From Phascolarctobacterium faecium DSM 14760 (GTDB lineage Bacteria > Bacillota > Negativicutes > Acidaminococcales > Acidaminococcaceae), in assembly GCF_003269275.1 (NCBI RefSeq), contig NZ_QLTS01000004.1:62001-126000 (forward strand): a stretch of 64,000 nucleotides of DNA. Reading direction: 5' to 3'. Positions 1 through 64,000 of the stretch are shown piece after piece; positions within the stretch are counted from its first letter, which is position 1, and each line of letters begins with the position of its first letter. The position numbers and the translations under genes were made by a program. The notes under the pieces were generated by a model. It was not told where the DNA came from and did not search any database. It was given only the letters and a program-made list of their open reading frames with translations.

Positions 1-549
1 CTATATTCTGGTAAACGTCTGGACAGTATGAAAAGCTGTGAATTGATTGCTTTGCCGCAGCAAATGGACATCAAACAGATGGCTTATGCTTCGGTGATTG
101 CTGAAGTGACAGAAGCTCTGACGGAAGCACATGAGCCGCAGGAAGATATTTATGAGCTGCTTGTAGGAGCAGTACAAATACTTTCCAGGAATAACCCGCG
201 TCTGGTCGCGTTGTCGGCTATTTGCAAGCTGCTTGTTTTAACAGGATTTGCTCCTGTTTATGACGCCTGTGTCAACTGTACTGAAGCTGTTGAAGGAGAT
301 GCTTTTTTTAGTGTCGTTCAGGGCGGCCTTATTTGCGAAGCCTGTCACGGAGGGGAAGAGTTGCCCTTTAGCAGCGGCGCTCAGAAGCTGCTGCAGGAGC
401 TGATTGCGCTGGATTTCAATGATCCACAGCCTTTTACTGTGCGCGGCGGCGATTTGATGCAGCTGGAACAGATACTTTATCGGTTTATTGTTTACCAGAT
501 CGACAAGCCTTTGAAAAGTTTAAGCTTTTTAGCGCAGTTAGGATTGTAA
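1..549 (+). CDS. recO: DNA repair protein RecO, C-terminal part (gene starts before the window)
   Basis: RecO works with RecF and RecR to load RecA on gapped DNA and to anneal strands. The reading frame is open from base 1, before the first in-frame ATG at 28, so the gene begins upstream and only its C-terminal ~182 residues are here. The visible part has the helical C-terminal region with a zinc-finger-like arrangement of two CxxC pairs (CVNC near base 265 and CEAC near base 335), as in the RecO C-terminal domain. It ends with TAA just before the promoter of the glyQS T-box transcript, so the two units appear separately transcribed. Confidence 0.85.
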   Translation, partial: LYSGKRLDSMKSCELIALPQQMDIKQMAYASVIAEVTEALTEAHEPQEDIYELLVGAVQILSRNNPRLVALSAICKLLVLTGFAPVYDACVNCTEAVEGDAFFSVVQGGLICEACHGGEELPFSSGAQKLLQELIALDFNDPQPFTVRGGDLMQLEQILYRFIVYQIDKPLKSLSFLAQLGL

Positions 550-554
550 AAGCA

Positions 555-583
555 TTGACAAAGGACGTCTGATTTGATATATT
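555..583 (+). promoter_or_regulatory. sigma-A type promoter of the glyQS T-box transcript
   Basis: TTGACA (555-560), a 17-base spacer and TATATT (578-583). The expected start near 590 lies just before the folded T-box leader. Confidence 0.7.
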
Positions 584-589
584 TTCTTT

Positions 590-795
590 TAAGCGATGAA
601 AGGGATAAGTAGTTTTCTGTTTTAGCGAGCCGGGATGGTGTAAGCCGGCAGATGAGAAAACAAAGGCACCCGGGAGCTGCAATTTTATAAACATCGAGGC
701 GGACCGTATGAGCGGTCAAGCAGGGTGGAACCGCGGAGTGATTTATGTCTCCGTCCCTGTAACTTAATTGTTACAGGGACGGAGACTTTTGTTTT
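590..795 (+). promoter_or_regulatory. Glycine T-box riboswitch with terminator
   Basis: The T-box leader senses uncharged tRNA-Gly and controls glyQS by antitermination. Visible parts: a stem I region with an AGTA element near 616 and the GC-rich apical part 630-655; a likely specifier codon GGC at 665-667 followed by a purine; the conserved T-box AGGGTGGAACCGCG at 722-735; and a perfect 17-base-pair terminator stem at 747-786 followed by T-rich sequence. The TGGA at 726-729 can pair with the UCCA end of tRNA-Gly(GCC), which is encoded twice in this window. The exact 5' boundary is inferred from the promoter. Confidence 0.92.
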
Positions 796-828
796 TGTCG
801 TTGTAACAAATAAAATAGGAGGCAGAAC

Positions 829-1707
829 ATGAATTTTCAAACAATTATTTTGAAGCTCCAGAAATTCTGGGCAGACCAAAACTGCATCATGGGCCAGCCC
901 TATGACGTCGAAAAAGGTGCGGGAACTATGAATCCGTCAACTTTTCTGCGCGTTTTAGGACCGGAACCATGGCGTGTGGCTTATGTAGAGCCATCTCGAC
1001 GTCCGGCTGACGGGCGTTATGGGGATAACCCCAATCGGTTGTTCCAGCATCATCAATATCAGGTAATTATTAAACCGTCTCCGGATAATATTCAGGAGCT
1101 TTATCTCCAGAGCCTGGCCGAACTGGGTATCCGTCAGGAAGAACATGATATCCGTTTTGTTGAGGATAACTGGGAATCACCGACTTTAGGTGCTTGGGGA
1201 CTTGGCTGGGAGGTTTGGCTGGATGGTATGGAAATTACCCAGTTCACCTATTTTCAGCAGGTCGGCAGTATCGACGTGAAACCTGTTACTGTTGAAATCA
1301 CGTATGGTTTAGAGCGACTGGCTATGTATATCCAGGGTGTGGAAAATGTTTTTGATATTGAATGGGTGGATGGAGTCACTTATGGTGACGTTTTCCATAC
1401 TAACGAAGTAGAACAGTCTTTTTACAATTTTCAAGTAGCTGATACAGCACTGCTGTTTGATCTGTTTGATAAATATGAAGCTGAGGCAAAACGCGTTATT
1501 GAGGCCGGATATATCCGTCCTGCTTATGATTATGTATTGAAATGTTCTCATACTTTTAACCTTTTGGATTCCCGCGGCGCCATCAGCGTCAGCGAAAGAA
1601 CGGCTTTCATTGGCCGTGTGCGCGCTATGGCACGTTTGTGCGCAGCTGCTTATGTTGAACAAAGGGAAAAACTTGGCTTCCCGTTATTGAAAGGGGAGAA
1701 TAAATAA
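829..1707 (+). CDS. glyQ: Glycyl-tRNA synthetase alpha subunit
   Basis: Catalytic alpha subunit of the bacterial alpha2beta2 glycyl-tRNA synthetase, which charges tRNA-Gly in the cytosol. The 292-residue product has the family's usual length and the characteristic N-terminal class II core ([14 protein letters not shown], then [16 protein letters not shown] near residue 45). A good ribosome-binding site (AGGAGG at 815-820) precedes the ATG. It is controlled by the glycine T-box upstream and its stop overlaps the glyS start by one base (TAATG), so translation of the two subunits is probably coupled. Confidence 0.97.
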
Positions 1708-3854
1708 TGGAAAAATTATTATTTGAAATCGGTACTGAAGAGATCCCCGCAAAATTTATGCCGGGTATTCTTAAACAATTACAAGAGCTTGCTGCAGATA
1801 AAATGCAGGAGCTGCGTATTCCGTTTGAAAATATCAAGGTTTATGGCACGCCTCGCCGGATGACCTTTATTGCTGAAGGTGTAGCAGAAGCTCAGGCAGA
1901 CAGTACGATTGAGGCTAAAGGGCCGTCTGCAAAAATTGCTTTCGTAAGCGGAGCTCCTTCCAAAGCGGCAATAGGCTTTGCCCGCGGGCAGGGGATAGAC
2001 GTTAAAGACCTGGAAGTGCGCGGAGAATACGTTTATGCAGTAAAACATTTGGCAGGTCAACCTGTTGTCGATTTACTGCCCGGTTTGCTGCTTGATATCC
2101 TGGAGTCTTTATCTTTCCCGAAAAATATGCGCTGGGCCGATTATGATTTTCGGTTCGTGCGTCCTATCCGCTGGCTGGTAGCACTGTTCGGTGAAAAAGT
2201 AATACCGGTAGAAATTACCGGCGTAAAATCGGGCAGGTATTCGATGGGACATCGTTTTATGCAGCAATCTATGAAAGAGGCTGTGGAAACTAAAGGCCTG
2301 CTGAGCGCGGCTATCAATAAGGTTGGCAATGTAGTGCATTCTGCTGTTATGGGAATGCAGGGAGCTGTTGAGATCCCCAACGCTGATGCATATGTACAGG
2401 CACTGGCTGATAACTTTGTGATGGTCGATCAGGATGCCCGCCGTGAATTGATTCGTCAGCAGGTGACAGAACTGGCGGCTGTCGAAGGCGGAATTGCTGA
2501 AATTGACGAAGACTTACTGGAAGAAGTCAATTATCTTGTTGAATATCCTACTGCATTATGTGGGAAATTTGAAGAAAAATTCCTGTCGTTACCGAAGGAA
2601 GCCATTATCACCCCAATGCGTGAACATCAGCGTTATTTTCCGGTAGTGGATGAAGAAGGCAGGCTGCTCAATAAATTTATTACAGTCCGCAATGGCGGTA
2701 AAGAGTTTTTAGATGTTGTCGCACACGGTAATGAACGTGTTTTACGCGCTCGTCTCAGTGATGCTGAATTCTTCTTCAATGAAGACCGCAAACTAAAATT
2801 GGAAGACCGTCTGGAAAAATTGAAAACAGTTTCATTCCAGGAAGGTCTGGGCAACATGTATGATAAGAGTGAGCGGTTGGCTAAACTGGCTGAAATGGTT
2901 AAGTTTGCCATTAATGTTAAAGTTGACGATACTAACCTCAAACGTACAGCTTTGCTGTCTAAAACAGATCTTGTTGCCGGGATGGTGGTTGAATTTACAG
3001 AGCTGCAGGGAGTTATGGGGCGTGAATATGCCAAATTAGACGGCGAACCTGCTGAAGTTGCTGAAGGTATTTATGAACACTATCTGCCGCGTTTTGCCGG
3101 TGACGAGCTGCCGAAGGGTACTATTGGACGTATTGTCGGCATCAGTGATAAAATGGATAATATCGTTGCTACTTTCAGCCGCGGACTTGCACCGACAGGC
3201 TCGCAGGATCCTTATGCATTGCGTCGTCAGGCTTTGGGTATCATCAATATTCTTATCAGCAGTAACTATCATATGCCCCTGATCAAAATTCTGGCAGGTG
3301 CGCTGTATCTGCTCAATATCAAACCGGAAGATACCGGTAAATTGATACCGCAGATTTTAGAATTCTTTAAATTACGTTTGAAAAATATGATGATCGAACA
3401 GGGCATCCGTTATGACGTTGTCGATGCTGTTTTTGCCGATGAACGCAACGATGATTTAGTAGATATTTACGCGCGCTGCAAGGCTTTGAATGCGTATGTA
3501 GTTCTGCCGGAAGCAGAAGCTGTTATTCAGGCTTCTATCCGTGTCTGCAATCTTTGCAAAAAAATTGAGACTGAAGTTGCTATAAGCAGTGCGCTTTTTG
3601 CCGACCCGGCAGAGCAGGAATTGCATGATGTTCTGATTCGTCTTAATAAAGAGCTTATCCCGGACATCGTGACTTATAATTATGCCGGTGCATTAAAACT
3701 TGCCGAGCAGGTAGTTGAGCCTGTAAATAAATTCTTTGACAGTGTTATGGTCATGGATGAAAATGTTGATATTAAAAATAATCGTCTGGCCCTTCTTGAG
3801 CAGGCGAAAGAGGTTACAAATGCTGTCGGCGATTTGAGCTGTATCGTTCTTTAA
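1707..3854 (+). CDS. glyS: Glycyl-tRNA synthetase beta subunit
   Basis: Beta subunit of the tetrameric glycyl-tRNA synthetase; it binds the tRNA and is needed for charging. The 715-residue product is slightly longer than the E. coli protein and begins with the family's hallmark ELLFEIGTEEIPA-like sequence (residues 2-15). The region around residue 145 (FVRPIRWLVALF) and the C-terminal DALR-like helical anticodon-binding part, roughly residues 590-700, are typical. Translation starts at an ATG overlapping the glyQ stop. No U-tract terminator is obvious right after the gene; a long imperfect hairpin follows instead. Confidence 0.97.
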   Translation: MEKLLFEIGTEEIPAKFMPGILKQLQELAADKMQELRIPFENIKVYGTPRRMTFIAEGVAEAQADSTIEAKGPSAKIAFVSGAPSKAAIGFARGQGIDVKDLEVRGEYVYAVKHLAGQPVVDLLPGLLLDILESLSFPKNMRWADYDFRFVRPIRWLVALFGEKVIPVEITGVKSGRYSMGHRFMQQSMKEAVETKGLLSAAINKVGNVVHSAVMGMQGAVEIPNADAYVQALADNFVMVDQDARRELIRQQVTELAAVEGGIAEIDEDLLEEVNYLVEYPTALCGKFEEKFLSLPKEAIITPMREHQRYFPVVDEEGRLLNKFITVRNGGKEFLDVVAHGNERVLRARLSDAEFFFNEDRKLKLEDRLEKLKTVSFQEGLGNMYDKSERLAKLAEMVKFAINVKVDDTNLKRTALLSKTDLVAGMVVEFTELQGVMGREYAKLDGEPAEVAEGIYEHYLPRFAGDELPKGTIGRIVGISDKMDNIVATFSRGLAPTGSQDPYALRRQALGIINILISSNYHMPLIKILAGALYLLNIKPEDTGKLIPQILEFFKLRLKNMMIEQGIRYDVVDAVFADERNDDLVDIYARCKALNAYVVLPEAEAVIQASIRVCNLCKKIETEVAISSALFADPAEQELHDVLIRLNKELIPDIVTYNYAGALKLAEQVVEPVNKFFDSVMVMDENVDIKNNRLALLEQAKEVTNAVGDLSCIVL

Positions 3855-3883
3855 TCGCACATTTTACGGCAGTTGTTTTGTCA

Positions 3884-3951
3884 GGCCCTTGGTTACAAAC
3901 ACCAGAGTACATTTAGTACGCGGCGTGTCTGTCATCAGGGGCTTTCCTTGT
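3884..3951. repeat. Long imperfect hairpin element in the glyS-ppsA gap
   Basis: The gap 3855-4314 (460 bases) has no gene I can support. At 3884-3951 the left arm (about AGGCCCTTGGTTACAAACAC) can pair with the right arm (about GTGTCTGTCATCAGGGGCTT), with roughly 14 Watson-Crick pairs, three G-U pairs and two mismatches over ~19 positions. The stem is capped by a GTAC/GTAC mini-stem around ATTTA. No T-tract follows, so it is not a classical terminator. It could be a small dispersed repeat, a structured RNA or the processed end of the glyQS transcript. The rest of the gap holds the ppsA promoter and an inverted operator-like motif. Confidence 0.4.
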
Positions 3952-4094
3952 ATTTGCAGTGAGATTCGTGGGCTTGATTGTATTGTTAAGAAATATACTA
4001 AGAAGTACATTGTGCAATCTTTACATATATGGCGCAGTCTATGAGATGGATTTTAGTTATAATCTGCTGATTTTACTTTTTCCCAGGTATCATT

Positions 4095-4266
4095 TAGTGT
4101 ATACTAATATATATACTCTGTTTTTCCTGTGACGAAAATATTATTTAAAGAGTAAAGGAGGGCCGTACTGAAAATAAGCATATTTTGTAAAATTTAACAC
4201 AAAAAGTTAAAAAGCGATGAAAAAAGTCCTTGAATGTGGTGTACAAATATGATATAGTATACACTA
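4095..4266. promoter_or_regulatory. Pair of inverted 12-base operator-like motifs upstream of ppsA
   Basis: TAGTGTATACTA at 4095-4106 and its exact reverse complement TAGTATACACTA at 4255-4266 lie 160 bases apart. The second copy overlaps the -10 box of the ppsA promoter. The spacing and placement fit two operator sites that a repressor could bridge by looping. The regulator is unknown; the motif is not one I can assign to a family. Confidence 0.4.
4230..4258 (+). promoter_or_regulatory. Promoter of ppsA
   Basis: TTGAAT (4230-4235), 17-base spacer, TATAGT (4253-4258). It lies 56 bases before the ppsA ATG, and the -10 box overlaps one of the 12-base inverted motifs. Confidence 0.55.
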
Positions 4267-4314
4267 TATTAAGGGCGCAGCCCAAAAAGTATAATATAAA
4301 GGAGTGCTACAATC

Positions 4315-6702
4315 ATGAAAAAAGAAGAACAGTTTCTTCTCTGGTTTGAGCAATTAGAAAGAAAAGACGTTGATATCGTTGGCGGCAAATCCTCTTCCCT
4401 CGGTGAAATGACTGCTAAGACAGATGTTCCCGTTCCTTACGGTTTTGCTACTACGGCTTACGCTTATAGATACTTCATTAAAGAAAGCGGTCTTGAAGAA
4501 AAGATGCGCTCTATTTTGTCTGAATTGACTGACGTTGAAAACAGCGCTTTACTGCGTGATGTCAGCGCTCGTCTGCGTGATGCCATCATGGCTGAGAAAA
4601 TGCCTCAGGATCTGCAGGACGCTATTGGCGCTGCTTATGTTGAACTTGGTAAAAGAGTCGGCGAAGAGAATCCCTATGTCGCCGTTCGTTCCAGTGCTAC
4701 AGCTGAAGATTTACCGGATGCAAGCTTTGCTGGTCAGCAGGATACCTATCTGAACGTACAGGGTGCTGAAACCATTATCGCAAAGGTAAAGGAATGCTAC
4801 GCTTCCTGCTTTACCGACCGTGCTGTTTATTATCGTGAAAAACAAGGCTTTGATCATATAGAAGTTGCTTTGAGTGCCGTTGTACAAATGATGGTTTTCT
4901 CTAAAACTTCCGGTGTTATGTTTACTGTTAACGTTGCTACTGGCGATGACAATAATATCCTGATTGAGGCAGCCTTTGGACTGGGTGAATATGTTGTTCA
5001 GGGTACTGTTACTCCTGATAATTATACTATTTCCAAACATGACCACAAAATCATTGACCGCTGCGTAAATGAGCAGGACATCATGCTTGTACGCAAAAAA
5101 GGCGGCGACTGTGAAGAAGTGCAGGTCCCTGAAGAACTGCGCAAAGTACAGACTTTGACTGACGAGCAGATTTTGGAACTGGCTGATTATGCTAAAAAGA
5201 TCGAAAAACATTATGGCTGCTATATGGATATGGAATGGGGCGTTGATGAACGTACCAATAAAATCTGGATTCTGCAGGCCCGTCCGGAAACCGTATGGAG
5301 CCGCCGCAATAAAGAAGGAGGAGCAAAAGTGCAGGAAAGCAAATCTATGACTACTACTGATCATAAAGTTATCGTGAAAGGTTTGCCTGCAAGCCCGGGT
5401 AAAGTTTCTGGCCGCGTACACGTTATTCTTGATCCTTCCCGCATCGATGAATTTAAAGAAGGAGAGATCCTTGTTACTGAGATGACCGCTCCTGACTGGG
5501 TACCGGCAATGAAAAAAGCCAAAGCTATCGTCACTGACAGCGGCGGAATGACCTGTCATGCTTCCATCGTTAGCCGCGAGCTGGGTATTCCCTGTATCGT
5601 TGGTACTAAGAGCCGTGGTGAAGCTGCTACTGTTACTATTCCTGACGGTATTGATGTAACTATCGATGCTACTCATGGCGTAGTTTATGAAGGCATTATT
5701 GAAGAAGCTAAAAAAGAAAATCAGGCAGGCGCTGCTGTAGCGGTTGCTGAATACTTCCCGCCGACTGGCACTAAAGTTTATATGAATTTGGGCGATCCGG
5801 AACTGGCTGAGAAATATTCCAGTCTGCCCTGTGATGGTATCGGTTTGATGCGTGAAGAGTTCATCTGGACTACTTATATCCATGAACATCCTTTGTATCT
5901 CATTAAAACCGGACATCCTGAAAAAGTTGTCGATCAGCTGGCAGAAGGTATGCGTCAGGTTTGTCAGGCAATGGCTCCCAGACCGGTTACTCTGCGTTTC
6001 AGCGATTTCAAATCCAGTGAATATCGTGATTTGAAAGGCGGCGATGAGTTCGAACCTTATGAACCTTCAGCATTATTGGGCTGGCGCGGTGCTTCACGTT
6101 ATTATGATCCTAAATACATCGAAGCTTTCAAACTGGAATGCCAGGCTGTAGTGAAAGTTCGTGAAGAGTTTGGTCTGAAAAACCTTAATGTTATGATTCC
6201 TTTCTGCCGTAATGTAGAGGAATGTGAAAAAGTGGTTAAGATTATGGCTGAATGTGGCTTGGAGCGCGGTAAGGACTTTAAAGTATGGTTGATGGCTGAA
6301 ATTCCTTCCAATATCATTCTGGCCGATCAGTTCAATAAGTATGTAGACGGTTATTCTATCGGTTCTAACGATTTGACCATGCTGGTGCTTGGCTGTGACC
6401 GTGATAATGATACTGTTTCCCATATCTATGATGAACGTAATCTGGCAGTGCGCCGTGCAGTACGTCACCTTATTGAGGTTGCTCACAGCGAAGGCAAAAC
6501 TGTTTCTATCTGTGGTCAGGCTCCCAGCGTTTATCCTGAATTCTGTGAATTCCTCATTAAGAGCGGTATCGACAGTATTTCCGTAAATCCTGATACTGTT
6601 AAATTTACCAAAAAATTAGTTGCTCAAGTAGAGCAGCGTGTTATGCTCGACGCTTTAACAGGTCGCGGCCGTAAAGAAGTCGAAGAACTTGACTGGAAAT
6701 AA
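4315..6702 (+). CDS. ppsA: Phosphoenolpyruvate synthase (pyruvate, water dikinase)
   Basis: Converts pyruvate and ATP to phosphoenolpyruvate, AMP and phosphate, feeding gluconeogenesis. At 795 residues it matches the length of E. coli PpsA (792), not the ~880 of pyruvate phosphate dikinase. Domains in order: N-terminal ATP-grasp nucleotide-binding domain (VGGKSSSLGEM near residue 24, AVRSSATAEDLPDASFAGQQ near 122), the swivelling phosphohistidine domain (GGMTCHAS with His415), and the C-terminal PEP/pyruvate barrel (GSNDLTMLVLGCDRD, then SICGQAPS). RBS AAAGGAG precedes the ATG. It stands alone between its own promoter and a terminator shared with the convergent methyltransferase gene. Confidence 0.95.
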   Translation: MKKEEQFLLWFEQLERKDVDIVGGKSSSLGEMTAKTDVPVPYGFATTAYAYRYFIKESGLEEKMRSILSELTDVENSALLRDVSARLRDAIMAEKMPQDLQDAIGAAYVELGKRVGEENPYVAVRSSATAEDLPDASFAGQQDTYLNVQGAETIIAKVKECYASCFTDRAVYYREKQGFDHIEVALSAVVQMMVFSKTSGVMFTVNVATGDDNNILIEAAFGLGEYVVQGTVTPDNYTISKHDHKIIDRCVNEQDIMLVRKKGGDCEEVQVPEELRKVQTLTDEQILELADYAKKIEKHYGCYMDMEWGVDERTNKIWILQARPETVWSRRNKEGGAKVQESKSMTTTDHKVIVKGLPASPGKVSGRVHVILDPSRIDEFKEGEILVTEMTAPDWVPAMKKAKAIVTDSGGMTCHASIVSRELGIPCIVGTKSRGEAATVTIPDGIDVTIDATHGVVYEGIIEEAKKENQAGAAVAVAEYFPPTGTKVYMNLGDPELAEKYSSLPCDGIGLMREEFIWTTYIHEHPLYLIKTGHPEKVVDQLAEGMRQVCQAMAPRPVTLRFSDFKSSEYRDLKGGDEFEPYEPSALLGWRGASRYYDPKYIEAFKLECQAVVKVREEFGLKNLNVMIPFCRNVEECEKVVKIMAECGLERGKDFKVWLMAEIPSNIILADQFNKYVDGYSIGSNDLTMLVLGCDRDNDTVSHIYDERNLAVRRAVRHLIEVAHSEGKTVSICGQAPSVYPEFCEFLIKSGIDSISVNPDTVKFTKKLVAQVEQRVMLDALTGRGRKEVEELDWK

Positions 6703-6712
6703 TAATTAAGAA

Positions 6713-6744
6713 AAACCCCGTTGTCTTTTAAGACAGCGGGGTTT
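6713..6744. terminator. Bidirectional terminator between ppsA and the convergent methyltransferase gene
   Basis: A 14-base stem (6713-6726 with 6731-6744, one G-U pair) with a four-base loop. T-rich sequence follows on the plus strand and the A-rich 5' flank gives a T-tract on the minus strand. Confidence 0.85.
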
Positions 6745-6762
6745 GTTTATTAAAAATAGAAT

Positions 6763-7476
6763 TTAGAGTTTTTTAGCTTTGATGGCGATAAGATTCATAT
6801 ATTTCCCTGCACCGGCATTCATTGAAGCTCTATCGTTGATGGCATGTTCCTCATCACATTCCAGCCAGTCCTGCCAGGCTTCCTCCATACACTTCAGCTC
6901 TGAGATGCTTTCGATATTGATCGTTTGAGATTGTGAAAGCAGTTCGTGCCACCACTTACAGCTGTGAAAGGTATCAAGATCTTCAGCACCCCAGGAAATG
7001 AGCAGTTCGGACGGCAGATTATTGTGATAATCTTTTTTGAAGCCGGGGAAGGCTAAGGCAATGATACCATTTGGTTTGATATAAGGAGCTAGTTTGGTGT
7101 CCATAAATTCAGGTGTATTGCCAAAATAATGATATGAATCGACACTGATCACCGCATCAAAATAATTTTCAGCATAGGGAAGGTCAAGGGCATTGGCATG
7201 GATTGGTATGATGCGATCTTCAAGCCCGAGCTTTTTGAAGCGCTCAAAATTTTCTGCAGCTGTTATCCAAAGGTCAGTTGCATAGACTTGTACGCCGAAT
7301 TCTTTTGCTAAAAAGATTGATGTAAGTCCTTTGCCGCAGCCCAAATCAAGTATTTTCATATCTGACGTGAGTTTTATTCCTTCTGTAAGTTCTTCTAAAA
7401 TTTTTAAGGCATTAGGGCCCATCATATTTTCAAGCAGAAATTGCTTGTCGTATTGTTCGCTTTTAGGATATTTCAT
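6763..7476 (-). CDS. Class I SAM-dependent methyltransferase
   Basis: The 237-residue product has a Rossmann methyltransferase fold: motif I LDLGCGKGLTS near residue 44, a YATD acidic strand end near residue 65, and the motif IV-like region DAVISVDSYHYFG near residue 105. It resembles small-molecule methyltransferases widespread in Firmicutes, where the substrate is usually unknown. The gene lies on the minus strand, converges on ppsA and shares its terminator. The substrate cannot be read from the sequence. Confidence 0.8.
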   Translation of the reverse strand: MKYPKSEQYDKQFLLENMMGPNALKILEELTEGIKLTSDMKILDLGCGKGLTSIFLAKEFGVQVYATDLWITAAENFERFKKLGLEDRIIPIHANALDLPYAENYFDAVISVDSYHYFGNTPEFMDTKLAPYIKPNGIIALAFPGFKKDYHNNLPSELLISWGAEDLDTFHSCKWWHELLSQSQTINIESISELKCMEEAWQDWLECDEEHAINDRASMNAGAGKYMNLIAIKAKKL

Positions 7477-7563
7477 TATAGCACCTGCTTTCTCTGTCTT
7501 TGTGTTTATTATATTACAGGTTTTACAAAATTACTTCCTGCATTTTTTTTCTGAAAAGAAAAA

Positions 7564-7588
7564 GAGAACGTCAGGTAATGACGTTCTC
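7564..7588 (-). terminator. Terminator of the CD3324-family gene
   Basis: Ten-base perfect stem (7564-7573 with 7579-7588), loop GGTAA, followed on the minus strand by a T-rich run. Confidence 0.75.
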
Positions 7589-7593
7589 AAGGA

Positions 7594-7863
7594 TCAGATT
7601 TTCTTTTTAGCAATGATACTGTATATTGTTTTAGATGACAAAAAGTATTCTTCGGCAAGAACAGTAACAGGAATTCCACTTAGATAACGGCAGAATATTT
7701 CCTGATTACGTTCAGCAGTTTGTTGTTTTGTACCTTTGGTCGATCCCCAGGGGCGTTTGTTATTGGTTTTACGAGGGATATAGATATATTCACCGTCTAT
7801 GTATTCCTGAATAGCTGATAAAAGTGGCGGTGGTAATATTTTTTTACCGTTTTGATAGCACAT
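7594..7863 (-). CDS. CD3324-family small protein, probable helix-turn-helix
   Basis: An 89-residue protein that I recognise as the CD3324 family from its block EYIDGEYIYIPRK near residues 20-32, followed by a W-G pair and a C-terminal helix-turn-helix-like segment (VTVLAEEYFLSSKTIYSII, residues 66-84). The family is common in Clostridia and Negativicutes and its role is not established; DNA binding is inferred from the resolvase-like C-terminal motif. It has its own terminator downstream. The start at 7863 follows GGGAGG on the minus strand. Confidence 0.7.
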   Translation of the reverse strand: MCYQNGKKILPPPLLSAIQEYIDGEYIYIPRKTNNKRPWGSTKGTKQQTAERNQEIFCRYLSGIPVTVLAEEYFLSSKTIYSIIAKKKI

Positions 7864-8120
7864 ATTGCTTCCTCCCAGATTTATAATTACCGGGATGGCA
7901 GCAAAAGCTGTTTTGTTTTAGCGATTGCCTGTCAAATAGCCTTTGCTACCTGACATGACCGCATCGATATTTCTTAAAGGATTGATAAAGCAATCCTCCT
8001 TTCAAATAATAGATTCTGGGTTTATCTTATACGATAGCGGCAGATATTGCAAGAAGCAGATTTGTAGGTTTGCTGTAATGCGTGGGAAGTAAAATTCCTG
8101 GAAAATATTTTGATTTTGGT
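7864..8120. other. Intergenic region between the CD3324-family gene and the pyr promoter
   Basis: No gene is supported. There is a ten-base hairpin with two G-U pairs around 7929-7953 (arms GTCAAATAGC and GCTACCTGAC) and a short hairpin GGATTG/CAATCC at 7979-7996. Both lie upstream of the minus-strand gene and could be part of its leader. I see no riboswitch consensus that I can name. Confidence 0.4.
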
Positions 8121-8149
8121 TTGACGTACCACTTAATGGATGGTAAAAT
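8121..8149 (+). promoter_or_regulatory. Promoter of the pyr operon
   Basis: TTGACG (8121-8126), 17-base spacer, TAAAAT (8144-8149). It lies directly upstream of the PyrR-type leader. Confidence 0.7.
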
Positions 8150-8170
8150 ATTACCAATAGAATATTACCT

Positions 8171-8263
8171 TTAAAGCGGTCCTGTGAGACTGTAAGGTAG
8201 ACTTTTAGGTAACTTGTACTACAAGCCTTCTTTGCCATCTTGCAGGCACAGAAGGCTTTTTTA
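8171..8263 (+). promoter_or_regulatory. PyrR-type attenuator of the pyr operon
   Basis: The leader carries GGTCCTGTGAGACT (8178-8191), matching the PyrR binding-loop consensus ARUCCNGNGAGGYU at 12 of 14 positions. It is followed by a strong terminator stem (8223-8236 with 8245-8258, 13 of 14 paired) and a T-tract. By analogy with Bacillus, UMP-bound PyrR would favour this terminator when pyrimidines are plentiful. pyrR itself is not in the window. Confidence 0.75.
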
Positions 8264-8286
8264 TGTGATTAATAGGAGGTAGGACA

Positions 8287-9243
8287 ATGGCAAAAGCAAA
8301 CGTATCTCTGGGTGGCAGAGATATCCTTGATCTGGATTCACTTTCCATCGAGGAATATGAAATGATTCTGCAAACTGCGGCAGAAATGAAGAAAATCATG
8401 AAACGTGATATCAAAAAGGTGCCGTCACTGCGGGGAAAATCCATTATCAACCTTTTTTATGAACCAAGCACCAGAACAAGAACCTCATTTGAGCTGGCTG
8501 GAAAATATCTTGGCGCTGACGTAGTTAATATTACTACTGCCAGCTCCAGCGTTGTAAAAGGTGAATGCCTGCGCGATACTATTCTTACTGTACAATCTAT
8601 GGCTTGTGACGCAATCGTTATGCGCCATCCGATCGAGGGTGCCGCTGCTTATGCTGCGGAGGTTGCTGATCCTGTTATCATCAACGCCGGTGACGGAGCG
8701 CATGCACATCCTTCTCAGGGACTTCTGGATATGTTTACCATTCGTGAACAGGGAAAAGATCTGAAGGGGTTAAAAATGGCGATTTTAGGTGACGTTCTGT
8801 ATAGTCGCGTTGCCCGTACTAATATCGCTGCCTGGACTAAGATGGGGGCTGATGTACATGTAGCCGGACCAATGACTTTGCTGCCTCACGATATAGAAAG
8901 TCTGGGCGTAACCGTACACAAACGTGTTGAAGATGCTATCGAAGGTGCAGATGTTATTGATGTCCTGCGCATTCAGCTGGAACGTCAGAAAAAAGGACTG
9001 TTCCCGTCTCCGCGTGAATATGCACGAATCTTTGGCTTGAATGAAAAGCGTCTGGCGCTGGCAAAACCCGATGTTACTGTCCTGCATCCCGGGCCGATGA
9101 ATCGCGGCCTGGAAATTTCCTGGGAGGTCGGCTACTGCGATAACGCCGCTATTCGTGATGAAGTGCAAAATGGTGTAGCAGTACGTATGGCACTCTTATT
9201 CTTGACTTTGACGGGGGGTAAGCAAATTGAAAACATTGATTAA
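8287..9243 (+). CDS. pyrB: Aspartate carbamoyltransferase catalytic subunit
   Basis: Condenses carbamoyl phosphate with L-aspartate to N-carbamoyl-aspartate, the committed step of pyrimidine synthesis. The 318-residue protein shows the carbamoyl-phosphate site EPSTRTRTSFE (about residues 58-68), HPSQGLLD near residue 141 and the aspartate-side HPGPMNRG near residue 265. RBS GGAGG at 8275-8279 supports the ATG at 8287. No pyrI regulatory subunit gene follows; control appears to be by the leader attenuator. It is first in the operon and overlaps pyrC by 17 bases. Confidence 0.96.
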   Translation: MAKANVSLGGRDILDLDSLSIEEYEMILQTAAEMKKIMKRDIKKVPSLRGKSIINLFYEPSTRTRTSFELAGKYLGADVVNITTASSSVVKGECLRDTILTVQSMACDAIVMRHPIEGAAAYAAEVADPVIINAGDGAHAHPSQGLLDMFTIREQGKDLKGLKMAILGDVLYSRVARTNIAAWTKMGADVHVAGPMTLLPHDIESLGVTVHKRVEDAIEGADVIDVLRIQLERQKKGLFPSPREYARIFGLNEKRLALAKPDVTVLHPGPMNRGLEISWEVGYCDNAAIRDEVQNGVAVRMALLFLTLTGGKQIENID

Positions 9244-10519
9244 AAACGGTCGTGTCATCGATCCCAGCCAAAATATTGATGCCATTATGGATTTATTGGT
9301 GGAAGACGGTGTAATCAAAGAAGTTGCGGCGGAGATTAAAGCTGCTGCCGATGAAGTATATGATGCCGATGGGCTTATAGTGGCGCCTGGTTTGGTTGAC
9401 GTGCATACACATTTGCGTGAACCGGGCCTGGAAGCTAAGGAAGATATCGTAACAGGTACAATGGCTGCGGCAGCCGGCGGTGTTACGACTATCGCCTGCA
9501 TGCCGAATACCAAACCCGTTATTGATAACTCTATCATTGTTTCCGGTATTAAGGAACGTGCTGCACGTGAAGGCTATGTTAATGTAGAGGTTATCGGTGC
9601 TATCAGCAAAGGCGAAGAAGGTAAAGAGCTGGCTGAAATGATCGATATGTCTGAAAAAGGCGCGATGGCGTTCTCGGATGACGGGCACTTTGTCAACAGT
9701 CCGCGTCTGTTTACACTTGCCGCCAAATATATAGGTGCTTTTGATAAAGTTTTGATTTCCCATGCTATCGAACCGGAACTGGGACATGAAGGCTACATGC
9801 ATGAAGGTGCTGTTTCCGCACGTATCGGAGTGCCCGGTATACCTGCAATAGCAGAAGATATTGCTGTTGCCCGCGACTGTCTTATTGCCGAATATACCGG
9901 CGCACATGTACATATTGCGCATGTTGCCAGTAAAGGCGCTGTTGATATCATTCGCGGCTTTAAGAAAAAAGGTGTCAATGTGACCTGTGAAGTTACAGTA
10001 CATCATCTGACTTTAACTGACGAGGCCTGTGCTACTTACAGCAGTGCTACCAGGGTCTCGCCGCCGCTGCGCAGCATGGATCATGTAGAGGCTTTGCGCG
10101 CTGCAGTTAAAGATGGCACGGTAGATGCGATCGTCACTGACCACGCTCCGCATGCTCCTGAAGAAAAAGACGTTGAGTTCCGTTATGCTCCCTGCGGATT
10201 TACGGGTTTGGAAACATCCGTTGGTGTAGTTTTAACTGATCTTTATCATACAAACATCTTCACAATTAACGAAATTATTGGTAAAATGAGTACAGAACCT
10301 GCGAATATTTTTGCACTAAAAGCTGGAAGTTTAAAAGTTGGTTATCCGGCAGATGTAACTATTATCGACCTTAACAAAGAATGGACTGTTGATAATACGA
10401 AATTTTATACACGCGGCAAGGTAACTCCTTTCCAAGGAAAACATTGTAAAGGCAAAGCCGTAGCTACGATGGTAGCAGGTAAATTCGTAATGAGAGATGG
10501 TGAAGTATGCAAACGATAG
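9227..10519 (+). CDS. pyrC: Dihydroorotase
   Basis: Zinc amidohydrolase that closes N-carbamoyl-aspartate to dihydroorotate. The 430-residue protein has the type I signature: VDVHTHLREPG (metal-binding HxH, about residues 58-68), the lysine/histidine region, and TDHAPHAPEEK near residue 303 with the catalytic aspartate. Translation begins at TTG (9227), supported by a run of G residues at 9213-9218 and by the family's N-terminal sequence. It overlaps pyrB by 17 bases and carA by 13, so translation is probably coupled. Confidence 0.95.
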   Translation: MKTLIKNGRVIDPSQNIDAIMDLLVEDGVIKEVAAEIKAAADEVYDADGLIVAPGLVDVHTHLREPGLEAKEDIVTGTMAAAAGGVTTIACMPNTKPVIDNSIIVSGIKERAAREGYVNVEVIGAISKGEEGKELAEMIDMSEKGAMAFSDDGHFVNSPRLFTLAAKYIGAFDKVLISHAIEPELGHEGYMHEGAVSARIGVPGIPAIAEDIAVARDCLIAEYTGAHVHIAHVASKGAVDIIRGFKKKGVNVTCEVTVHHLTLTDEACATYSSATRVSPPLRSMDHVEALRAAVKDGTVDAIVTDHAPHAPEEKDVEFRYAPCGFTGLETSVGVVLTDLYHTNIFTINEIIGKMSTEPANIFALKAGSLKVGYPADVTIIDLNKEWTVDNTKFYTRGKVTPFQGKHCKGKAVATMVAGKFVMRDGEVCKR

Positions 10520-11586
10520 CAAGAAAAGGTAAATTGGTATTAAAAGACGGCAGTGTTTATGAAGGCGAGCTGTATGGTAAACGCAATGCGGTAGGTGAGG
10601 TTGTTTTCACTACTGGTATGAGCGGTTATCAGGAAACCTTAACTGATCCGTCGTTTTGCGGGCAGATTGTTGTTATGACTTATCCTTTAGTTGGAAATTA
10701 TGGTACTAACGATCTTTTTAATCAGGGGCGAAAATCTTTTTTTCAGGGATATGTGATCAGTGAACTGTGTGATCATCCCAGCAACTGGCGCTGCGAAAAA
10801 ACGCTGGAACAGTTTTTAGATGAACAGGATGTACCTGTACTGACAGGCGTGGATACGCGTGCGATTACCCGTAAACTTCGCAATTATGGTGTACTGCAGG
10901 GTGTTATCGTGCCGGCAGAAATGCCGCAGGAGGAAGTGGAAAAGCTGCTGGCTACACCAGAAGTACATGATCAGGTAGCTACAGTAACAACTCCTGAAAT
11001 TTATACGCTTGGCAACGGCAAATATCATGTTGCGGTCATGGATTTTGGTATCAAACAAAATATTCTTGAATATCTGGCCAGTTTTGACTGCCATTTGACG
11101 GTTTTTCCTGCATATACTACAGCAGAGGAGATTTTGGCAGCACGGCCGGACGGTATTTTCTTAGCTAATGGCCCCGGAGATCCGAAGGATTTACAGCCGA
11201 TCATTGAAGAAGTTAAAAAGCTGATCGGCAAGAAGCCTATTTTCGGCATCTGCTTAGGTCATCAAATTTTAGCTTTGGCTAATGGTGCTGATACCTTTAA
11301 AATGAAATTCGGGCATCGTGGCGTCAATCATCCGGTTAAAGACCTTTTGGAAAATAAGGTTCTGATCAGTTCACAAAACCATGGTTATGCTGTTGACGAA
11401 AAATCTTTAGCCGGTCTGAATGTGGAAATAACTAATATCTCACTGAATGATGGTACGATTGAAGGTTTGCGTTATCTTGACCATCCTTCTTTCGCAGTTC
11501 AGTATCATCCCGAGGCAAGCCCCGGACCAGGCGGCCATGAATATTTATTTAAACGTTTTGTAAAAATGATGGGAGGCCAAAACTGA
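10507..11586 (+). CDS. carA: Carbamoyl-phosphate synthase small (glutaminase) subunit
   Basis: Hydrolyses glutamine and passes ammonia to CarB for carbamoyl phosphate synthesis. The 359-residue protein has the N-terminal CPSase-small domain ([11 protein letters not shown] near residue 13) and a C-terminal class I amidotransferase with nucleophile Cys249 in FGICLGHQ and the HPEASPGP motif (His/Glu of the triad) near residue 335. It sits inside the pyr operon, which suggests it serves pyrimidines first. Its TGA overlaps the carB ATG by one base. Confidence 0.96.
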
Positions 11587-14500
11587 TGCCAAAGCTGCAA
11601 AATATCAAAAAAGTTCTTGTTATCGGTTCCGGCCCGATCATTATCGGTCAAGCTGCTGAGTTTGACTATGCCGGTACTCAGGCCTGCCGTTCTCTGAAAG
11701 AAGAAGGGCTGGAGGTCGTACTTGTCAATAGTAACCCGGCTACGATTATGACGGACGTGCATATTGCCGACCGTGTTTATATTGAGCCTGTTAATGTTGA
11801 ATTTTTGGAAAGTGTTATTAAACGCGAGCGTCCTGATTCTTTGCTGGCAACTTTGGGTGGTCAGGTTGGCCTGAATCTTGCAATCGATCTGGAGGAAAAA
11901 GGTATTCTGCGCGAATATAACGTGCAGCTTTTAGGTACTCAGATTTATAGTATCAAGAGAGCAGAAGATCGTGAGCTTTTCAAAGAAACTATGGAAAAAA
12001 TCAATCAGCCGATTCCGGAAAGCGCTATTGTTGAAACGATGGCGGCAGCGAAGGAATTTGCCCGTAAAGTCGGGTTTCCTCTGATCGTTCGGCCAGCATA
12101 TACTTTGGGCGGCACCGGCGGCGGTATCGCTGAAAGTGAAGATGAACTGGATGAAATCGTTAATAAAGGTTTGAAATACAGTCTTATTGGTCAGGCATTG
12201 ATTGAACGCAGCGTAGCGGGCTGGAAAGAGATTGAATTTGAAGTGCTGCGTGACGCGGCTGATAACTGCATCACTGTCTGCTCAATGGAAAATCTTGATC
12301 CTGTAGGCGTACATACCGGCGATTCTATCGTTGCCGCTCCGGCGCAGACTCTGAGCGATCGCGAAGTACAGCTGCTGCGTCAGGCTTCTATTGATATAGT
12401 ACGTGAATTGGGTGTGCGCGGCGGCTGTAATGTGCAGCTGGCATTGGATCCCAATTCTGAACGTTATTATGTAATCGAAGTAAATCCGCGTGTCAGCCGT
12501 TCTTCGGCTTTGGCTTCTAAAGCTACCGGTTACCCGATCGCAAAGGTTTCCAGTAAAATAGCTATCGGTTATAATCTGGACGAGATTCAAAATGCTGTAA
12601 CGAAAAAGACAACTGCCTGCTTCGAGCCTTCTATTGATTATGTAGTACTGAAATTCCCGCGCTGGCCTTTTGATAAATTTGTTACAGCCGACCGTACATT
12701 AGGCACCCAAATGAAGGCTACCGGCGAAGTTATGGCTATCGAACGCACACTGGAAGCAGCAATGCTGAAAGCGATCCGTTCTTTGGAAATCGGTTTGACT
12801 CATCTGGAAATGCCGGAATTAAAAGAACTGAGTGATGAAGAAATTCGTGCTCGCATTTCTAAGATCGATGATGAACGTATCTTTGTTGTTGCCGAAGCAC
12901 TTCGTCGAGGCGTAAGTCTGGAAGAGATCCATGAGATCACGATGATCGACAGATGGTTCCTGCAGAAAATATTGAATATCGTCAAGATGGAAACTGTTTT
13001 AAAAACTGAACCGATGACTAAGGAGATAATGCGTAAAGCTAAACGCATGGGCTTTGCCGATGTGGTTATTGGCGAATATATCGGTAAACAGATGATGGAA
13101 GTACGTGCTATACGTAAGGACTGGGGCATTATCCCAACCTATAAAATGGTTGATACCTGTGCTGCCGAGTTTGAAGCTGAAACACCTTATTATTATTCTA
13201 CCTATGCTGTTGAAGATGAAGTGCGCGTCAGTGATAAAAAGAAGGTTGCTGTGTTAGGCAGCGGACCGATCCGTATCGGGCAAGGCGTAGAGTTTGACTA
13301 TTGCTCTGTACATTCCGTATGGGCACTGAAAGAGCTTGGATATGAAACCATCATTATTAACAATAACCCGGAAACTGTAAGTACGGACTTTGATACTTCT
13401 GATCGTCTGTATTTTGAACCTTTGACAGTAGAAGATGTTTTGAATATTCTTGATAAAGAACAGCCTGAAGGCGTTATCGTACAGTTTGGCGGCCAAACGG
13501 CAATCAATCTGGCTGGACCGCTTGCAGATGCAGGCGTGAAAATACTTGGCTCCAGTGTTGACAGTATTGACAGAGCCGAAGATAGAGAACGTTTTGAACA
13601 GCTTTTGACAAACTGCAATATTCCGCGTCCGAAAGGGCATACTGTTTTTGATACGGCAGGCGCTTTAAAAGCTGCAGCTGATGTCGGATATCCGGTTATG
13701 GTTCGTCCGTCTTATGTTTTGGGCGGTCGCGCAATGGAAATAGTTTATAATGATGAAGAACTGAAACATTATATGTCCAGTGCTGTTAAGGCTTCACGCG
13801 AACATCCGGTACTGGTCGATCATTATCTGCAGGGTACAGAGGTCGAAGTCGATGCTATCTGCGACGGTAATGAAGTGCTGATTCCCGGTATTATGGAGCA
13901 TATCGAACGTGCAGGTGTGCATTCCGGCGATTCTATCGCTGTTTATCCGCCGCGTAATCTGTCCGAGTCGGTTATCAAAACTATCATTGATTATACCAAC
14001 CGTATGGCACTTGGACTGGAAGTAAAAGGCATGATCAACATCCAGTATATCGTACGGAATAATGAGGTTTATGTAATTGAAGTAAATCCGCGTTCTTCCC
14101 GTACAGTTCCTTTCCTGAGTAAGGTCACCAACGTGCCGATGATCAATGTAGCAACTAAAGCAGCTATGGGTCATTCGCTGCGTGAGCAGGGGTATAAACC
14201 AGGCTTGGGCTTCTTCCCGGACTATTATGCAGTTAAAGCCCCTGTGTTCTCCTTCAACAAAATGAGTAATGTCGATATTACATTAGGGCCTGAGATGAAA
14301 TCTACAGGCGAAGTAATGTGCGTTGATTATCAGTACTCACGTGCTTTGTATAAAGCATGTATTGCTTCCGGTATCAATGTACCGCATGAAGGCTCGATAC
14401 TGATCACTGTTGCTGATATGGATAAACCTGAAGCGGCAGAAATTGCGGCCGGTTTTGCCGATCTGGGCTATGAAATCATGGCTACCGGAGGTACAGCGGA

Positions 14501-14795
14501 ATATCTGAAAGAAAAGGGTGTTAAGGTGACCGTAGCGACTAAAGTCAGCGAGGGCAGCCCCAACATTCTTGACGATATCAAAGAAGGCCGGATAAGTATG
14601 GTTATCAATACAACTAACCATGGTCGTGATGCTGAGCGTGACGGCTTTAAAATCAGACGTTCTACAGTAGAGCATGCCATTGCCTGCCTGACTTCTATGG
14701 ACACAGCACGTGAACTGCAGCACGTTATGTCGGCAATGCGCCGCCGCCGTGTGGTCAGCATCGTTGCATTGCAGGATTTAGCCTGGGAGGGATAA
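11586..14795 (+). CDS. carB: Carbamoyl-phosphate synthase large subunit
   Basis: Makes carbamoyl phosphate from bicarbonate, ammonia and two ATP. The 1069-residue length and two tandem homologous halves are canonical: each begins with a GSGPI.IGQ nucleotide-binding motif (near residues 15 and 557) and carries ATP-grasp elements ([12 protein letters not shown] near 170, [12 protein letters not shown] near 708). The C-terminal MGS-like allosteric domain spans about residues 930-1069 ([14 protein letters not shown]). It overlaps carA by one base and is followed after four bases by the GTG start of pyrK. Confidence 0.97.
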
Positions 14796-14799
14796 GCCC

Positions 14800-15573
14800 G
14801 TGCCAAAAACTATTACGAACGCCACTGTTATTGGTCAGCGTGTTTTAAACGCTACTACAAAATTAATAGAAGTTTATGCTCCCGAGATCGCCAAAACGGC
14901 GGTCCCGGGACAATTCGTGAATGTGCAGGTCTGCAAGAATACGGCTCCGTTGCTTCGCCGTCCTTTTGGCGTTGCCGGAGTAAATGCGGATAATGGTACT
15001 TTCATTATGATCTACCGCATTATTGGCGAGGCTACTCATATTCTGGCAGAAGTGTGCAGTGGAGATAAGCTGAGTATCGTAGGTCCTTTAGGCCATGGCT
15101 TCGCTATGGAGGCTGAACGTCCATTGCTGGTTGGTGGTGGTCTGGGACTGGCGCCGCTGCTGTATTTGGCAGAAGGATTCTGTGCGCAGAACAAGCCCAT
15201 AGAGATTTTGATGGGAGGGCGTTCGGAAGAAGAACTGTTTTGGACAGATTTGTACGAAGATATTTGCCAAAATATCCATATTACGACAGATGACGGCAGT
15301 TGTGGTGTGCAGGGGACAGTAATTGCTCTTTTGCCGCAGCTTTTAGACAGCGGTAAATATGACTGCGTCTATGTCTGTGGGCCTGTGCCGATGATGAAAG
15401 CTGTAGCTGAAGTTGCTGACGAAAAAAATATAAAATGTCAGGTTTCTTTGGAAAAGTATATGGCCTGCGGTCTTGGCGCTTGCTTGTCCTGTTCGTGCAG
15501 TGGTATAGGCAAGCGGCTTAAGGTTTGTACCGACGGCCCGGTATTTTGGGCCGAGGAGGTGGGCGAATGGTAA
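14800..15573 (+). CDS. pyrK: Dihydroorotate dehydrogenase B, electron-transfer subunit
   Basis: FAD and [2Fe-2S] subunit that passes electrons from dihydroorotate oxidation in PyrD to NAD+. The 257-residue protein has a ferredoxin-reductase-like FAD domain (RRPFGVAGV near residue 54), a nucleotide-binding domain with [14 protein letters not shown] near residue 112, and a C-terminal cysteine cluster ([11 protein letters not shown], then VCTDGP) that binds the iron-sulfur centre. GTG start at 14800 follows GGGAGG. It overlaps pyrD by seven bases. The pairing with PyrD defines a class 1B enzyme. Confidence 0.95.
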
Positions 15574-16529
15574 AAGCATTGTATGATGGACGGTTGGCGA
15601 CAAATATTGCCGGCTTGAAAATGAAAACACCGATTACCACAGCTTCCGGTACTTTTGGCTTTGGACTGGAATTTACCGACTTTCTTGATCTTGAAAAAGT
15701 AGGGGCTGTTACTGTTAAAGGTACCTCCTTAGAACCGCAGCCGGGGAATAAGGGACAGCGTGCTGTTGAAACTCCGTCAGGGATGCTCAACAGTATCGGA
15801 CTTGAAAATCCTGGTGTGGATTATTTTTTGGAAACAACGTTGCCGCAACTGCGTCAGTATGACGTACCGGTAATAGTTAATATTTATGCCCATTCCTATG
15901 AAGATTACGGCAAGGTTGCCAAAAAACTGGATGTAGAAGGCGTTGACGCTTTAGAAATAAATATTTCCTGCCCAAATGTCAAAGAAGGAGGCCTGGTTTT
16001 TGGTACCTGCCCTGACAGTGCAGCTGAAGTAGTTAAAGCGGTAAAAAGCAATACGTCTAAAATGGTGATTACCAAGCTTTCACCCAACGTGACCGATATC
16101 GTAGCCATGGCCCAGGCTGTAGAAGCGGCGGGAACTGACGCTATTTCACTGATCAACACCTTGATTGGTATGAAAATAGATATTGACAGGCAAAAGCCGG
16201 TTTTAGGCAATGTTATCGGCGGACTTAGCGGTCCGGCTGTACGTCCTGTTGCAGTGCGGATGTGTTATCAGGTTGCTCAGAACGTACATGTGCCTATTAT
16301 CGGTATGGGCGGCATTATGACAGCAGAAGATGCGATAGAATTTTTTCTGGCAGGTGCCAGCGCAGTTGCTGTAGGAACTGTTAATTTTACCAATCCTTGT
16401 ATTGCAGAAACTATTTCACATGGTATTTTGGAATATATGGATAAGCATGGCATTAAAAAACTTAAAGATATGATCGGTTTGGCGTTGCCAGAAGGTAAGA
16501 TCCATCTGAAACGCGCTGTAAAACGTTAA
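15567..16529 (+). CDS. pyrD: Dihydroorotate dehydrogenase B (NAD+), catalytic subunit
   Basis: FMN TIM-barrel enzyme oxidising dihydroorotate to orotate in a PyrDK heterotetramer. I choose the ATG at 15567 (320 residues) because GAGGAGG lies directly upstream and the family's N-terminus begins there; the frame is open further upstream, but that part would lie inside pyrK. Seen in the protein: TASGTFGFG near residue 25, the active-site cysteine in [11 protein letters not shown] near residue 133, and phosphate-binding GMGGI near residue 249. Class 1B is confirmed by the adjacent pyrK. Confidence 0.95.
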
Positions 16530-16541
16530 GGGGGTGGCAGG

Positions 16542-17258
16542 ATGAATCATGACGATCGTTTGATCGTAGCTTTGGATTTCCCCACAATGGAACAGGCTAA
16601 AGCAGTAGTATTGGAATTAGGAGATAATGTCAGCCATTATAAGGTTGGTATGGAGCTTTATTATGCTGCGGGAAGTGAAATGATACGCTTCCTCAAAGGT
16701 CATAATAAGCAGGTGTTTCTTGACTTAAAATTACAGGACATTCCCAATACCGTTGCAGGTGCTTTGGCGGTTCTTACTGGTTTAGGTGCAGATATGATGA
16801 ATGTACATGCCGTAGGCGGTAAAAAGATGATGCAGGCAGCTGTTAAATCTGTGCGTGAAGCTGCTGCAAAATTGGGACGCCCGGCGCCGAAACTGATTGC
16901 TGTTACTATTTTGACCAGTATGGATGATGAGCAGTTTGGTGATCTTAATTATAAGAACACTATTGCAGAGCAGGTTATTGCTTTGGCAAAGCTGGCACAG
17001 GAAGCTGGCATGGATGGTGTCGTTGCCTCGCCACAGGAAGCTGCAGGTATTCGAAGTGCCTGTGGTCCCGAGTTTTTGATCGTTACTCCCGGTGTACGTC
17101 CGGCTGGTGCGTCTATAGATGACCAAAGCCGTATCGCTACTCCTGTCGGAGCATTTAAAAATGGTTCCAGCCATATCGTAGTAGGGCGTCCTATTACTAA
17201 AGCAGAAGATAAAATTGCTGCGGCACAAAGCATCGTAGCAGAAATCAGAGGTGTTTGA
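16542..17258 (+). CDS. pyrF: Orotidine 5'-phosphate decarboxylase
   Basis: Decarboxylates OMP to UMP, the last step of the pathway. The 238-residue TIM-barrel protein has the usual length of bacterial type 1 enzymes. The catalytic DLKLQDIPNTV block (the Asp-Lys-Asp network, with the second His/Phe position changed to Gln) is near residue 61, and the phosphate-binding VTPGVRP segment near 184 and VVGRPI near 212. RBS GGGGTGGCAGG precedes the ATG. It is followed immediately by pyrE. Confidence 0.94.
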   Translation: MNHDDRLIVALDFPTMEQAKAVVLELGDNVSHYKVGMELYYAAGSEMIRFLKGHNKQVFLDLKLQDIPNTVAGALAVLTGLGADMMNVHAVGGKKMMQAAVKSVREAAAKLGRPAPKLIAVTILTSMDDEQFGDLNYKNTIAEQVIALAKLAQEAGMDGVVASPQEAAGIRSACGPEFLIVTPGVRPAGASIDDQSRIATPVGAFKNGSSHIVVGRPITKAEDKIAAAQSIVAEIRGV

Positions 17259-17259
17259 T

Positions 17260-17835
17260 ATGTTGCAAGAAAAAGAAGTAATGCAGCTTTTAGAAGAAAC
17301 TGAAGCCGTGCTTCACGGACATTTTTTGTTGACCAGTGGTTTGCACAGCCCTATGTATGTAGAAAAATTCAATGTGCTGCAGCATCCTAAATACACAGAA
17401 AAGCTTTGTCAGGAGTTGGCTGAACGTTATGCTGCTGATAATGTAGAACTGGTAGTAGGTCCAATGACAGGCGGTATCCTGCTGGCGCACGAAGTTGGTA
17501 AAGCGCTTGATACCCGTGCTATTTTTACCGAACGCGAAAATGGTAAAATGACTTTAAAACGCGGTTTTGAGATTCCAAAAGGAACTCGTGTACTGATCGT
17601 TGAAGATATTGTTACAACTGGCGGCAGTGTTATGGAAGTTCTGGATGTTGTTAAAGAACATGGCGGCATTCCTGTCGGTATTGGGCTTTTGGTTGACCGC
17701 AGCGGCGGTAAAGTTGATTTTGGTATTCGTACTGAAGCTTTACTGCATCTTGATGTACCAACATTTAAAGAAGAGGACTGCCCACTTTGTAAAGAAGGTA
17801 AGCCTTTTACTAAACGTGGTCGTACCGGAAAATAA
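17260..17835 (+). CDS. pyrE: Orotate phosphoribosyltransferase
   Basis: Joins orotate to PRPP to give OMP. I place the start at ATG 17260 (191 residues), because AGAGGTG at 17247-17253 is well spaced from it; an in-frame GTG at 17251 is less likely. The PRPP-binding motif VLIVEDIVTTGGSV is near residue 112 and the mobile catalytic loop (ERENGKMTLKRGF) just before it. The C-terminal CPLCKEGKP gives a CxxC typical of Firmicute-type PyrE. Last gene of the pyr operon, closed by a strong terminator. Confidence 0.94.
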   Translation: MLQEKEVMQLLEETEAVLHGHFLLTSGLHSPMYVEKFNVLQHPKYTEKLCQELAERYAADNVELVVGPMTGGILLAHEVGKALDTRAIFTERENGKMTLKRGFEIPKGTRVLIVEDIVTTGGSVMEVLDVVKEHGGIPVGIGLLVDRSGGKVDFGIRTEALLHLDVPTFKEEDCPLCKEGKPFTKRGRTGK

Positions 17836-17853
17836 ATTGTACAGTGTTAATAG

Positions 17854-17907
17854 TATGAAAATAAAGTCCGATCGCTTATAATAAAGTGATCGGACTTTAT
17901 TTTCATA
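17854..17907 (+). terminator. Terminator of the pyr operon
   Basis: Two 23-base arms (17854-17876 and 17885-17907) pair with one mismatch around an eight-base loop. The outer part of the stem is the A-tract/T-tract pair, so it can act as an intrinsic terminator in either direction. Confidence 0.85.
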
Positions 17908-17952
17908 TGATTTTTGTTATAATAGAGACTGCGTGTAAAAGGGGGAAAAAAG

Positions 17953-18186
17953 ATGCATATTGTAATCAGAGATCATATTTTAGAAGGAGATAATCTTGAT
18001 GAACTTGCCGCCTGCTTGCTAAGATGGATGCCACCTTTAGTGCCGTGGATGCTTGATCTGCAAAAGGAAGTAAAAGAGCAGGCGGGTGAATATGGAAGTG
18101 AAGGCAAGGCACTGTTAGCTATTGTCAAAGCTAATCCTGATAAATATAAAATAGATTATCAAAGTAAGGACAGTCCTTTTTTATAA
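17953..18186 (+). CDS. Small hypothetical protein (77 residues)
   Basis: I do not recognise a family. The product is short, mixed-charge and probably cytosolic: an N-terminal HIVIRDHILEGDNLDEL segment, a proline/tryptophan-rich patch (RWMPPLVPWML, residues 24-34) and a charged C-terminal half. Coding is supported by a purine-rich RBS (AAAGGGGGAAAAAAG) before the ATG, by a clean intrinsic terminator after the stop, and by isolation between two terminators as a single-gene unit. A positive assignment would need homologues. Confidence 0.6.
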   Translation: MHIVIRDHILEGDNLDELAACLLRWMPPLVPWMLDLQKEVKEQAGEYGSEGKALLAIVKANPDKYKIDYQSKDSPFL

Positions 18187-18191
18187 TTAGT

Positions 18192-18232
18192 AACCAAGGG
18201 AGGTCAGGCATTACAGCTGACTTCCCTTGGTT
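18192..18232 (+). terminator. Intrinsic terminator after the 77-residue gene
   Basis: A 16-base stem (18192-18207 with 18217-18232, one G-U pair) followed by TTTATTTTA. Confidence 0.85.
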
Positions 18233-18257
18233 TTATTTTAGACATATTAAAATAAAA

Positions 18258-18282
18258 AAGCTGCAGACATCGTCTGCAGCTT
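18258..18282 (-). terminator. Terminator of the minus-strand tRNA cluster
   Basis: A perfect 11-base stem around ATC, followed on the minus strand by a run of six T residues, just after tRNA-Trp. Confidence 0.85.
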
Positions 18283-18291
18283 ACTTTTGCG

Positions 18292-18367
18292 TGGCAGGGG
18301 CAGTAGGAATCGAACCCACAACCAACGGTTTTGGAGACCGCTACTCTACCAGTTGAGCTATACCCCT
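18292..18367 (-). tRNA. tRNA-Trp (anticodon CCA)
   Basis: A 76-base cloverleaf on the minus strand with a 7-bp acceptor stem, the D-loop AGCTCAACTGGTAGAG, anticodon CCA in GGTCTCCAAAACC, TpsiC GGTTCGATTCC and an encoded CCA end. Third in the cluster after Asp and Gly. Confidence 0.96.
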
Positions 18368-18371
18368 AAAA

Positions 18372-18446
<75 letters not shown>

Positions 18447-18449
18447 AAA

Positions 18450-18526
18450 TGGCGACCCGGATGGGACTCGAACCCACGACCTCCGCCGTGACAGGGCGGC
18501 ATTCTAACCAACTGAACCACCGGGCC
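18450..18526 (-). tRNA. tRNA-Asp (anticodon GTC)
   Basis: A 77-base cloverleaf with anticodon GTC in CCTGTCACG and encoded CCA; first gene of the minus-strand cluster. It is identical to the plus-strand tRNA-Asp at 34864-34940, so the two form an inverted repeat around a 16-kb block. Confidence 0.97.
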
Positions 18527-18553
18527 ATTTGTCAGTAGTCCTGACAGATATAA

Positions 18554-18582
18554 ATAATACCATAAAACCATGAATGATGCAA
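18554..18582 (-). promoter_or_regulatory. Promoter of the minus-strand tRNA cluster
   Basis: Read on the minus strand: TTGCAT, 17-base spacer, TATTAT, ending 27 bases before the tRNA-Asp 5' end. Confidence 0.6.
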
Positions 18583-18621
18583 GGATTTTCTGTAATTTTA
18601 CTAAATTACTTTTCAGCGGCT

Positions 18622-18649
18622 TTGCAAAATAATCGTTTTAGCGTATAAT
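18622..18649 (+). promoter_or_regulatory. Promoter of the DNA glycosylase gene
   Basis: TTGCAA (18622-18627), 16-base spacer, TATAAT (18644-18649), 64 bases before the ATG. Confidence 0.55.
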
Positions 18650-18713
18650 CATAAGTAATATCAACGATAGTACTGTTTCGTTGAATAACCAAAGTAAATA
18701 AGGAGGATGTATC

Positions 18714-19364
18714 ATGCTCAAAACCCCAGATTGGGCTGCAGGAGCCGAATATCTGCGTGAACATGCGCCTGAGCTGATCCCATTGATCGATAGGTTTCCT
18801 GTGTGTGAATTGAAACCTGAGCCAAAGGAGAAGTATTTCGGGACATTAGTTACAGGTATTGTTTCACAGCAGTTACCACCTGATGTCAGTCTGCAATTAC
18901 TGGAAAAACTAGGAAAATTTTTAGGAAATCCACTGCAGCCACAGGCGGTAGTGGAAGTTTCCATTGAAGCCTTGTGCGAACAGGGACTGGTAAAACAGAA
19001 AGCCGAATATTTGAAAAGTTTTGCTGAAGCAGCTGTTGCAGGTCAGGTAACTATAGAAAAATTTTCTGAAATGACTGATGCTGAAATAACTAAGCAGCTT
19101 GTCCAAATTCGCGGTTTAGGGCAGTGGACTATTGAAATGTTTTTATTGCTTGCCTTGTGCAGAACTGATGTCATTCCTTCGGCTGACTTTATCTTTAAGA
19201 AAGAATTAAAACTTCTTATGGGATTAAGTGATATTCCCAAGCGTGGGCAAATTTCTAAAATAACCGAGCATTGGCGTCCATGGCGTTCTTTAGGTGTATG
19301 GTATTTATGGCAGTTTGCTGCTGAAAAAGAGCAGGAAGAAAAAGTTGTTAAAAAGAAAAATTAA
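18714..19364 (+). CDS. DNA-3-methyladenine glycosylase, AlkA-like (HhH-GPD superfamily)
   Basis: Removes alkylated bases such as 3-methyladenine to start base-excision repair. The 216-residue protein has the HhH-GPD fold: a helix-hairpin-helix at about residues 129-147 (IRGLGQWTIEMFLL) and the aspartate expected to be catalytic at about residue 158 (PSADF). YFGTLVTGIVSQQL near residue 41 is also typical. It lacks the N-terminal domain of E. coli AlkA and so resembles the shorter Firmicute enzymes. RBS AAGGAGG; it has its own promoter and terminator. Confidence 0.85.
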   Translation: MLKTPDWAAGAEYLREHAPELIPLIDRFPVCELKPEPKEKYFGTLVTGIVSQQLPPDVSLQLLEKLGKFLGNPLQPQAVVEVSIEALCEQGLVKQKAEYLKSFAEAAVAGQVTIEKFSEMTDAEITKQLVQIRGLGQWTIEMFLLLALCRTDVIPSADFIFKKELKLLMGLSDIPKRGQISKITEHWRPWRSLGVWYLWQFAAEKEQEEKVVKKKN

Positions 19365-19385
19365 AAGACCGCAATGCGGTCTTTT
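19363..19385 (+). terminator. Terminator of the glycosylase gene
   Basis: A perfect ten-base stem (AAAAGACCGC with its complement) around AAT followed by T residues; the left arm overlaps the stop codon. Confidence 0.8.
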
Positions 19386-19481
19386 TGTTTTTTATGATTG
19401 TAAACTGTTTGTGAGAACAAAGATATTTCAAAAGAAAATGATATAATGAATAAAGATATAGATAGAAAAGGAGGTTATAAT

Positions 19482-20264
19482 ATGCTGGACAAAAAGGTTT
19501 TGCTCCAAATAACTCTTATACTATGCTTAGTCACTTTTGTCAGTGATGTTTTTGCCGAACCGATAAGTAAAAAGCTTTCTAAAAATGAAGAATTATATCC
19601 ACAGGGATGGTCTGTCGGCGATCAGGTAAAGTTTAAGAAAAATACTGTGGTTATGATCAATGATTCAGGTGCCGTTATAAGCGGAACTCTAGCAAATGAT
19701 ACATTTTTACGACCACAGGGTTGGCAGCGTATTATCAATGATTATTATTTTATTTCAGCGTATACGAACGGAGGAAATTTTTTCCCTCGTCACTATCGTT
19801 ATTGGAATAACAGTAATCTATATAGCATTGCTTTACCAAGTTATGGGCACGTTCGTTACAAAGGCGGAACTGCGGTTTCTTTCAGTGCAGAAGGGACAGT
19901 AACCAGTGGAACTGTGGCCAATGACATTACAATCGGTATAGGTGATAATCAATATGGCTTTGTGACTTTAAAAAGCGATAGTATTGTGGGTTTTTATGAT
20001 GATGGTGCTGTAAAAATGGGTACTTTGGCAGAAGATACTAAACTGCGCCCTATTGGCTGGCAGAATAATGCCGTAGACTTGGATAATGCAGGGTTTGTTG
20101 AATTTAAAGCTAAAACTGAAATTAATTTTAGTATCGATGGGTATGTTTTGAAAGGAAGTCCTAAAAAAGCTTTGATTTGGAAAAATAATGGTATTGACAG
20201 CACTTTTCGAGCAGATGAGGCAGTTGAATTCACAGAGCAGGGCGCGGCAAGTGCTGCAGAATAA
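19482..20264 (+). CDS. Secreted repeat protein of unknown function
   Basis: I place the start at ATG 19482 because AAAGGAGGT lies at 19467-19475; an upstream in-frame ATG at 19446 lacks an RBS. The 260-residue product begins with a signal peptide (cleavage probably after VFA, residue 25). The mature part has a degenerate internal repeat: residues ~59-82 and ~172-195 both read as D-GAV--GTLA-DT-LRP-GWQ, with weaker copies at ~136-150 and ~218-234. The pattern suggests a beta-rich solenoid or MORN-like structure in the periplasm or on the outer membrane. I do not know a function. It is the first gene of the accessory block and is separate from the riboswitch transcript that follows. Confidence 0.6.
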   Translation: MLDKKVLLQITLILCLVTFVSDVFAEPISKKLSKNEELYPQGWSVGDQVKFKKNTVVMINDSGAVISGTLANDTFLRPQGWQRIINDYYFISAYTNGGNFFPRHYRYWNNSNLYSIALPSYGHVRYKGGTAVSFSAEGTVTSGTVANDITIGIGDNQYGFVTLKSDSIVGFYDDGAVKMGTLAEDTKLRPIGWQNNAVDLDNAGFVEFKAKTEINFSIDGYVLKGSPKKALIWKNNGIDSTFRADEAVEFTEQGAASAAE

Positions 20265-20307
20265 ATATTGTTAATAATGTTTATTGCAGATTATTATCAA
20301 TAAGTAG

Positions 20308-20336
20308 TTGCAAGCGCATAAAGAATATGGTAGAAT
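20308..20336 (+). promoter_or_regulatory. Promoter of the riboswitch-TonB transcript, with a Fur-box-like site upstream
   Basis: TTGCAA (20308-20313), 17-base spacer, TAGAAT (20331-20336). Just upstream, TGCAGATTATTATCA (20285-20299) matches 11 of 14 defined positions of the 7-1-7 Fur consensus, so iron control in addition to cobalamin control is possible but unproven. Confidence 0.5.
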
Positions 20337-20383
20337 TATAAACGATTTAAGATGTATTATTAAATTAAAATTGAATATTGTAG

Positions 20384-20553
20384 AAAATTGGTGCCAGAGA
20401 TTATAAAATTTCAGCGGCTTAATAGGGAATCCGGTAAAATCCGGAGCTGTCCCGCAACTGTAATGTGGAGCACTGTAATGCGAAACCATTGGACTAGTGT
20501 CTGAGAAGGAATTGCAGTGCGATGAAACAGAGCCAGGAGACCTGCCAGTTTTT
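20384..20553 (+). promoter_or_regulatory. Cobalamin (B12) riboswitch
   Basis: An adenosylcobalamin-type aptamer that normally turns off the gene downstream when cobalamin is plentiful. The conserved parts are clear: an AATAGGGAATCCGGT segment near 20421, the CCGGAGCTGTCCCGCAACTGTAA block ending near 20463, and the 3' core GAGCCAGGAGACCTGCC at 20530-20546. P1 can form between AAAATTGG (20384-20391) and CCAGTTTT (20545-20552). It lies on the same transcript as the TonB-dependent receptor at 20786. Confidence 0.93.
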
Positions 20554-20585
20554 TAATAATCCTTTTATGACTTGCGATGTACGGG

Positions 20586-20740
20586 TCGGATACATGAATC
20601 GCAGTGTCGTTATTATCAGTTTGGTGTGGTTAGCCGAATGATATTTGCGACGCTTTGTTTTTCATCATGTATCCGAAAGTCTATTTGGTCAACTGGGGAA
20701 ATGGCGCAGACTATATGCTTTCGAATATGGTCTGCGTTTT
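20586..20740 (+). terminator. Expression platform: inverted repeat plus probable terminator
   Basis: Between the aptamer and the receptor gene there is a perfect 12-base inverted repeat (TCGGATACATGA at 20586-20597 and its complement at 20665-20676) and then a 12-base hairpin with one G-U pair (20705-20716 with 20725-20736) followed by TTTT. The last hairpin looks like the regulated terminator. The 12-base repeat makes a second large stem-loop whose role is unclear. No gene is supported in 20265-20785. Confidence 0.5.
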
Positions 20741-20785
20741 ATGTTGTCCCGACATTTTACATCGTGCAGGAAAGGAATGGAGCAA

Positions 20786-22759
20786 ATGAAGAAGATTATT
20801 TTGGAGAAGAGTACTTTATTAACGCTGTTAGTCACCAGTGGTGTATTTATGGGGGGGACGTGCGTTTTTGCAGAAGAGCCTGTAGAGAGATTTACTTTAG
20901 GTGAGTTTGTAGTTACGGCAAGCCGTGTAGCAACTAATAAGTCTGATACTCCTGCTAATATCAGCGTTATTACAAAAGAAAGTATTGCTGATAATAATTA
21001 CAGCGATGCCGCTGAAGCTATCAGTAAAATTCCCGGGGTCAATGTTCTTGGCAGCGGAGCAAAAGGTACAAGTATGGGACAGGACAAAATTTTGATTAAT
21101 GGAGACGAGCGCGTTTTAATACTTGTCGACGGACGGCGCGTTAATTTAGGAAGTAGCGGTAATTACAGTGCAGATTGGCTTCCGCCTGTCAATGCTATTG
21201 AACGAATAGAAGTATTGAAGGGTGCAGGTTCAGCTTTATATGGTACAGATGCCGTTGGCGGCGTTATAAATATTATTACAAAAAAAGGCAGTGAGTTGGA
21301 GAGCCATGTTACTGTCCGTGCTGCTTCCGGCTCATGGAATACCGAGCAGTACGGTATTACTGCTGGTGGTGCAACTGAAAACGGTTTGGGGATATTTGTC
21401 AGTGCCAGTAAAGATCGTCGCGGCAACTATAGCTATAAGGATATTGACGGCGATGTTAAAACTATGCCAAACTCCGGTTTTAATACAGATGGTGTCAACC
21501 TGAAACTGGATCAGCAGATTGGGAAGGACAACCGCATTACCATGCAGTTTGAACACTTGAATACTGAAGGCGGAGCTCCTTTTGGTTATTATGGTATTAC
21601 AACCACAGATAAGCATAAAAGATTGAATAATAATCTTTCTATGCGTTATGATTGGAAAGAAAGTACTGATAATAGCGGTTATATGCAGATATATAGAAAT
21701 CACCATCATGCACAATTTTTAAGTCCTGATAAAGATAATAAATCAGACTTTATTGATAGTACATGGGGTGTTGATTTGCAGCAAAGCTTTAAATTGAGCG
21801 AAAAGAATAATTTAATTACGGGTATAAGTTATTATAAAACTGAAGTGAATAATGATGTAATGTTTGACGGAAAAAAAGAAATAGATAATCAAGCTATATT
21901 TCTCGAAGATCGCTGGAAGTTTGCAGATTCTTGGCAGTTGAATACAGGATTGCGTTTTGATCATCACAGTACATATGGAAGTGAACTGACTCCGCGTATA
22001 TCTTTGAATAAAAAACTTAATGAAGATACCAATGTTTATTTATCGTGGGGCAAAGTTTTTAAGGCACCAACAGTACAAGATTTATATTGGAAACAAAATA
22101 TGCCTTATGAATATAATGGTGTATGGTATGACAGTTGGACGTTAGGAAATCCTGATTTAAAACCAGAAAAAGGTAATGTTTGGACACTTGGAACCAATAC
22201 TAAAATAAGTGAAAAGACAAATTTTACTGCCAGTGTTTTTTATAGTGATATTAAAGATGCCATTGCGTGGAAAGGCAATAGTAATGGTGCATATCAGGCG
22301 TTTAATGTTGCTAAGGAAAAGCGCAGAGGTATGGAATTAAGTATAAACCATTATTTTAACGATAATTTATCGGGGTATTTGTCGTATACCTATGCAAAAT
22401 CTGAGCGTAATGATGGATATGGATGTGTAAATTACGATAATATAAAGCCAAATATTTATAGAGCTGGTATAAAATATAAAAATGAAAAGCTGATTTTAAA
22501 CATGGATTTGAATGTTGTTAATGGGCAAGTACTGATGTACACTAATGGTTATGATTCTTATGGATATGCTGATAAATCCTATTTTACTTTAGATTTAGGA
22601 GCTCAGTATAAAATCAATAAGGATGCGAAAGTTTTTATTAAAGGATATAATTTAACTAATGCCCGTTATCAGGAATATGGTGGTAAATATAGTAATGGTG
22701 AGGCAAAATATCCGATGCCATCACGCAGTTTTATTGTGGGTATGGAGTACAATTTTTAA
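20786..22759 (+). CDS. TonB-dependent outer-membrane receptor, BtuB/CirA type
   Basis: Energised outer-membrane transporter for a scarce ligand. The start ATG 20786 has AAAGGA nine bases upstream and gives a signal peptide ending VFA-EEP; ATG 20777 is an alternative. The 657-residue product has the TonB box region (FVVTASR), the plug domain (INGDERVLILVDGRRVN, GSALYGTDAVGGVINIITKKG near residue 150) and a ~22-strand barrel ending in aromatic YNF. The B12 riboswitch upstream suggests a corrinoid or related tetrapyrrole as ligand. Its stop overlaps the next gene by one base. The gene looks AT-richer than the pyr operon (by eye). Confidence 0.9.
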   Translation: MKKIILEKSTLLTLLVTSGVFMGGTCVFAEEPVERFTLGEFVVTASRVATNKSDTPANISVITKESIADNNYSDAAEAISKIPGVNVLGSGAKGTSMGQDKILINGDERVLILVDGRRVNLGSSGNYSADWLPPVNAIERIEVLKGAGSALYGTDAVGGVINIITKKGSELESHVTVRAASGSWNTEQYGITAGGATENGLGIFVSASKDRRGNYSYKDIDGDVKTMPNSGFNTDGVNLKLDQQIGKDNRITMQFEHLNTEGGAPFGYYGITTTDKHKRLNNNLSMRYDWKESTDNSGYMQIYRNHHHAQFLSPDKDNKSDFIDSTWGVDLQQSFKLSEKNNLITGISYYKTEVNNDVMFDGKKEIDNQAIFLEDRWKFADSWQLNTGLRFDHHSTYGSELTPRISLNKKLNEDTNVYLSWGKVFKAPTVQDLYWKQNMPYEYNGVWYDSWTLGNPDLKPEKGNVWTLGTNTKISEKTNFTASVFYSDIKDAIAWKGNSNGAYQAFNVAKEKRRGMELSINHYFNDNLSGYLSYTYAKSERNDGYGCVNYDNIKPNIYRAGIKYKNEKLILNMDLNVVNGQVLMYTNGYDSYGYADKSYFTLDLGAQYKINKDAKVFIKGYNLTNARYQEYGGKYSNGEAKYPMPSRSFIVGMEYNF

Positions 22760-23721
22760 TGAAACAGTTATTTAATTATTGTTCATTGCCAATGTATGAA
22801 GCCGATTTGTCCGATGTTCAGCAAAATCTGCAGAGCTTTCTTAAAGAGTTTGAATTATCTGGTATTGAGCAAAGGGTATATCAACCTTTAGGGCAGGTGC
22901 CATACAAGGATCTGACGCTAGGAGTACATTTAAATTATTGGCCGGAATGGATGAGTTTTTTTTGCGGCAATCAAAAGTTGCTTAGGCAAAGCTTTAATAG
23001 TGAACAGCAGTTAAAAGATTATTATGGCGGTGCAGCGAATGCAGAAGAATGGCTTAATGTCATAAAAAGCAACTTGCAGGCTGCATTATCAGTACATCCG
23101 GAATATTTGGTATGGCATGTTTCCAATGCCGGAAATGAAGAAGTTTTTACTTTTGATTTCAAATATAATGATGAACAGATATTAAATGCAACAGCAGCTG
23201 TATTTAATAGTGTTTGCCATATTATTCCAGATAATGTCATCGTACTTTTTGAGAATTTATGGTGGCCGGGGCTGAAACTTTTAGAGCCGGGACTGGTAGA
23301 AAAATTTTTCTCGTTATTAAAAACAAAGAACGTTGGAATTATGCTCGATACAGGACATTTAATGAGCACAAACATGTATTTAACTGACGAACTGGCTGGC
23401 ATCGCTTATATATGTCAAGTATTGGATAAATTAGGAGATCTAAAGCATCTGATCAAGGGTGTGCATTTAAGCTGCTCACTTTCAGGAGAGTATCAGCAGC
23501 AGTTTGCCAAAGTGGTGCCGCCGAAAATCGATTTTGCAGCATTGCTGATGCATATCGCAAAAATAGATCGACATATGCCCTTTAGCGATACTGGAGTGTC
23601 TGAGATTTTAGAAAAGGTACAGCCGCAATATTTAGTTCATGAATTATTTTATGACAGTTTGTCAGATATGAGCGTCAAGTTATCTCAACAACAAAAAGCC
23701 TGTGGTGTTAGGAGCAGATGA
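22759..23721 (+). CDS. TIM-barrel protein of the xylose-isomerase-like / sugar phosphate epimerase superfamily
   Basis: A 320-residue cytosolic protein without a signal peptide. Its fold is inferred from metal-site-like motifs: GVHLNYWPEW near residue 55, VWHVSN near 118, LFENLWWPG with Glu165, IMLDTGHLM with Asp197/His200, GVHLS near 234 and VHELFYD near the C-terminus. These match the Glu/Asp/His/Glu pattern of AP-endonuclease-2-type barrels. The substrate is unknown. It is translationally coupled (TAATG) to a riboswitch-controlled receptor and precedes a BtuF-like lipoprotein, so it probably acts on the imported ligand or a linked metabolite. Confidence 0.7.
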   Translation: MKQLFNYCSLPMYEADLSDVQQNLQSFLKEFELSGIEQRVYQPLGQVPYKDLTLGVHLNYWPEWMSFFCGNQKLLRQSFNSEQQLKDYYGGAANAEEWLNVIKSNLQAALSVHPEYLVWHVSNAGNEEVFTFDFKYNDEQILNATAAVFNSVCHIIPDNVIVLFENLWWPGLKLLEPGLVEKFFSLLKTKNVGIMLDTGHLMSTNMYLTDELAGIAYICQVLDKLGDLKHLIKGVHLSCSLSGEYQQQFAKVVPPKIDFAALLMHIAKIDRHMPFSDTGVSEILEKVQPQYLVHELFYDSLSDMSVKLSQQQKACGVRSR

Positions 23722-23722
23722 G

Positions 23723-24676
23723 ATGAAAATATTTTTTAAAAATATGATGACATTGCTGGCGTGTTTGATGTTTTTAGTGTGCAGCGGTTGCGGCATTAAA
23801 GCAGAAAGTGATAAAAACAAGGTTGCTTACAGTGTAACTGATGTTACTGGTACGGTGATCGAGTTTTCAGAGAAACCTAAAAGAATAGTTTCAATGGGAA
23901 TAGGCAGTGATGAAATATTGCTGGAGTTAGTTGAGCCGGAACGCATTGCTGCACTTACTTATCTGGCTGACGATGCTGGTATTTCATCGGTCAGTGTTAA
24001 AGCTCAGGTAATTAAAGGCAGAGTGCAGCGTAATAATCTGGAAGCAATTTTATCTTATGCTCCTGATCTTGTGGTAGTACCTGATTGGGATGGGATAGAC
24101 TTTGTTGGTCAGCTTCGGTCTGCCGGAATAAAAGTTTATGTTCATAAGACACCTAATACAATGCAGGAAATCAAGGCTAATATTGCTGAGCTTGCTGCTG
24201 CTGTCGGAGAAGATGAGCAGGGATACCTATTGCAGCAGCAAATGGATGAACGATTGTCTGCAATTTGGTCTAAAGTCGGAAAAATAAAACCAGAACAGAG
24301 AAAAAAGATTGTGGCACTGTCTTTTATGGGGCCAATGGGTATCAAGGGTTCATCTTTTGATGATATGTGCCATTATGCAAATATTATTAATGCTGTTGAG
24401 AATCTTGATATTCCTAGAAATGCTGCTTTTTCAGAAGAACAGATGCTTTTATTGGATCCAGATATTATTTTGGTGCCAAGCTGGGATTACAGTGGCACAA
24501 AAAATACTGGTGAATTTCAACGTCAGATTATGACTAATGAAGCATATCAGGGGATTAAGGCTATTCGTAATCATCAAGTTGTTCAAGTTCACGATAGGTA
24601 TTTGTACAGTACTTCTCAATACGCTGTTAATGCTGTAGAGGAATTGGCTGCTGTTAGTTATCCGGAGCTATATTAG
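23723..24676 (+). CDS. BtuF/FepB-like substrate-binding lipoprotein
   Basis: Periplasmic binding protein of an iron-siderophore/cobalamin ABC importer. ATG 23723 has GGAG at 23711-23714 and gives 317 residues. An N-terminal hydrophobic segment ends in SGCG, consistent with a lipoprotein. The mature part has the class III features: DVTGTVIEFSEKPKRIVS near residue 43, an N-lobe ending in PDLVVVPDWDG, a long linking helix and a C-lobe with PDIILVPSWD. It is the third gene of the riboswitch transcript. A second binding protein of the same fold is in the next operon, which carries the only permease and ATPase. Confidence 0.85.
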   Translation: MKIFFKNMMTLLACLMFLVCSGCGIKAESDKNKVAYSVTDVTGTVIEFSEKPKRIVSMGIGSDEILLELVEPERIAALTYLADDAGISSVSVKAQVIKGRVQRNNLEAILSYAPDLVVVPDWDGIDFVGQLRSAGIKVYVHKTPNTMQEIKANIAELAAAVGEDEQGYLLQQQMDERLSAIWSKVGKIKPEQRKKIVALSFMGPMGIKGSSFDDMCHYANIINAVENLDIPRNAAFSEEQMLLLDPDIILVPSWDYSGTKNTGEFQRQIMTNEAYQGIKAIRNHQVVQVHDRYLYSTSQYAVNAVEELAAVSYPELY

Positions 24677-24735
24677 GAGGCTTAAATAATGTCCGGTCGA
24701 TGTGAGAATTTATACATTGATCGGGCATTTTTGTA

Positions 24736-24801
24736 TTGACACTAAAGTTAAAGAGTGTTAAAATGCAATAGAGTTAGCTACAGCTAACTCTATTGCATTT
24801 T
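24736..24801 (+). promoter_or_regulatory. Strong promoter overlapped by a perfect 20+20 palindrome (operator or leader hairpin)
   Basis: TTGACA (24736-24741), 17-base spacer and TAAAAT (24759-24764) form a near-ideal promoter. A perfect inverted repeat, 24760-24779 with 24782-24801, covers the -10 box and the expected start site. Its core GTTAGCTACAGCTAAC is nearly identical to the site at 31039-31054 and resembles DtxR/IdeR-type operators. Because T-rich sequence follows, it could also act as an intrinsic terminator for the preceding gene. It lies 95 bases before the NifH-like gene. Confidence 0.6.
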
Positions 24802-24895
24802 ATTTTATGAATAAAGTTGTTTATATTGATTTAAATATAGAATGTTTTTGGTTGAAAACAGTGAGCTATTTATTTTTAAGGGAGGCAGTTTATTG

Positions 24896-25666
24896 ATGAG
24901 AAAAATTGCGATTTATGGCAAGGGCGGTATTGGCAAGTCTACTACTACTTCAAATTTATCGGCGGCATTGGCGCTTAAAGGTTATAAAGTAATGCAGGTA
25001 GGTTGTGACCCTAAGTCTGATTCAACTAAGAATTTGATGAAGGGGATGCGTATTCCTACTGTTTTAGAACAGCTTAAAGAAAAGGGGGAAGCTTTAGAAT
25101 TAAAAGATATTGTTTTTGAAGGCTTTGGTGGCGTCCTGTGTGTAGAAGCAGGAGGTCCTACACCTGGTATAGGCTGTGCAGGGCGCGGTATTATTTCAGC
25201 TTTTGAAAAGCTGGAGGAGTTGAAGGCTTTTGAAATCTATAAGCCGGATATCGTCATCTATGACGTGCTCGGCGACGTTGTTTGCGGCGGTTTTGCAATG
25301 CCTATCAGGGGTGGTTATGCCAGAGAAGTGTTTATTGTTTCTTCAGGAGAGATGATGGCGCTTTATGCGGCTAATAATATTGCTCAGGCGATCAAAAACT
25401 TTGGACGCAGGGGTTATGCTCGCTTGAAAGGCATTATTTTGAACGCTAAAAATATTGAGAATGAACAGGAACTGGTGGCCAAGACTGCCGCTGAGATTGA
25501 AACCGAGGTCGTAATGTATGTTCCACGTTCGGGAGATATACAAACAGCTGAAAATCAGGGCGGTACGGTTAGCGAATTTGTACAGGCTTCGCCGATGGTC
25601 AAGATCTATCAGGAGTTGGCTGATAAAGTTTTAGAAATGAGTGAAGATACTAAGGGGGATGAATAA
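24896..25666 (+). CDS. NifH/BchL/CfbC-like nitrogenase-type reductase ATPase
   Basis: Homodimeric iron-sulfur ATPase that would deliver low-potential electrons to the NifDK-like partner. Start ATG 24896 follows GGGAGG. The 256-residue protein has the P-loop GKGGIGKST (residues 8-16), switch [12 protein letters not shown] (35-45), and both bridging [4Fe-4S] cysteines: Cys94 in PGIGCAGRG and Cys130 in [26 protein letters not shown] near residue 151 is family-typical. It is shorter than NifH (~290), closer to CfbC. First gene of an operon with ABC-importer genes and NifD/NifK-like genes. No nifB, nifE or nifN is nearby, so a role in nitrogen fixation is unlikely. Confidence 0.9.
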
Positions 25667-26661
25667 TGAAAAATAAATTGTTGCTGTTGGCAGTAGTCGT
25701 TATAGTAGGTGCGCTTTTGTATTATTGCTTTAATACAGGCAATAAAAGTGAAGATGTGTCGGCTGCTGCCGGTGAAACTTATAAACTTGAGTATACACCT
25801 ACGCTGCAGGCTTATGGTTTTACTGAACCGGTTATTTTAAAAGCAAAGCCTCAGCGAGTCGTATCTTTAGTGCATACTCCGGTTTTGGCACTGTATGAGA
25901 TGGGTATTAAACAGGTTGCTGTGCCCCAGGCGGCGATGCTGGAATGGCCTGCAGATTTGGTGAAGGATGCAAAGCTGCTGAATGTGTCGATGAATTCTAA
26001 TTTTGATATCGAATCAGTTATTGCTTTGGAACCAGATCTGGTGATAGTAGGTTATCAGTCTAAGGATACTTATGGGAAAATTCTGGATCGTGAAAAAATA
26101 CCTGTTTATTATGTTGATGCCGGGCATGTTGTATCTTATGAGTCGATCAAGGAATTGACTGACGTACTGATCAAAGCCTTTGGTCAACATAATGCAGGTG
26201 CTGAAGCTATTACGGACAGGTTCAACAAATTGGAAGCCAGAATGGCCGAAAAAAGACAGGAAAATAAAGGGCAAAAAGTTATGGTGCTGCAATCAGCCCC
26301 GCCGCGTCATTATATACAGGGTAAAGATGGGACTTTAGGCAGTATGCTGGATATGCTGGGGTACGAAAATGTGTATCAGAACAATAAGATGGTATTGATT
26401 GATCTGGAGCAGGCTTTATCTTACGAACCGGATTTACTGTTTTGTGTAGGCGGTTCTAAAACTGCGGCAGAGCATCAGCAGGTAATGGAAGAGGATTTTG
26501 CCAAAAACCCTGAATACTGGAACAATATTAAGGCGATACGCGAACATGAGGTTATTTATCTGCCGATAAAATATGTTGCGACAGCCGGGATCAATGTTAT
26601 TGATAATATAAATGAATTGATCGATATTATTGATGCGAAGAAGCTGAAACAAAATGGGTAA
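25666..26661 (+). CDS. Membrane-anchored BtuF/FhuD-like substrate-binding protein
   Basis: Second periplasmic binding protein of the cluster. The 331-residue product has one N-terminal membrane segment (residues ~4-21) ending in LLYYC, which is not a clean lipobox, so it may be a membrane anchor rather than a lipoprotein. The binding-protein fold shows in KAKPQRVVSLVHTPVLALYEMG near residue 64, LEPDLVIVGYQS near 123 and YEPDLLFCVGGSK near 248. Its ATG overlaps the stop of the NifH-like gene by one base and its own end overlaps the permease by eight bases, so the reductase and importer are co-translated. Confidence 0.85.
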   Translation: MKNKLLLLAVVVIVGALLYYCFNTGNKSEDVSAAAGETYKLEYTPTLQAYGFTEPVILKAKPQRVVSLVHTPVLALYEMGIKQVAVPQAAMLEWPADLVKDAKLLNVSMNSNFDIESVIALEPDLVIVGYQSKDTYGKILDREKIPVYYVDAGHVVSYESIKELTDVLIKAFGQHNAGAEAITDRFNKLEARMAEKRQENKGQKVMVLQSAPPRHYIQGKDGTLGSMLDMLGYENVYQNNKMVLIDLEQALSYEPDLLFCVGGSKTAAEHQQVMEEDFAKNPEYWNNIKAIREHEVIYLPIKYVATAGINVIDNINELIDIIDAKKLKQNG

Positions 26662-27658
26662 AGAAGTAAATGTCCTGCGGGTAAGTATGGTTTGCCTGGT
26701 TTTAGTGGCAGTATTATTATTGCTGGCTGTTGTTGCGCTGGGAGTTGGTAGTGCCGGGTATTCGCTGCAGCAGATCATACAGGCTCTTTTTTATGATGAA
26801 AGCGGACCGGTGAGGGTAGTTGTTTATAATTTGCGGTTACCGCGTCTGATTATGGCAGTCGAAGTAGGGGCCTGCCTTGCTGTTGCAGGTGCTCTTTTGC
26901 AGGCTGTCATGCGTAACCCTCTGGCTGATCCTGGGATTATAGGCGTCTCTGCCGGTGCGGCTACTGCGGCAACGACGATTCTACTGTTGTTTCCGACTTT
27001 GGTTTCATCAGTGCCGCTTTTTGCTTTTGGCGGTGCGGCATTGGCCTGTGTACTTATTTATTTGCTGGCCTGGCGCGATGGGATTGATACTGTCAGAATA
27101 ATTTTGTCCGGTGTTGCGATAAATACGGTTTTGGGAGCGTATAACTCCTTTTTGCAATTATTGAATTCTGATAATCTTTCCAGTGTTTTATCTTTTATGA
27201 ACGGCAGTCTTTCGGGACGTTCCTGGGATCATGTTTATATCATTACGGTGTATTCTTTTATTGGTCTTGTTTTAGGCGTATGCTGTATAAAAAATGCCAA
27301 CATTTTGCAGCTGGGTGACGAAATGGCTCAAAGCCTGGGTGTAAATGTAACTTTTGTACGTATCTTTTTATCTGCGGTGGCTGCTTTTTTGGCAGCTGCG
27401 ACGGTAGCAGAGGCCGGTATGATCGGTTTTGTAGGGCTGGTTGTCCCGCATATTGCGAGAATGATGGTTGGCTCCGACTATAAAGCACTGCTGCCGGTGA
27501 GTATGCTTTTGGGTGCGGTGATTCTTCTGGCGGCAGATACTTTGGGGAGGACACTTATACCTGGGATGGAGATACCTGTAGGTATTGTTATGGCAGTTAC
27601 CGGCGGACCGTTTTTCTTGTATATGTTAAGAAAGAAGGGCAAAGTAAGTGGAAGTTAA
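26654..27658 (+). CDS. FecCD/BtuC-type ABC importer permease
   Basis: Inner-membrane channel subunit of a type II importer for iron chelates, haem or cobalamin. The 334-residue protein is very hydrophobic, with about ten membrane helices. It has the family motifs RLPRLIMAVEVGACLAVAGALLQ (residues 55-77), NPLADPGIIGVSAGA near 86 and GFVGLVVPHIARMMVG near 258, where the coupling helix contacts the ATPase. It overlaps both neighbours. One permease serves two binding proteins here, unless one of them pairs with a transporter elsewhere. Confidence 0.93.
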   Translation: MGKEVNVLRVSMVCLVLVAVLLLLAVVALGVGSAGYSLQQIIQALFYDESGPVRVVVYNLRLPRLIMAVEVGACLAVAGALLQAVMRNPLADPGIIGVSAGAATAATTILLLFPTLVSSVPLFAFGGAALACVLIYLLAWRDGIDTVRIILSGVAINTVLGAYNSFLQLLNSDNLSSVLSFMNGSLSGRSWDHVYIITVYSFIGLVLGVCCIKNANILQLGDEMAQSLGVNVTFVRIFLSAVAAFLAAATVAEAGMIGFVGLVVPHIARMMVGSDYKALLPVSMLLGAVILLAADTLGRTLIPGMEIPVGIVMAVTGGPFFLYMLRKKGKVSGS

Positions 27659-28427
27659 GGGTGAAAAATTAGAGATCGGTTACGATGGGCGTATTGTAGT
27701 CAGGGAAATGGATATTACTGTAAAAAAAGGTGAGATCACGACTATCGTCGGCCCTAACGGTTCAGGTAAATCTACTCTGCTGAAAGCGCTGACACGATTG
27801 CTGCGCTGTAGTATGGGCTGCGTCTATCTGAATCAGGAGGATCTGTACAATATCGACAGTAAAAAACTTGCCAAATGTATTGGTGTTTTGCCGCAGCGCC
27901 ATTGCGCACCTCCTGATTTTAAAGTCAGAGATTTAGTAGGTTATGGGCGCGTACCCTATCAGAAGTGGTACGAACATAATACGGAAGAAGATGAAAAGAT
28001 AATAGAGTGGGCCTTGAAAGCAACAGGTACCTGGGCTCTGCGGGATAAATCTATTCAGGAATGCTCGGGCGGGGAATCGCAGCGGGTATGGATAGCTACC
28101 GTATTGGCGCAGCAGCCGGAAATTTTGTTTTTGGATGAGCCGACTACATATTTGGACATTGCGCATCAGCAGGAAACGATGAAACTTGTAAAAAGGCTGA
28201 ACCATGAGGCGGGGATCGGCGTAGTGATGGTCCTGCACGATTTAAGTCATGCGCTGGAGATCAGTGACCGGATCATAGTTTTGAAAAATGGCTGTAAGTA
28301 TGGTGAAGGTCGTCCGCAGGATATTATCACACCTAAAATGATGCGTGAGGTTTACGACGTAGATTGTGATGTAGTGCAGATTCCTGGGCGTAAGAAGCCT
28401 TTAATTATGTTTAAAGAAATAAGTTGA
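27648..28427 (+). CDS. FecE/BtuD-type ABC importer ATPase
   Basis: ATPase subunit of the importer. The 259-residue protein has Walker A GPNGSGKST (about 35-43), the Q-loop in GVLPQRH, the signature CSGGESQRV near residue 139 (ESQ instead of the common QQQ/QRQ), Walker B ILFLDEP near 160 and the H-loop VLHDL near 197. Translation starts at GTG 27648 inside the permease gene, with GAAGGG upstream. The stop lies 15 bases before the NifD-like gene. Confidence 0.93.
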   Translation: MEVKGEKLEIGYDGRIVVREMDITVKKGEITTIVGPNGSGKSTLLKALTRLLRCSMGCVYLNQEDLYNIDSKKLAKCIGVLPQRHCAPPDFKVRDLVGYGRVPYQKWYEHNTEEDEKIIEWALKATGTWALRDKSIQECSGGESQRVWIATVLAQQPEILFLDEPTTYLDIAHQQETMKLVKRLNHEAGIGVVMVLHDLSHALEISDRIIVLKNGCKYGEGRPQDIITPKMMREVYDVDCDVVQIPGRKKPLIMFKEIS

Positions 28428-28442
28428 TAAAAGGAGTTTTTT

Positions 28443-29744
28443 ATGGCGATGGATGGAAAAGAGCTGGTTGAAAAACTTGCTAAATTGAGTCAGGTACAAA
28501 GCATTAAAGATATACCACAGCTTACTCATGCTTTGTTCCCGGGGACACACTGTCCTCTGATGGGTGCGGCTATGGCTGTTGGTGGCATCAAGGACAGCCT
28601 GATCGTTGTGGTTGGTACGGATGAATGCACTTATTACACTAAAAGTATGACCATACATTCTGAAAAATTTGGGGGCATTGACGGCCGTTGTGTTTCAGTC
28701 GTGTTGGATGACCATGATGTAACCTTTGGCAGTGCGGAAAAGGTACAGGAAGCTTTTAAAGAAATAATTGAAGAATATCGCCCCCAATGTGTATTTTTGG
28801 TAACTACCTGTGTCATTGAAATAATTGGTGATGACTTTGACGCTATTTCAGAAGGTCTCAGTGAGCTTTATGGTATTCCGGTGCTGCCGGTTCATACTGA
28901 GCATTTTAAATGTGAGGACCATTTGCCTGGTCTGGAACGAACGATTACTGTTTGTGCTGAAATGATGAAATCGTGTGATAGTGACAACAGTGTCAATTTG
29001 CTGGGGCAGAGAATGGGTGATTTTGCAACGACGGAGCTTTATGCCATGCTGCAGAAAGCCGGCGTAAAAATCGGTTTGCAGCTGCCATGCGGCTGTTCGG
29101 TAGACGATATAAAAAATGCTGCTGCAGCGAAAGTGAATATTGTCGTTAATGATATTGCGCTGCCGCTGGCCCAAAAGATGCAGGAAAAATTTGGTATTCC
29201 TTACGTTTACTTTAATAAATTTGTTATTCCCGAAAAAATCTATGAAGCCTATAAAAATCTTTTTGGGTATTTAGAGCTGGAACTGCCGGGAGAATTGGAA
29301 GGACTTTATCAAAACGCAAGAGAGAAAATCGAAAAAAACAAGGGTGAATTGGAGGGTATTACTTATATTTACGGGAATACGCCGTATGCAGTTTTTGAAA
29401 TGAACTGTTTCCTCAGTTCCCTGGGAATGGTGCCTCAGGTGATTCAAACCAACAGATATACAGAAGCAGATGAACCTTATGCAAAAGAAATATTGCAGTA
29501 TACAGACCCTTATGTTTGCAAAGCGGCTAATATCGCGCCGCTGCAATATGTGTATGATGTATTGTCTCCTTATTTATATTTGGGACATGAGTTTGGCAAC
29601 AGGCTGCGTCAAAAAGGTATTGCCATTGTTCACAGCGACAGAGCGAGTGGCATGCTGGGTTTTGAAGTTACAGGATATTTACTGCAGCAGTTAGTCAAGT
29701 CTGTTAGGGAAGCCAAAGAATATAGAAAGGAGCTGGGCTTATGA
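28443..29744 (+). CDS. NifD/BchN-like nitrogenase-type catalytic subunit
   Basis: The 433-residue product belongs to the nitrogenase component 1 superfamily. Three cysteines fall where NifD/BchN bind their iron-sulfur cluster: Cys37 in GTHCPLM, Cys62 in GTDECTYY and Cys123 in TTCVIEIIGDD. The FeMo-cofactor ligands of NifD appear absent: the Cys275 region aligns to NIVVNDIALPLAQ and the His442 region to a sequence without the histidine (SDRASGMLGFEVTGY). This fits DPOR- or CfbD-like enzymes holding a [4Fe-4S] cluster rather than nitrogenase. RBS AAAGGAG. It overlaps the NifK-like gene by four bases. The substrate is unknown; the importer context suggests a tetrapyrrole or metal chelate. Confidence 0.85.
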   Translation: MAMDGKELVEKLAKLSQVQSIKDIPQLTHALFPGTHCPLMGAAMAVGGIKDSLIVVVGTDECTYYTKSMTIHSEKFGGIDGRCVSVVLDDHDVTFGSAEKVQEAFKEIIEEYRPQCVFLVTTCVIEIIGDDFDAISEGLSELYGIPVLPVHTEHFKCEDHLPGLERTITVCAEMMKSCDSDNSVNLLGQRMGDFATTELYAMLQKAGVKIGLQLPCGCSVDDIKNAAAAKVNIVVNDIALPLAQKMQEKFGIPYVYFNKFVIPEKIYEAYKNLFGYLELELPGELEGLYQNAREKIEKNKGELEGITYIYGNTPYAVFEMNCFLSSLGMVPQVIQTNRYTEADEPYAKEILQYTDPYVCKAANIAPLQYVYDVLSPYLYLGHEFGNRLRQKGIAIVHSDRASGMLGFEVTGYLLQQLVKSVREAKEYRKELGL

Positions 29745-30976
29745 GTTTATGCAGATATTTGCCTGTTCCGTCAGATAGAATGGGTATCATTTGGAGTTTG
29801 CTCAGCGTAAAAGACAGCATCATTCTTGAATATGGCCCGGCCGGGACAACTCATTTTAGTATGGGCTTTTATGGAACTTTAGGAGTAGACTGGCAGCATA
29901 GGCTGTTTACAACACATATGAACGAAGACGATGTGGTCATGGGCGATGTTACCCGTTTGGAAGAAGCTATTGTCGAATTGGATAAAAGCTATGAACCAAA
30001 AGTTATTTTTGTCGTGGCATCTTCTATTTCCGCAGTTATTGGTACTGATATAAAAGGCGTTTGTAATTATATGCAGAAAGAAGTTCAGGCTAAGCTGGTT
30101 GCATTTGAGCAGGGCGGATTTAGGGGTGATTACAGCATAGGTCTGACTGAAGTTTATAAATTGCTGGTCAATAATCTTCCATGTAAAGAACAGAAAAAGA
30201 GAAAGAAAGTGTTTAATATTATTGGCGCGTCAATGGGCAGTTATCGTGCCGCATCGGATGTCTGGGAGCTGCAGAACTTGATACGTGAAGCCTTTGGTTA
30301 TGAATTGCATACCTGCCTGTGCCACGAAACATCTGTTGATGAAATCGGTGATATCGGAACAGCTGAAATAAATTTGGTAATGCGTCAGGAAGGTTTACCG
30401 GCAGCAGAAGTGCTGAAAAATAAATTTGATATGCCATTTGTTGTCAGTGCTCCTTACGGTTATGCAGCAACTTTAACATGGTTGGAAGAAGTCGGTAAAA
30501 TTCTGGGACAGCTACCTGACGTTAAAATGTGCGCCAGATTACGTCTTAAAGCACAGAATACAGCGTCTTTAAAAATGTATGCTATGATGATGGGCAGAAA
30601 AAAAACACCTCAGGCAGCTGTGATCGGCGAGTATGACCTGGTTAAAGGGTTGAGTGCTTTTCTTCGGTCTGTAGGGATCGATGTTAAGTATAAACTTTGC
30701 AGCCATTCTTTAAAAAGTATCGTTGAGCCTGAGTTGGATATTCAGTATATATCTGTGGAAAAAGAAAAAATTGATATATTAAAAAAAATGCAGAAGACAC
30801 TTGTTCTGGCAGACGATGTTTCGCACAGGCTTTGTGATAGCAGTAATGTCGTAGTGAGAGTAAGCGCTCCTTTTATTGACGGAGCCCAGATAGCGACACA
30901 TTTGCCGTTGCTTGGCGAAAAGGGGACAGATTTCTTACTGGAAACTATCGAAGCATATTATCAGACTTTAGCTTAA
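29741..30976 (+). CDS. NifK/BchB-like nitrogenase-type subunit lacking cluster cysteines
   Basis: The 411-residue partner of the NifD-like protein. Superfamily features are clear: EYGPAGTTHFSMG near residue 30, THMNEDDVVMGD near 58 and FVVASSISAVIGTDI near 99. At the three positions where NifK has cysteines, it has Thr36 (GPAGT), a non-cysteine before THMNEDD, and Ser (ASSIS). In BchB the first of these is the aspartate that completes the cluster; here it is threonine. The cluster would therefore be held mainly by the NifD-like chain, with the fourth ligand unknown. Start ATG overlaps the previous stop (ATGA). Last gene of the operon. Confidence 0.83.
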   Translation: MSLCRYLPVPSDRMGIIWSLLSVKDSIILEYGPAGTTHFSMGFYGTLGVDWQHRLFTTHMNEDDVVMGDVTRLEEAIVELDKSYEPKVIFVVASSISAVIGTDIKGVCNYMQKEVQAKLVAFEQGGFRGDYSIGLTEVYKLLVNNLPCKEQKKRKKVFNIIGASMGSYRAASDVWELQNLIREAFGYELHTCLCHETSVDEIGDIGTAEINLVMRQEGLPAAEVLKNKFDMPFVVSAPYGYAATLTWLEEVGKILGQLPDVKMCARLRLKAQNTASLKMYAMMMGRKKTPQAAVIGEYDLVKGLSAFLRSVGIDVKYKLCSHSLKSIVEPELDIQYISVEKEKIDILKKMQKTLVLADDVSHRLCDSSNVVVRVSAPFIDGAQIATHLPLLGEKGTDFLLETIEAYYQTLA

Positions 30977-30986
30977 TAATGAAAAC

Positions 30987-31030
30987 TTTAAGTATCCCCT
31001 CGAGATATAATACGTGAGGGGATACTTAAA
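30987..31030. repeat. Perfect 15-base hairpin after the reductase operon
   Basis: Arms 30987-31001 and 31016-31030 are perfectly complementary around a 14-base loop. The plus strand is followed by A-rich, not T-rich, sequence, so a standard plus-strand terminator is doubtful. It could stabilise or process the mRNA end. Confidence 0.55.
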
Positions 31031-31038
31031 AACAAAAG

Positions 31039-31054
31039 GTTAGCTAAGGCTAAC
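31039..31054. promoter_or_regulatory. DtxR-like operator candidate upstream of the ChaN-like gene
   Basis: GTTAGCTAAGGCTAAC agrees at 14 of 16 bases with the palindrome core over the promoter at 24736-24801. It lies 150 bases before the ChaN-like ATG. The rest of the gap 30977-31203 has no gene I can support and no clear promoter; TATAAT-like sequence occurs near 31130. Confidence 0.45.
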
Positions 31055-31203
31055 TTGACGCGTAAGAAAAATTTTTCTGGACAGGCTAAATGCCGGTAAG
31101 TTATGGGCCTGAAAGATTCCATACTATATTTTTATAATAAAAAGGAGGCTGACGCTGTTGTTGTTTTAGTATTCATTATAAGGAAATTTTAGGGGGAGTT
31201 CGA

Positions 31204-32106
31204 ATGAAACGGTTTTTAAAATTTTTATGCATGTGCCTCATTATGAGTATGGCGGAATCAGCACATGCCGCATTGCCAACAGTAAAAGATACGGTGATTA
31301 TTTCTGCGGCAGACAGAAAAGCCGTTACTCTTGCTGAAATGGCTGAAAACTTTGTTGATTATGATGTAGTTTTTTTTGGTGAATTTCATGATCAGGATGT
31401 ACTGCATGAGCTGGAATATGAAATGCTGCAGCAACTGTATGCCATTCATGGTGACAAGCTTGTTTTGTCACTGGAAATGTTTGAGGCAGATAACCAGTTC
31501 GTTTTAAATGAGTATTTAGCCGGTAGAATTACGGAGGAGGAATTTCTGGCAAAATCGCGTCCCTGGCCAAGATATAAAACAGATTACCGTCAGCTGGTAG
31601 AATTTGCAAAAGCACATAAGCTGCCAGTCTTAGCCAGCAATATACCACGTTTTTTAGCAGCAAAATTGGCGAAAGAGGGAACTTTAGCTGCAGTAGCAGA
31701 GCTGGATAAGCAATATTTACCGGTCAGGACCTATGCGCCTGCAGGAAAGTATAAAGAGAAATTTGCTGCTTATATGACTAAGGGGCAAACACCGATGCGA
31801 ATTCCCCAGGAACGGATAGATCAGGTATTTGCCGCACAGTGCATAAAAGATGACAAGATGGCGGAAAGTATTTTTTATTATTGGCAGGATAATCAGGATA
31901 AGGTAATTTTTCATATCAACGGCTGCTTTCATTCTGACGGACATTTGGGAACTGTCGAAAAATTGGAAGCATTGAATCCGGCGTTAAAAGTAGGTGTAAT
32001 TACGCCTAAAGACATGCCGGAATCTAAAAACTATATGGAAACCTATGCTGATGATAAAAAAGACGGCGAATATATTATTTATTTTCCAAGAGTAGAAAAA
32101 GAATAA
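31204..32106 (+). CDS. ChaN-like haem-binding uptake protein (Tiki superfamily)
   Basis: The ChaN family contains iron-regulated haem-binding proteins such as Campylobacter ChaN. The 300-residue protein has a signal peptide ending AHA (residue 22) without a lipobox, so it is probably soluble in the periplasm. Conserved family motifs: VVFFGEFHDQ with Glu60 and His62, LVLSLEMFE near residue 87, LPVLASNIPR near 138 and HINGCFHSDGHLGT near 238. It lies just before a TonB-dependent receptor. With the reductase operon upstream, this points to haem or another tetrapyrrole as ligand, although the B12 riboswitch points to corrinoids. Confidence 0.82.
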   Translation: MKRFLKFLCMCLIMSMAESAHAALPTVKDTVIISAADRKAVTLAEMAENFVDYDVVFFGEFHDQDVLHELEYEMLQQLYAIHGDKLVLSLEMFEADNQFVLNEYLAGRITEEEFLAKSRPWPRYKTDYRQLVEFAKAHKLPVLASNIPRFLAAKLAKEGTLAAVAELDKQYLPVRTYAPAGKYKEKFAAYMTKGQTPMRIPQERIDQVFAAQCIKDDKMAESIFYYWQDNQDKVIFHINGCFHSDGHLGTVEKLEALNPALKVGVITPKDMPESKNYMETYADDKKDGEYIIYFPRVEKE

Positions 32107-32125
32107 TGATCAGAGGAAGGATATT

Positions 32126-33982
32126 ATGATGAAAATAAAAAACAAACAATTTTTCAACAGGAAAATATTGATGACATTAGTTGTTGGCACAAATGTCATT
32201 TTGGGGGGCACAGCGGTATATGCTGAAGAACCACAGAAATTTACTTTAGATGAATATGTGGTAACTGCTACCCGTACAGAATTGAGCAGAAAAGAAGTTC
32301 CTCAGAGTGTGGAAGTTATAACAAAAGAGGATATCCAGAATATTGGGGCAACCAATGTTATAGATGCCTTACGTACGGCGACTAACATAGAAATACCGGA
32401 AGCTGCGGGTGTAGGGCACACTTTGGGAATCAGAGGCAGCGGGAAAAATGATGTTTTGGTTTTGCTTAACGGGCGTCGTATTCCCGGCGAAGGGTATGGC
32501 CAGGTTTCTACTAATACCTATGTGCTGTCACGGCTGAATGTGAACAATATAGAACGAATCGAAGTGCTTCGCGGGCCATCAGGTGCATTATATGGATCAG
32601 AGGCCTCAGCTGGTGTTATTAATATTATTACGAAAAAATCTGAAAAAAAATCAATGACTGTAGGTGTAGCTACAAATAGCCGTGAAATGAGTAATTATTA
32701 CCATTTTGACAGCGGCAAAGACGGTAAGTTAAGTGCTGCTTTTGATGCTAACTTTACTAAAGTCCGCTATTTTAAATGGGATGATGCCAATATGAGTAAA
32801 TATTTTGGACCGACTCAAAATTATAGCTTGGATGTAGATTATGAAATGGACCAAAACAACAGTTTAAATTTATATCTGAACTATGAGAATACCAATCAGC
32901 AGTTCAAAAAATTTACCAGTGCCAGCGGTCCTTTTTCTTATTTAGGTATATATAATGTAGATAGGAAAAGTGCCAGCCTTACTTATAACGGACAGAATGA
33001 TAACAGTAATTATATGCTAAGCGCAACTTACGGTGAATTAAAAAAAGATGTTACCAGTGCTATGAGCGCAAACAGTGTGGGAAGCTCCAAATTTAATTTT
33101 TGGAATATTGAAGCACGTGATACGATCAAGCTAGACAATAATAATCGTTTGACTTTCGGCGGCGAGTTCAGAACTGACGGTCGCAAAGACAGCAGTATTG
33201 ACGAAAGTTCTGATCAATATTCTTTATTTATACATGACGAATTGAAACTGGGTGAGAAACTACTGCTGATTCCGGCTGTTCGCTATGATCACCATGACAG
33301 CTTTGGCAGCGAGACTTCTCCGAATATTGGCGCGACATATTCCTTTACAGAGGCCTCAAGGCTTAAGGCTAATTATGGAGAAGGTTACAGAGCGCCGTCT
33401 ATTTCAGAATTATATGGTACTTATTCCAATCCGAATCTGCGTCCTGAAAAATCAAAGGGATATGAGTTATCATATGAACAGGAATTTGGCGATGATACTG
33501 CAGTTAAATTAACATATTTCAAAAACAAAAAGACTGATGCCATTGCTATGGATTACAGTTTAGCGCCTAATTATCAATATATGAATATAGAAAAGTCTTC
33601 TTCAGAGGGTGTTGAATTTGAAATCAAGCATGACTTGGGAAATGGTTTTACAGTAATCGGTAATTATGATTATCTGGATGCTATGAATGATAAGACTAAT
33701 ACACGTTTGAATTACAGCGCCCGTAATACTTATACAGCAAAATTGATGTGGACAGAGCCTGTAAAACAGGAATGGAATATTACTGCCTGGAATAAGTGGT
33801 ATTCTGATTATAGGGCAGACAGTGAAGATCACAGTATCAATACGTTTAATTTTGTCGTTAATAAACGCTGGGGCGATAAATATCGTGCTTATGCCGGAAT
33901 CGATAATCTTTTTGATAAAAAGATTACCAGTATGCGTTATTCGGGAAGGTTGTGGCGTGTTGGTGCGGAAATGACCTTCTAA
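32126..33982 (+). CDS. TonB-dependent outer-membrane receptor, second copy
   Basis: The 618-residue receptor has a signal peptide ending VYA-EEP, a TonB box region EYVVTATR, a plug domain with VLVLLNGRRIPGEG and GALYGSEASAGVINIITKK (near residues 110 and 155), and a barrel ending in a phenylalanine (EMTF). It resembles colicin-I/BtuB-type receptors and shares the N-terminal pattern of the receptor at 20786, but it is not a recent duplicate. ATG 32126 or 32129 could be the start; AGGAAGG lies upstream. It follows the ChaN-like gene by 19 bases and ends with a terminator, so the two form one unit. Confidence 0.9.
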   Translation: MMKIKNKQFFNRKILMTLVVGTNVILGGTAVYAEEPQKFTLDEYVVTATRTELSRKEVPQSVEVITKEDIQNIGATNVIDALRTATNIEIPEAAGVGHTLGIRGSGKNDVLVLLNGRRIPGEGYGQVSTNTYVLSRLNVNNIERIEVLRGPSGALYGSEASAGVINIITKKSEKKSMTVGVATNSREMSNYYHFDSGKDGKLSAAFDANFTKVRYFKWDDANMSKYFGPTQNYSLDVDYEMDQNNSLNLYLNYENTNQQFKKFTSASGPFSYLGIYNVDRKSASLTYNGQNDNSNYMLSATYGELKKDVTSAMSANSVGSSKFNFWNIEARDTIKLDNNNRLTFGGEFRTDGRKDSSIDESSDQYSLFIHDELKLGEKLLLIPAVRYDHHDSFGSETSPNIGATYSFTEASRLKANYGEGYRAPSISELYGTYSNPNLRPEKSKGYELSYEQEFGDDTAVKLTYFKNKKTDAIAMDYSLAPNYQYMNIEKSSSEGVEFEIKHDLGNGFTVIGNYDYLDAMNDKTNTRLNYSARNTYTAKLMWTEPVKQEWNITAWNKWYSDYRADSEDHSINTFNFVVNKRWGDKYRAYAGIDNLFDKKITSMRYSGRLWRVGAEMTF

Positions 33983-34003
33983 AAATTGTATGCAGGATTT
34001 GAA

Positions 34004-34031
34004 AAAGCTGCTGCCTTTGGGCAGCAGCTTT
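34004..34031 (+). terminator. Terminator after the second TonB receptor gene
   Basis: Perfect 12-base stem (34004-34015 with 34020-34031) followed by CTTTG; closes the accessory cluster. Confidence 0.75.
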
Positions 34032-34113
34032 CTTTGCTATCAGCAGTGCATTTGTGCTACAATAATAAATTATAGATTAGTAATTGAGCATAAAAGGATA
34101 GAGAGGTGTTAGC

Positions 34114-34785
34114 ATGGGACAGCCTAAAATCACAGAGATAGAGGCGCAGCTTGGCGAGTGGGAATTTTTAAAAGAACTGCCGCAGGAAATAGATGGCTTT
34201 AAGTTAACAATGGGACAGGGAATAGACGGACAGATCTTAACGATTGCTTCATATAGTAATGAAGCAATGCACAGCAAGCTTGATTTGATTTATACTTCGG
34301 AAACCTTTGATTATGTACCTGTAAAAACGATTGGCATGCATACGTTTAGAGATATTCGCTATTTTTGCCGCGACAGGGATAAATTTGCTAAAATGATGCA
34401 TGAGAAGCTGCCGGAGCTTTTAGCGGACGTGAACAGGGAAAAGAAGCATCAGATGGGAACCTTGATAGAGGAAGCCGGGCTTCTGAACTGGGCGTATACC
34501 GGCAAGCTGCCGCAGAAAATAGGTGCTTTTGAATTGTATATAACTCCTGACAATCCCATCGATTATATCAATGGTTCAACGCTTTTTATTGATTACAGTG
34601 ACTTTGAACATGGTAATCAGCTGGTGTTTTTCTATAATAGCTTCCGCGATGAGTTTTTTGCTGAAACGAAAAAACGGTTTATGACAGGAATAACACATGA
34701 ATTTGATTGCCGAAATTTAAAAGATCTGGAAAATCTGCTGGATAATAATCTGGAACAGGCATTGCAAAAACTTGGCAAAGCGTAA
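34114..34785 (+). CDS. Conserved hypothetical protein, two-domain repeat (223 residues)
   Basis: I cannot name a family. The protein looks soluble and cytosolic, with no signal peptide or membrane segment. Two halves show a similar pattern: LGEWEFLKELPQEIDGFKLTM (near residue 12) and LLNWAYTGKLPQKIGAFELYI (near 123), which suggests an internal duplication. The end is acidic and helical. RBS GAGAGGTG lies before the ATG. It stands alone between the TonB receptor terminator and the tRNA promoter. Confidence 0.6.
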   Translation: MGQPKITEIEAQLGEWEFLKELPQEIDGFKLTMGQGIDGQILTIASYSNEAMHSKLDLIYTSETFDYVPVKTIGMHTFRDIRYFCRDRDKFAKMMHEKLPELLADVNREKKHQMGTLIEEAGLLNWAYTGKLPQKIGAFELYITPDNPIDYINGSTLFIDYSDFEHGNQLVFFYNSFRDEFFAETKKRFMTGITHEFDCRNLKDLENLLDNNLEQALQKLGKA

Positions 34786-34815
34786 CGAATGTAATAAATT
34801 TATTGTCTGAAACTC

Positions 34816-34844
34816 TTGACATCTTGATGTAAATGCCATATAAT
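34816..34844 (+). promoter_or_regulatory. Consensus promoter of the plus-strand tRNA cluster
   Basis: TTGACA (34816-34821), 17-base spacer, TATAAT (34839-34844), 19 bases before tRNA-Asp. Perfect match to the sigma-A consensus, as expected for stable RNA. Confidence 0.88.
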
Positions 34845-34863
34845 ATGCCTACATGGTTTGAAT

Positions 34864-34940
34864 GGCCCGGTGGTTCAGTTGGTTAGAATGCCGCCCTGTC
34901 ACGGCGGAGGTCGTGGGTTCGAGTCCCATCCGGGTCGCCA
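34864..34940 (+). tRNA. tRNA-Asp (anticodon GTC)
   Basis: 77-base cloverleaf, anticodon GTC, encoded CCA. Identical to the minus-strand copy at 18450-18526. Confidence 0.97.
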
Positions 34941-34944
34941 TTTT

Positions 34945-35020
34945 GCCTCGGTAGCTCAGTTGGTAGAGCAAAGGACTGAAAATCCTTGTGTCCACAGTTC
35001 GATTCTGTGCTGAGGCACCA
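34945..35020 (+). tRNA. tRNA-Phe (anticodon GAA)
   Basis: 76-base cloverleaf with acceptor GCCTCGG/CTGAGGC, anticodon GAA in GGACTGAAAATCC, and an encoded CCA. Confidence 0.96.
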
Positions 35021-35025
35021 TTTAT

Positions 35026-35100
<75 letters not shown>

Positions 35101-35105
35101 GTTAA

Positions 35106-35179
35106 GGCGACATAGCCAAGCGGTAAGGCAGAGGTCTGCAAAACCTTTATCCCCAGTTCGATTCTGGGTGTCGCCTCCA
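35106..35179 (+). tRNA. tRNA-Cys (anticodon GCA)
   Basis: 74-base cloverleaf with acceptor GGCGACA/TGTCGCC, anticodon GCA in GGTCTGCAAAACC, U discriminator and encoded CCA. Confidence 0.96.
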
Positions 35180-35185
35180 CTTTTT

Positions 35186-35274
35186 GCCGGGGTGGCGGAA
35201 CTGGCAGACGCAAGGGACTTAAAATCCCTCGGGGAGTGATCCCCGTACCGGTTCGATTCCGGTCCTCGGCACCA
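35186..35274 (+). tRNA. tRNA-Leu (anticodon TAA)
   Basis: 89-base tRNA with a long variable arm (CTCGGGGAGTGATCCCCGT), as expected for leucine; anticodon TAA in GGACTTAAAATCC; encoded CCA. Confidence 0.96.
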
Positions 35275-35331
35275 TTATTTTTATGGTGAATGCAAGCAGT
35301 ACAACTACATAGTCAAGCAAGAGATTGACGG

Positions 35332-35357
35332 AGCGTCCCGCATCGGACGCTTTTTTT
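35332..35357 (+). terminator. Terminator of the plus-strand tRNA cluster
   Basis: Seven-base GC-rich stem (35332-35338 with 35345-35351) followed by seven T residues. Confidence 0.85.
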
Positions 35358-35380
35358 ATTATTTAATTTTAGGATTTGAA

Positions 35381-36658
35381 ATGAAAGCGGTGAGAAATAT
35401 GGTGAATAGTTTTGCAGAATTGAAGGTTTGTGCTGAAACGGTTGAGCTGCTTAAGCAAATGGGTATTAAAAAGCCGATGCCTGTTCAGGAACAGGCTATA
35501 CCGGCCTTATTTGCAGGCCGTGATGTTATCGCAAGAGCGCAGACAGGTACTGGTAAAACACTGGCATTTTTAGTACCGATGGTAGAACGTCTGGATGCGG
35601 CTAAGCCTTTTGTACAGGCGTTGGTGATTACGCCGACTCGTGAACTGGCGCAGCAGATAGCAGTAGAGCTGAAGAAGTTATTGGGCGGAAGTGAAGTAAA
35701 GGTGCTTGCGGTTACCGGCGGCCGTGATTTTGAGGCGCAGAAGCATAAGCTGGACGGCAAAAGCCATGTTTTGATCGGTACGCCGGGGCGTCTTTTAGAT
35801 CATATTCGCAAAGGCAATACTAACCTTGGCGGAGTTAAATATCTGGTTTTGGATGAAGTTGATGAAATGCTTAAGCAGGGCTTTATTGATGAAGCTTCGG
35901 AGCTTATCGCAATGACTGATCCGGAACGGCAGACTATGCTGTGCAGTGCTACCTTATCAGAGGAAGTGCAGAAGCTTGGTAAACGTATTACCCGTAATTG
36001 TGCTTTGATCGATATTGACCCTAATAAAGCAACGGTTGAAAATATCAAACAGATCTGCATCAAAACTACGGACGAATATCGTAATAAGGCTGTTGCTTCA
36101 TTAATAGACCGTTACAATCCTTATCTGATGATTGTTTTTTGCTTCAGCAAAGAACGCACAAAAGAATTGGGTGAGTGGCTGGGAACTCAGGGATATAATG
36201 TAGATGTGCTGCATGGTGAGATGTCGCAGGCCAAACGCAAAACAGTAATGAAAGCCTTCCGTGAGGCCAAGCTGCAGGTCCTGGTTGCCAGTGATCTGGC
36301 TGCACGTGGGCTGGATATCGAAGGCGTGACTCATGTCGTTAATTATGATATACCGCATGACGTAGACTGGTATGTGCATAGAATAGGACGTACTGGGCGT
36401 GCCGGTAACGAGGGGATTGCAGTTACCTTATACACTGCTGAAGAAGTAAAATGGCTCAAAAATATTGAAAACAAGCTTGATGTGAAAATGGAACGGCAGA
36501 ATTTAGACGGCAAAACGATAGCCCGTCGTGAGCATGCGCCAGTACAGAAAAAACGTAAGGCAGAAGCTGCTAAACCGAAACGCGGTAAAAAAGCTGTCGT
36601 GGATAAACGTAAAGCACCTAAGACCGGCTCTAACCGCCGTCAAAATAAGAATAAATAA
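35381..36658 (+). CDS. DEAD-box ATP-dependent RNA helicase (CshA-like)
   Basis: Unwinds RNA in mRNA decay, ribosome assembly or cold adaptation. The 425-residue core has motif Q (PMPVQEQAI), motif I ARAQTGTGKT near residue 51, Ia PTREL, Ib TPGRLLDH, motif II DEVDEML (DEVD instead of DEAD), motif III SAT, and motif VI HRIGRTGR near 335. A lysine/arginine-rich tail from about residue 385 is probably an RNA-binding extension. The start is uncertain: ATG 35381 or 35399; the latter lies behind GGTGAG and matches the family start better. Confidence 0.92.
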   Translation: MKAVRNMVNSFAELKVCAETVELLKQMGIKKPMPVQEQAIPALFAGRDVIARAQTGTGKTLAFLVPMVERLDAAKPFVQALVITPTRELAQQIAVELKKLLGGSEVKVLAVTGGRDFEAQKHKLDGKSHVLIGTPGRLLDHIRKGNTNLGGVKYLVLDEVDEMLKQGFIDEASELIAMTDPERQTMLCSATLSEEVQKLGKRITRNCALIDIDPNKATVENIKQICIKTTDEYRNKAVASLIDRYNPYLMIVFCFSKERTKELGEWLGTQGYNVDVLHGEMSQAKRKTVMKAFREAKLQVLVASDLAARGLDIEGVTHVVNYDIPHDVDWYVHRIGRTGRAGNEGIAVTLYTAEEVKWLKNIENKLDVKMERQNLDGKTIARREHAPVQKKRKAEAAKPKRGKKAVVDKRKAPKTGSNRRQNKNK

Positions 36659-36682
36659 GTGTGAGAAAGTGAGGGGACTGTT

Positions 36683-37915
36683 ATGCAGGCGATAAACAAA
36701 GAAAGAGTAGCCGGACTGTTACAGGGGCTGGCGCAATTTGGCAAAACAGAACACGGAATCACAAGATTGGCTTATACGGCAGAAGACAAAGCAGCGCAGG
36801 AATGGCTGCTCAAGCAGATACAGGACTTACAGCTGAAGCTGTCTGTAGATGCTGTTGGTAATGTCTTTTTGCGTCGTGAAGGTAAAAATACTGATTTGGC
36901 GCCTGTTGCCATGGGTTCCCACATCGATACTGTCGTGCAGGGTGGTGCCTATGATGGTACTGTAGGTGTTGTAGGTGCTTTAGAAGTACTTTATATGCTG
37001 CAGGATGAAGAACTGGAGCGGCCGATTGAGGTTATTATTTTCAGGGCAGAGGAATCAAGCCGTTTTGGCTTTGCTACCATCGGCAGTAAACTGATGGCCG
37101 GTGTTGGCGACCCTGATAAATTCTCGGGCGCTGCCAAAGAAGGTGCAGTGACTTTTAAAGAAGCACTGACAGAATGGGGCTGTGACCCTGCTGCCTACAA
37201 ACAGGCACGTAAAGCAGCAGGCTGCTTTAAAAGTTTTTGGGAAATACATATTGAACAGGGTAAGGTACTGGAAGAAACAGGTGAACACATTGGTATCGTT
37301 CATAATATTGCGGCGCCGACGCGGTTTAAAATCATTGTCGAAGGTATAGCTGATCATTCCGGAGCCACTCCCATGGGTTTTCGTAAAGATGCGCTTGTAA
37401 GTGCGGCCAGGCTTGTTATAGCCATTGAAGAAGCTGCAACTAATGAAGCGGAAAGTGGCACGGTAGCTACAGTTGGTGTTTTGGATGTAGAGCCGTCTTC
37501 GATCAATGTAGTTCCTGGCAAGGCTACCTTGTGGGTAGATTTGCGCGGAGTAGATGAAGAAAGTATCAACTGTGCCTTGAGCGATATTCGTGATGCGGTT
37601 TCAGAAATTGCTAAAAATGACAGTATTACTATCACTATGGATATGCTGACAGCCGATAATCCTGTCGCTTTGTCGGAAGAGCTGGCAGCAAAGCTGGATG
37701 TTATCTGTGCGGCGAAAGGTATCGCTTATCGCCATATGAACAGTGGAGCCGGCCACGATGCTATGCACATGGCTAAACTGGCTCCTGCAAGTATGCTGTT
37801 TGTCCCTTGTAAAGGCGGCATTAGCCATAACCCGGCAGAATATGCTGACAACGAAGATATTTGTCTGGCGATCGAGATTTTGGCGGAAGCTGTAAAAGAA
37901 GAAGCATCTGCTTAA
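36683..37915 (+). CDS. M20-family amidohydrolase (N-carbamoyl-L-amino-acid hydrolase / allantoate amidohydrolase type)
   Basis: Binuclear-metal hydrolase that removes carbamoyl or ureido groups from amino acids or allantoate. The 410-residue protein shows metal-ligand regions GSHIDTVVQGGAYDGTVG (near residue 77), FRAEESSRFG (near 119, catalytic Glu), a dimerisation domain with IADHSGATPMG near 223, and GAGHDAMHMAKLAPASMLFVP near 352. The substrate within the family cannot be decided from sequence. RBS GAGGGG. It lies 24 bases after the helicase gene and ends at a terminator. Confidence 0.85.
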   Translation: MQAINKERVAGLLQGLAQFGKTEHGITRLAYTAEDKAAQEWLLKQIQDLQLKLSVDAVGNVFLRREGKNTDLAPVAMGSHIDTVVQGGAYDGTVGVVGALEVLYMLQDEELERPIEVIIFRAEESSRFGFATIGSKLMAGVGDPDKFSGAAKEGAVTFKEALTEWGCDPAAYKQARKAAGCFKSFWEIHIEQGKVLEETGEHIGIVHNIAAPTRFKIIVEGIADHSGATPMGFRKDALVSAARLVIAIEEAATNEAESGTVATVGVLDVEPSSINVVPGKATLWVDLRGVDEESINCALSDIRDAVSEIAKNDSITITMDMLTADNPVALSEELAAKLDVICAAKGIAYRHMNSGAGHDAMHMAKLAPASMLFVPCKGGISHNPAEYADNEDICLAIEILAEAVKEEASA

Positions 37916-37971
37916 AAAGTAAACCAAACGATAAAAACAGGCTGAGAAGAAAAATAACTGTAAAATCTGCT

Positions 37972-38010
37972 GCAAAGCAGTCCTGCTAAGGCAGGGCTGC
38001 TTTGCTTTTT
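37972..38010 (+). terminator. Terminator after the M20 hydrolase gene
   Basis: 15-base stem (37972-37986 with 37991-38005, with a G-U pair) and loop TAAG, followed by a T-tract. Confidence 0.85.
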
Positions 38011-38076
38011 TACTTTGTTCGTAATATAATTATAATGATATAGAATTTTCATTTTTCAATTTGAGGAGACGATAAC

Positions 38077-39543
38077 ATGGAAGAAGTGCGTGTGCGTTTT
38101 GCACCCAGCCCAACGGGTTATTTACATATCGGTGGAGCAAGAACAGCTTTATTTAACTGGCTTTTTGCTAAAAAACATAATGGTAAGCTGGTGCTGCGTA
38201 TTGAAGATACTGATACTGAACGGTTGAAAGAAGACAGCGTAAGCCAAATACTTACCAGTTTGAAATGGCTTGGGCTGAACTGGGATGAAGGACCTGAAGT
38301 AGGCGGTGAAGTGGGTCCATATTACCAATCAGAGCGTCGTGAGATTTACAGCAAGGTTGCCGAACAGCTGTTGGAAGAAGGTAAGGCGTATTATTGCTTC
38401 TGTACTTCGGAAATTTTGGAAGCAGAACGCGAGAAACAACGTGCGGCCAAACAGCCGTTCCGTTATGCCCGCACCTGCCGAGATTTGCCTGTCGAGGAAG
38501 CAAAGGCCAGAGCAGCTAAGGGTGAGCCTTATTCCGTACGCATTAAAATACCTACGGAAGGAAACCTGACAGTACATGATCTGATCCACGGCGACGTTAC
38601 TTTTGATTTAACGCAATTTGATGATTTTGTCATCGTTAAAACTAATGGTATGCCGACCTATAATTTTGCTGTGGTCGTTGATGACCATTTAATGCGCATC
38701 AGTCACGTGCTGCGTGCCGAAGAACATTTATCCAATACTCCTAAGCAGGTACTGCTTTATGAGGCCTGTGGTTTTGCTGTTCCTAAATTTGGACATATGC
38801 CGATGATACTTGCTCCTGACCGCAGTAAGTTAAGTAAACGTCACGGCGCAACTTCTGTTGAAGAATTCCGTGAACAGGGGTATTTACCGGAAGCAATTGT
38901 AAATTATCTGACTCTGCTGGGCTGGGCTCCGGGCAACGAAGAAGAAATTTTCTCGCTGCAGGACACTGTGACTCAGTTTGAATTGGAAAAAATGTCGAAA
39001 AAGGCAGCCGTTTATGATACGAAAAAACTTACATGGATGAACGGACAATATTTATCAGCATTGCCGCTGGAAGCAGTTCTGCCTGAGGCAAAAATCTTCT
39101 TCATCAAATCCGGCCTGGTAGATGAAGCATGGCTGGAGGCAAATAAAGATTATTTTGCCCGTTTGGTAGACGTAGTGCGCGTACGTGTCAAAACACTGCA
39201 GGAAGTTGTTGAAGCCGCAGAATACTTCTTTAAAGAGGTAGAAAGCTATGATGAAAAAGGGGTCGGCAAGCATTTTAAACCGGAAGCAGCCGAGCTCTTA
39301 ACTGTCTGCATCAATGCGCTTGAAGCGTTAGAGACTTTTGATCTTGCCAGTACGGAAGCCGCTTATAATAAGATTGCCGAAGAGCAGGGATTATCACTGG
39401 GAAAAGTTGTGCATCCGACACGCTTGGCTCTGACAGGTCGTACTGTAAGCCCGGGCTTATTTGATGTTATGGTGCTGCTGGGGAAAGAAACTACCTTGAG
39501 CAGAATGCGCAAGGCTGTTCAATATATCAAGGCCTTAGCTTAA
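38077..39543 (+). CDS. gltX: Glutamyl-tRNA synthetase
   Basis: Charges tRNA-Glu (and tRNA-Gln in organisms using the amidotransferase route). Class I enzyme of normal length (488 residues): HIGH-type motif in PTGYLHIGGART (residues 10-21), zinc-region cysteines CFCTSEI near residue 108, KMSKS-type KLSKRHG near residue 252, and a C-terminal helical anticodon-binding domain. RBS GAGGAG. It precedes a secreted inhibitor-like gene by 34 bases. Confidence 0.96.
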   Translation: MEEVRVRFAPSPTGYLHIGGARTALFNWLFAKKHNGKLVLRIEDTDTERLKEDSVSQILTSLKWLGLNWDEGPEVGGEVGPYYQSERREIYSKVAEQLLEEGKAYYCFCTSEILEAEREKQRAAKQPFRYARTCRDLPVEEAKARAAKGEPYSVRIKIPTEGNLTVHDLIHGDVTFDLTQFDDFVIVKTNGMPTYNFAVVVDDHLMRISHVLRAEEHLSNTPKQVLLYEACGFAVPKFGHMPMILAPDRSKLSKRHGATSVEEFREQGYLPEAIVNYLTLLGWAPGNEEEIFSLQDTVTQFELEKMSKKAAVYDTKKLTWMNGQYLSALPLEAVLPEAKIFFIKSGLVDEAWLEANKDYFARLVDVVRVRVKTLQEVVEAAEYFFKEVESYDEKGVGKHFKPEAAELLTVCINALEALETFDLASTEAAYNKIAEEQGLSLGKVVHPTRLALTGRTVSPGLFDVMVLLGKETTLSRMRKAVQYIKALA

Positions 39544-39577
39544 ATCAAAAATATTTATTGAAAGAGGTGCGACGCTG

Positions 39578-40438
39578 ATGAGAATACTGGGGATCTTACT
39601 GTGCTGCCTGATACTGGGATTAAGTACTGTAGCTTTTGCCGAGCAACCAACAACTGTTTTCAGCAAAGTTGTTGCGACAAAGAATATGCAGGGCGAGATA
39701 CCGGAGATTGATGGTCTGAGATATACTAATCTTCAAAAAAGTGTTAACGGCATTTTGAACAGCAAAGTCAAAGACTTGCTGGCGCAGGTTGGCGGCAGCG
39801 GTACAGTCAGCTATGAAGTGAAGCTGAACCGTCCCAGCTTAGTCGGTATTTTGCTGAAAGCGACTAACGGCGGCCGTACTGCTTATCAGGCTGTAAATTT
39901 AGATATGACTACCGGCAATGAGTTCAGCATTCGCGATTTTGTTGGCGAAGGCAATGCCGTACATGAAATTTTAGGCGCTTATGAAGGCGTGTTATTTGCT
40001 GATAACGGTATTTATACGCGTACCAGCAGTGGTGCTGCTTACAGTAATTTTGTTTCTTATAGTAAATTGTTTCCGTTGCTGCGTACAGGCGAAGCAGGCC
40101 GTTTACTTACGGTATATGGATTGACTCGTGCTGTTGAGGATAAGGTCGTAACTGTGAAGGCCGGAGAGCTGCTGGCTTTACAGTTGGAATCCAATCGTAC
40201 AACGGGCTATTCCTGGTTTGTAGAGGGTAATGGTTATGCTGGTCAGTTTTATGAACTGGGACGTTCTTATGTTTTGCCTGGTAATGCTGCCAACAACCGG
40301 ACCGGAATGCCTGGATTAGAAATAATTGTTTTCGGTGCCCAGGAGCCGGGCGAATACAAGGTGAATATGGAATATAAGCGTGCCTGGGAAAAAGGCAGCG
40401 GCTTTGACAAATTCAGCTTTACTGTTAAAGTATTGTGA
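39578..40438 (+). CDS. Secreted protein with C-terminal chagasin-like (I42) protease-inhibitor domain
   Basis: The 286-residue product has a signal peptide (cleavage after AFA, residue 21). Residues ~25-185 resemble DUF4163/DUF3298-type extracytoplasmic domains (YTNLQKSVNGILNSKVKDLL, later TTGNEFSIRDFV). From about residue 190 there is a chagasin/I42 pattern: GELLALQLESNRTTGYSW (the NPTTG loop as NRTTG) and YKRAWEKG (the RPW loop as RAWE). Such domains inhibit papain-like cysteine proteases; a protective role in the periplasm is inferred. The fusion is unusual. RBS GAGGTG before ATG 39578. Confidence 0.65.
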   Translation: MRILGILLCCLILGLSTVAFAEQPTTVFSKVVATKNMQGEIPEIDGLRYTNLQKSVNGILNSKVKDLLAQVGGSGTVSYEVKLNRPSLVGILLKATNGGRTAYQAVNLDMTTGNEFSIRDFVGEGNAVHEILGAYEGVLFADNGIYTRTSSGAAYSNFVSYSKLFPLLRTGEAGRLLTVYGLTRAVEDKVVTVKAGELLALQLESNRTTGYSWFVEGNGYAGQFYELGRSYVLPGNAANNRTGMPGLEIIVFGAQEPGEYKVNMEYKRAWEKGSGFDKFSFTVKVL

Positions 40439-40453
40439 TAACGGAGGTCTGAG

Positions 40454-40699
40454 ATGGAAAAAACTGCCGTTACCGTGAAAATTTTTAATGATGAATATAC
40501 TTTAAAGACTGATTTGCCGCGTACTGATGTGGACGCGATTGCGGCAATGGTCGATAAAAAAATGCAGAAACTGGCGACAAGCCAGCATTTGGTCACAACT
40601 TCCAAAGTCGCTGTATGGGCGGCGTTGGATCTGGCGGGAGAGTTATATACCTTACGTCGTGAATATGAAGCCTTGCTGAAAGCGGCGAAGGATATTTAG
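40454..40699 (+). CDS. zapA: Cell division protein ZapA
   Basis: Small FtsZ-ring-associated protein that bundles FtsZ filaments. The 81-residue protein begins VTVKIFNDEYTLKTD, the beta-hairpin N-terminal domain, followed by a long C-terminal helix (ALDLAGELYTLRREYEAL) for tetramer formation. Length and pattern match Firmicute ZapA. It lies 15 bases after the previous gene and 18 before the U32 gene, in the common zapA-U32-mutS2 neighbourhood of this lineage. Confidence 0.85.
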   Translation: MEKTAVTVKIFNDEYTLKTDLPRTDVDAIAAMVDKKMQKLATSQHLVTTSKVAVWAALDLAGELYTLRREYEALLKAAKDI

Positions 40700-40717
40700 A
40701 GAAGAGGTTTTTAGTTA

Positions 40718-43186
40718 ATGAAAAAGCAAACCATCGAACTGCTCGCTCCTGCCGGGAGCTGGGAAGCGTTGGAAGCGGCGGTGAATGCCGGTGCTGATGC
40801 TGTATATATGGGCGGCAAAGCTTTTGGCGCACGTCAGTATGCCAGTAATTTTGACCGTGAAGAAATGCAGAAGGCTGTTTACTTTGCTCATATGCACCGT
40901 GTGCGGCTGTATATCACTGTCAACACGCTGGTCGATGACAGTGAGCTGGGCGAATTGGCTGATTATCTGCTGTTTTTGAGTAATGTGGGCATCGACGGTA
41001 TTATCGTACAGGATCTGGGTGTGATCCGTCTGGCCCGGCAAATAGTGCCGGACCTGCCTTTGCATGCCAGTACGCAGATGACGGTTACTAATTCCGAGGG
41101 TGTTAAGCTTGCTGCTGAAGCCGGTATGGAACGTGTTGTTCTGGCGCGCGAGTTGAGTCTGGAAGAAATAAATACGATCTGTCATGGCACAGATACAGAA
41201 ATAGAAGTTTTTATTCATGGAGCTTTGTGCGTATGTTATTCAGGTCAATGTTTGATGAGCAGCCTGATCGGCGGTCGCAGCGGCAATCGCGGACGTTGTG
41301 CTCAGCCGTGCCGTCTGCCTTATAAGCTGGTCAATGAAGCAGGAGAAGATCTGCTGAGCGGCAAAGACGCAGGGCAATATCTTTTGAGTCCTAAGGACTT
41401 GAATACTTTGGATATTTTACCGCAGCTGATCGAAGCCGGTGTAACATCCTATAAAATCGAAGGACGTATGAAGCGTCCTGAATATGTAGCCGTAGTTGTC
41501 GATGCTTATCGCAGGGCTATCGACAGTTATCTTGGCGGTGATTACCAGGTTCCGGAAGAAGATTTTGCCAATATTGAACAGATCTTTAATCGTGATTTTA
41601 CAAATGCTTATCTGCTGGAGCGGCCCGGCAGGGAAATGATGAGCGACCGCCGGCCAAACAATCGCGGTGTTTTGGTGGGGCGTGTTGTTAAGCTTGATAA
41701 AGCTGCTAACAAAGCGACACTGAAACTTGATAAAGAATTGCATTTGGATGATGGCTTAGAGTTTTGGGTCAGCGTGGGTGGTCGTGTTGGCACTACTGTG
41801 ACGTCACTTTTGCAGAACGGACAGGAAGTAGCTGTGGCTGCCGCAGGTTCTCAGGTCACTATCGATGTGCCGCATGGCATTAAAATGAATGACCGTGTTT
41901 TCAGAACCTTTGATAACCGTCTGATGACATATGCCGCACAGTTCTTTGGTGAGAAGGCCAAACGCCGTATCCCTGTAAGTGCTTTAGTAACAGCAAGAGC
42001 AGGCAATCCAATGACGGTGCTGCTGACTGATGACGAGGGCAATACAGGCTATGGTGAAACGCAGTTTATTGTAGAAGCTGCCCGCAAGCATGCTTTAAAT
42101 GAGGAAACTGTGCGTAAACAGGTAGATCGACTGGGCACGACTGAATATGAGCTGTCAGACTTGGTGCTGGAATGTGATGAAACCGTAATGGTGCCGATGA
42201 GCGAGATCAACGAGGCTCGCCGTTTAGCTGTCGAAGCTTTAGATACTGCACGTCTGGAGGCTTTTGCACCGATGCGTGTACAACGTCATAAAGTTCCGCG
42301 TGATCTGGTTCCTGCAGAAAAAATCAGCCGCAGTAAACATGCGCTTTTGACTGTGCATGCCGATACTGTTGCTAAAGCACAGGCTGCTTTGGCAGGAGGC
42401 GCTGATTATATTATTTTTGGCGGGGATATTTTCAGCAGCAGGCAGCTGCCGAGGCAGTCTTATGCCGAAGTTGCCGGTCTTGCTCAAAATTATGGTAAAA
42501 AATGGGCCATAGCGACACCGCGTATTGTTAAAGAAGGACAGCTGCCTTATTTTGCAGAGCTGTTTGCCTATTGGCAGCAGTTGAAGCCCGATGCTGTTTA
42601 TATCAGCAACAACGGCTTGTGGCAGCTGGCGCAGCAATACAGCGGGCTGTCTTTGTGGGCCGATATGTCTTTGAATATTTATAACGATCAGAATTTGGAA
42701 TTCTGGCGTGAACAGGGCGCCGTGGGAGCAACCCTGTCAGCCGAGCTGACAATGGCGCAGGTAGAACATTTAGCCGCAGTCAGCCCCGTTCCTGTGGAAT
42801 GTATGGTGCAGGGTCGGATTGAAATGATGGTTTCGGAATACTGTGTAGGCGGCAGCTTTTTAGGTGATCTGCATCAGGGCGCCTGTAAATTTAACTGCCG
42901 GGAGCAGTTGTTTTTGAGTGACCGCAAGGATGCGAAGTTTCCTATAGTTACCGATCAGAACTGCCGAATGCATATTTTAAATGCGCATGACCTGTCGATG
43001 CTGACCAATATCAAGCATATGGAAAGTATCGGCGTTGGCCGGCTGCGTTTAGACGCGCGTAATTATACTAATGAAGAAACTGCATCATTGGTAACGCTGT
43101 ATAAGGAAGTGCTGCGAGGTGACCGCGAAGTTGCGGAAAACCTGCCGCATACGACCAGGGGGCATTATTTCCGCGGCGTATTATAA
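40718..43186 (+). CDS. U32 peptidase family protein (RlhA-like, with DUF3656)
   Basis: U32 proteins include RlhA, needed for hydroxylation of a 23S rRNA cytidine; most are not true proteases. The 822-residue protein has the TIM-barrel N-terminus (LLAPAGSWEALEAAVNAGADAVYMGG) and the U32 signature with cysteines around residues 170-195 (ALCVCYSGQCLMSS, then GRCAQPCR), which in the family hold an iron-sulfur cluster. A second region near residues 690-740 has further cysteines (VEYCVGG-like, GACKFNCRE). Long two-domain architecture is usual in Firmicutes. The exact substrate is inferred. Confidence 0.85.
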   Translation: MKKQTIELLAPAGSWEALEAAVNAGADAVYMGGKAFGARQYASNFDREEMQKAVYFAHMHRVRLYITVNTLVDDSELGELADYLLFLSNVGIDGIIVQDLGVIRLARQIVPDLPLHASTQMTVTNSEGVKLAAEAGMERVVLARELSLEEINTICHGTDTEIEVFIHGALCVCYSGQCLMSSLIGGRSGNRGRCAQPCRLPYKLVNEAGEDLLSGKDAGQYLLSPKDLNTLDILPQLIEAGVTSYKIEGRMKRPEYVAVVVDAYRRAIDSYLGGDYQVPEEDFANIEQIFNRDFTNAYLLERPGREMMSDRRPNNRGVLVGRVVKLDKAANKATLKLDKELHLDDGLEFWVSVGGRVGTTVTSLLQNGQEVAVAAAGSQVTIDVPHGIKMNDRVFRTFDNRLMTYAAQFFGEKAKRRIPVSALVTARAGNPMTVLLTDDEGNTGYGETQFIVEAARKHALNEETVRKQVDRLGTTEYELSDLVLECDETVMVPMSEINEARRLAVEALDTARLEAFAPMRVQRHKVPRDLVPAEKISRSKHALLTVHADTVAKAQAALAGGADYIIFGGDIFSSRQLPRQSYAEVAGLAQNYGKKWAIATPRIVKEGQLPYFAELFAYWQQLKPDAVYISNNGLWQLAQQYSGLSLWADMSLNIYNDQNLEFWREQGAVGATLSAELTMAQVEHLAAVSPVPVECMVQGRIEMMVSEYCVGGSFLGDLHQGACKFNCREQLFLSDRKDAKFPIVTDQNCRMHILNAHDLSMLTNIKHMESIGVGRLRLDARNYTNEETASLVTLYKEVLRGDREVAENLPHTTRGHYFRGVL

Positions 43187-43195
43187 GGAGTAATT

Positions 43196-45556
43196 ATGGC
43201 AAGATTTGCTGTTAAGACATTAGAATTTGATAAAGTAAAAGCGCTGCTGGCCAGCAAAACTGCCACCTCGCTGGGGAAGGCGCAGGCTTTAGCGATACGC
43301 ACAGAAAGTGAGTTCAGTATCGTTAAGCGCTTGCAGGAGGAAACCGCCGAGGCACTGCGCCTGCTGGATGAAGGGAAAAGATTCCCCTTTGGCGGCGCGC
43401 ATAATATTGTGGCTGCTGTTAAGCATGCCCAATTAGGGGCTGTGCTGGAAGCTGAAACCTTGATGGAGATCGGCAGTACGGCTGCGGCGATCCGTCAGAT
43501 CAAGACCTTTTTGCAGGAGGAGAGTGAGCTGGCACCGACTTTGGCAGCCTATGCCGAAGCTTTGCAGCCGCTGCCGCGTCTGGAAAAACAACTGGAGAAT
43601 GCTATTTCTGAAAAAGGCGAGATCAAAGACAGTGCTTCGACAAAGCTTGGCGGCTTACGGACTGGCATTCAGATAGCGAAAAACCGTGTGCGTGAACAGC
43701 TGGAAAAAGTCCTGCACGATCCTAATAATCAAAAATATTTCCAGGACGCGCTGGTAACTATGCGCGGAGACAGATATGTCATTCCGATCAAACAGGAATA
43801 TAAACTCAATTTTCCGGGCGTCGTTCACGACCAGTCCGGCAGTGGAGCAACCCTGTTTATTGAGCCGATGGCCGTTGTCAACCTGAATAATGATATCAAA
43901 AAATATATGGCCGAAGAAAAAGAGGAAATAGAACGGATTCTGAGGCAGCTGTCCGGCAGCGTCGGGGCAGACGGTGATCTGCTCACTGCCGGCGTCGAGA
44001 CTCTTACAAATCTTGACGTTATCTGTGCCCGTGCTTATTTGGCGCAGGCTCAGAAAGCCGTAAGGCCAATGCTGCATTTAGGCGGCAAAGTCGAGATCGT
44101 GCAGGGACGTCATCCGCTGCTGGATCAAAGTCAAGTAGTGCCCCTGGATATAGAATTGGGCGGAGATTTTAATACGCTTTTGATCACCGGTCCAAATACC
44201 GGCGGTAAAACCGTAGCTCTAAAAGCGGTCGGGCTGTTTGCGTTAATGGCGCAGGCCGGCTTGTTTTTACCTGCCCGCAGTGCTAAAATGCCGGTTTTCA
44301 GAGCTATTTATGCCGATATTGGTGATGAGCAGAGCATTGAGCAGAGCCTGAGTACTTTTTCCGGACATATGACCAATCTGGTAGAGATTTTAAATGAAGT
44401 GCGCAGCGGTGATCTGGTACTGGTGGATGAAATCTGTGCCGGTACTGACCCTAACGAAGGTGCTGCCCTGGCTATGGCGATGTTAGAGCATTTGCATGAA
44501 CAGGGCGTGCTGACAATGATCACGACACACTACAGCGAATTGAAAACATTTGCTTATGGACATACGGGAATGGAAAATGCCAGCGTGGAATTTGATCCTG
44601 TCAGTCTGCGGCCGACCTACAGATTGCTGATGGGTGTTCCGGGCAGCAGCAATGCTTTCAATATCAGCAGAAGGCTGGGACTGTCGGAAGAGATTGTTGA
44701 AAATGCCGGTAAACTGCTGGATCAGGAACATGTGCATATGGAAGATGTATTGCACGAGCTGGAAGGCGAACGCCGCCAATATGAATCGCAGAACAAAGAA
44801 ATACAAATGCTGCGTTTGGAAAGTGAGCGGATTAAGCAGGAGCTGCACAAGCAGAAACAGGAGCTTGACCGCCGCAAGAACGAAATGCTGCGTAAAGCCC
44901 GTGAACAGGCTGATGAGATTTACCGCAGCAGCCGTAGGGAATCGGAAGCTATTTTAAAAGAGCTGCGCTCAATGAAGGCTGACTTTGATGCGAAAAAACT
45001 GGAAGCTGCTGCAGAAGCCGCGCGCAAACAGTTAAATAAACAGTTCAGTGAAGATGCGCCATTGCCGGAAGGTACGCCGTTGTCAAAAGAAACTGCCAAA
45101 GTCGGGCAGACTGTCTTTTTACCTTCACTGCGTCAAAATGGTACGATTGTTGCTGTTAACGGCGGCGATGTGACAGTGCAGGTAGGTATATTAAAAACTA
45201 ACGTGCCTGCTAAAAATTGCCTGCTGGTAAAAGGTAAGACCAAAGTGAGCGAAGATCTGCGGCCTAAAAAACGCAAGGGGTATGCCCATGATATGCTGGT
45301 CACACGTACTGCTTCTACCAGACAGGAACTGGATGTTCGTGGTATGACGATCGAAGAAGCGATACCGACCGTAGATAAAGGCATCGACGATGCACTGCTG
45401 GCAGGTTTGCCGGAGCTGCGTATCATTCACGGCAAGGGAACAGGTGCTTTACGTGCCGGACTGACTGCCTATTTATCCGCGCACCGTGCGGTCAAAAGAC
45501 TGGAGCTGGCTTCGCTGCATGAAGGCGGTGCCGGTGCGACGGTAATTTATCTGTAA
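43196..45556 (+). CDS. mutS2: MutS2 (endonuclease/ribosome-rescue ATPase)
   Basis: MutS2 limits homologous recombination and, in Bacillus, also acts on collided ribosomes. The 786-residue protein has the MutS core without mismatch-recognition domain, Walker A TGPNTGGKT near residue 330, Walker B-type LVDEICAGTDPNEG near 408, a coiled-coil region (~520-620) and a C-terminal Smr nuclease domain with LDVRGMT near 705 and HGKGTGALR near 745. RBS AAGGAG, starting ten bases after the U32 gene. Confidence 0.95.
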   Translation: MARFAVKTLEFDKVKALLASKTATSLGKAQALAIRTESEFSIVKRLQEETAEALRLLDEGKRFPFGGAHNIVAAVKHAQLGAVLEAETLMEIGSTAAAIRQIKTFLQEESELAPTLAAYAEALQPLPRLEKQLENAISEKGEIKDSASTKLGGLRTGIQIAKNRVREQLEKVLHDPNNQKYFQDALVTMRGDRYVIPIKQEYKLNFPGVVHDQSGSGATLFIEPMAVVNLNNDIKKYMAEEKEEIERILRQLSGSVGADGDLLTAGVETLTNLDVICARAYLAQAQKAVRPMLHLGGKVEIVQGRHPLLDQSQVVPLDIELGGDFNTLLITGPNTGGKTVALKAVGLFALMAQAGLFLPARSAKMPVFRAIYADIGDEQSIEQSLSTFSGHMTNLVEILNEVRSGDLVLVDEICAGTDPNEGAALAMAMLEHLHEQGVLTMITTHYSELKTFAYGHTGMENASVEFDPVSLRPTYRLLMGVPGSSNAFNISRRLGLSEEIVENAGKLLDQEHVHMEDVLHELEGERRQYESQNKEIQMLRLESERIKQELHKQKQELDRRKNEMLRKAREQADEIYRSSRRESEAILKELRSMKADFDAKKLEAAAEAARKQLNKQFSEDAPLPEGTPLSKETAKVGQTVFLPSLRQNGTIVAVNGGDVTVQVGILKTNVPAKNCLLVKGKTKVSEDLRPKKRKGYAHDMLVTRTASTRQELDVRGMTIEEAIPTVDKGIDDALLAGLPELRIIHGKGTGALRAGLTAYLSAHRAVKRLELASLHEGGAGATVIYL

Positions 45557-45609
45557 AAGGCAGTTTTGTGTAAAAATGTAATACAATCAAGAAAATTTTG
45601 TAGAAGATA

Positions 45610-45638
45610 TTGACCGAAAGACTAAATAATGTGATAAT
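45610..45638 (+). promoter_or_regulatory. Promoter of the aspartokinase operon
   Basis: TTGACC (45610-45615), 17-base spacer, GATAAT (45633-45638). The leader to 45716 is short and I see no lysine riboswitch in it. Confidence 0.55.
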
Positions 45639-45716
45639 AGTTAGTGAAAATATATGCTTTATGTGCGCTTGGAATGGATTTTTCCGGGTAGCAAGTTAAC
45701 AAACGGGGGGAAGTAA

Positions 45717-46943
45717 ATGGCTACACTAGTGAAAAAGTTTGGCGGCAGCTCGGTTGCGACACCTGAGAAGATGCATGGTATCGTTGACCGGATTCTGCGC
45801 GAACGTCAACCGGACGACAGAATCGTCTTAGTTGTTTCCGCTATGGGCGACCATACTGATGATTTGCTGACTTTAGCTGCTAAAGTCAATCCCGAAATGC
45901 CGAAAAGAGAACTGGATATGCTGCTTGCGACAGGCGAGCAGGTCTCCATTGCCCTGATGGCCAGTGCTTTCTGTGCTAAAGGACAGCCCGCAGTATCCTT
46001 TACCGGTGCTCAGGCTGGTATCAAAACGAACGATAAGCATTCTAAAGCCAGTATTTTAGACGTACAAGCCTGTCAGGTCAAGCAGGCTCTGGACGAAGGC
46101 AAGATAGTTATCGTTGCCGGGTTCCAGGGCATTACTGACTTGGGACAGATCACAACTTTGGGCCGCGGCGGCAGCGATACTACTGCTGTTGCGATTGCGG
46201 CAGGTCTGAAAGCGGATATGTGCGATATCTATACTGACGTGGACGGTGTTTATACCGCTGATCCACGTATCGTACCGGGAGCGCAGAAGCTGGACGAGAT
46301 CACTTTTGTGGAAATGCTGGAACTGGCCCGCCTGGGTGCAGGCGTTATGCAGCCGCGCGCCGTAGAGTATGGTGAGCACAACGGCGTTGCCATCCATGTA
46401 CGTTCTACCTTTAACGACGTACCCGGAACTATTATTAGGGAGGAATACACAGTGCAAGAGAAAAACTTTGTTATTCGCGGTGTAGCGCACGATACTAATG
46501 TCGCAAAAATCGCCGTTCGCGGTGTCAGCGACGAACCGGGCATTGCCTATAAAATCTTCTCGGCTCTGGCTGAAGCCAATATCGATGTCGATATGATCGT
46601 TCAAAGCGCAAGCGCTACCGACCATAAAAATGACATCCTGTTTACCGTTACCCAAACCGATATGGTAGAAGCGATGAGCGTTATTGAAAGCCTGAAGGAA
46701 ACGATGCATTTTGATAAAGCTGACATTGAAGTCAATGTTGCCAAGGTATCTATCGTTGGTGCAGGTATGCTGGGCAGCCCCGGTATTGCCGCAGGTATGT
46801 TCGGTGCGCTTGCCAAAGCCAACGTCAATATCGACGTTATCAGTACTTCCGAAATCAGCGTTTCCTGCCTGGTGCCGGAAAAGGACGTTAAAACCGCTGT
46901 GAACGCTATCCACGAACATTTCTTCCCGGAAGGCGCAAAATAA
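45717..46943 (+). CDS. Aspartokinase (LysC-type, 408 residues) with internal start for a beta subunit
   Basis: Phosphorylates aspartate, entering lysine, threonine and methionine synthesis. Kinase domain motifs: VKKFGGSSVATPEKM (residues 4-18), the ATP-site region TTLGRGGSDTTAVAIAA near 144, and TDVDGVYTADPR near 174. Two ACT domains follow from about residue 265. An in-frame GTG at 46452 is preceded by GGGAGG (46438-46443), which would give a 163-residue ACT-only beta subunit, as in Bacillus aspartokinase II. RBS GGGGGGAAG before ATG 45717. Probably co-transcribed with the aminotransferase. Confidence 0.93.
   Translation: MATLVKKFGGSSVATPEKMHGIVDRILRERQPDDRIVLVVSAMGDHTDDLLTLAAKVNPEMPKRELDMLLATGEQVSIALMASAFCAKGQPAVSFTGAQAGIKTNDKHSKASILDVQACQVKQALDEGKIVIVAGFQGITDLGQITTLGRGGSDTTAVAIAAGLKADMCDIYTDVDGVYTADPRIVPGAQKLDEITFVEMLELARLGAGVMQPRAVEYGEHNGVAIHVRSTFNDVPGTIIREEYTVQEKNFVIRGVAHDTNVAKIAVRGVSDEPGIAYKIFSALAEANIDVDMIVQSASATDHKNDILFTVTQTDMVEAMSVIESLKETMHFDKADIEVNVAKVSIVGAGMLGSPGIAAGMFGALAKANVNIDVISTSEISVSCLVPEKDVKTAVNAIHEHFFPEGAK
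46438..46454 (+). promoter_or_regulatory. Internal ribosome-binding site and GTG start inside the aspartokinase gene
   Basis: GGGAGG at 46438-46443 lies eight bases before an in-frame GTG (46452). Translation here would yield the regulatory ACT-domain polypeptide (46452-46943, 163 residues). The arrangement matches the known alpha/beta organisation of Bacillus lysC. Confidence 0.65.
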
Positions 46944-46988
46944 AAAGCAAGCAAAGTTACTTATATAAATTAAGGAGGCCTTTTACCA

Positions 46989-48236
46989 ATGATCACTAGT
47001 ATTGCAGCTAATCATGCTAAAGGAAAATCTGCCCAGGATAAAATTTTCGGCGCTAATGCCGCTGCCGTTGCCGCAGCAGCTAAATACGGTGCTGACAAAG
47101 TAACCAATGCCACTATCGGCGCTATTTTAGACGAAGATGAAAAACTTGTTTGTCTGCCGACTATCGAAAAGGTTTACCGTGGTCTTGCGACAAACGAGCT
47201 GATCGCCTACGCTCCTATTTCCGGACTGCCTGATTATCTTGAAAAAGTTATTACTGCTGCTTTCGGCACTTCCAGGCCTGAAGGCTATATCGCCGCTGTT
47301 GCTACTGCCGGTGGTACAGGCGTTATCCATCATACTATCTGGAACTATATGGACGCAGGTGAAACTGCGCTGACATCCGACTGGTACTGGGGACCGTATA
47401 AGGTTTTGTGTCAGGATATGGGACGTAAGCTGGATACCTATAAAATGCTGGATGAAAATAATAAATACAATCTGCCGGCTTTAAAAGCCAAAGTCAACGA
47501 GATTTTGGGCAAACAGAAAAGCCTGCTGCTCATGATCAACACTCCGGCTCATAACCCTACTGGCTACAGCCTCAGTGAAGAAGACTTGCAGGGCGTTATC
47601 GACATCATCAAAGAAGCGACTGCAGGTACTGATAAAACTGTAACGCTGCTTTTAGACGTAGCATATATTGATTATGCCGGCGAAAAAGAAGAAGTTCGTA
47701 AGATCTTCAAAAAGCTTTCTAATCTGCCTGCTAACATTCTCAGTATTGTGGCATACAGTATGTCTAAAGGCTTTACACTTTATGGCCAGCGCACCGGCGC
47801 TATGATCGGCGTTTCTTCTTCTAAGGAAATCATTGAAGAATTTGCCGCCATCAACCAATATACAAGCCGTGCGACCTGGTCCAACATCAACCGTCCGGCA
47901 ATGAAAACTCTGGCTAATATTTACAGTGACCCGGAACTGCTTGCCGCTACCGAAAAAGAGCGTGACGATTATTATCAAATGATCAAAGCACGTGCCGACC
48001 TGTTCACAAAAGAAGCCGAAGAATGCGGCTTGCCGATGCTGCCTTATGTAGCAGGCTTCTTCCTGTCCATTCCGGCAAAAAATCCCGATGCTATCTGTGA
48101 TAAACTGCACGAAGACAATATTTTTGCTGTTCCTTTGGCTGCAGGTGTACGTATTGCCGTTTGCGCAGTACCGCTTAAAAAGATCGCCGGTATGGCTGCA
48201 AAAGTACAGGCTGCAATGCAGGCTGTAGAAAAATAA
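46989..48236 (+). CDS. PLP-dependent aminotransferase class I/II (probable aspartate/aromatic type)
   Basis: Transfers amino groups between amino acids and 2-oxo acids. The 415-residue protein has fold-type I motifs: AVATAGGTGVIHHTIWNYMD near residue 98, the INTPAHNPTGYSL block near 178, LLDVAYIDYAG near 217 and the PLP lysine in YSMSKGFTLYGQRTGAMIG near residue 260, followed by the substrate-carboxylate arginine near the C-terminus. Position 45 bases after aspartokinase suggests a role in aspartate-family metabolism, probably oxaloacetate/aspartate conversion; aromatic substrates are possible. Confidence 0.85.
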   Translation: MITSIAANHAKGKSAQDKIFGANAAAVAAAAKYGADKVTNATIGAILDEDEKLVCLPTIEKVYRGLATNELIAYAPISGLPDYLEKVITAAFGTSRPEGYIAAVATAGGTGVIHHTIWNYMDAGETALTSDWYWGPYKVLCQDMGRKLDTYKMLDENNKYNLPALKAKVNEILGKQKSLLLMINTPAHNPTGYSLSEEDLQGVIDIIKEATAGTDKTVTLLLDVAYIDYAGEKEEVRKIFKKLSNLPANILSIVAYSMSKGFTLYGQRTGAMIGVSSSKEIIEEFAAINQYTSRATWSNINRPAMKTLANIYSDPELLAATEKERDDYYQMIKARADLFTKEAEECGLPMLPYVAGFFLSIPAKNPDAICDKLHEDNIFAVPLAAGVRIAVCAVPLKKIAGMAAKVQAAMQAVEK

Positions 48237-48251
48237 GCATTGATAACAATC

Positions 48252-48287
48252 AAAGACCGGAGCTAAAAAAGTTCCGGTCTTTTTTCC
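48252..48287 (+). terminator. Terminator of the aspartokinase-aminotransferase unit
   Basis: 12-base stem (48252-48263 with 48271-48282, one G-U) followed by TTTTTT. Confidence 0.85.
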
Positions 48288-48301
48288 CATAAGGAGTATT
48301 T

Positions 48302-49963
48302 ATGAAAATTAAATTGACATTACCCAACAATATTATCAGAGAGTATCCTGCAGGAACGACGCTGTTGGAAGTCAGCAGAGACTTTGCTGCTAACTATCAA
48401 AGCCCGATCGTGGAAGGTATTTTCAATGGCATTGGCACTGATCTGCAAAAGCCTGTTTTTGAAAATGGTACAGTTGATTTTATAACGCTGGATACGGAGG
48501 AGGGGATGCGCGTTTATGTGCGCAGCCTGCTGTTCCTTTTTCTGGTAGCTATCAAAGAGCTGCGGCCGGAAGTAAAAATTGAGGCCCGTAATTCCCTGGG
48601 CAGCGCTTTATTTTGCGAAATCACTAACGATATCGTACTCAGCAACTACGATTTAAAGGCCTTGGAAGACTATATGAAAGAGCTGGCAGCCAAGTCTGAA
48701 CCGATCATTTATAAACATATAAATAAAAAAGAAGCTGAAAAAATTTTATGCGAGCGGAACGAAGCTGACCGCTTGGAGCTGCTGCACGCTATTGATGATG
48801 ATTTACTGCTGACCTGTTATACCTTGAAGGGCCATATGGAATATTTTTTCGGTCCGATGCTGCCGGATTGCGGTTATTTGAAGCTGTTTGAACTGATAAA
48901 CTACGAAAACGGCATCGTTATCAATTATCCGGAAACGGGTCAGAACGAACTGGATGTTTTTGTTGACAGTCCTAAACTCAATAAAATGTTCCACGAGATG
49001 GAAGAATGGTCAACTATGCTGCAATGCAATACTGTTGCCAAGCTGAACCGCATTATAAAAGAGGACCATGCCGGAGTGATCATTCAGGTAGCTGAGGCAC
49101 TGCATGAAAAAAAGATCGCCGCCATAGCTGATGAAATCACTGATAAAGGCAAAGACGTACATCTCGTGTTGATCGCCGGTCCTTCTTCCTCGGGGAAAAC
49201 GACCTTTGCACAAAGATTGAGCATCCAGCTGGTAGTCAATGGTCTCAGACCTGTGCCGATATCAATGGACGATTATTATAAAGAACGTTTGAATACACCG
49301 CGCAAAGCGGATGGATCTTATGATTTTGAAAGCGTCGAAGCGATCGATCTGGAATTATTCAATGACCATTTAAAGCGTCTGCTGGCAGGTGAAACAGTTA
49401 AAATACCCAAATACAATTTCCGTACCGGCCTGCGCGAATACCGTGGCCGTGAGCTGACTTTGAGCGATAACTCTGTGCTGATCGTCGAAGGTATCCATGG
49501 CTTGAACGAACGTATTTCTGCCGTTGTTCCGGCCCGTAATAAACTGAAAGTCTATATCAGTGCCCTGACGCCGATGTCGCTGGATGATTACAACCGTATC
49601 CAGACTACCGATATGCGTCTGCTGCGCCGGCTGGTGCGTGATTCGCAGTTCCGTTCGCATGACGCGCTGATGACTTTGAAGCTGTGGGACGATGTACGCC
49701 GTGGGGAAGAAAAATATATTTTCCCATTCCAGGAAGAAGCAGATATTATTTTTAATACCACACTGGTGTATGAGTTTGCAGTATTGAAAAAGTATGCCGA
49801 GCCTTTGCTGCAAGGCGTACCGGAAACAGAAGCGGTCTATACTAACGCGCAAAGACTGCTTGGACTGCTTAGCCATGTGACACCGCTGGATAAAGAGCTG
49901 ATTCCCAAAAACTCTATTTTACGTGAATTTGTGGGCGGCAGCGCCTTTAAAGAAGCCCTGTAA
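48302..49963 (+). CDS. Nucleoside (uridine) kinase with N-terminal TGS/threonyl-tRNA-synthetase-like region
   Basis: Likely phosphorylates a nucleoside such as uridine. The 553-residue protein combines an N-terminal TGS-like fold (residues 1-60: IKLTLPNNIIREYPAGTTLLEVS), a middle region resembling the editing part of ThrRS (~65-230), and a C-terminal PRK/uridine-kinase domain with P-loop GPSSSGKTT near residue 292, DDYY near 323 and a LIVEGIHGLNE segment near 397. This fusion is widespread in Firmicutes; the role of the N-terminal half is unknown. RBS AAGGAG; closed by a strong terminator. Confidence 0.88.
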   Translation: MKIKLTLPNNIIREYPAGTTLLEVSRDFAANYQSPIVEGIFNGIGTDLQKPVFENGTVDFITLDTEEGMRVYVRSLLFLFLVAIKELRPEVKIEARNSLGSALFCEITNDIVLSNYDLKALEDYMKELAAKSEPIIYKHINKKEAEKILCERNEADRLELLHAIDDDLLLTCYTLKGHMEYFFGPMLPDCGYLKLFELINYENGIVINYPETGQNELDVFVDSPKLNKMFHEMEEWSTMLQCNTVAKLNRIIKEDHAGVIIQVAEALHEKKIAAIADEITDKGKDVHLVLIAGPSSSGKTTFAQRLSIQLVVNGLRPVPISMDDYYKERLNTPRKADGSYDFESVEAIDLELFNDHLKRLLAGETVKIPKYNFRTGLREYRGRELTLSDNSVLIVEGIHGLNERISAVVPARNKLKVYISALTPMSLDDYNRIQTTDMRLLRRLVRDSQFRSHDALMTLKLWDDVRRGEEKYIFPFQEEADIIFNTTLVYEFAVLKKYAEPLLQGVPETEAVYTNAQRLLGLLSHVTPLDKELIPKNSILREFVGGSAFKEAL

Positions 49964-49981
49964 TTGAATAAAAGCATCACC

Positions 49982-50013
49982 AACGGCAGCTTTTTAAAAA
50001 AGCTGCCGTTTTT
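49982..50013 (+). terminator. Terminator after the nucleoside kinase gene
   Basis: Perfect AACGGCAGCTTTTT/AAAAAGCTGCCGTT stem followed by T residues. Confidence 0.85.
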
Positions 50014-50339
50014 AATATGTATCCATAGAGATTTGGTAAAATCCTGTTTTTACTTATCCTTGATATTTTGTAATTTATTAATCCGACAAATGGAGTATTT
50101 TTGTTGATTTTTGTTGCCGAAACCATTGATAATACCAGTTAAAGAGGTATATAATTATAAAAAAGCTGCCTTTTATTGAATTAAGTAACAGAAATAAATA
50201 TGCTTTGCAAATGATTGCTTATACAGGGGATAAAGCGCAGAAACAGCGGGCTTAAAGCAGGTTTGTAACCATTGGGGACTTTGACTTTAAGTTTTGTGGC
50301 TACAGGAAGAGACGCTGCTTCCTGACAGGGGGATTTTAT
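50014..50339 (+). promoter_or_regulatory. Leader region of the activase gene, with a promoter at 50126-50155
   Basis: The promoter reads TTGATA (50126-50131), 18-base spacer, TATAAT (50150-50155). The transcript leader of about 175 bases is long; I see partly complementary segments (for example CAGGAAG near 50304 and CTTCCTG near 50319) but no riboswitch I can name. No gene is supported in this gap. Confidence 0.5.
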
Positions 50340-53300
50340 ATGCAGAAGATGATTTATCATTTAGGGGTCGATATTGGTTCGACTACGATCAAATTTGTGG
50401 TCTTAGATGAAAAGGAGCGAATAATTTTTAAAGATTATTTTCGCCATTTGTCAGATCCCAGCACTGCATTTTTACAAGAGATTCAGAAAATTCTCGCTAT
50501 TATTGACGGCAGGGAATTTTCGTTGATATTGACCGGTTCGGCTGGTTTTGGATTTGCCGAACGTATGGGGGTGCCGCATGTACAAGAGGTTATTGCTTGT
50601 CGCGCGGCGCTTCGTTCTTTGCTGCCCGAAGCGGAAACAGCAGTTGAATTAGGCGGTGAGGATGCCAAGATAACCTGGCTGGGCAGTTCGCCGGAACAGC
50701 GTATGAACGGTGTCTGTGCCGGCGGCACAGGCGCGTTTATCGACCACATGGCGTCGCTTTTGGGTACTGACGCTACCGGACTTGGCAGTATGGCAGAAAG
50801 TTGCAAGCGTATTTATCCGATCGCCTCACGCTGTGGTGTTTTTGCTAAAACTGATGTGCAGGCCCTGATCAACGACGGTGCTTCTAAAGAAGATATTGCC
50901 GGCTCGGTTTTGCAGGCGGTAGTTCATCAGACGATCGGCAATTTGTCGCAGGGACGTCCAATCAGCGGCAAAGTTGCTTTCCTGGGTGGCCCGCTGCACT
51001 TTTTACCGCAGCTGCGCAAGCAGTTTATTGCTACTTTAAAATTGCAGGCTGACGCAGCTTTGATAACTGAAGATGCGGATTGCTTCGTCGCTATCGGTGC
51101 TGCTTTGGCAGGTAAGGACGGCGAGATTTTTAACGAAGAAAAGCTGCTGCAGGCCCTGGCAAAAGTGAACGATGCGCCGCTGGACGCAGTGGCAAAACTG
51201 CCGCCGCTGTTTGCAGATGAAGCTGATTATGAAAAATTCTGCTGCAGACATGCCCAGCATCAGGTAGAGCGTGAAGCTTTGGCCGCATATAACGGTAAAT
51301 GTTATCTGGGTATCGATTCCGGTTCGACAACTTTAAAAATGGCATTGCTTTCAGAGGATAACAAACTGCTGTGGTCTTATTACAGCGGTAATAACGGCAA
51401 TCCGGTACAGATCGCCGCTGCTGCCTTAAAGGATCTGTACGGAAAAATGCCTGCCGGGGCTGTGATCGGCGGAGCGGCTGTTACCGGCTACGGTGAAGAA
51501 ATGATGAAGGTCGCTTTTGGCGCTGACTTCGGCGAAGTTGAGACCGTAGCACATTTACGGGCGGCACAGTTTTTTGCGCCGCAGGTTTCCTTTTTGATCG
51601 ATATCGGAGGACAGGATATCAAATGCTTTTTTGTGAAAAATGGTATTCCTGACCGCCTGATGCTGAATGAAGCGTGCAGTGCCGGCTGCGGTTCTTTTAT
51701 CGAAAACTTTGCGCAGGGGCTGGGGCTTGACGCTGGTGAATTTGCCAAGCTGGCTTTAACAGCTAAAGAACCCGTTGATTTGGGTGTACGCTGTACTGTT
51801 TTTATGAATTCTAAAGTAAAACAAGCGCAGAAGGACGGTGCGGCCATTGGCGATATTGCAGCCGGGCTGGCTATTTCCGTTGTTAAAAATGCGCTTTATA
51901 AAGTTATTCGTCTGCGTGACGCAGGCGAGCTTGGTGATACCATCGTCGTGCAGGGCGGCACCTTCCACAGCGATGCTATTTTGCGTGCTATGGAACAGCT
52001 GACAGGCAAAGAAGTCATCAGACCGGATATTGCAGGGCTGATGGGTGCGTTTGGCGCTGCGCTGCTGGCGCACGACCGCTGTCAGGAAAAATCGACATTG
52101 GTAGATGCCACAACACTGTCTGCTTTTGACTACCGCAGTAAAAGCTATCGCTGCGGCGGCTGCGGTAATAATTGTTTGGTAACTGCTCACTACTTCCCGG
52201 CAGGAGTATTTCATACGGGCAATCGTTGCCCGCGCGGTGCGGGGCTGCCAATGACCAATACCAGCGCGCCTAATATGTATGCATATAAATACCACCGGGT
52301 TTTTGATTACGAACCGCTGCCGGTAGAAGCCGCTAAGCGCGGTGTCATCGGCATACCGCGGATTTTGAATATGTACGAGGATTACCCCTTCTGGTTCACG
52401 CTCTTTACCCGGCTGGGATATCGGGTCGAGCTGTCGGGGCCGTCGTCAAAGGAATTGTACGAATCGGCCATGGCCTCCATACCTTCCGACTCACTCTGTT
52501 ATCCGGCCAAGCTGGTACATGGACATATCCATGATCTGCTGGTAAAAGGGGTCAAAAAGATTTTCTATCCCTGTGTTCCTTACAATGAAAAAGAATGTCA
52601 GAAAGCCAATAACTGCTATAACTGCCCGGTCGTAGCAACCTATGCCGAAAGTGTCTACGCCAATATGGAAGAGCTGCGGGCGGCCGATGTTGAGTTTATG
52701 CATCCATTCCTGCCGCTGTACCATGATAAACGCCTGGCAGAACGTCTGGCAGAAGTTTTCCGTCAGGAAGGCCTGAAGCATAAGGAACTGGAAGCTGCCG
52801 TACAGGCAGCACGTACCGAACAGCTTAGCTATAAGCAGGAAATCAGAGATATGGGGCACAAGCTGCTGCAAAAAGTGCTGGACGGGCATGGGCATGCCGT
52901 AGTTTTGGCAGGGCGTCCTTATCACGCAGATCCGGAAATCAACCACGGTTTGCCGGAGATGATCGCCTCCTTTGGTTTAACAGTCATTTCGGAAGATGCG
53001 GTTGCCGACCTGCCGGAAAGCCTTAAAGGGCAGTTGCCGGTAGTTGTTGACCAGTGGTCGTGGCATTCCCGGCTTTATCGGGCAGCAGAATTTGTGGCTG
53101 CACATAAGGAATTAGAGCTTATTCAGCTCAGTTCCTTCGGCTGCGGGCTTGATGCCATCACCTCAGACGTAGTAAAAGAGATTTTAGAGCGTCATCACAG
53201 GCTGTATACCTTACTGAAGGTCGACGAGATCAACCATATCAGTTCCGCACGTATCCGTATCCGTTCTTTGCTGGCGGCCATGCGCGAACGTATTGATAAA

Positions 53301-54578
53301 CATCAGGAAACAGACATACCTGCTTATATACCGCCGTCGTTTTCAAAAACAATGCGGAATACACACGTTATCCTGGCGCCGCAGCTTTCACCAGTGCATT
53401 TCCAGTTTATGGAAACTGCTCTGCGCCGTGCCGGATACAAGCTGGAGATCGCGCCGCTGCCGGATCGGGAAGCAGTAGCCTTAGGTCTGAAATATGTCAA
53501 TAATGATATTTGTTATCCGGCTATCCTGGTTATTGGGCAGATGCTGCGGGCGTTGACGTCAGGAAAATATGACCTGAATAAAACCAGTATCGCTCTGTTC
53601 CAATCGGGCGGCGCCTGCCGTGCGACCAACTATATCGCTCTGATGCGCCGCGCTTTGCGTGATGCAGGGCTTGGCAGTATACCTGTTTTTTCGCTGTATG
53701 GTGAAAAAAGCGATGGGTTTTCGCTGTCGTGGCATTTGCTGAAGGATATGGTCAAAGGCTTGCTGTATGGCGATTTACTGATGCAGCTGCTGCATCGCGT
53801 ACGTCCTTATGAGCAGGAAAAGGGCGCGGCCGATGCTTTGTATAAACTGATGTCACAGCTTTGCAAGGACAGCCTGGCAGGCTTGACTGGCTTATCATTT
53901 GAACAGACGATCAAACGGGTGACTGCTGCTTTTGATGTGCTGCCGCTGCGTGATAATGTGCGCAAGCCCAAGGTAGGCATCGTCGGCGAAATACTGGTCA
54001 AATATCATCCGGTTGCCAACAATAACATCGTCAGCTATCTTGAAGCTGAAGGCGCCGAAGTCATACTGCCGAATATGATGGACTTCTTCCTGTATGCGGC
54101 TTATGACGAACAGGTCAAACGCCGTCTGCTGGACGGAACGCTGGGCAATGTGATCAAGTCCAAATTATTTATGAAGTTTTTGGATTATTACCGCAAGCCG
54201 CTGAATATAGCGCTGCAAAAGAGTAAACGCTTCAGTGCCTATGAACCTTTATCGGCCTTGATCGCTTTGGCAGAAAAACATCTTTCTACCGGCAATATGG
54301 CCGGCGAAGGCTGGCTGCTGACTGCCGAGATGGCCAAGCTGCTGCGCAGCGGCATAGATAATATCGTCTGCCTGCAGCCGTTTGCCTGCCTGCCGAATCA
54401 TGTTACCGGCAAGGGCATGATCCGCGAGCTTCTGCGCACTGATCCTCAGGCGAATATCATTGCGCTTGATTGTGACGCGGATGCCAGCCAGGTCAATCAA
54501 ATGAACAGGATCAAACTGATGCTGGAAATAGCAAAAGAAAAGCTGCAGCAGGCAGAAGAAAAAGCCATAAACGCATAA
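50340..54578 (+). CDS. Giant 2-hydroxyacyl-CoA dehydratase activase-like protein (1412 residues)
   Basis: Family members use ATP to inject a low-potential electron into a dehydratase or reductase. Domain order: first BcrAD/BadFG ATPase (DIGSTTIKF at 11-19; VCAGGTGAF near 125), a second such domain (GIDSGSTTLK near 322; EACSAGCGSF near 443), a CxxC-type cluster RCGGCGNNC near 603, then two DUF2229-like halves (PSDSLCYPAKLVHG near 713; NNDICYPAILVIGQ near 1057) and a glutamate-rich end. In classical activases the cysteine in the CxGTG/GCGSF motif bridges a [4Fe-4S] cluster between subunits; the tandem copies may form this within one chain. No dehydratase subunits are adjacent. RBS AGGGGG. Confidence 0.9.
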   Translation: MQKMIYHLGVDIGSTTIKFVVLDEKERIIFKDYFRHLSDPSTAFLQEIQKILAIIDGREFSLILTGSAGFGFAERMGVPHVQEVIACRAALRSLLPEAETAVELGGEDAKITWLGSSPEQRMNGVCAGGTGAFIDHMASLLGTDATGLGSMAESCKRIYPIASRCGVFAKTDVQALINDGASKEDIAGSVLQAVVHQTIGNLSQGRPISGKVAFLGGPLHFLPQLRKQFIATLKLQADAALITEDADCFVAIGAALAGKDGEIFNEEKLLQALAKVNDAPLDAVAKLPPLFADEADYEKFCCRHAQHQVEREALAAYNGKCYLGIDSGSTTLKMALLSEDNKLLWSYYSGNNGNPVQIAAAALKDLYGKMPAGAVIGGAAVTGYGEEMMKVAFGADFGEVETVAHLRAAQFFAPQVSFLIDIGGQDIKCFFVKNGIPDRLMLNEACSAGCGSFIENFAQGLGLDAGEFAKLALTAKEPVDLGVRCTVFMNSKVKQAQKDGAAIGDIAAGLAISVVKNALYKVIRLRDAGELGDTIVVQGGTFHSDAILRAMEQLTGKEVIRPDIAGLMGAFGAALLAHDRCQEKSTLVDATTLSAFDYRSKSYRCGGCGNNCLVTAHYFPAGVFHTGNRCPRGAGLPMTNTSAPNMYAYKYHRVFDYEPLPVEAAKRGVIGIPRILNMYEDYPFWFTLFTRLGYRVELSGPSSKELYESAMASIPSDSLCYPAKLVHGHIHDLLVKGVKKIFYPCVPYNEKECQKANNCYNCPVVATYAESVYANMEELRAADVEFMHPFLPLYHDKRLAERLAEVFRQEGLKHKELEAAVQAARTEQLSYKQEIRDMGHKLLQKVLDGHGHAVVLAGRPYHADPEINHGLPEMIASFGLTVISEDAVADLPESLKGQLPVVVDQWSWHSRLYRAAEFVAAHKELELIQLSSFGCGLDAITSDVVKEILERHHRLYTLLKVDEINHISSARIRIRSLLAAMRERIDKHQETDIPAYIPPSFSKTMRNTHVILAPQLSPVHFQFMETALRRAGYKLEIAPLPDREAVALGLKYVNNDICYPAILVIGQMLRALTSGKYDLNKTSIALFQSGGACRATNYIALMRRALRDAGLGSIPVFSLYGEKSDGFSLSWHLLKDMVKGLLYGDLLMQLLHRVRPYEQEKGAADALYKLMSQLCKDSLAGLTGLSFEQTIKRVTAAFDVLPLRDNVRKPKVGIVGEILVKYHPVANNNIVSYLEAEGAEVILPNMMDFFLYAAYDEQVKRRLLDGTLGNVIKSKLFMKFLDYYRKPLNIALQKSKRFSAYEPLSALIALAEKHLSTGNMAGEGWLLTAEMAKLLRSGIDNIVCLQPFACLPNHVTGKGMIRELLRTDPQANIIALDCDADASQVNQMNRIKLMLEIAKEKLQQAEEKAINA

Positions 54579-54587
54579 AATACATAA

Positions 54588-54619
54588 AAAAGCCGTATGT
54601 CTTATGACATACGGCTTTT
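54588..54619. terminator. Bidirectional terminator between the activase gene and the oadA-like gene
   Basis: Perfect 14-base stem (54588-54601 with 54606-54619); A-rich and T-rich flanks allow function on both strands of this convergent pair. Confidence 0.85.
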
Positions 54620-54630
54620 GTGTATTCAGG

Positions 54631-55977
54631 TCAACGGTGTTTTTTGAAATAAGCTAAAGCAACATCAGGGAACAGGGCATAAGATAAAACATCGTCGATG
54701 TCGGCGTTGGGATAGCCGGCAGCAGCCAGTTTGGCCTTCAGGCTTTCCATTTGCGGCGCAATATCGTCAGCAGGGCGATGATCGATCTGCGGTTCGTCAC
54801 CGATAGCCAGTTTTTTGACTTCAGGATCGATCGGCGCAGGTGTGCGGCCATATTTTCCGCGTACAAGGTCTTTGACTTCATTCGGGATCATCTTGTAACG
54901 TCCTAAAGTGACGTTCAAAGCAGCCATAGAGCCTACGATCTGGCTGGTAGGTGTCACCAGCGGCGGATAACCAAGCTCGGCGCGTACACGCGGCATTTCT
55001 TCCAGTAATTCTGGATATTTATCGGCAGAACCCATTTCCTTCATCTGATTCAGCAGATTCGACAGCATACCGCCGGGGATCTGGAAGGTGAGTACCTTAG
55101 GATCGATGGGAATATTGTCGTTCAGGCCAAAATCTTTAACAAGCTGTGTTTTGACGCCGCGGAAATAATCGGCAGCCTTGTGCAGCTTGGTCAGTTCGAT
55201 ACCGGTATCACGTGGCTGGCCCTGCAGGGTAGCGACGATAGCCTCGGTAGAAGGCTGGCCGGTGCTCTGCGCGAACGGAGATAAAGCGGTATCGATCATA
55301 TCGACGCCGGCTTCGATAGCTTTTAAGTAAGTCATATCGCCCATACCGCTGGTAAAGTGGGTATGGATATCGATCGGCACGGTAAGCTGCGATTTGAGCG
55401 TACGTACCAGTTTTTCGGCATTATACGGCGACAGCAGTCCTGCCATATCCTTGATGCAGATCGAATCGGCGCCCATTTGCACCAGCTCCTGGGCAACCTT
55501 TAAAAAGTCTTCGTCCTTATGGTAGGGGCTGATAGTATAAACAAAAGCACCCTGTACGTGTGCGCCTGCTTCTTTAGCGGCACGCATCGAGCATTCCATA
55601 TTGCGGGTGTCGTTTAAAGCGTCAAAAATACGGATAATGGAAACGCCGTTATCGACAGAACGTTTAACGAATTCTTTTACAACATCATCAGCATAATGGC
55701 TGTAGCCCAGAATATTCTGACCACGCAGCAGCATCTGGATCGGTGTTTTGGGTAAATGTTTTTTTAAAGTACGCAGGCGTTCCCACGGATCTTCATCTAA
55801 AAAGCGCAGGCAGGCGTCAAAAGTAGCGCCGCCCCAGGCCTCCAGGGCATAATAGCCCATATCGTCAAGTTCCTCCAGAACAGGAACCATATCGGTAATA
55901 CGCATTCTGGTAGCCGCCAGAGACTGATGACCATCGCGCAGAACAGTTTCTACGATTTTAACAGGTGTGGTATTCAT
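54631..55977 (-). CDS. Oxaloacetate decarboxylase alpha / carboxyltransferase subunit without biotin domain
   Basis: Carboxyltransferase subunit that moves CO2 between an oxo acid and biotin. The 448-residue protein has the DRE-TIM barrel: TVLRDGHQSL near residue 11, MLLRGQNILGYSHYADD near 81 and ICIKDMAGLLSP near 172 (carbamylated lysine), and metal ligands in DIHTHFTSGMGDMTY near 197. The C-terminal biotinyl domain with its MKM motif is absent, so a separate biotin protein must supply it. OadA and the pyruvate-carboxylase B subunit cannot be told apart here. RBS AAGGAGG on the minus strand. No partner oad genes are adjacent. Confidence 0.87.
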   Translation of the reverse strand: MNTTPVKIVETVLRDGHQSLAATRMRITDMVPVLEELDDMGYYALEAWGGATFDACLRFLDEDPWERLRTLKKHLPKTPIQMLLRGQNILGYSHYADDVVKEFVKRSVDNGVSIIRIFDALNDTRNMECSMRAAKEAGAHVQGAFVYTISPYHKDEDFLKVAQELVQMGADSICIKDMAGLLSPYNAEKLVRTLKSQLTVPIDIHTHFTSGMGDMTYLKAIEAGVDMIDTALSPFAQSTGQPSTEAIVATLQGQPRDTGIELTKLHKAADYFRGVKTQLVKDFGLNDNIPIDPKVLTFQIPGGMLSNLLNQMKEMGSADKYPELLEEMPRVRAELGYPPLVTPTSQIVGSMAALNVTLGRYKMIPNEVKDLVRGKYGRTPAPIDPEVKKLAIGDEPQIDHRPADDIAPQMESLKAKLAAAGYPNADIDDVLSYALFPDVALAYFKKHR

Positions 55978-56345
55978 AACAAACCTCCTTGTAATAACTA
56001 ATATCCTTACTGTTATTTTAGCACAGTGCAGTCGAAATTAAAAGATACAAAATACTGCATACACAGGAAAAGTTATTAATTAGAAGGCTTTTTAAATATT
56101 TATAATAACAAACATCATAAAATATAATTTGACCTTATAAAAGCACCAAAAAAATTTTTCCGGCAGGTATCTGCATTCGGATTTTATGCACGCAAGAACA
56201 GTAAAGTGCTTCTAAAAGTAACATTTGCCGCAGCTTTAAAGCTATTGATAAAGACTGTTTCGGGTGTGTTGAATCGAACTGACATATAATATATAATATA
56301 TTATTATTGCAATGAATATAAATTTGAAAGTCTAGGGATAGAATT
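55978..56345. other. Divergent intergenic region between the oadA-like and ibrA-like genes
   Basis: No gene is supported. It contains the plus-strand promoter TTGAAT (56269-56274), 17-base spacer, TATAAT (56292-56297) for the IbrA-like gene. The region is AT-rich, and several alternative TATAAT boxes overlap around 56285-56305. Confidence 0.5.
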
Positions 56346-57671
56346 ATGATGAAAAGGGAATATTTAAACGAAAATGTATATGAAGCGCTGCAGCGTCGGT
56401 TAAAGTTCCTGTTTGAGGAATTTGATAATATCTTTGTATCATTTTCCGGCGGTAAAGACAGTGGTCTGCTGCTCAATCTGGTGCTTGATTTTCAAAAGGC
56501 ACATTATCCGGATAAACGCATCGGCGTTTTTCATCAGGATTTTGAAGCGCAGTACAGCGCTACCACAGAATACGTTGAGAGGACCTTTACACGGATCGAA
56601 AAAGATGTGGAGCCGTATTGGGTCTGCCTGCCGATGGCGACAAGGACGGCACTCAGCAGCTACGAAATGTACTGGTATCCCTGGGACAACACCAAAGAAG
56701 ATGCCTGGGTCAGGCCGATGCCTCAGCACGAATATGTGATCAACATCAAAAATAACCCGATGACGACCTATCGTTACCGTATGCATCAGGAAGACCTGGC
56801 CAAACAATTCGGCAGGTGGTACCGTATCGCGCATGGCGACAAAAAAACAGTATGCCTGCTGGGGATTCGCGCTGATGAATCGCTGCAGCGTTACAGCGGT
56901 TTTTTGAACCGGAAATACGGTTACAAAGAAACCTGCTGGATCAGCAACCAGTTCAAAAATGTCTGGGTGGCTTCGCCCATATACGACTGGAGCACCAGCG
57001 ATGTCTGGCACGCCAATTATACGTTTCAATATGATTATAACCGTCTGTACGACCTTTATTATATGGCAGGGCTTAAACCCGACCAAATGCGTGTCGCTTC
57101 ACCCTTTAACGATTATGCCAAAGACAGCCTCAATCTGTATCGGGTCATCGATCCGCAGATCTGGGTCAAGCTTATCGGCCGTGTACGGGGCGCTAATTTC
57201 GGTGCTATTTATGGCAGAACGAAAGCCATGGGTTATAAAAATATCACACTGCCGGCAGGGCATACCTGGGAATCATATACCCGCTTTTTACTGGCAACAC
57301 TGCCGGCAAGGCTCAGGCAGAGCTATATCAAAAAATTCAAAACCTCGATTGAATTCTGGCATACGGTGGGCGGCGGACTGGAAGAAGAAACTATCCGCGA
57401 GCTGGAGGAACACGGCTATAATATCCGGCGCAACGGCGTTTCCAATTACACCGTCATGAAAAACTCCCGCATTGTTTTTATCGGCAAAATACCTGACCAT
57501 ACCGACGATATCAAATCTACCAAAGATATCCCCAGCTGGAAGCGGATGTGCTTCTGCATCCTGAAAAACGACCACCTGTGCCGCTTTATGGGCTTTGGGC
57601 TGACACGTCAGCAGCAGAAGCTGGTAGATGTTCTGAAGAAAAAATACAGTAAGGTTTGTGATGAAAAATGA
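56346..57671 (+). CDS. IbrA-like PAPS-reductase-family protein (DUF3440)
   Basis: A PP-loop ATP pyrophosphatase fold: SFSGGKDSG at residues 32-40, with YWVCLPM near 96 and IRADESLQRYSG near 180 typical of the phosphoadenosine phosphosulfate reductase superfamily. The 441-residue length and C-terminal half match the DUF3440/IbrA group rather than metabolic CysH, and no CysH C-terminal cysteine motif is seen. IbrA with IbrB activates immunoglobulin-binding eib genes in E. coli; related pairs are found in phages and islands. The pairing with a ParB-like gene overlapping by four bases supports the assignment. The biochemical reaction is unknown. Confidence 0.8.
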   Translation: MMKREYLNENVYEALQRRLKFLFEEFDNIFVSFSGGKDSGLLLNLVLDFQKAHYPDKRIGVFHQDFEAQYSATTEYVERTFTRIEKDVEPYWVCLPMATRTALSSYEMYWYPWDNTKEDAWVRPMPQHEYVINIKNNPMTTYRYRMHQEDLAKQFGRWYRIAHGDKKTVCLLGIRADESLQRYSGFLNRKYGYKETCWISNQFKNVWVASPIYDWSTSDVWHANYTFQYDYNRLYDLYYMAGLKPDQMRVASPFNDYAKDSLNLYRVIDPQIWVKLIGRVRGANFGAIYGRTKAMGYKNITLPAGHTWESYTRFLLATLPARLRQSYIKKFKTSIEFWHTVGGGLEEETIRELEEHGYNIRRNGVSNYTVMKNSRIVFIGKIPDHTDDIKSTKDIPSWKRMCFCILKNDHLCRFMGFGLTRQQQKLVDVLKKKYSKVCDEK

Positions 57672-58219
57672 AATTCAGCAGTCCTGTTTACAACATAATT
57701 TCCGTACCAATCGAAAAAATCGAGCCTAATACCTACAACCCCAACTCTGTGGCGCCGCCGGAGCTGAAGCTGCTGTATGACAGCATCAAGGAAGACGGTT
57801 ACACTATGCCCATCGTCTGTTATTATGACAGCGAAAAAGATCTGTATATAATCGTCGACGGTTTTCACCGTTACCGCATTATGCTGGACTATCAGGATAT
57901 TTACGAACGGGAAGGCGGCAAACTGCCGGTATCGGTCATCGATAAGCCCATCGACTGCCGGATGGCAAGCACGATCAGGCATAACCGGGCCAGAGGCTCG
58001 CACGATGTCGACCTGATGAGCAACATCATCAGCGAGCTGCATGAGCTGGGGCGTTCGGATGCCTGGATCTCCAGGCATCTGGGTATGGATAAGGATGAAA
58101 TACTGCGGTTGAAGCAGATTACCGGACTGACAGCACTCTTTAAAGAAGTAGAGTTCGGCAGAGCCTGGAAAGCGATTGAAAATGACTTGCAGGACGAGTG
58201 GGAAGAAGTTGAGAAATAA
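57668..58219 (+). CDS. IbrB-like ParB/sulfiredoxin-fold protein
   Basis: The 183-residue protein has an N-terminal ParB/sulfiredoxin-like domain: SVPIEKIEPNTYNPN near residue 13, PIVCYYDSEKDLYIIVDGFHRYRIM near residue 44 (the GxHR-type nucleotide motif), then a helix-turn-helix-like segment (SDAWISRHLGMDKDEILRLKQITGL, ~119-143). Members of this group partner with PAPS-reductase-like proteins (IbrA/IbrB); some ParB-fold proteins hydrolyse ATP, CTP or DNA. It overlaps the IbrA-like gene by four bases and is followed by a terminator, so the two form a unit. Confidence 0.8.
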   Translation: MKFSSPVYNIISVPIEKIEPNTYNPNSVAPPELKLLYDSIKEDGYTMPIVCYYDSEKDLYIIVDGFHRYRIMLDYQDIYEREGGKLPVSVIDKPIDCRMASTIRHNRARGSHDVDLMSNIISELHELGRSDAWISRHLGMDKDEILRLKQITGLTALFKEVEFGRAWKAIENDLQDEWEEVEK

Positions 58220-58250
58220 GTAGCAGCATGGTGTTTCAATATTTAACGAA

Positions 58251-58282
58251 AAACAGACATTCAGAATGAATGTCTGTTTTTT
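58251..58282 (+). terminator. Terminator of the IbrAB-like unit
   Basis: Perfect 13-base stem (58251-58263 with 58267-58279), loop GAA, followed by T residues. Confidence 0.85.
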
Positions 58283-58361
58283 TATGCATGGATTTATAAC
58301 GTTGTCTAAAAATATACTTACTATGAAACAGAGCGAGAACGGGCAGCAGGAAGTAAGACGC

Positions 58362-58790
58362 TCAAAGCGTTCCGTCTAAAATTTTCTGCGCTAACAGCTG
58401 ACGTTCCGATTCGCAAATATCGACCTTACCTGTTTCGATCGCTTTTTTATAAAAATCGCATTTGTAATTTATTGTTGCAAGTATTTTCTGCATTTGTGCT
58501 ATTTGTTCTTCTACGATAGCTTTGCGCTCTAAAAATAATTCATAACGCTGCGGTACCGTCGGCATACCTTCGATACACCATTCTATATATTGTTTTATTT
58601 CCTTCAAAGGCATACCGGTAGATTTTAAACATTCGATGGTATTAAGAAAAATCAAATCGCGATGGGTAAAGATGCGCTGGCCGTTCGGTTTGCGCTGTAC
58701 GAAGGGAAGCAGTCCTTCATTATCATAATAACGCAGGGTATGGATAGAAACATTCATTATTTTGGATAATTCGCCGATAGTATAATTCAT
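58362..58790 (-). CDS. MerR-family transcriptional regulator
   Basis: The 142-residue protein starts with the MerR winged helix (YTIGELSKIMNVSIHTLRYYDNEGLLPF, residues 3-30), continues with KPNGQRIFTHRDL, and has a dimerising coiled-coil near residues 85-115. Cysteines near 54, 72, 110 and 125 could be sensors, but it does not carry the metal-binding pattern of MerR/CueR/ZntR; it resembles the AdhR/NmlR group of stress or small-molecule regulators. It is divergent from the exported-enzyme operon at 58975 and probably controls it through the palindromic promoter between them. RBS GGAGG on the minus strand. Confidence 0.88.
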   Translation of the reverse strand: MNYTIGELSKIMNVSIHTLRYYDNEGLLPFVQRKPNGQRIFTHRDLIFLNTIECLKSTGMPLKEIKQYIEWCIEGMPTVPQRYELFLERKAIVEEQIAQMQKILATINYKCDFYKKAIETGKVDICESERQLLAQKILDGTL

Positions 58791-58871
58791 GATTTACCTC
58801 CTTAAAAGAGCCGTGATAAAGCAAACAAGCCAACAGAGTTTTATTTTACAAATAGTTCACAAACAACACCC

Positions 58872-58902
58872 TTGACCTCGAGCTAGCTCGAGGATTTATG
58901 CT
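58872..58902 (+). promoter_or_regulatory. MerR-type promoter with 19-base spacer and 18-base palindrome
   Basis: TTGACC (58872-58877) and TATGCT (58897-58902) are separated by 19 bases, longer than normal. The spacer region contains a perfect palindrome, CCTCGAGCTAGCTCGAGG (58876-58893). This is the classic architecture activated by MerR proteins, which untwist the DNA. It would drive the operon 58975-63253. Confidence 0.85.
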
Positions 58903-58974
58903 GATTATAACAAATGAAAACAAAAAAGTAAATTGCTTTATCAGGTTTAGACAAAAATAAAAAGAGGTGAAGAA

Positions 58975-59457
58975 ATGTTAAAAAGCAAAACTAAAAAAAT
59001 CATGGCAGCGGCTGCCGGGATGCTGCTGCTGTGCAGTGTCGCCGCTGCGGAAACCGCCGGGCTGCAGACAGTTACGAAAGCCGGCAGTAATGCGACGGTG
59101 CAGGCGAACCCTAAAAATTTTACAGGCACAGCCTGGGCCACCAGTCTGTTCAGTGCCCACAGCCCTTCGAAAACTTACGCTGCAGTAGCAAGCTTTACCC
59201 CCGGAGCAAGAACTAACTGGCATATCCATTCTACAGGTCAGTCGCTGATCGTCACAGAAGGTTTTGGATATACGCAGGAATGGGGCAGGGAAATAGTTGC
59301 CCTGTACCCGGGCGATGTTGTCTGGTGTCCGCCGGGCGTCAAGCATTGGCACGGAGCTTCTTCCAATACATCGATGTCGCATATTGCGGTATCTGAAGTC
59401 AGTGACGAAGGCGTTACCTGGCTGGAAACGGTAACTGACAGGCAGTATCCTAAATAA
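58975..59457 (+). CDS. Exported cupin-domain protein
   Basis: The 160-residue product has a signal peptide (to about AAAE, residues 1-24) and a single cupin barrel. Cupin motif 1 is [23 protein letters not shown] (metal ligands His/His/Gln-type/His-like, near residues 82-104) and motif 2 is [17 protein letters not shown] near 112. Close relatives are found beside carboxymuconolactone decarboxylase-like genes, as here. Probably metal-dependent, in the periplasm; the substrate is unknown. RBS GAGGTG at ATG 58975. First gene of the MerR-controlled operon. Confidence 0.82.
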
Positions 59458-59471
59458 AATGAGGTGAGGAA

Positions 59472-60182
59472 ATGTTAAAAAAAAGTTTATTATTATTGAC
59501 TTTGGCAGTGTGTATGGCAGGTTTTAACGGCAATAGTGAAGCAGCTGCTGCAAAAGCGCTGACTGCTAAGCAGGCCAGTATCGTTACTGTAGCTGCCTTT
59601 ACCGCCCAGGGCGACCTGCCTAATCTAAAAACGGCGCTCAACGAGGCTCTGGACAATGGAATGACTGTCAATGAAGTGAAAGAGGTTTTAGTACAAATGT
59701 ATGCCTATTGCGGTTTTCCGCGCAGTTTGAACGGCATCAATACTTTGATCGCTGTTTTAGATGAACGTAAGGCTGCCGGTATCGTCGATGAAATCGGCCG
59801 TGACGCAACACCGGTAGATCCTAAACGTGACCGCTATGCTATTGGTGAAAAAACTCAAACCGAATTGGTAGGCCGCCCCGTGGCAGGCAGAACCTATGAT
59901 TTTGCTCCGGTGATCGGCGTCTTTCTGAAAGAACATCTATTTGGCGATATTTTTGAACGTGATATTTTGAACCGCCAGGAAAGAGAACTGGCAACAGTCG
60001 GCGCGCTGGCAGGCATCGGTAATGTCAATGCCCAGCTGACTTCGCATATGCGCGTCAGTATGAATACTGGCATAAGCGCAGAGCAGCTGCAGGAAACAGT
60101 AAGGCTGCTGGATAAAAAAGCGGGCCCTGCAACAGGCAGCAATGCACAGCGGGTTTTGGACAGTTTATTACTGCAAAAATAA
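59472..60182 (+). CDS. Exported carboxymuconolactone decarboxylase-like (AhpD-fold) protein, two CMD units
   Basis: The 236-residue protein starts with a signal peptide (residues 1-24, ending EAA). The mature part has two helical CMD/AhpD units: residues ~30-105 ([20 protein letters not shown] with Cys80) and ~150-236 ([24 protein letters not shown]). Only one cysteine is in the first unit, so the CxxC of peroxidase-type AhpD is missing. The enzyme may act on a lactone or a hydroperoxide; this is inferred. It lies 14 bases after the cupin gene, with a similar GAGGTGAGG RBS. Confidence 0.8.
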
Positions 60183-60203
60183 AGAAAGAAGGAACAGGTT
60201 ATT

Positions 60204-61268
60204 ATGAAATTTACTAAAAAATTACTATTATCTGGTTTGGTGTTAGCGCTAGGCATTGGCTTCAGCGGGGCAGCTTCTGCAGAAGAAAGCAATAAATACG
60301 GTTTGGTCTATCAGGGCGCGATAACTAAAAACGTGGCCGGACAGGTAAATATTCATCCGGTAAAGTATAAGCTGCACGGCTTAAAAATTGCCGCTAATGT
60401 GTACACTCCGGCAGATTACAGCAGCGATAAAAAATATGCCGCGATAGTAGTAGCGCATCCCAATGGCGGGGTAAAAGAACAGGTAGCGGGGCTTTATGCT
60501 CAGCGTTTAGCCGAGCTCGGTTACGTTACGATCACTGCCGATGCTGCCTATCAGGGAGCAAGTGGCGGCACGCCCCGTAATATAGATAAACCCTATTTTC
60601 GGACAGAGGATATTCATGGTATGGCAGATTTTATCTCCGCATATGCCGGGGTAGATAAAGACCGTCTGGGAGTTTTAGGCATCTGCGGCGGAGGCGGTTA
60701 TACTTTGAATGCAGCCAAATCAGACAAACGCTTTAAAGCAGTTGCGACCTTAAGTATGTTCAATTCCGGACAGGTAAGAAGGAACGGCTATATGAACAGC
60801 CAGCTGGATACAGTTCAGGAACGTCTGCAGCTGGCTTCTGACGCGCGGGCAGAAGAAATCGCCACCGGTAAAATTGCTTATTCAGGCACAGTTGATTTTG
60901 ACGCGCTGACGGAAGAAAGCATCAATAAAATAACTAATGACCTTTATCGTGAAGGGATGATGTATTATGGCAAAACTCACAGACATCCCAATTCTACCTT
61001 TGCTTATACAACCAGCAGTTTAATGGAACTGATGTCGTGGGATGCGGCCGATAATATCGAGCTGATTGACCAGCCGCTGCTGATGATGGCCGGCAGCAAA
61101 GCAGATTCGCTGTATATGTCGCAGGAAGCCTTCCAGAAAGCAACCGGCACCCAGGACAAAGAACTGTTTTTAGTAGACGGAGCGACCCATATCCAAACTT
61201 ATTATCAGCCGCAGTATGTAAATCAGTTTGTTGCCAAATTACAGGATTTTTACGGCGCACATCTGTAA
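60204..61268 (+). CDS. Exported alpha/beta hydrolase, dienelactone-hydrolase-like, with cysteine nucleophile
   Basis: The 354-residue protein has a signal peptide (to ASA, residue 26). Alpha/beta-hydrolase features: AIVVAHPNGGVKE near residue 80 (oxyanion strand), nucleophile elbow LGICGGGGY with Cys161 instead of serine, as in dienelactone hydrolase, an aspartate in MAGSKADSLY near 292, and a histidine in DGATHIQTYYQ near 335. It resembles YcjY-type proteins. The substrate is unknown. It is third in the operon, 21 bases after the CMD gene. Confidence 0.82.
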   Translation: MKFTKKLLLSGLVLALGIGFSGAASAEESNKYGLVYQGAITKNVAGQVNIHPVKYKLHGLKIAANVYTPADYSSDKKYAAIVVAHPNGGVKEQVAGLYAQRLAELGYVTITADAAYQGASGGTPRNIDKPYFRTEDIHGMADFISAYAGVDKDRLGVLGICGGGGYTLNAAKSDKRFKAVATLSMFNSGQVRRNGYMNSQLDTVQERLQLASDARAEEIATGKIAYSGTVDFDALTEESINKITNDLYREGMMYYGKTHRHPNSTFAYTTSSLMELMSWDAADNIELIDQPLLMMAGSKADSLYMSQEAFQKATGTQDKELFLVDGATHIQTYYQPQYVNQFVAKLQDFYGAHL

Positions 61269-61329
61269 CCAGCAGCATTCAGCAGTAAAATAAATTGTAT
61301 CAGCATGTTGAAGAAAGGAGTTTTTGTAT

Positions 61330-62160
61330 ATGCAGGACGTAATACTTTTAACTGGTGCCGGACAAATTGGCCTGGCGATCGCCAGAAGAATGGGTCATGG
61401 TAAAAAAATTGTAGTTAGTGATAAAAATATAAACAACGCCCAAACCGTAACTAAAATAATGGCTGAGGCCGGATTTGACGCTGTAGCGGTAGAAGCGGAT
61501 ATTTCCTCGCGCAAATCAATTTTAAATATGATAGCTGCAGCGCAGAAATATGGTGAGATCGCAATGCTTATCAATGCTGCCGGGGTTTCACCCAGTCAGG
61601 CCTCTGTCGAAACTATTTTAAAAGTGGATCTATACGGTACAGCAGTTTTGTTGGAAGAAGTAGGAAAAGTGATCAAAGCTGGTGGTACTGGTGTTACGAT
61701 ATCCAGCCAGTCTGGGCACAGAATGGCTGCCTTAGGTGCGGAAACAGACGAACAGCTTGCTGTTACACCGGCAGAAGAACTGCTGCAGCTGGAAGTATTA
61801 AAGCCGGCCAATATCAAAGACACACTGCATGCGTATCAAATGGCTAAACGCTGTAATGTAAAACGTGTAATGGCAGAAGCTATCAAATGGGGCGTAAAAG
61901 GTGCGCGTATAAACTCTATCTCGCCCGGCATTATCGTAACGCCGCTTGCGCTTGATGAATTTAACGGCCCCAGAGGAGAGTTTTATAAAAATATGTTTGC
62001 AAAATGCCCGGCAGGCCGCCCCGGAACGGCGGATGAAGTTGCCAACGTAGCCGAATTGCTGCTGAGCCAGCAGGGAGCATTTATCACCGGTGCAGATTTT
62101 TTGATTGATGGCGGCGCAACAGCAGCTTATTTCTATGGACCGTTAAAACCAGATAAGTGA
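61330..62160 (+). CDS. Short-chain dehydrogenase/reductase
   Basis: NAD(P)-dependent oxidoreductase of the classical SDR type. I choose ATG 61330 (276 residues) because GAAAGGAG lies upstream; a TTG at 61324 is too close. TGAGQIG (residues 8-14) binds the cofactor, VSDKNIN near 31 holds the acidic residue that favours NAD, and the catalytic region is VTISSQSGH near 119 with YQMAK near 169. The C-terminal SPGII motif follows. No signal peptide: the only cytosolic enzyme of the operon. It may reduce or oxidise a product brought into the cell. Confidence 0.85.
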   Translation: MQDVILLTGAGQIGLAIARRMGHGKKIVVSDKNINNAQTVTKIMAEAGFDAVAVEADISSRKSILNMIAAAQKYGEIAMLINAAGVSPSQASVETILKVDLYGTAVLLEEVGKVIKAGGTGVTISSQSGHRMAALGAETDEQLAVTPAEELLQLEVLKPANIKDTLHAYQMAKRCNVKRVMAEAIKWGVKGARINSISPGIIVTPLALDEFNGPRGEFYKNMFAKCPAGRPGTADEVANVAELLLSQQGAFITGADFLIDGGATAAYFYGPLKPDK

Positions 62161-62170
62161 GGTGAGAGAG

Positions 62171-63253
62171 GTGCTTAAAGCAAAAGCGGCTAAAGTTTTA
62201 GCGCTGATGGTATTGACGTTTGCCGCAGCAACATCAGTTCAGGCCTTTGAAAAACCAGTTTTAATAGCCGAGCAGGGCAGTTTTGCCGCCGGCGGCACGG
62301 TAGTAAGATCTGACGGAAGTTTTAATTACAGGGTTCCGAGCGATCAGTCCGGCCAGTCGCTGCACGGAGATCACGCATATGTTTTTTATCAAAAGCCGGC
62401 TAAAGCTCATAAATATCCGTTAGTTTTTCTGCATGGTGCCGGGCAATCGGCTAAAACCTGGGAAACTACCCCTGATGGCAGAGATGGGTTTCAAAATATT
62501 TTTTTAGGCAAAGGCTACAGCACCTATCTTATTGATCAGCCTCGCCGCGGTAGAGCGGGGCAGTCAACGGCGGCAGAAAATATCAGTGCCGCCACCTATG
62601 ACCAGTTATGGTTCAGCAATTTCAGGTTGGGGAACTGGCCCGATTTTTTTGAGGGAGTACAGTTTTCAAAAAATCAGGAAGCGTTAAATCAGTTTTTCAG
62701 ACAAATGACTCCCAATACGGGTGCATTTGATGAAAATATTATCAGTGCTGCTGTAGCTGCAGTATTTGATAAATCTGGACCGGGAATTTTAGTTACCCAT
62801 TCACAGGGGGGCGGTCCGGGCTGGCTGGCAGCTATAAAAAATCCTGAAATCCGTGCGGTCGTTGCCTATGAACCGGGCAGCGGGTTTATTTTTCCCGCAG
62901 GAGAGGTACCTGAACCGCTGGAAACCACAAGTCCTTTCGGAGCTTTAGCGGGAAGGGAAATAGCGTTAGAAGATTTTCAGAAGCTGACTAAAATACCAAT
63001 AGTCATCTATTATGGTGATAACATTCCTGCTGTGCCTACAGCGGAATGGAACAAGGATAATTGGCGCGTGCGCTTACAGATGGCTCGCTTATTTGCAGAT
63101 GCTGTCAACCGTCACGGCGGCGACGCTGCCGTGGTTCATTTACCGGAAATAGGAATAAAAGGCAACACGCATTTTCCGTTTTCGGATATGAATAATCAGG
63201 AAATAGCAGTGTTACTGGAAAAGTGGCTGCATGAAAAAAAACTGGATATTTAA
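62171..63253 (+). CDS. Exported alpha/beta hydrolase
   Basis: I prefer the GTG at 62171 (360 residues), because GAGGTGAG precedes it as in the operon's other genes; GTG 62162 is also in frame. A signal peptide ends near VQA (residue 25). Hydrolase features: YPLVFLHGAGQSAKTWE near residue 82 (oxyanion HG), nucleophile VTHSQGGGPG with Ser211, an acid in YYGDNIPA near 278, and a histidine-bearing end (GNTHFPFSD). It resembles esterases or lactonases. Last gene of the operon; terminators follow. Confidence 0.82.
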   Translation: MLKAKAAKVLALMVLTFAAATSVQAFEKPVLIAEQGSFAAGGTVVRSDGSFNYRVPSDQSGQSLHGDHAYVFYQKPAKAHKYPLVFLHGAGQSAKTWETTPDGRDGFQNIFLGKGYSTYLIDQPRRGRAGQSTAAENISAATYDQLWFSNFRLGNWPDFFEGVQFSKNQEALNQFFRQMTPNTGAFDENIISAAVAAVFDKSGPGILVTHSQGGGPGWLAAIKNPEIRAVVAYEPGSGFIFPAGEVPEPLETTSPFGALAGREIALEDFQKLTKIPIVIYYGDNIPAVPTAEWNKDNWRVRLQMARLFADAVNRHGGDAAVVHLPEIGIKGNTHFPFSDMNNQEIAVLLEKWLHEKKLDI

Positions 63254-63261
63254 AGTTAGCT

Positions 63262-63328
63262 AAAACACGCACAAATAAATTGTGCGTGTTTTATTTTTGC
63301 AGTGCCTGCTTTCAAAGCAGGCGTTTTT
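63262..63328 (+). terminator. Two consecutive terminators after the exported-enzyme operon
   Basis: A perfect 12-base stem (63262-63273 with 63281-63292) followed by ATTTTTG, and then a second hairpin (GCCTGCTTT with AAAGCAGGC, 63304-63322) followed by TTTTTATT. Confidence 0.8.
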
Positions 63329-63661
63329 ATTATGGTGATAAACTGTTGCAGGCTTGCACAGGCAGCCGCTGCACGTGAAATTTAGGCAATAGTTTTAGGC
63401 AGCTTTTAAAACATGCGGGTAATAATGCCATTATAAAAGCGCAGACGCCGACAGTTTTAAAGCCGCTGGCGTAATGCGCCACAAGACTCGAAAAAGTGAT
63501 ACACAGGCAAAAAGTAAGTGTCTTGCGGGGGGGTACAGATGTGCTACAATGTATATAAATATTATTAAAACAAATATTTTTGATGCTGAACAAATAAAAA
63601 CGCTCCTGTTTAAATGTTTTGACCCAAAGTGTGCAAGAGACATAGAAAGTGGAGGTGGAAG
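63329..63661. other. Intergenic region before the XRE-type regulator
   Basis: No gene is supported. A weak promoter candidate is TTGCGG (63523-63528), 16-base spacer, TACAAT (63545-63550), then a leader of about 105 bases to the start codon. A seven-base G run (63527-63533) precedes the candidate -10 box. Confidence 0.4.
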
Positions 63662-64000
63662 ATGTACGATGAAAAATGCCTGCTGCGTATCGGCAGCAAT
63701 ATCAAGCTGCTGCGCAGTGTTCGTCAGCTTAATCAGCACCAGCTGGCCGAGCGGCTTGGTATCAGCCAGACGCATCTGAGCAATATTGAGCATAATAACG
63801 TGCTGGTGAGCTTGAAGCTGCTGGTACGCAGCGCCAATGTTTTAGGATGTTCGCTCGAAGCACTGCTGGACAGGGCTGCTGCGGTCGAGTGGGCTGGAGC
63901 GCATTGTACAGATGGAGGTGAAGAGGCAGAAAACAAAGGCAAAAGTGAGTGTAAAAGCAGGTGCGGTACTGATGCTGAGGGGCAGGAGCAGTATTCGCTT
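63662..64000 (+). CDS. XRE-family helix-turn-helix regulator (runs off the window)
   Basis: The frame beginning at ATG 63662 (RBS GGAGGTGG) is open to the last base, so 113 residues are visible and the gene continues. The N-terminus is a Cro/C1-type HTH: IGSNIKLLRSVRQLNQHQLAERLGI then SQTHLSNIEHNN (residues 10-48). After it comes a polar, glutamate/lysine-rich linker with three cysteines (near residues 81, 95, 99). The C-terminal effector domain, if any, lies beyond the window. The target is unknown. Confidence 0.75.
   Translation, partial: MYDEKCLLRIGSNIKLLRSVRQLNQHQLAERLGISQTHLSNIEHNNVLVSLKLLVRSANVLGCSLEALLDRAAAVEWAGAHCTDGGEEAENKGKSECKSRCGTDAEGQEQYSL

Follow-up and report, generated by a model that had tools for sequence, protein, structure and literature searches.

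A nitrogenase-like H/D/K operon in a putative iron regulon, with predicted cluster cysteines on one chain and a candidate role in ferric-chelate reduction

Nitrogenase-like enzymes are known from nitrogen fixation, tetrapyrrole building, and the breaking of C–S bonds. We analyzed a stretch of 64,000 nucleotides (the window) from the 2.3 Mb genome of Phascolarctobacterium faecium DSM 14760, in which two adjoining nitrogenase-component-1-like genes, D and K, lie at the 3′ end of an operon with the order H-SBP2-permease-ATPase-D-K. The locus raises the question of what kind of metal cluster the D and K chains hold, and what that cluster reduces. The initial annotation had read an asymmetric cluster site from the two chains and had named no function; we found that an iron-regulon and siderophore setting supplies a candidate function, and that the locus gains more interest from this wider context than from the asymmetric cluster by itself. 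The operon and its surroundings are as follows (window coordinates).

20372–20563, plus strand: cobalamin riboswitch of the TonB1-TIM-SBP1 operon, outside the D/K unit (RF00174, 108.8 bits, E 2.5e-26)
24688–24729, plus strand: terminator-like hairpin after SBP1 (17-pair stem; 0.0 expected in shuffles)
24736–24764, plus strand: sigma-70-like promoter of the H..K operon, TTGACA-17-TAAAAT (11/12 consensus bases; about one such match is expected by chance, and taken alone it is weak)
24773–24788, plus strand: putative iron-regulon operator of the H..K operon, GTTAGCTACAGCTAAC, directly past the -10 hexamer (exact match)
24896–25666, plus strand: H, NifH/CfbC-like ATP-dependent reductase (PF00142, E 2e-98)
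25666–26661, plus strand: SBP2, periplasmic binding protein of the IsdE/siderophore type (PF01497, E 3e-25)
26654–27658, plus strand: FecCD/BtuC-type ABC permease (profile search)
27648–28427, plus strand: FecE-type ABC ATPase (profile search)
28443–29744, plus strand: D, nitrogenase-component-1-like, 433 aa (PF00148, E 1e-58)
29741–30976, plus strand: K, partner subunit, 411 aa (PF00148, E 5e-61)
31039–31054, plus strand: second putative iron-regulon operator, GTTAGCTAAGGCTAAC, upstream of ChaN (motif match)
31204–32106, plus strand: ChaN-type haem-binding uptake protein (PF04187, E 4e-54)
32126–33982, plus strand: TonB-dependent receptor, BtuB/hemin-like, below every cut-off (profile search)

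The genes for ChaN and the TonB receptor thus follow K on the same strand, and a separate operon encoding TonB1, a TIM barrel protein, and SBP1 precedes H. Scores above the gathering thresholds of PF00148 and PF00142 place the proteins in the nitrogenase-like family. H is read here from the ATG at 24896 (the 256-aa form; the longest ORF begins at 24842), and in that numbering it carries a Walker motif and cluster cysteines at Cys94 and Cys130. It scores 342.6 bits with the CfbC model and 338.6 bits with the NifH model, both below the respective cut-offs. The top NCBIfam model for SBP2 is IsdE (86 bits, below cut-off), and its matches in the PDB are iron-chelate binders. For neither SBP2 nor SBP1 were the PDB matches decisive enough to assign a haem ligand.

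Single-chain AlphaFold2 models of D and K had mean pLDDT values of 83.7 and 82.0. The fold nearest to K is BchB of dark-operative protochlorophyllide reductase (DPOR; Z 38.1 over 392 residues, 3.5 Å), followed by methylthio-alkane reductase and NifN (Z ~33); for D the nearest fold is also BchB, at Z 29.6 and tied with other nitrogenase-family chains. When 380 genomes of the class were searched with K, 17 contained relatives. In a tree of 53 chains, the D and K clades each join Sporomusa-type sisters (support 100/99 and 100/100) and stand separate from the Nif, Vnf, and Bch chains, the other Nfl chains, and a second HDK set in the same genome; the deep branches of this tree are unresolved and the Bch chains form long branches, so that we claim no sister family. 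The K proteins of the sister clade are 31–36% identical to the window K.

We then located the cluster ligand positions in a joint alignment of NifD/K/E/N, VnfD/K, BchN/B, BchY/Z, and further nitrogenase-like chains. The codons concerned are these.

28551–28553, plus strand: D Cys37, first ligand position (alignments, conservation)
28626–28628, plus strand: D Cys62, second ligand position (alignments, conservation)
28809–28811, plus strand: D Cys123, third ligand position (alignments, conservation)
29771–29773, plus strand: K Ser11, equivalent of the first NifK Cys (spacing; invariant Ser)
29846–29848, plus strand: K Thr36, equivalent of the second NifK Cys and of BchB Asp36 (alignments)
29915–29917, plus strand: K His59, invariant (23/23 loci), a possible ligand or substrate-site residue
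30023–30025, plus strand: K Ser95, equivalent of the third NifK Cys; Ser, Ala, or Thr (alignments)
30062–30064, plus strand: K Cys108, invariant (23/23 loci), off the ligand columns, in helix 104–114

In this alignment cysteine occupies all three ligand columns in D and none of the three in K. As the initial annotation had proposed, D Cys37, Cys62, and Cys123 align with the ligand cysteines of NifD, NifE, VnfD, and BchN; they are invariant in 15 aligned sequences and over 23 related loci, at one of which the called ORF lacks the N terminus at position 37. The Thr of the GPAG[T] motif in K (Thr36) does align with the NifK ligand cysteine and with BchB Asp36, and the Ser of FVVAS[S]IS (Ser95) falls on the third Cys column. 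The residue preceding THMNEDD, which had been listed as a further ligand position, must be dropped, as no family has a ligand column there. The remaining K position is Ser11, which is Ser at 23/23 loci; it is misplaced in the joint D/K alignment, and we assigned it from the BchB register and from its spacing, because it lies 25 residues before Thr36, like Pro11 and Asp36 of BchB or Cys37 and Cys62 of D. Cysteine occurs at position 11, 36, or 95 of K at none of the 23 loci. Position 36 is Thr throughout the window clade (6/6) and His throughout the sister clade (17/17), and position 95 varies among Ser, Ala, and Thr. K Cys4, which had been singled out beforehand as a possible cluster cysteine, was rejected: it is Cys, Val, or His across the 23 loci, and the N terminus is modeled with low confidence.

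The pattern differs from that of a nitrogenase. Ser11, Thr36, and Ser95 take the places of the three P-cluster cysteines of K. The claim that D lacks FeMo-cofactor ligands held for the cofactor cysteine: D has Asn, His, Ser, or Thr at the NifD Cys275 column, which is Cys in every Nif/Vnf D and E chain and every other NflD compared. The best match to the maturase NifB in the genome reached 24 bits, where the cut-off is 344. Because the cofactor cysteine and NifB are both missing, we conclude that the enzyme is not a nitrogenase, and on the ligand columns together with the missing NifB we reject a P-cluster or FeMo-cofactor. The earlier prediction of a [4Fe-4S] cluster is partly supported: the most probable reading of the site remains a cluster bound by the three cysteines of D, with its fourth position open or occupied by a residue other than cysteine. 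The three-Cys-plus-one-Asp scheme of DPOR and the mirror-image case of IsrDK provide precedents for such an arrangement. Candidates for the fourth ligand would be Thr36, water, His59, or Cys108 of K.

What the cluster might serve is suggested by the regulation of the operon. Because classic Fur boxes were no more frequent in the window than expected by chance, we searched for the palindrome GTTAGCN4GCTAAC. Exact matches occur twice in the window (mean of 0.025 in shuffled windows), so that both the H..K operon and the ChaN–TonB receptor pair have a putative operator. With up to one mismatch, 18 sites were found in the genome, compared with 0 for a reversed-pattern control. Sites lie upstream of feoA-feoB, exbB-exbD-tonB, genes for superoxide dismutase and a ferritin-like protein, AhpC, and flavodoxins, and a gene for haem-degrading HutW (429 against a cut-off of 400) with a flavodoxin, and further sites adjoin genes for desulfoferrodoxin and pairs of a binding protein and a TonB receptor; four sites (L132, L136, L137, and L141) have no obvious iron gene alongside. 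We take this gene set, judged by its composition, to be an iron regulon that includes the H..K operon. The genome encodes three Fur-type proteins and one DtxR-type protein.

Each of the five orthologous HDK loci for which upstream sequence is available has the operator as well, some sites with one or two mismatches. At two of these loci (L006 and L007) two operator sites precede a single ExbB-ExbD-TonB-H-SBP-permease-ATPase-D-K unit, and in relatives the operator also precedes HutW and an ABC exporter adjoining the locus. The motif is weaker in two relatives of another genus, where genome-wide counts were not clearly above the control (2 vs 8 in G033; 4 vs 1 in G016). In the window, the H operator forms the core of a 20-pair hairpin (24759–24802) that is also terminator-like by score, and this hairpin may be an operator, an attenuator, or both.

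The related loci point in the same direction as the regulon. FecCDE-type ABC importer genes are present at 21 of 23 loci, and at the other two the contig breaks off at the D gene; for the sister clade alone the figure is 16 of 17, the last being cut by a contig end. The sister-clade loci contain 29 Fur-box-like sites (2.3 expected), 25 of them intergenic, and no such sites were found at eight control loci with Nif or other Nfl genes. At L071 and L074, an overlapping pair of these sites lies 173–179 bases before H. We tested two sister-clade receptors, and both score above the siderophore-receptor cut-off of 223.5, with 342 and 363. The L069 locus adjoins a nonribosomal peptide synthetase whose top models are MxcG and EntF (954 and 775 bits, both below cut-off), and at L066 and L076 a PF00756 esterase gene directly follows K; the L076 esterase, the only one tested, has enterochelin esterase as its top named model, with a weak 32 bits. 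In a Sporomusa termitida plasmid record, the neighbors are annotated as an iron ABC permease and a siderophore receptor.

Since both clades combine import of a ferric chelate with iron control, ATP-driven reduction of chelate iron is the best explanation of the two together. We therefore propose, at about even confidence, that H, D, and K form an ATP-driven reductase which uses a DPOR-like [4Fe-4S] cluster to release iron from ferric chelates after their import. The chelate would reach the cytoplasm by way of a TonB receptor and then of the binding protein and FecCDE-type importer encoded in the same operon. There, an H dimer would take up a low-potential electron, for which flavodoxin is a plausible donor because flavodoxin genes have the same operator. 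H would then hydrolyze ATP and pass the electron to the [4Fe-4S] cluster at the D/K interface, held by Cys37, Cys62, and Cys123 of D; at the fourth position, Thr36 of K (His in the sister clade), ligation would be weak, exchangeable, or lacking altogether. From the cluster the electron would move to the Fe(III) of a chelate bound nearby, and Fe(II) would be released. Ferric catecholates have potentials far below that of NAD(P)H, and a NifH-type donor can use ATP to drive low-potential electrons. Somewhat more tentatively, the new clade may be a dedicated ATP-driven ferric-chelate reductase for catecholate siderophores or haem that are hard for ordinary donors to reduce.

Several observations weigh against this proposal. 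Iron regulation would also fit chelator-modifying enzymes, or a replacement for an enzyme that is costly in iron. In profile searches, the receptors and binding proteins encoded in the window itself fall below siderophore cut-offs, and a haem-binding ChaN follows K. We found no classic Fur box upstream of the window operon, and the operator hairpin is also terminator-like. The proposed role itself seems to be unreported for this family: by title and abstract we recognized no paper that links a nitrogenase-like enzyme to siderophores, in a search that did not extend to subscription journals or preprints. If the proposal is correct, the nitrogenase-like family gains a new physiological role in iron-chelate uptake, and there is an answer to how strict anaerobes free iron from chelates whose potentials lie below those of the usual donors. 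The genes are few and clearly regulated, and Sporomusa species that can be cultivated have them.

The strongest rival substrate for the clade to which the window belongs is haem, because ChaN and a BtuB/hemin-like receptor accompany the operon. The enzyme could act on an imported iron tetrapyrrole, reducing the haem iron or the ring and so enabling anaerobic removal of the iron, a reading that we regard as possible but distinctly doubtful. DPOR, the best characterized relative with three cysteines plus one other ligand, acts on a tetrapyrrole, as do COR and CfbCD; the fold of K is closest to BchB, the top named family of SBP2 is the haem-binding IsdE, albeit below cut-off, and ChaN recurs at L007. 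However, of the five orthologous loci with sequence beyond K, two have ChaN, the sister clade has the same HDK set in siderophore loci, the genome has a separate iron-regulated haem route (HutW with flavodoxin), and K stops at 411 aa where BchB exceeds 500.

A different rival concerns the site itself: K Cys108 or His59 could be the fourth ligand, which would make this an ordinary four-ligand cluster. Both residues are invariant at the 23 loci, but Cys108 lies 13 residues beyond the third ligand column, within a helix, and Cys occurs in the same column in NifE, VnfN, and L095 chains that have cysteine ligands of their own; His59 directly follows a conserved Thr, in a loop from which no known relative takes a ligand. 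We consider this unlikely. Still less can be said for corrinoid uptake or reduction, which is suggested by the cobalamin riboswitch that controls TonB1-TIM-SBP1 just upstream and by the riboswitch control of the second HDK set of the genome, which includes CobN. A terminator-like hairpin, a promoter, and an iron operator separate SBP1 from H, and the riboswitch occurs at none of the orthologous or sister loci tested; on these two grounds we set a cobalamin function aside as improbable, and the second HDK set moreover falls in another clade. A reductase of small molecules, comparable to methylthio-alkane or isethionate reductase and with no part in iron supply, would come from the same superfamily but is very improbable, given that D has no cofactor cysteine, the genome no NifB, and the operon no sulfur genes that we could see, and that the loci carry the iron operator and a FecCDE importer.

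Returning to the proposed ferric-chelate reductase, we compared it with characterized systems. The isethionate reductase IsrHDK is likewise a nitrogenase-like HDK set with an uneven spread of cysteines, one cluster cysteine lying in IsrD and three in IsrK (PMC11423573). D and K show the mirror image of that pattern; chains encoded in the genomes of relatives (L087) resemble IsrDK in this respect. IsrHDK is associated with sulfonate transport and with a radical SAM protein. With the coenzyme F430 biosynthesis system CfbCD, the resemblance lies in H, which scores highest with the CfbC model yet does not reach the 402 bits of its cut-off; two identical chains make up CfbD, whereas D and K are distinct chains in separate branches. 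Methylthio-alkane reductase MarHDK is a Group IV-type nitrogenase-like HDK system that has both a P-cluster and an Fe8S9C cluster, along with a maturase resembling NifB (PMC12552129); for D and K the ligands of both clusters and NifB are missing. The haem de-chelatase HmuS releases Fe(II) from an imported chelate anaerobically and in a reductant-dependent manner (PMC12583661), by analogy the role suggested here for H, D, and K, but it is CobN-like, NADH-dependent, and without nitrogenase-like subunits. Within the same genome, the second HDK set (G000:C11, L005/L098) also stands beside a FecCD-type ABC importer; unlike D and K it retains all six ligand cysteines, forms a separate clade, and is accompanied by CobN and ChlI/ChlD-like chelatase genes and three cobalamin riboswitches.

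The closest parallel is DPOR (BchL with BchNB), in which a NifH-like ATP-dependent donor serves a D/K-type acceptor, and in which the cluster is held by three BchN cysteines and Asp36 of BchB (PMC12518044). D and K share with it three cysteines on one chain and a non-cysteine residue at position 36 of the other. They differ in that K lacks the C-terminal part of BchB, D and K fall outside the BchNB branch and score below the family cut-offs (D with BchN, 49.6 against 420 bits; K with BchB, 97 against 490 bits), the operon belongs to a putative iron regulon, and no chlorophyll-synthesis genes were seen near D and K. The novel feature of K, as far as the alignments indicate, is the replacement of BchB Asp36 by Thr (by His in the sister clade). 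The site is thus best described as a predicted DPOR-like variant in which the Asp has been exchanged, and the occurrence of Thr in one clade and His in the other at this position amounts to a natural experiment in which the effect of the fourth ligand on electron transfer could be read.

The genome that holds the window also encodes a second HDK set (a NifH-like reductase and two nitrogenase-component-1-like chains), which lies on contig C11 and is covered by two loci.

L005 8623-17069 and L098 1593-17114 (contig C11): second HDK set

This set has six ligand cysteines and is accompanied by a CobN-like chelatase of 1238 aa, AAA proteins resembling ChlI and ChlD, a radical SAM protein, a TonB receptor, and three cobalamin riboswitches. 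We consider it a candidate corrinoid or cobalt system with a nitrogenase-like enzyme. Near second-type sets in relatives, there are genes similar to those for the window's TIM-barrel protein and its partners. In the window, that protein belongs to the TonB1-TIM-SBP1 operon, which is preceded by a cobalamin riboswitch (RF00174, 108.8 bits), and the cobalamin/iron stretch is bracketed by two tRNA arrays in opposite orientation.

Window 18295-18526, minus strand: tRNA array
Window 20372-20563: cobalamin riboswitch
Window 34864-35271, plus strand: tRNA array

Two tRNA pairs score identically in Rfam (73.4 and 66.1), which suggests that one array was duplicated and inverted.

On a further contig of this genome (C8), an iron-operator site adjoins genes for a flavodoxin and a HutW-type protein (TIGR04107, 429 bits against a cut-off of 400). 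Two sister-clade HDK loci have neighbors of other kinds, and the transporter in L066 differs in type from the FecCDE set.

L138 2594-4683: flavodoxin and HutW-type anaerobic haem-degrading radical SAM protein
L066 4999-6792: TauA/SsuA-like binding protein and permease, two genes beyond K
L069 470-8189: NRPS, MFS exporter, type II thioesterase, and amidohydrolase, running towards the HDK genes

The L069 genes are likely to form a siderophore biosynthesis cluster.

The N-terminus of D varies among related loci. Among orthologs, only L008 and L010 carry an extension (about 67–75 residues, rich in Met, Ala, and Lys). The D gene of the sister locus L073 is called without its N-terminus and thereby lacks Cys37, possibly through a frameshift, an assembly error, or a wrong start.

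L008 9794-9994 and L010 1-222: N-terminal extension of D
L073 9796-10995: D gene called without its N-terminus

Relatives also contain a third type of D/K-like pair, adjoined by a NifB-resembling radical SAM protein.

L087 8737-12253 and L086 12939-15917: third-type D/K-like pair

For L086, the alignment covers the K-like chain only, and the D-like ORF is N-terminally incomplete. L087 has three ligand cysteines in its K-like chain and one in its D-like chain, a distribution that mirrors the pattern of the window's D and K.
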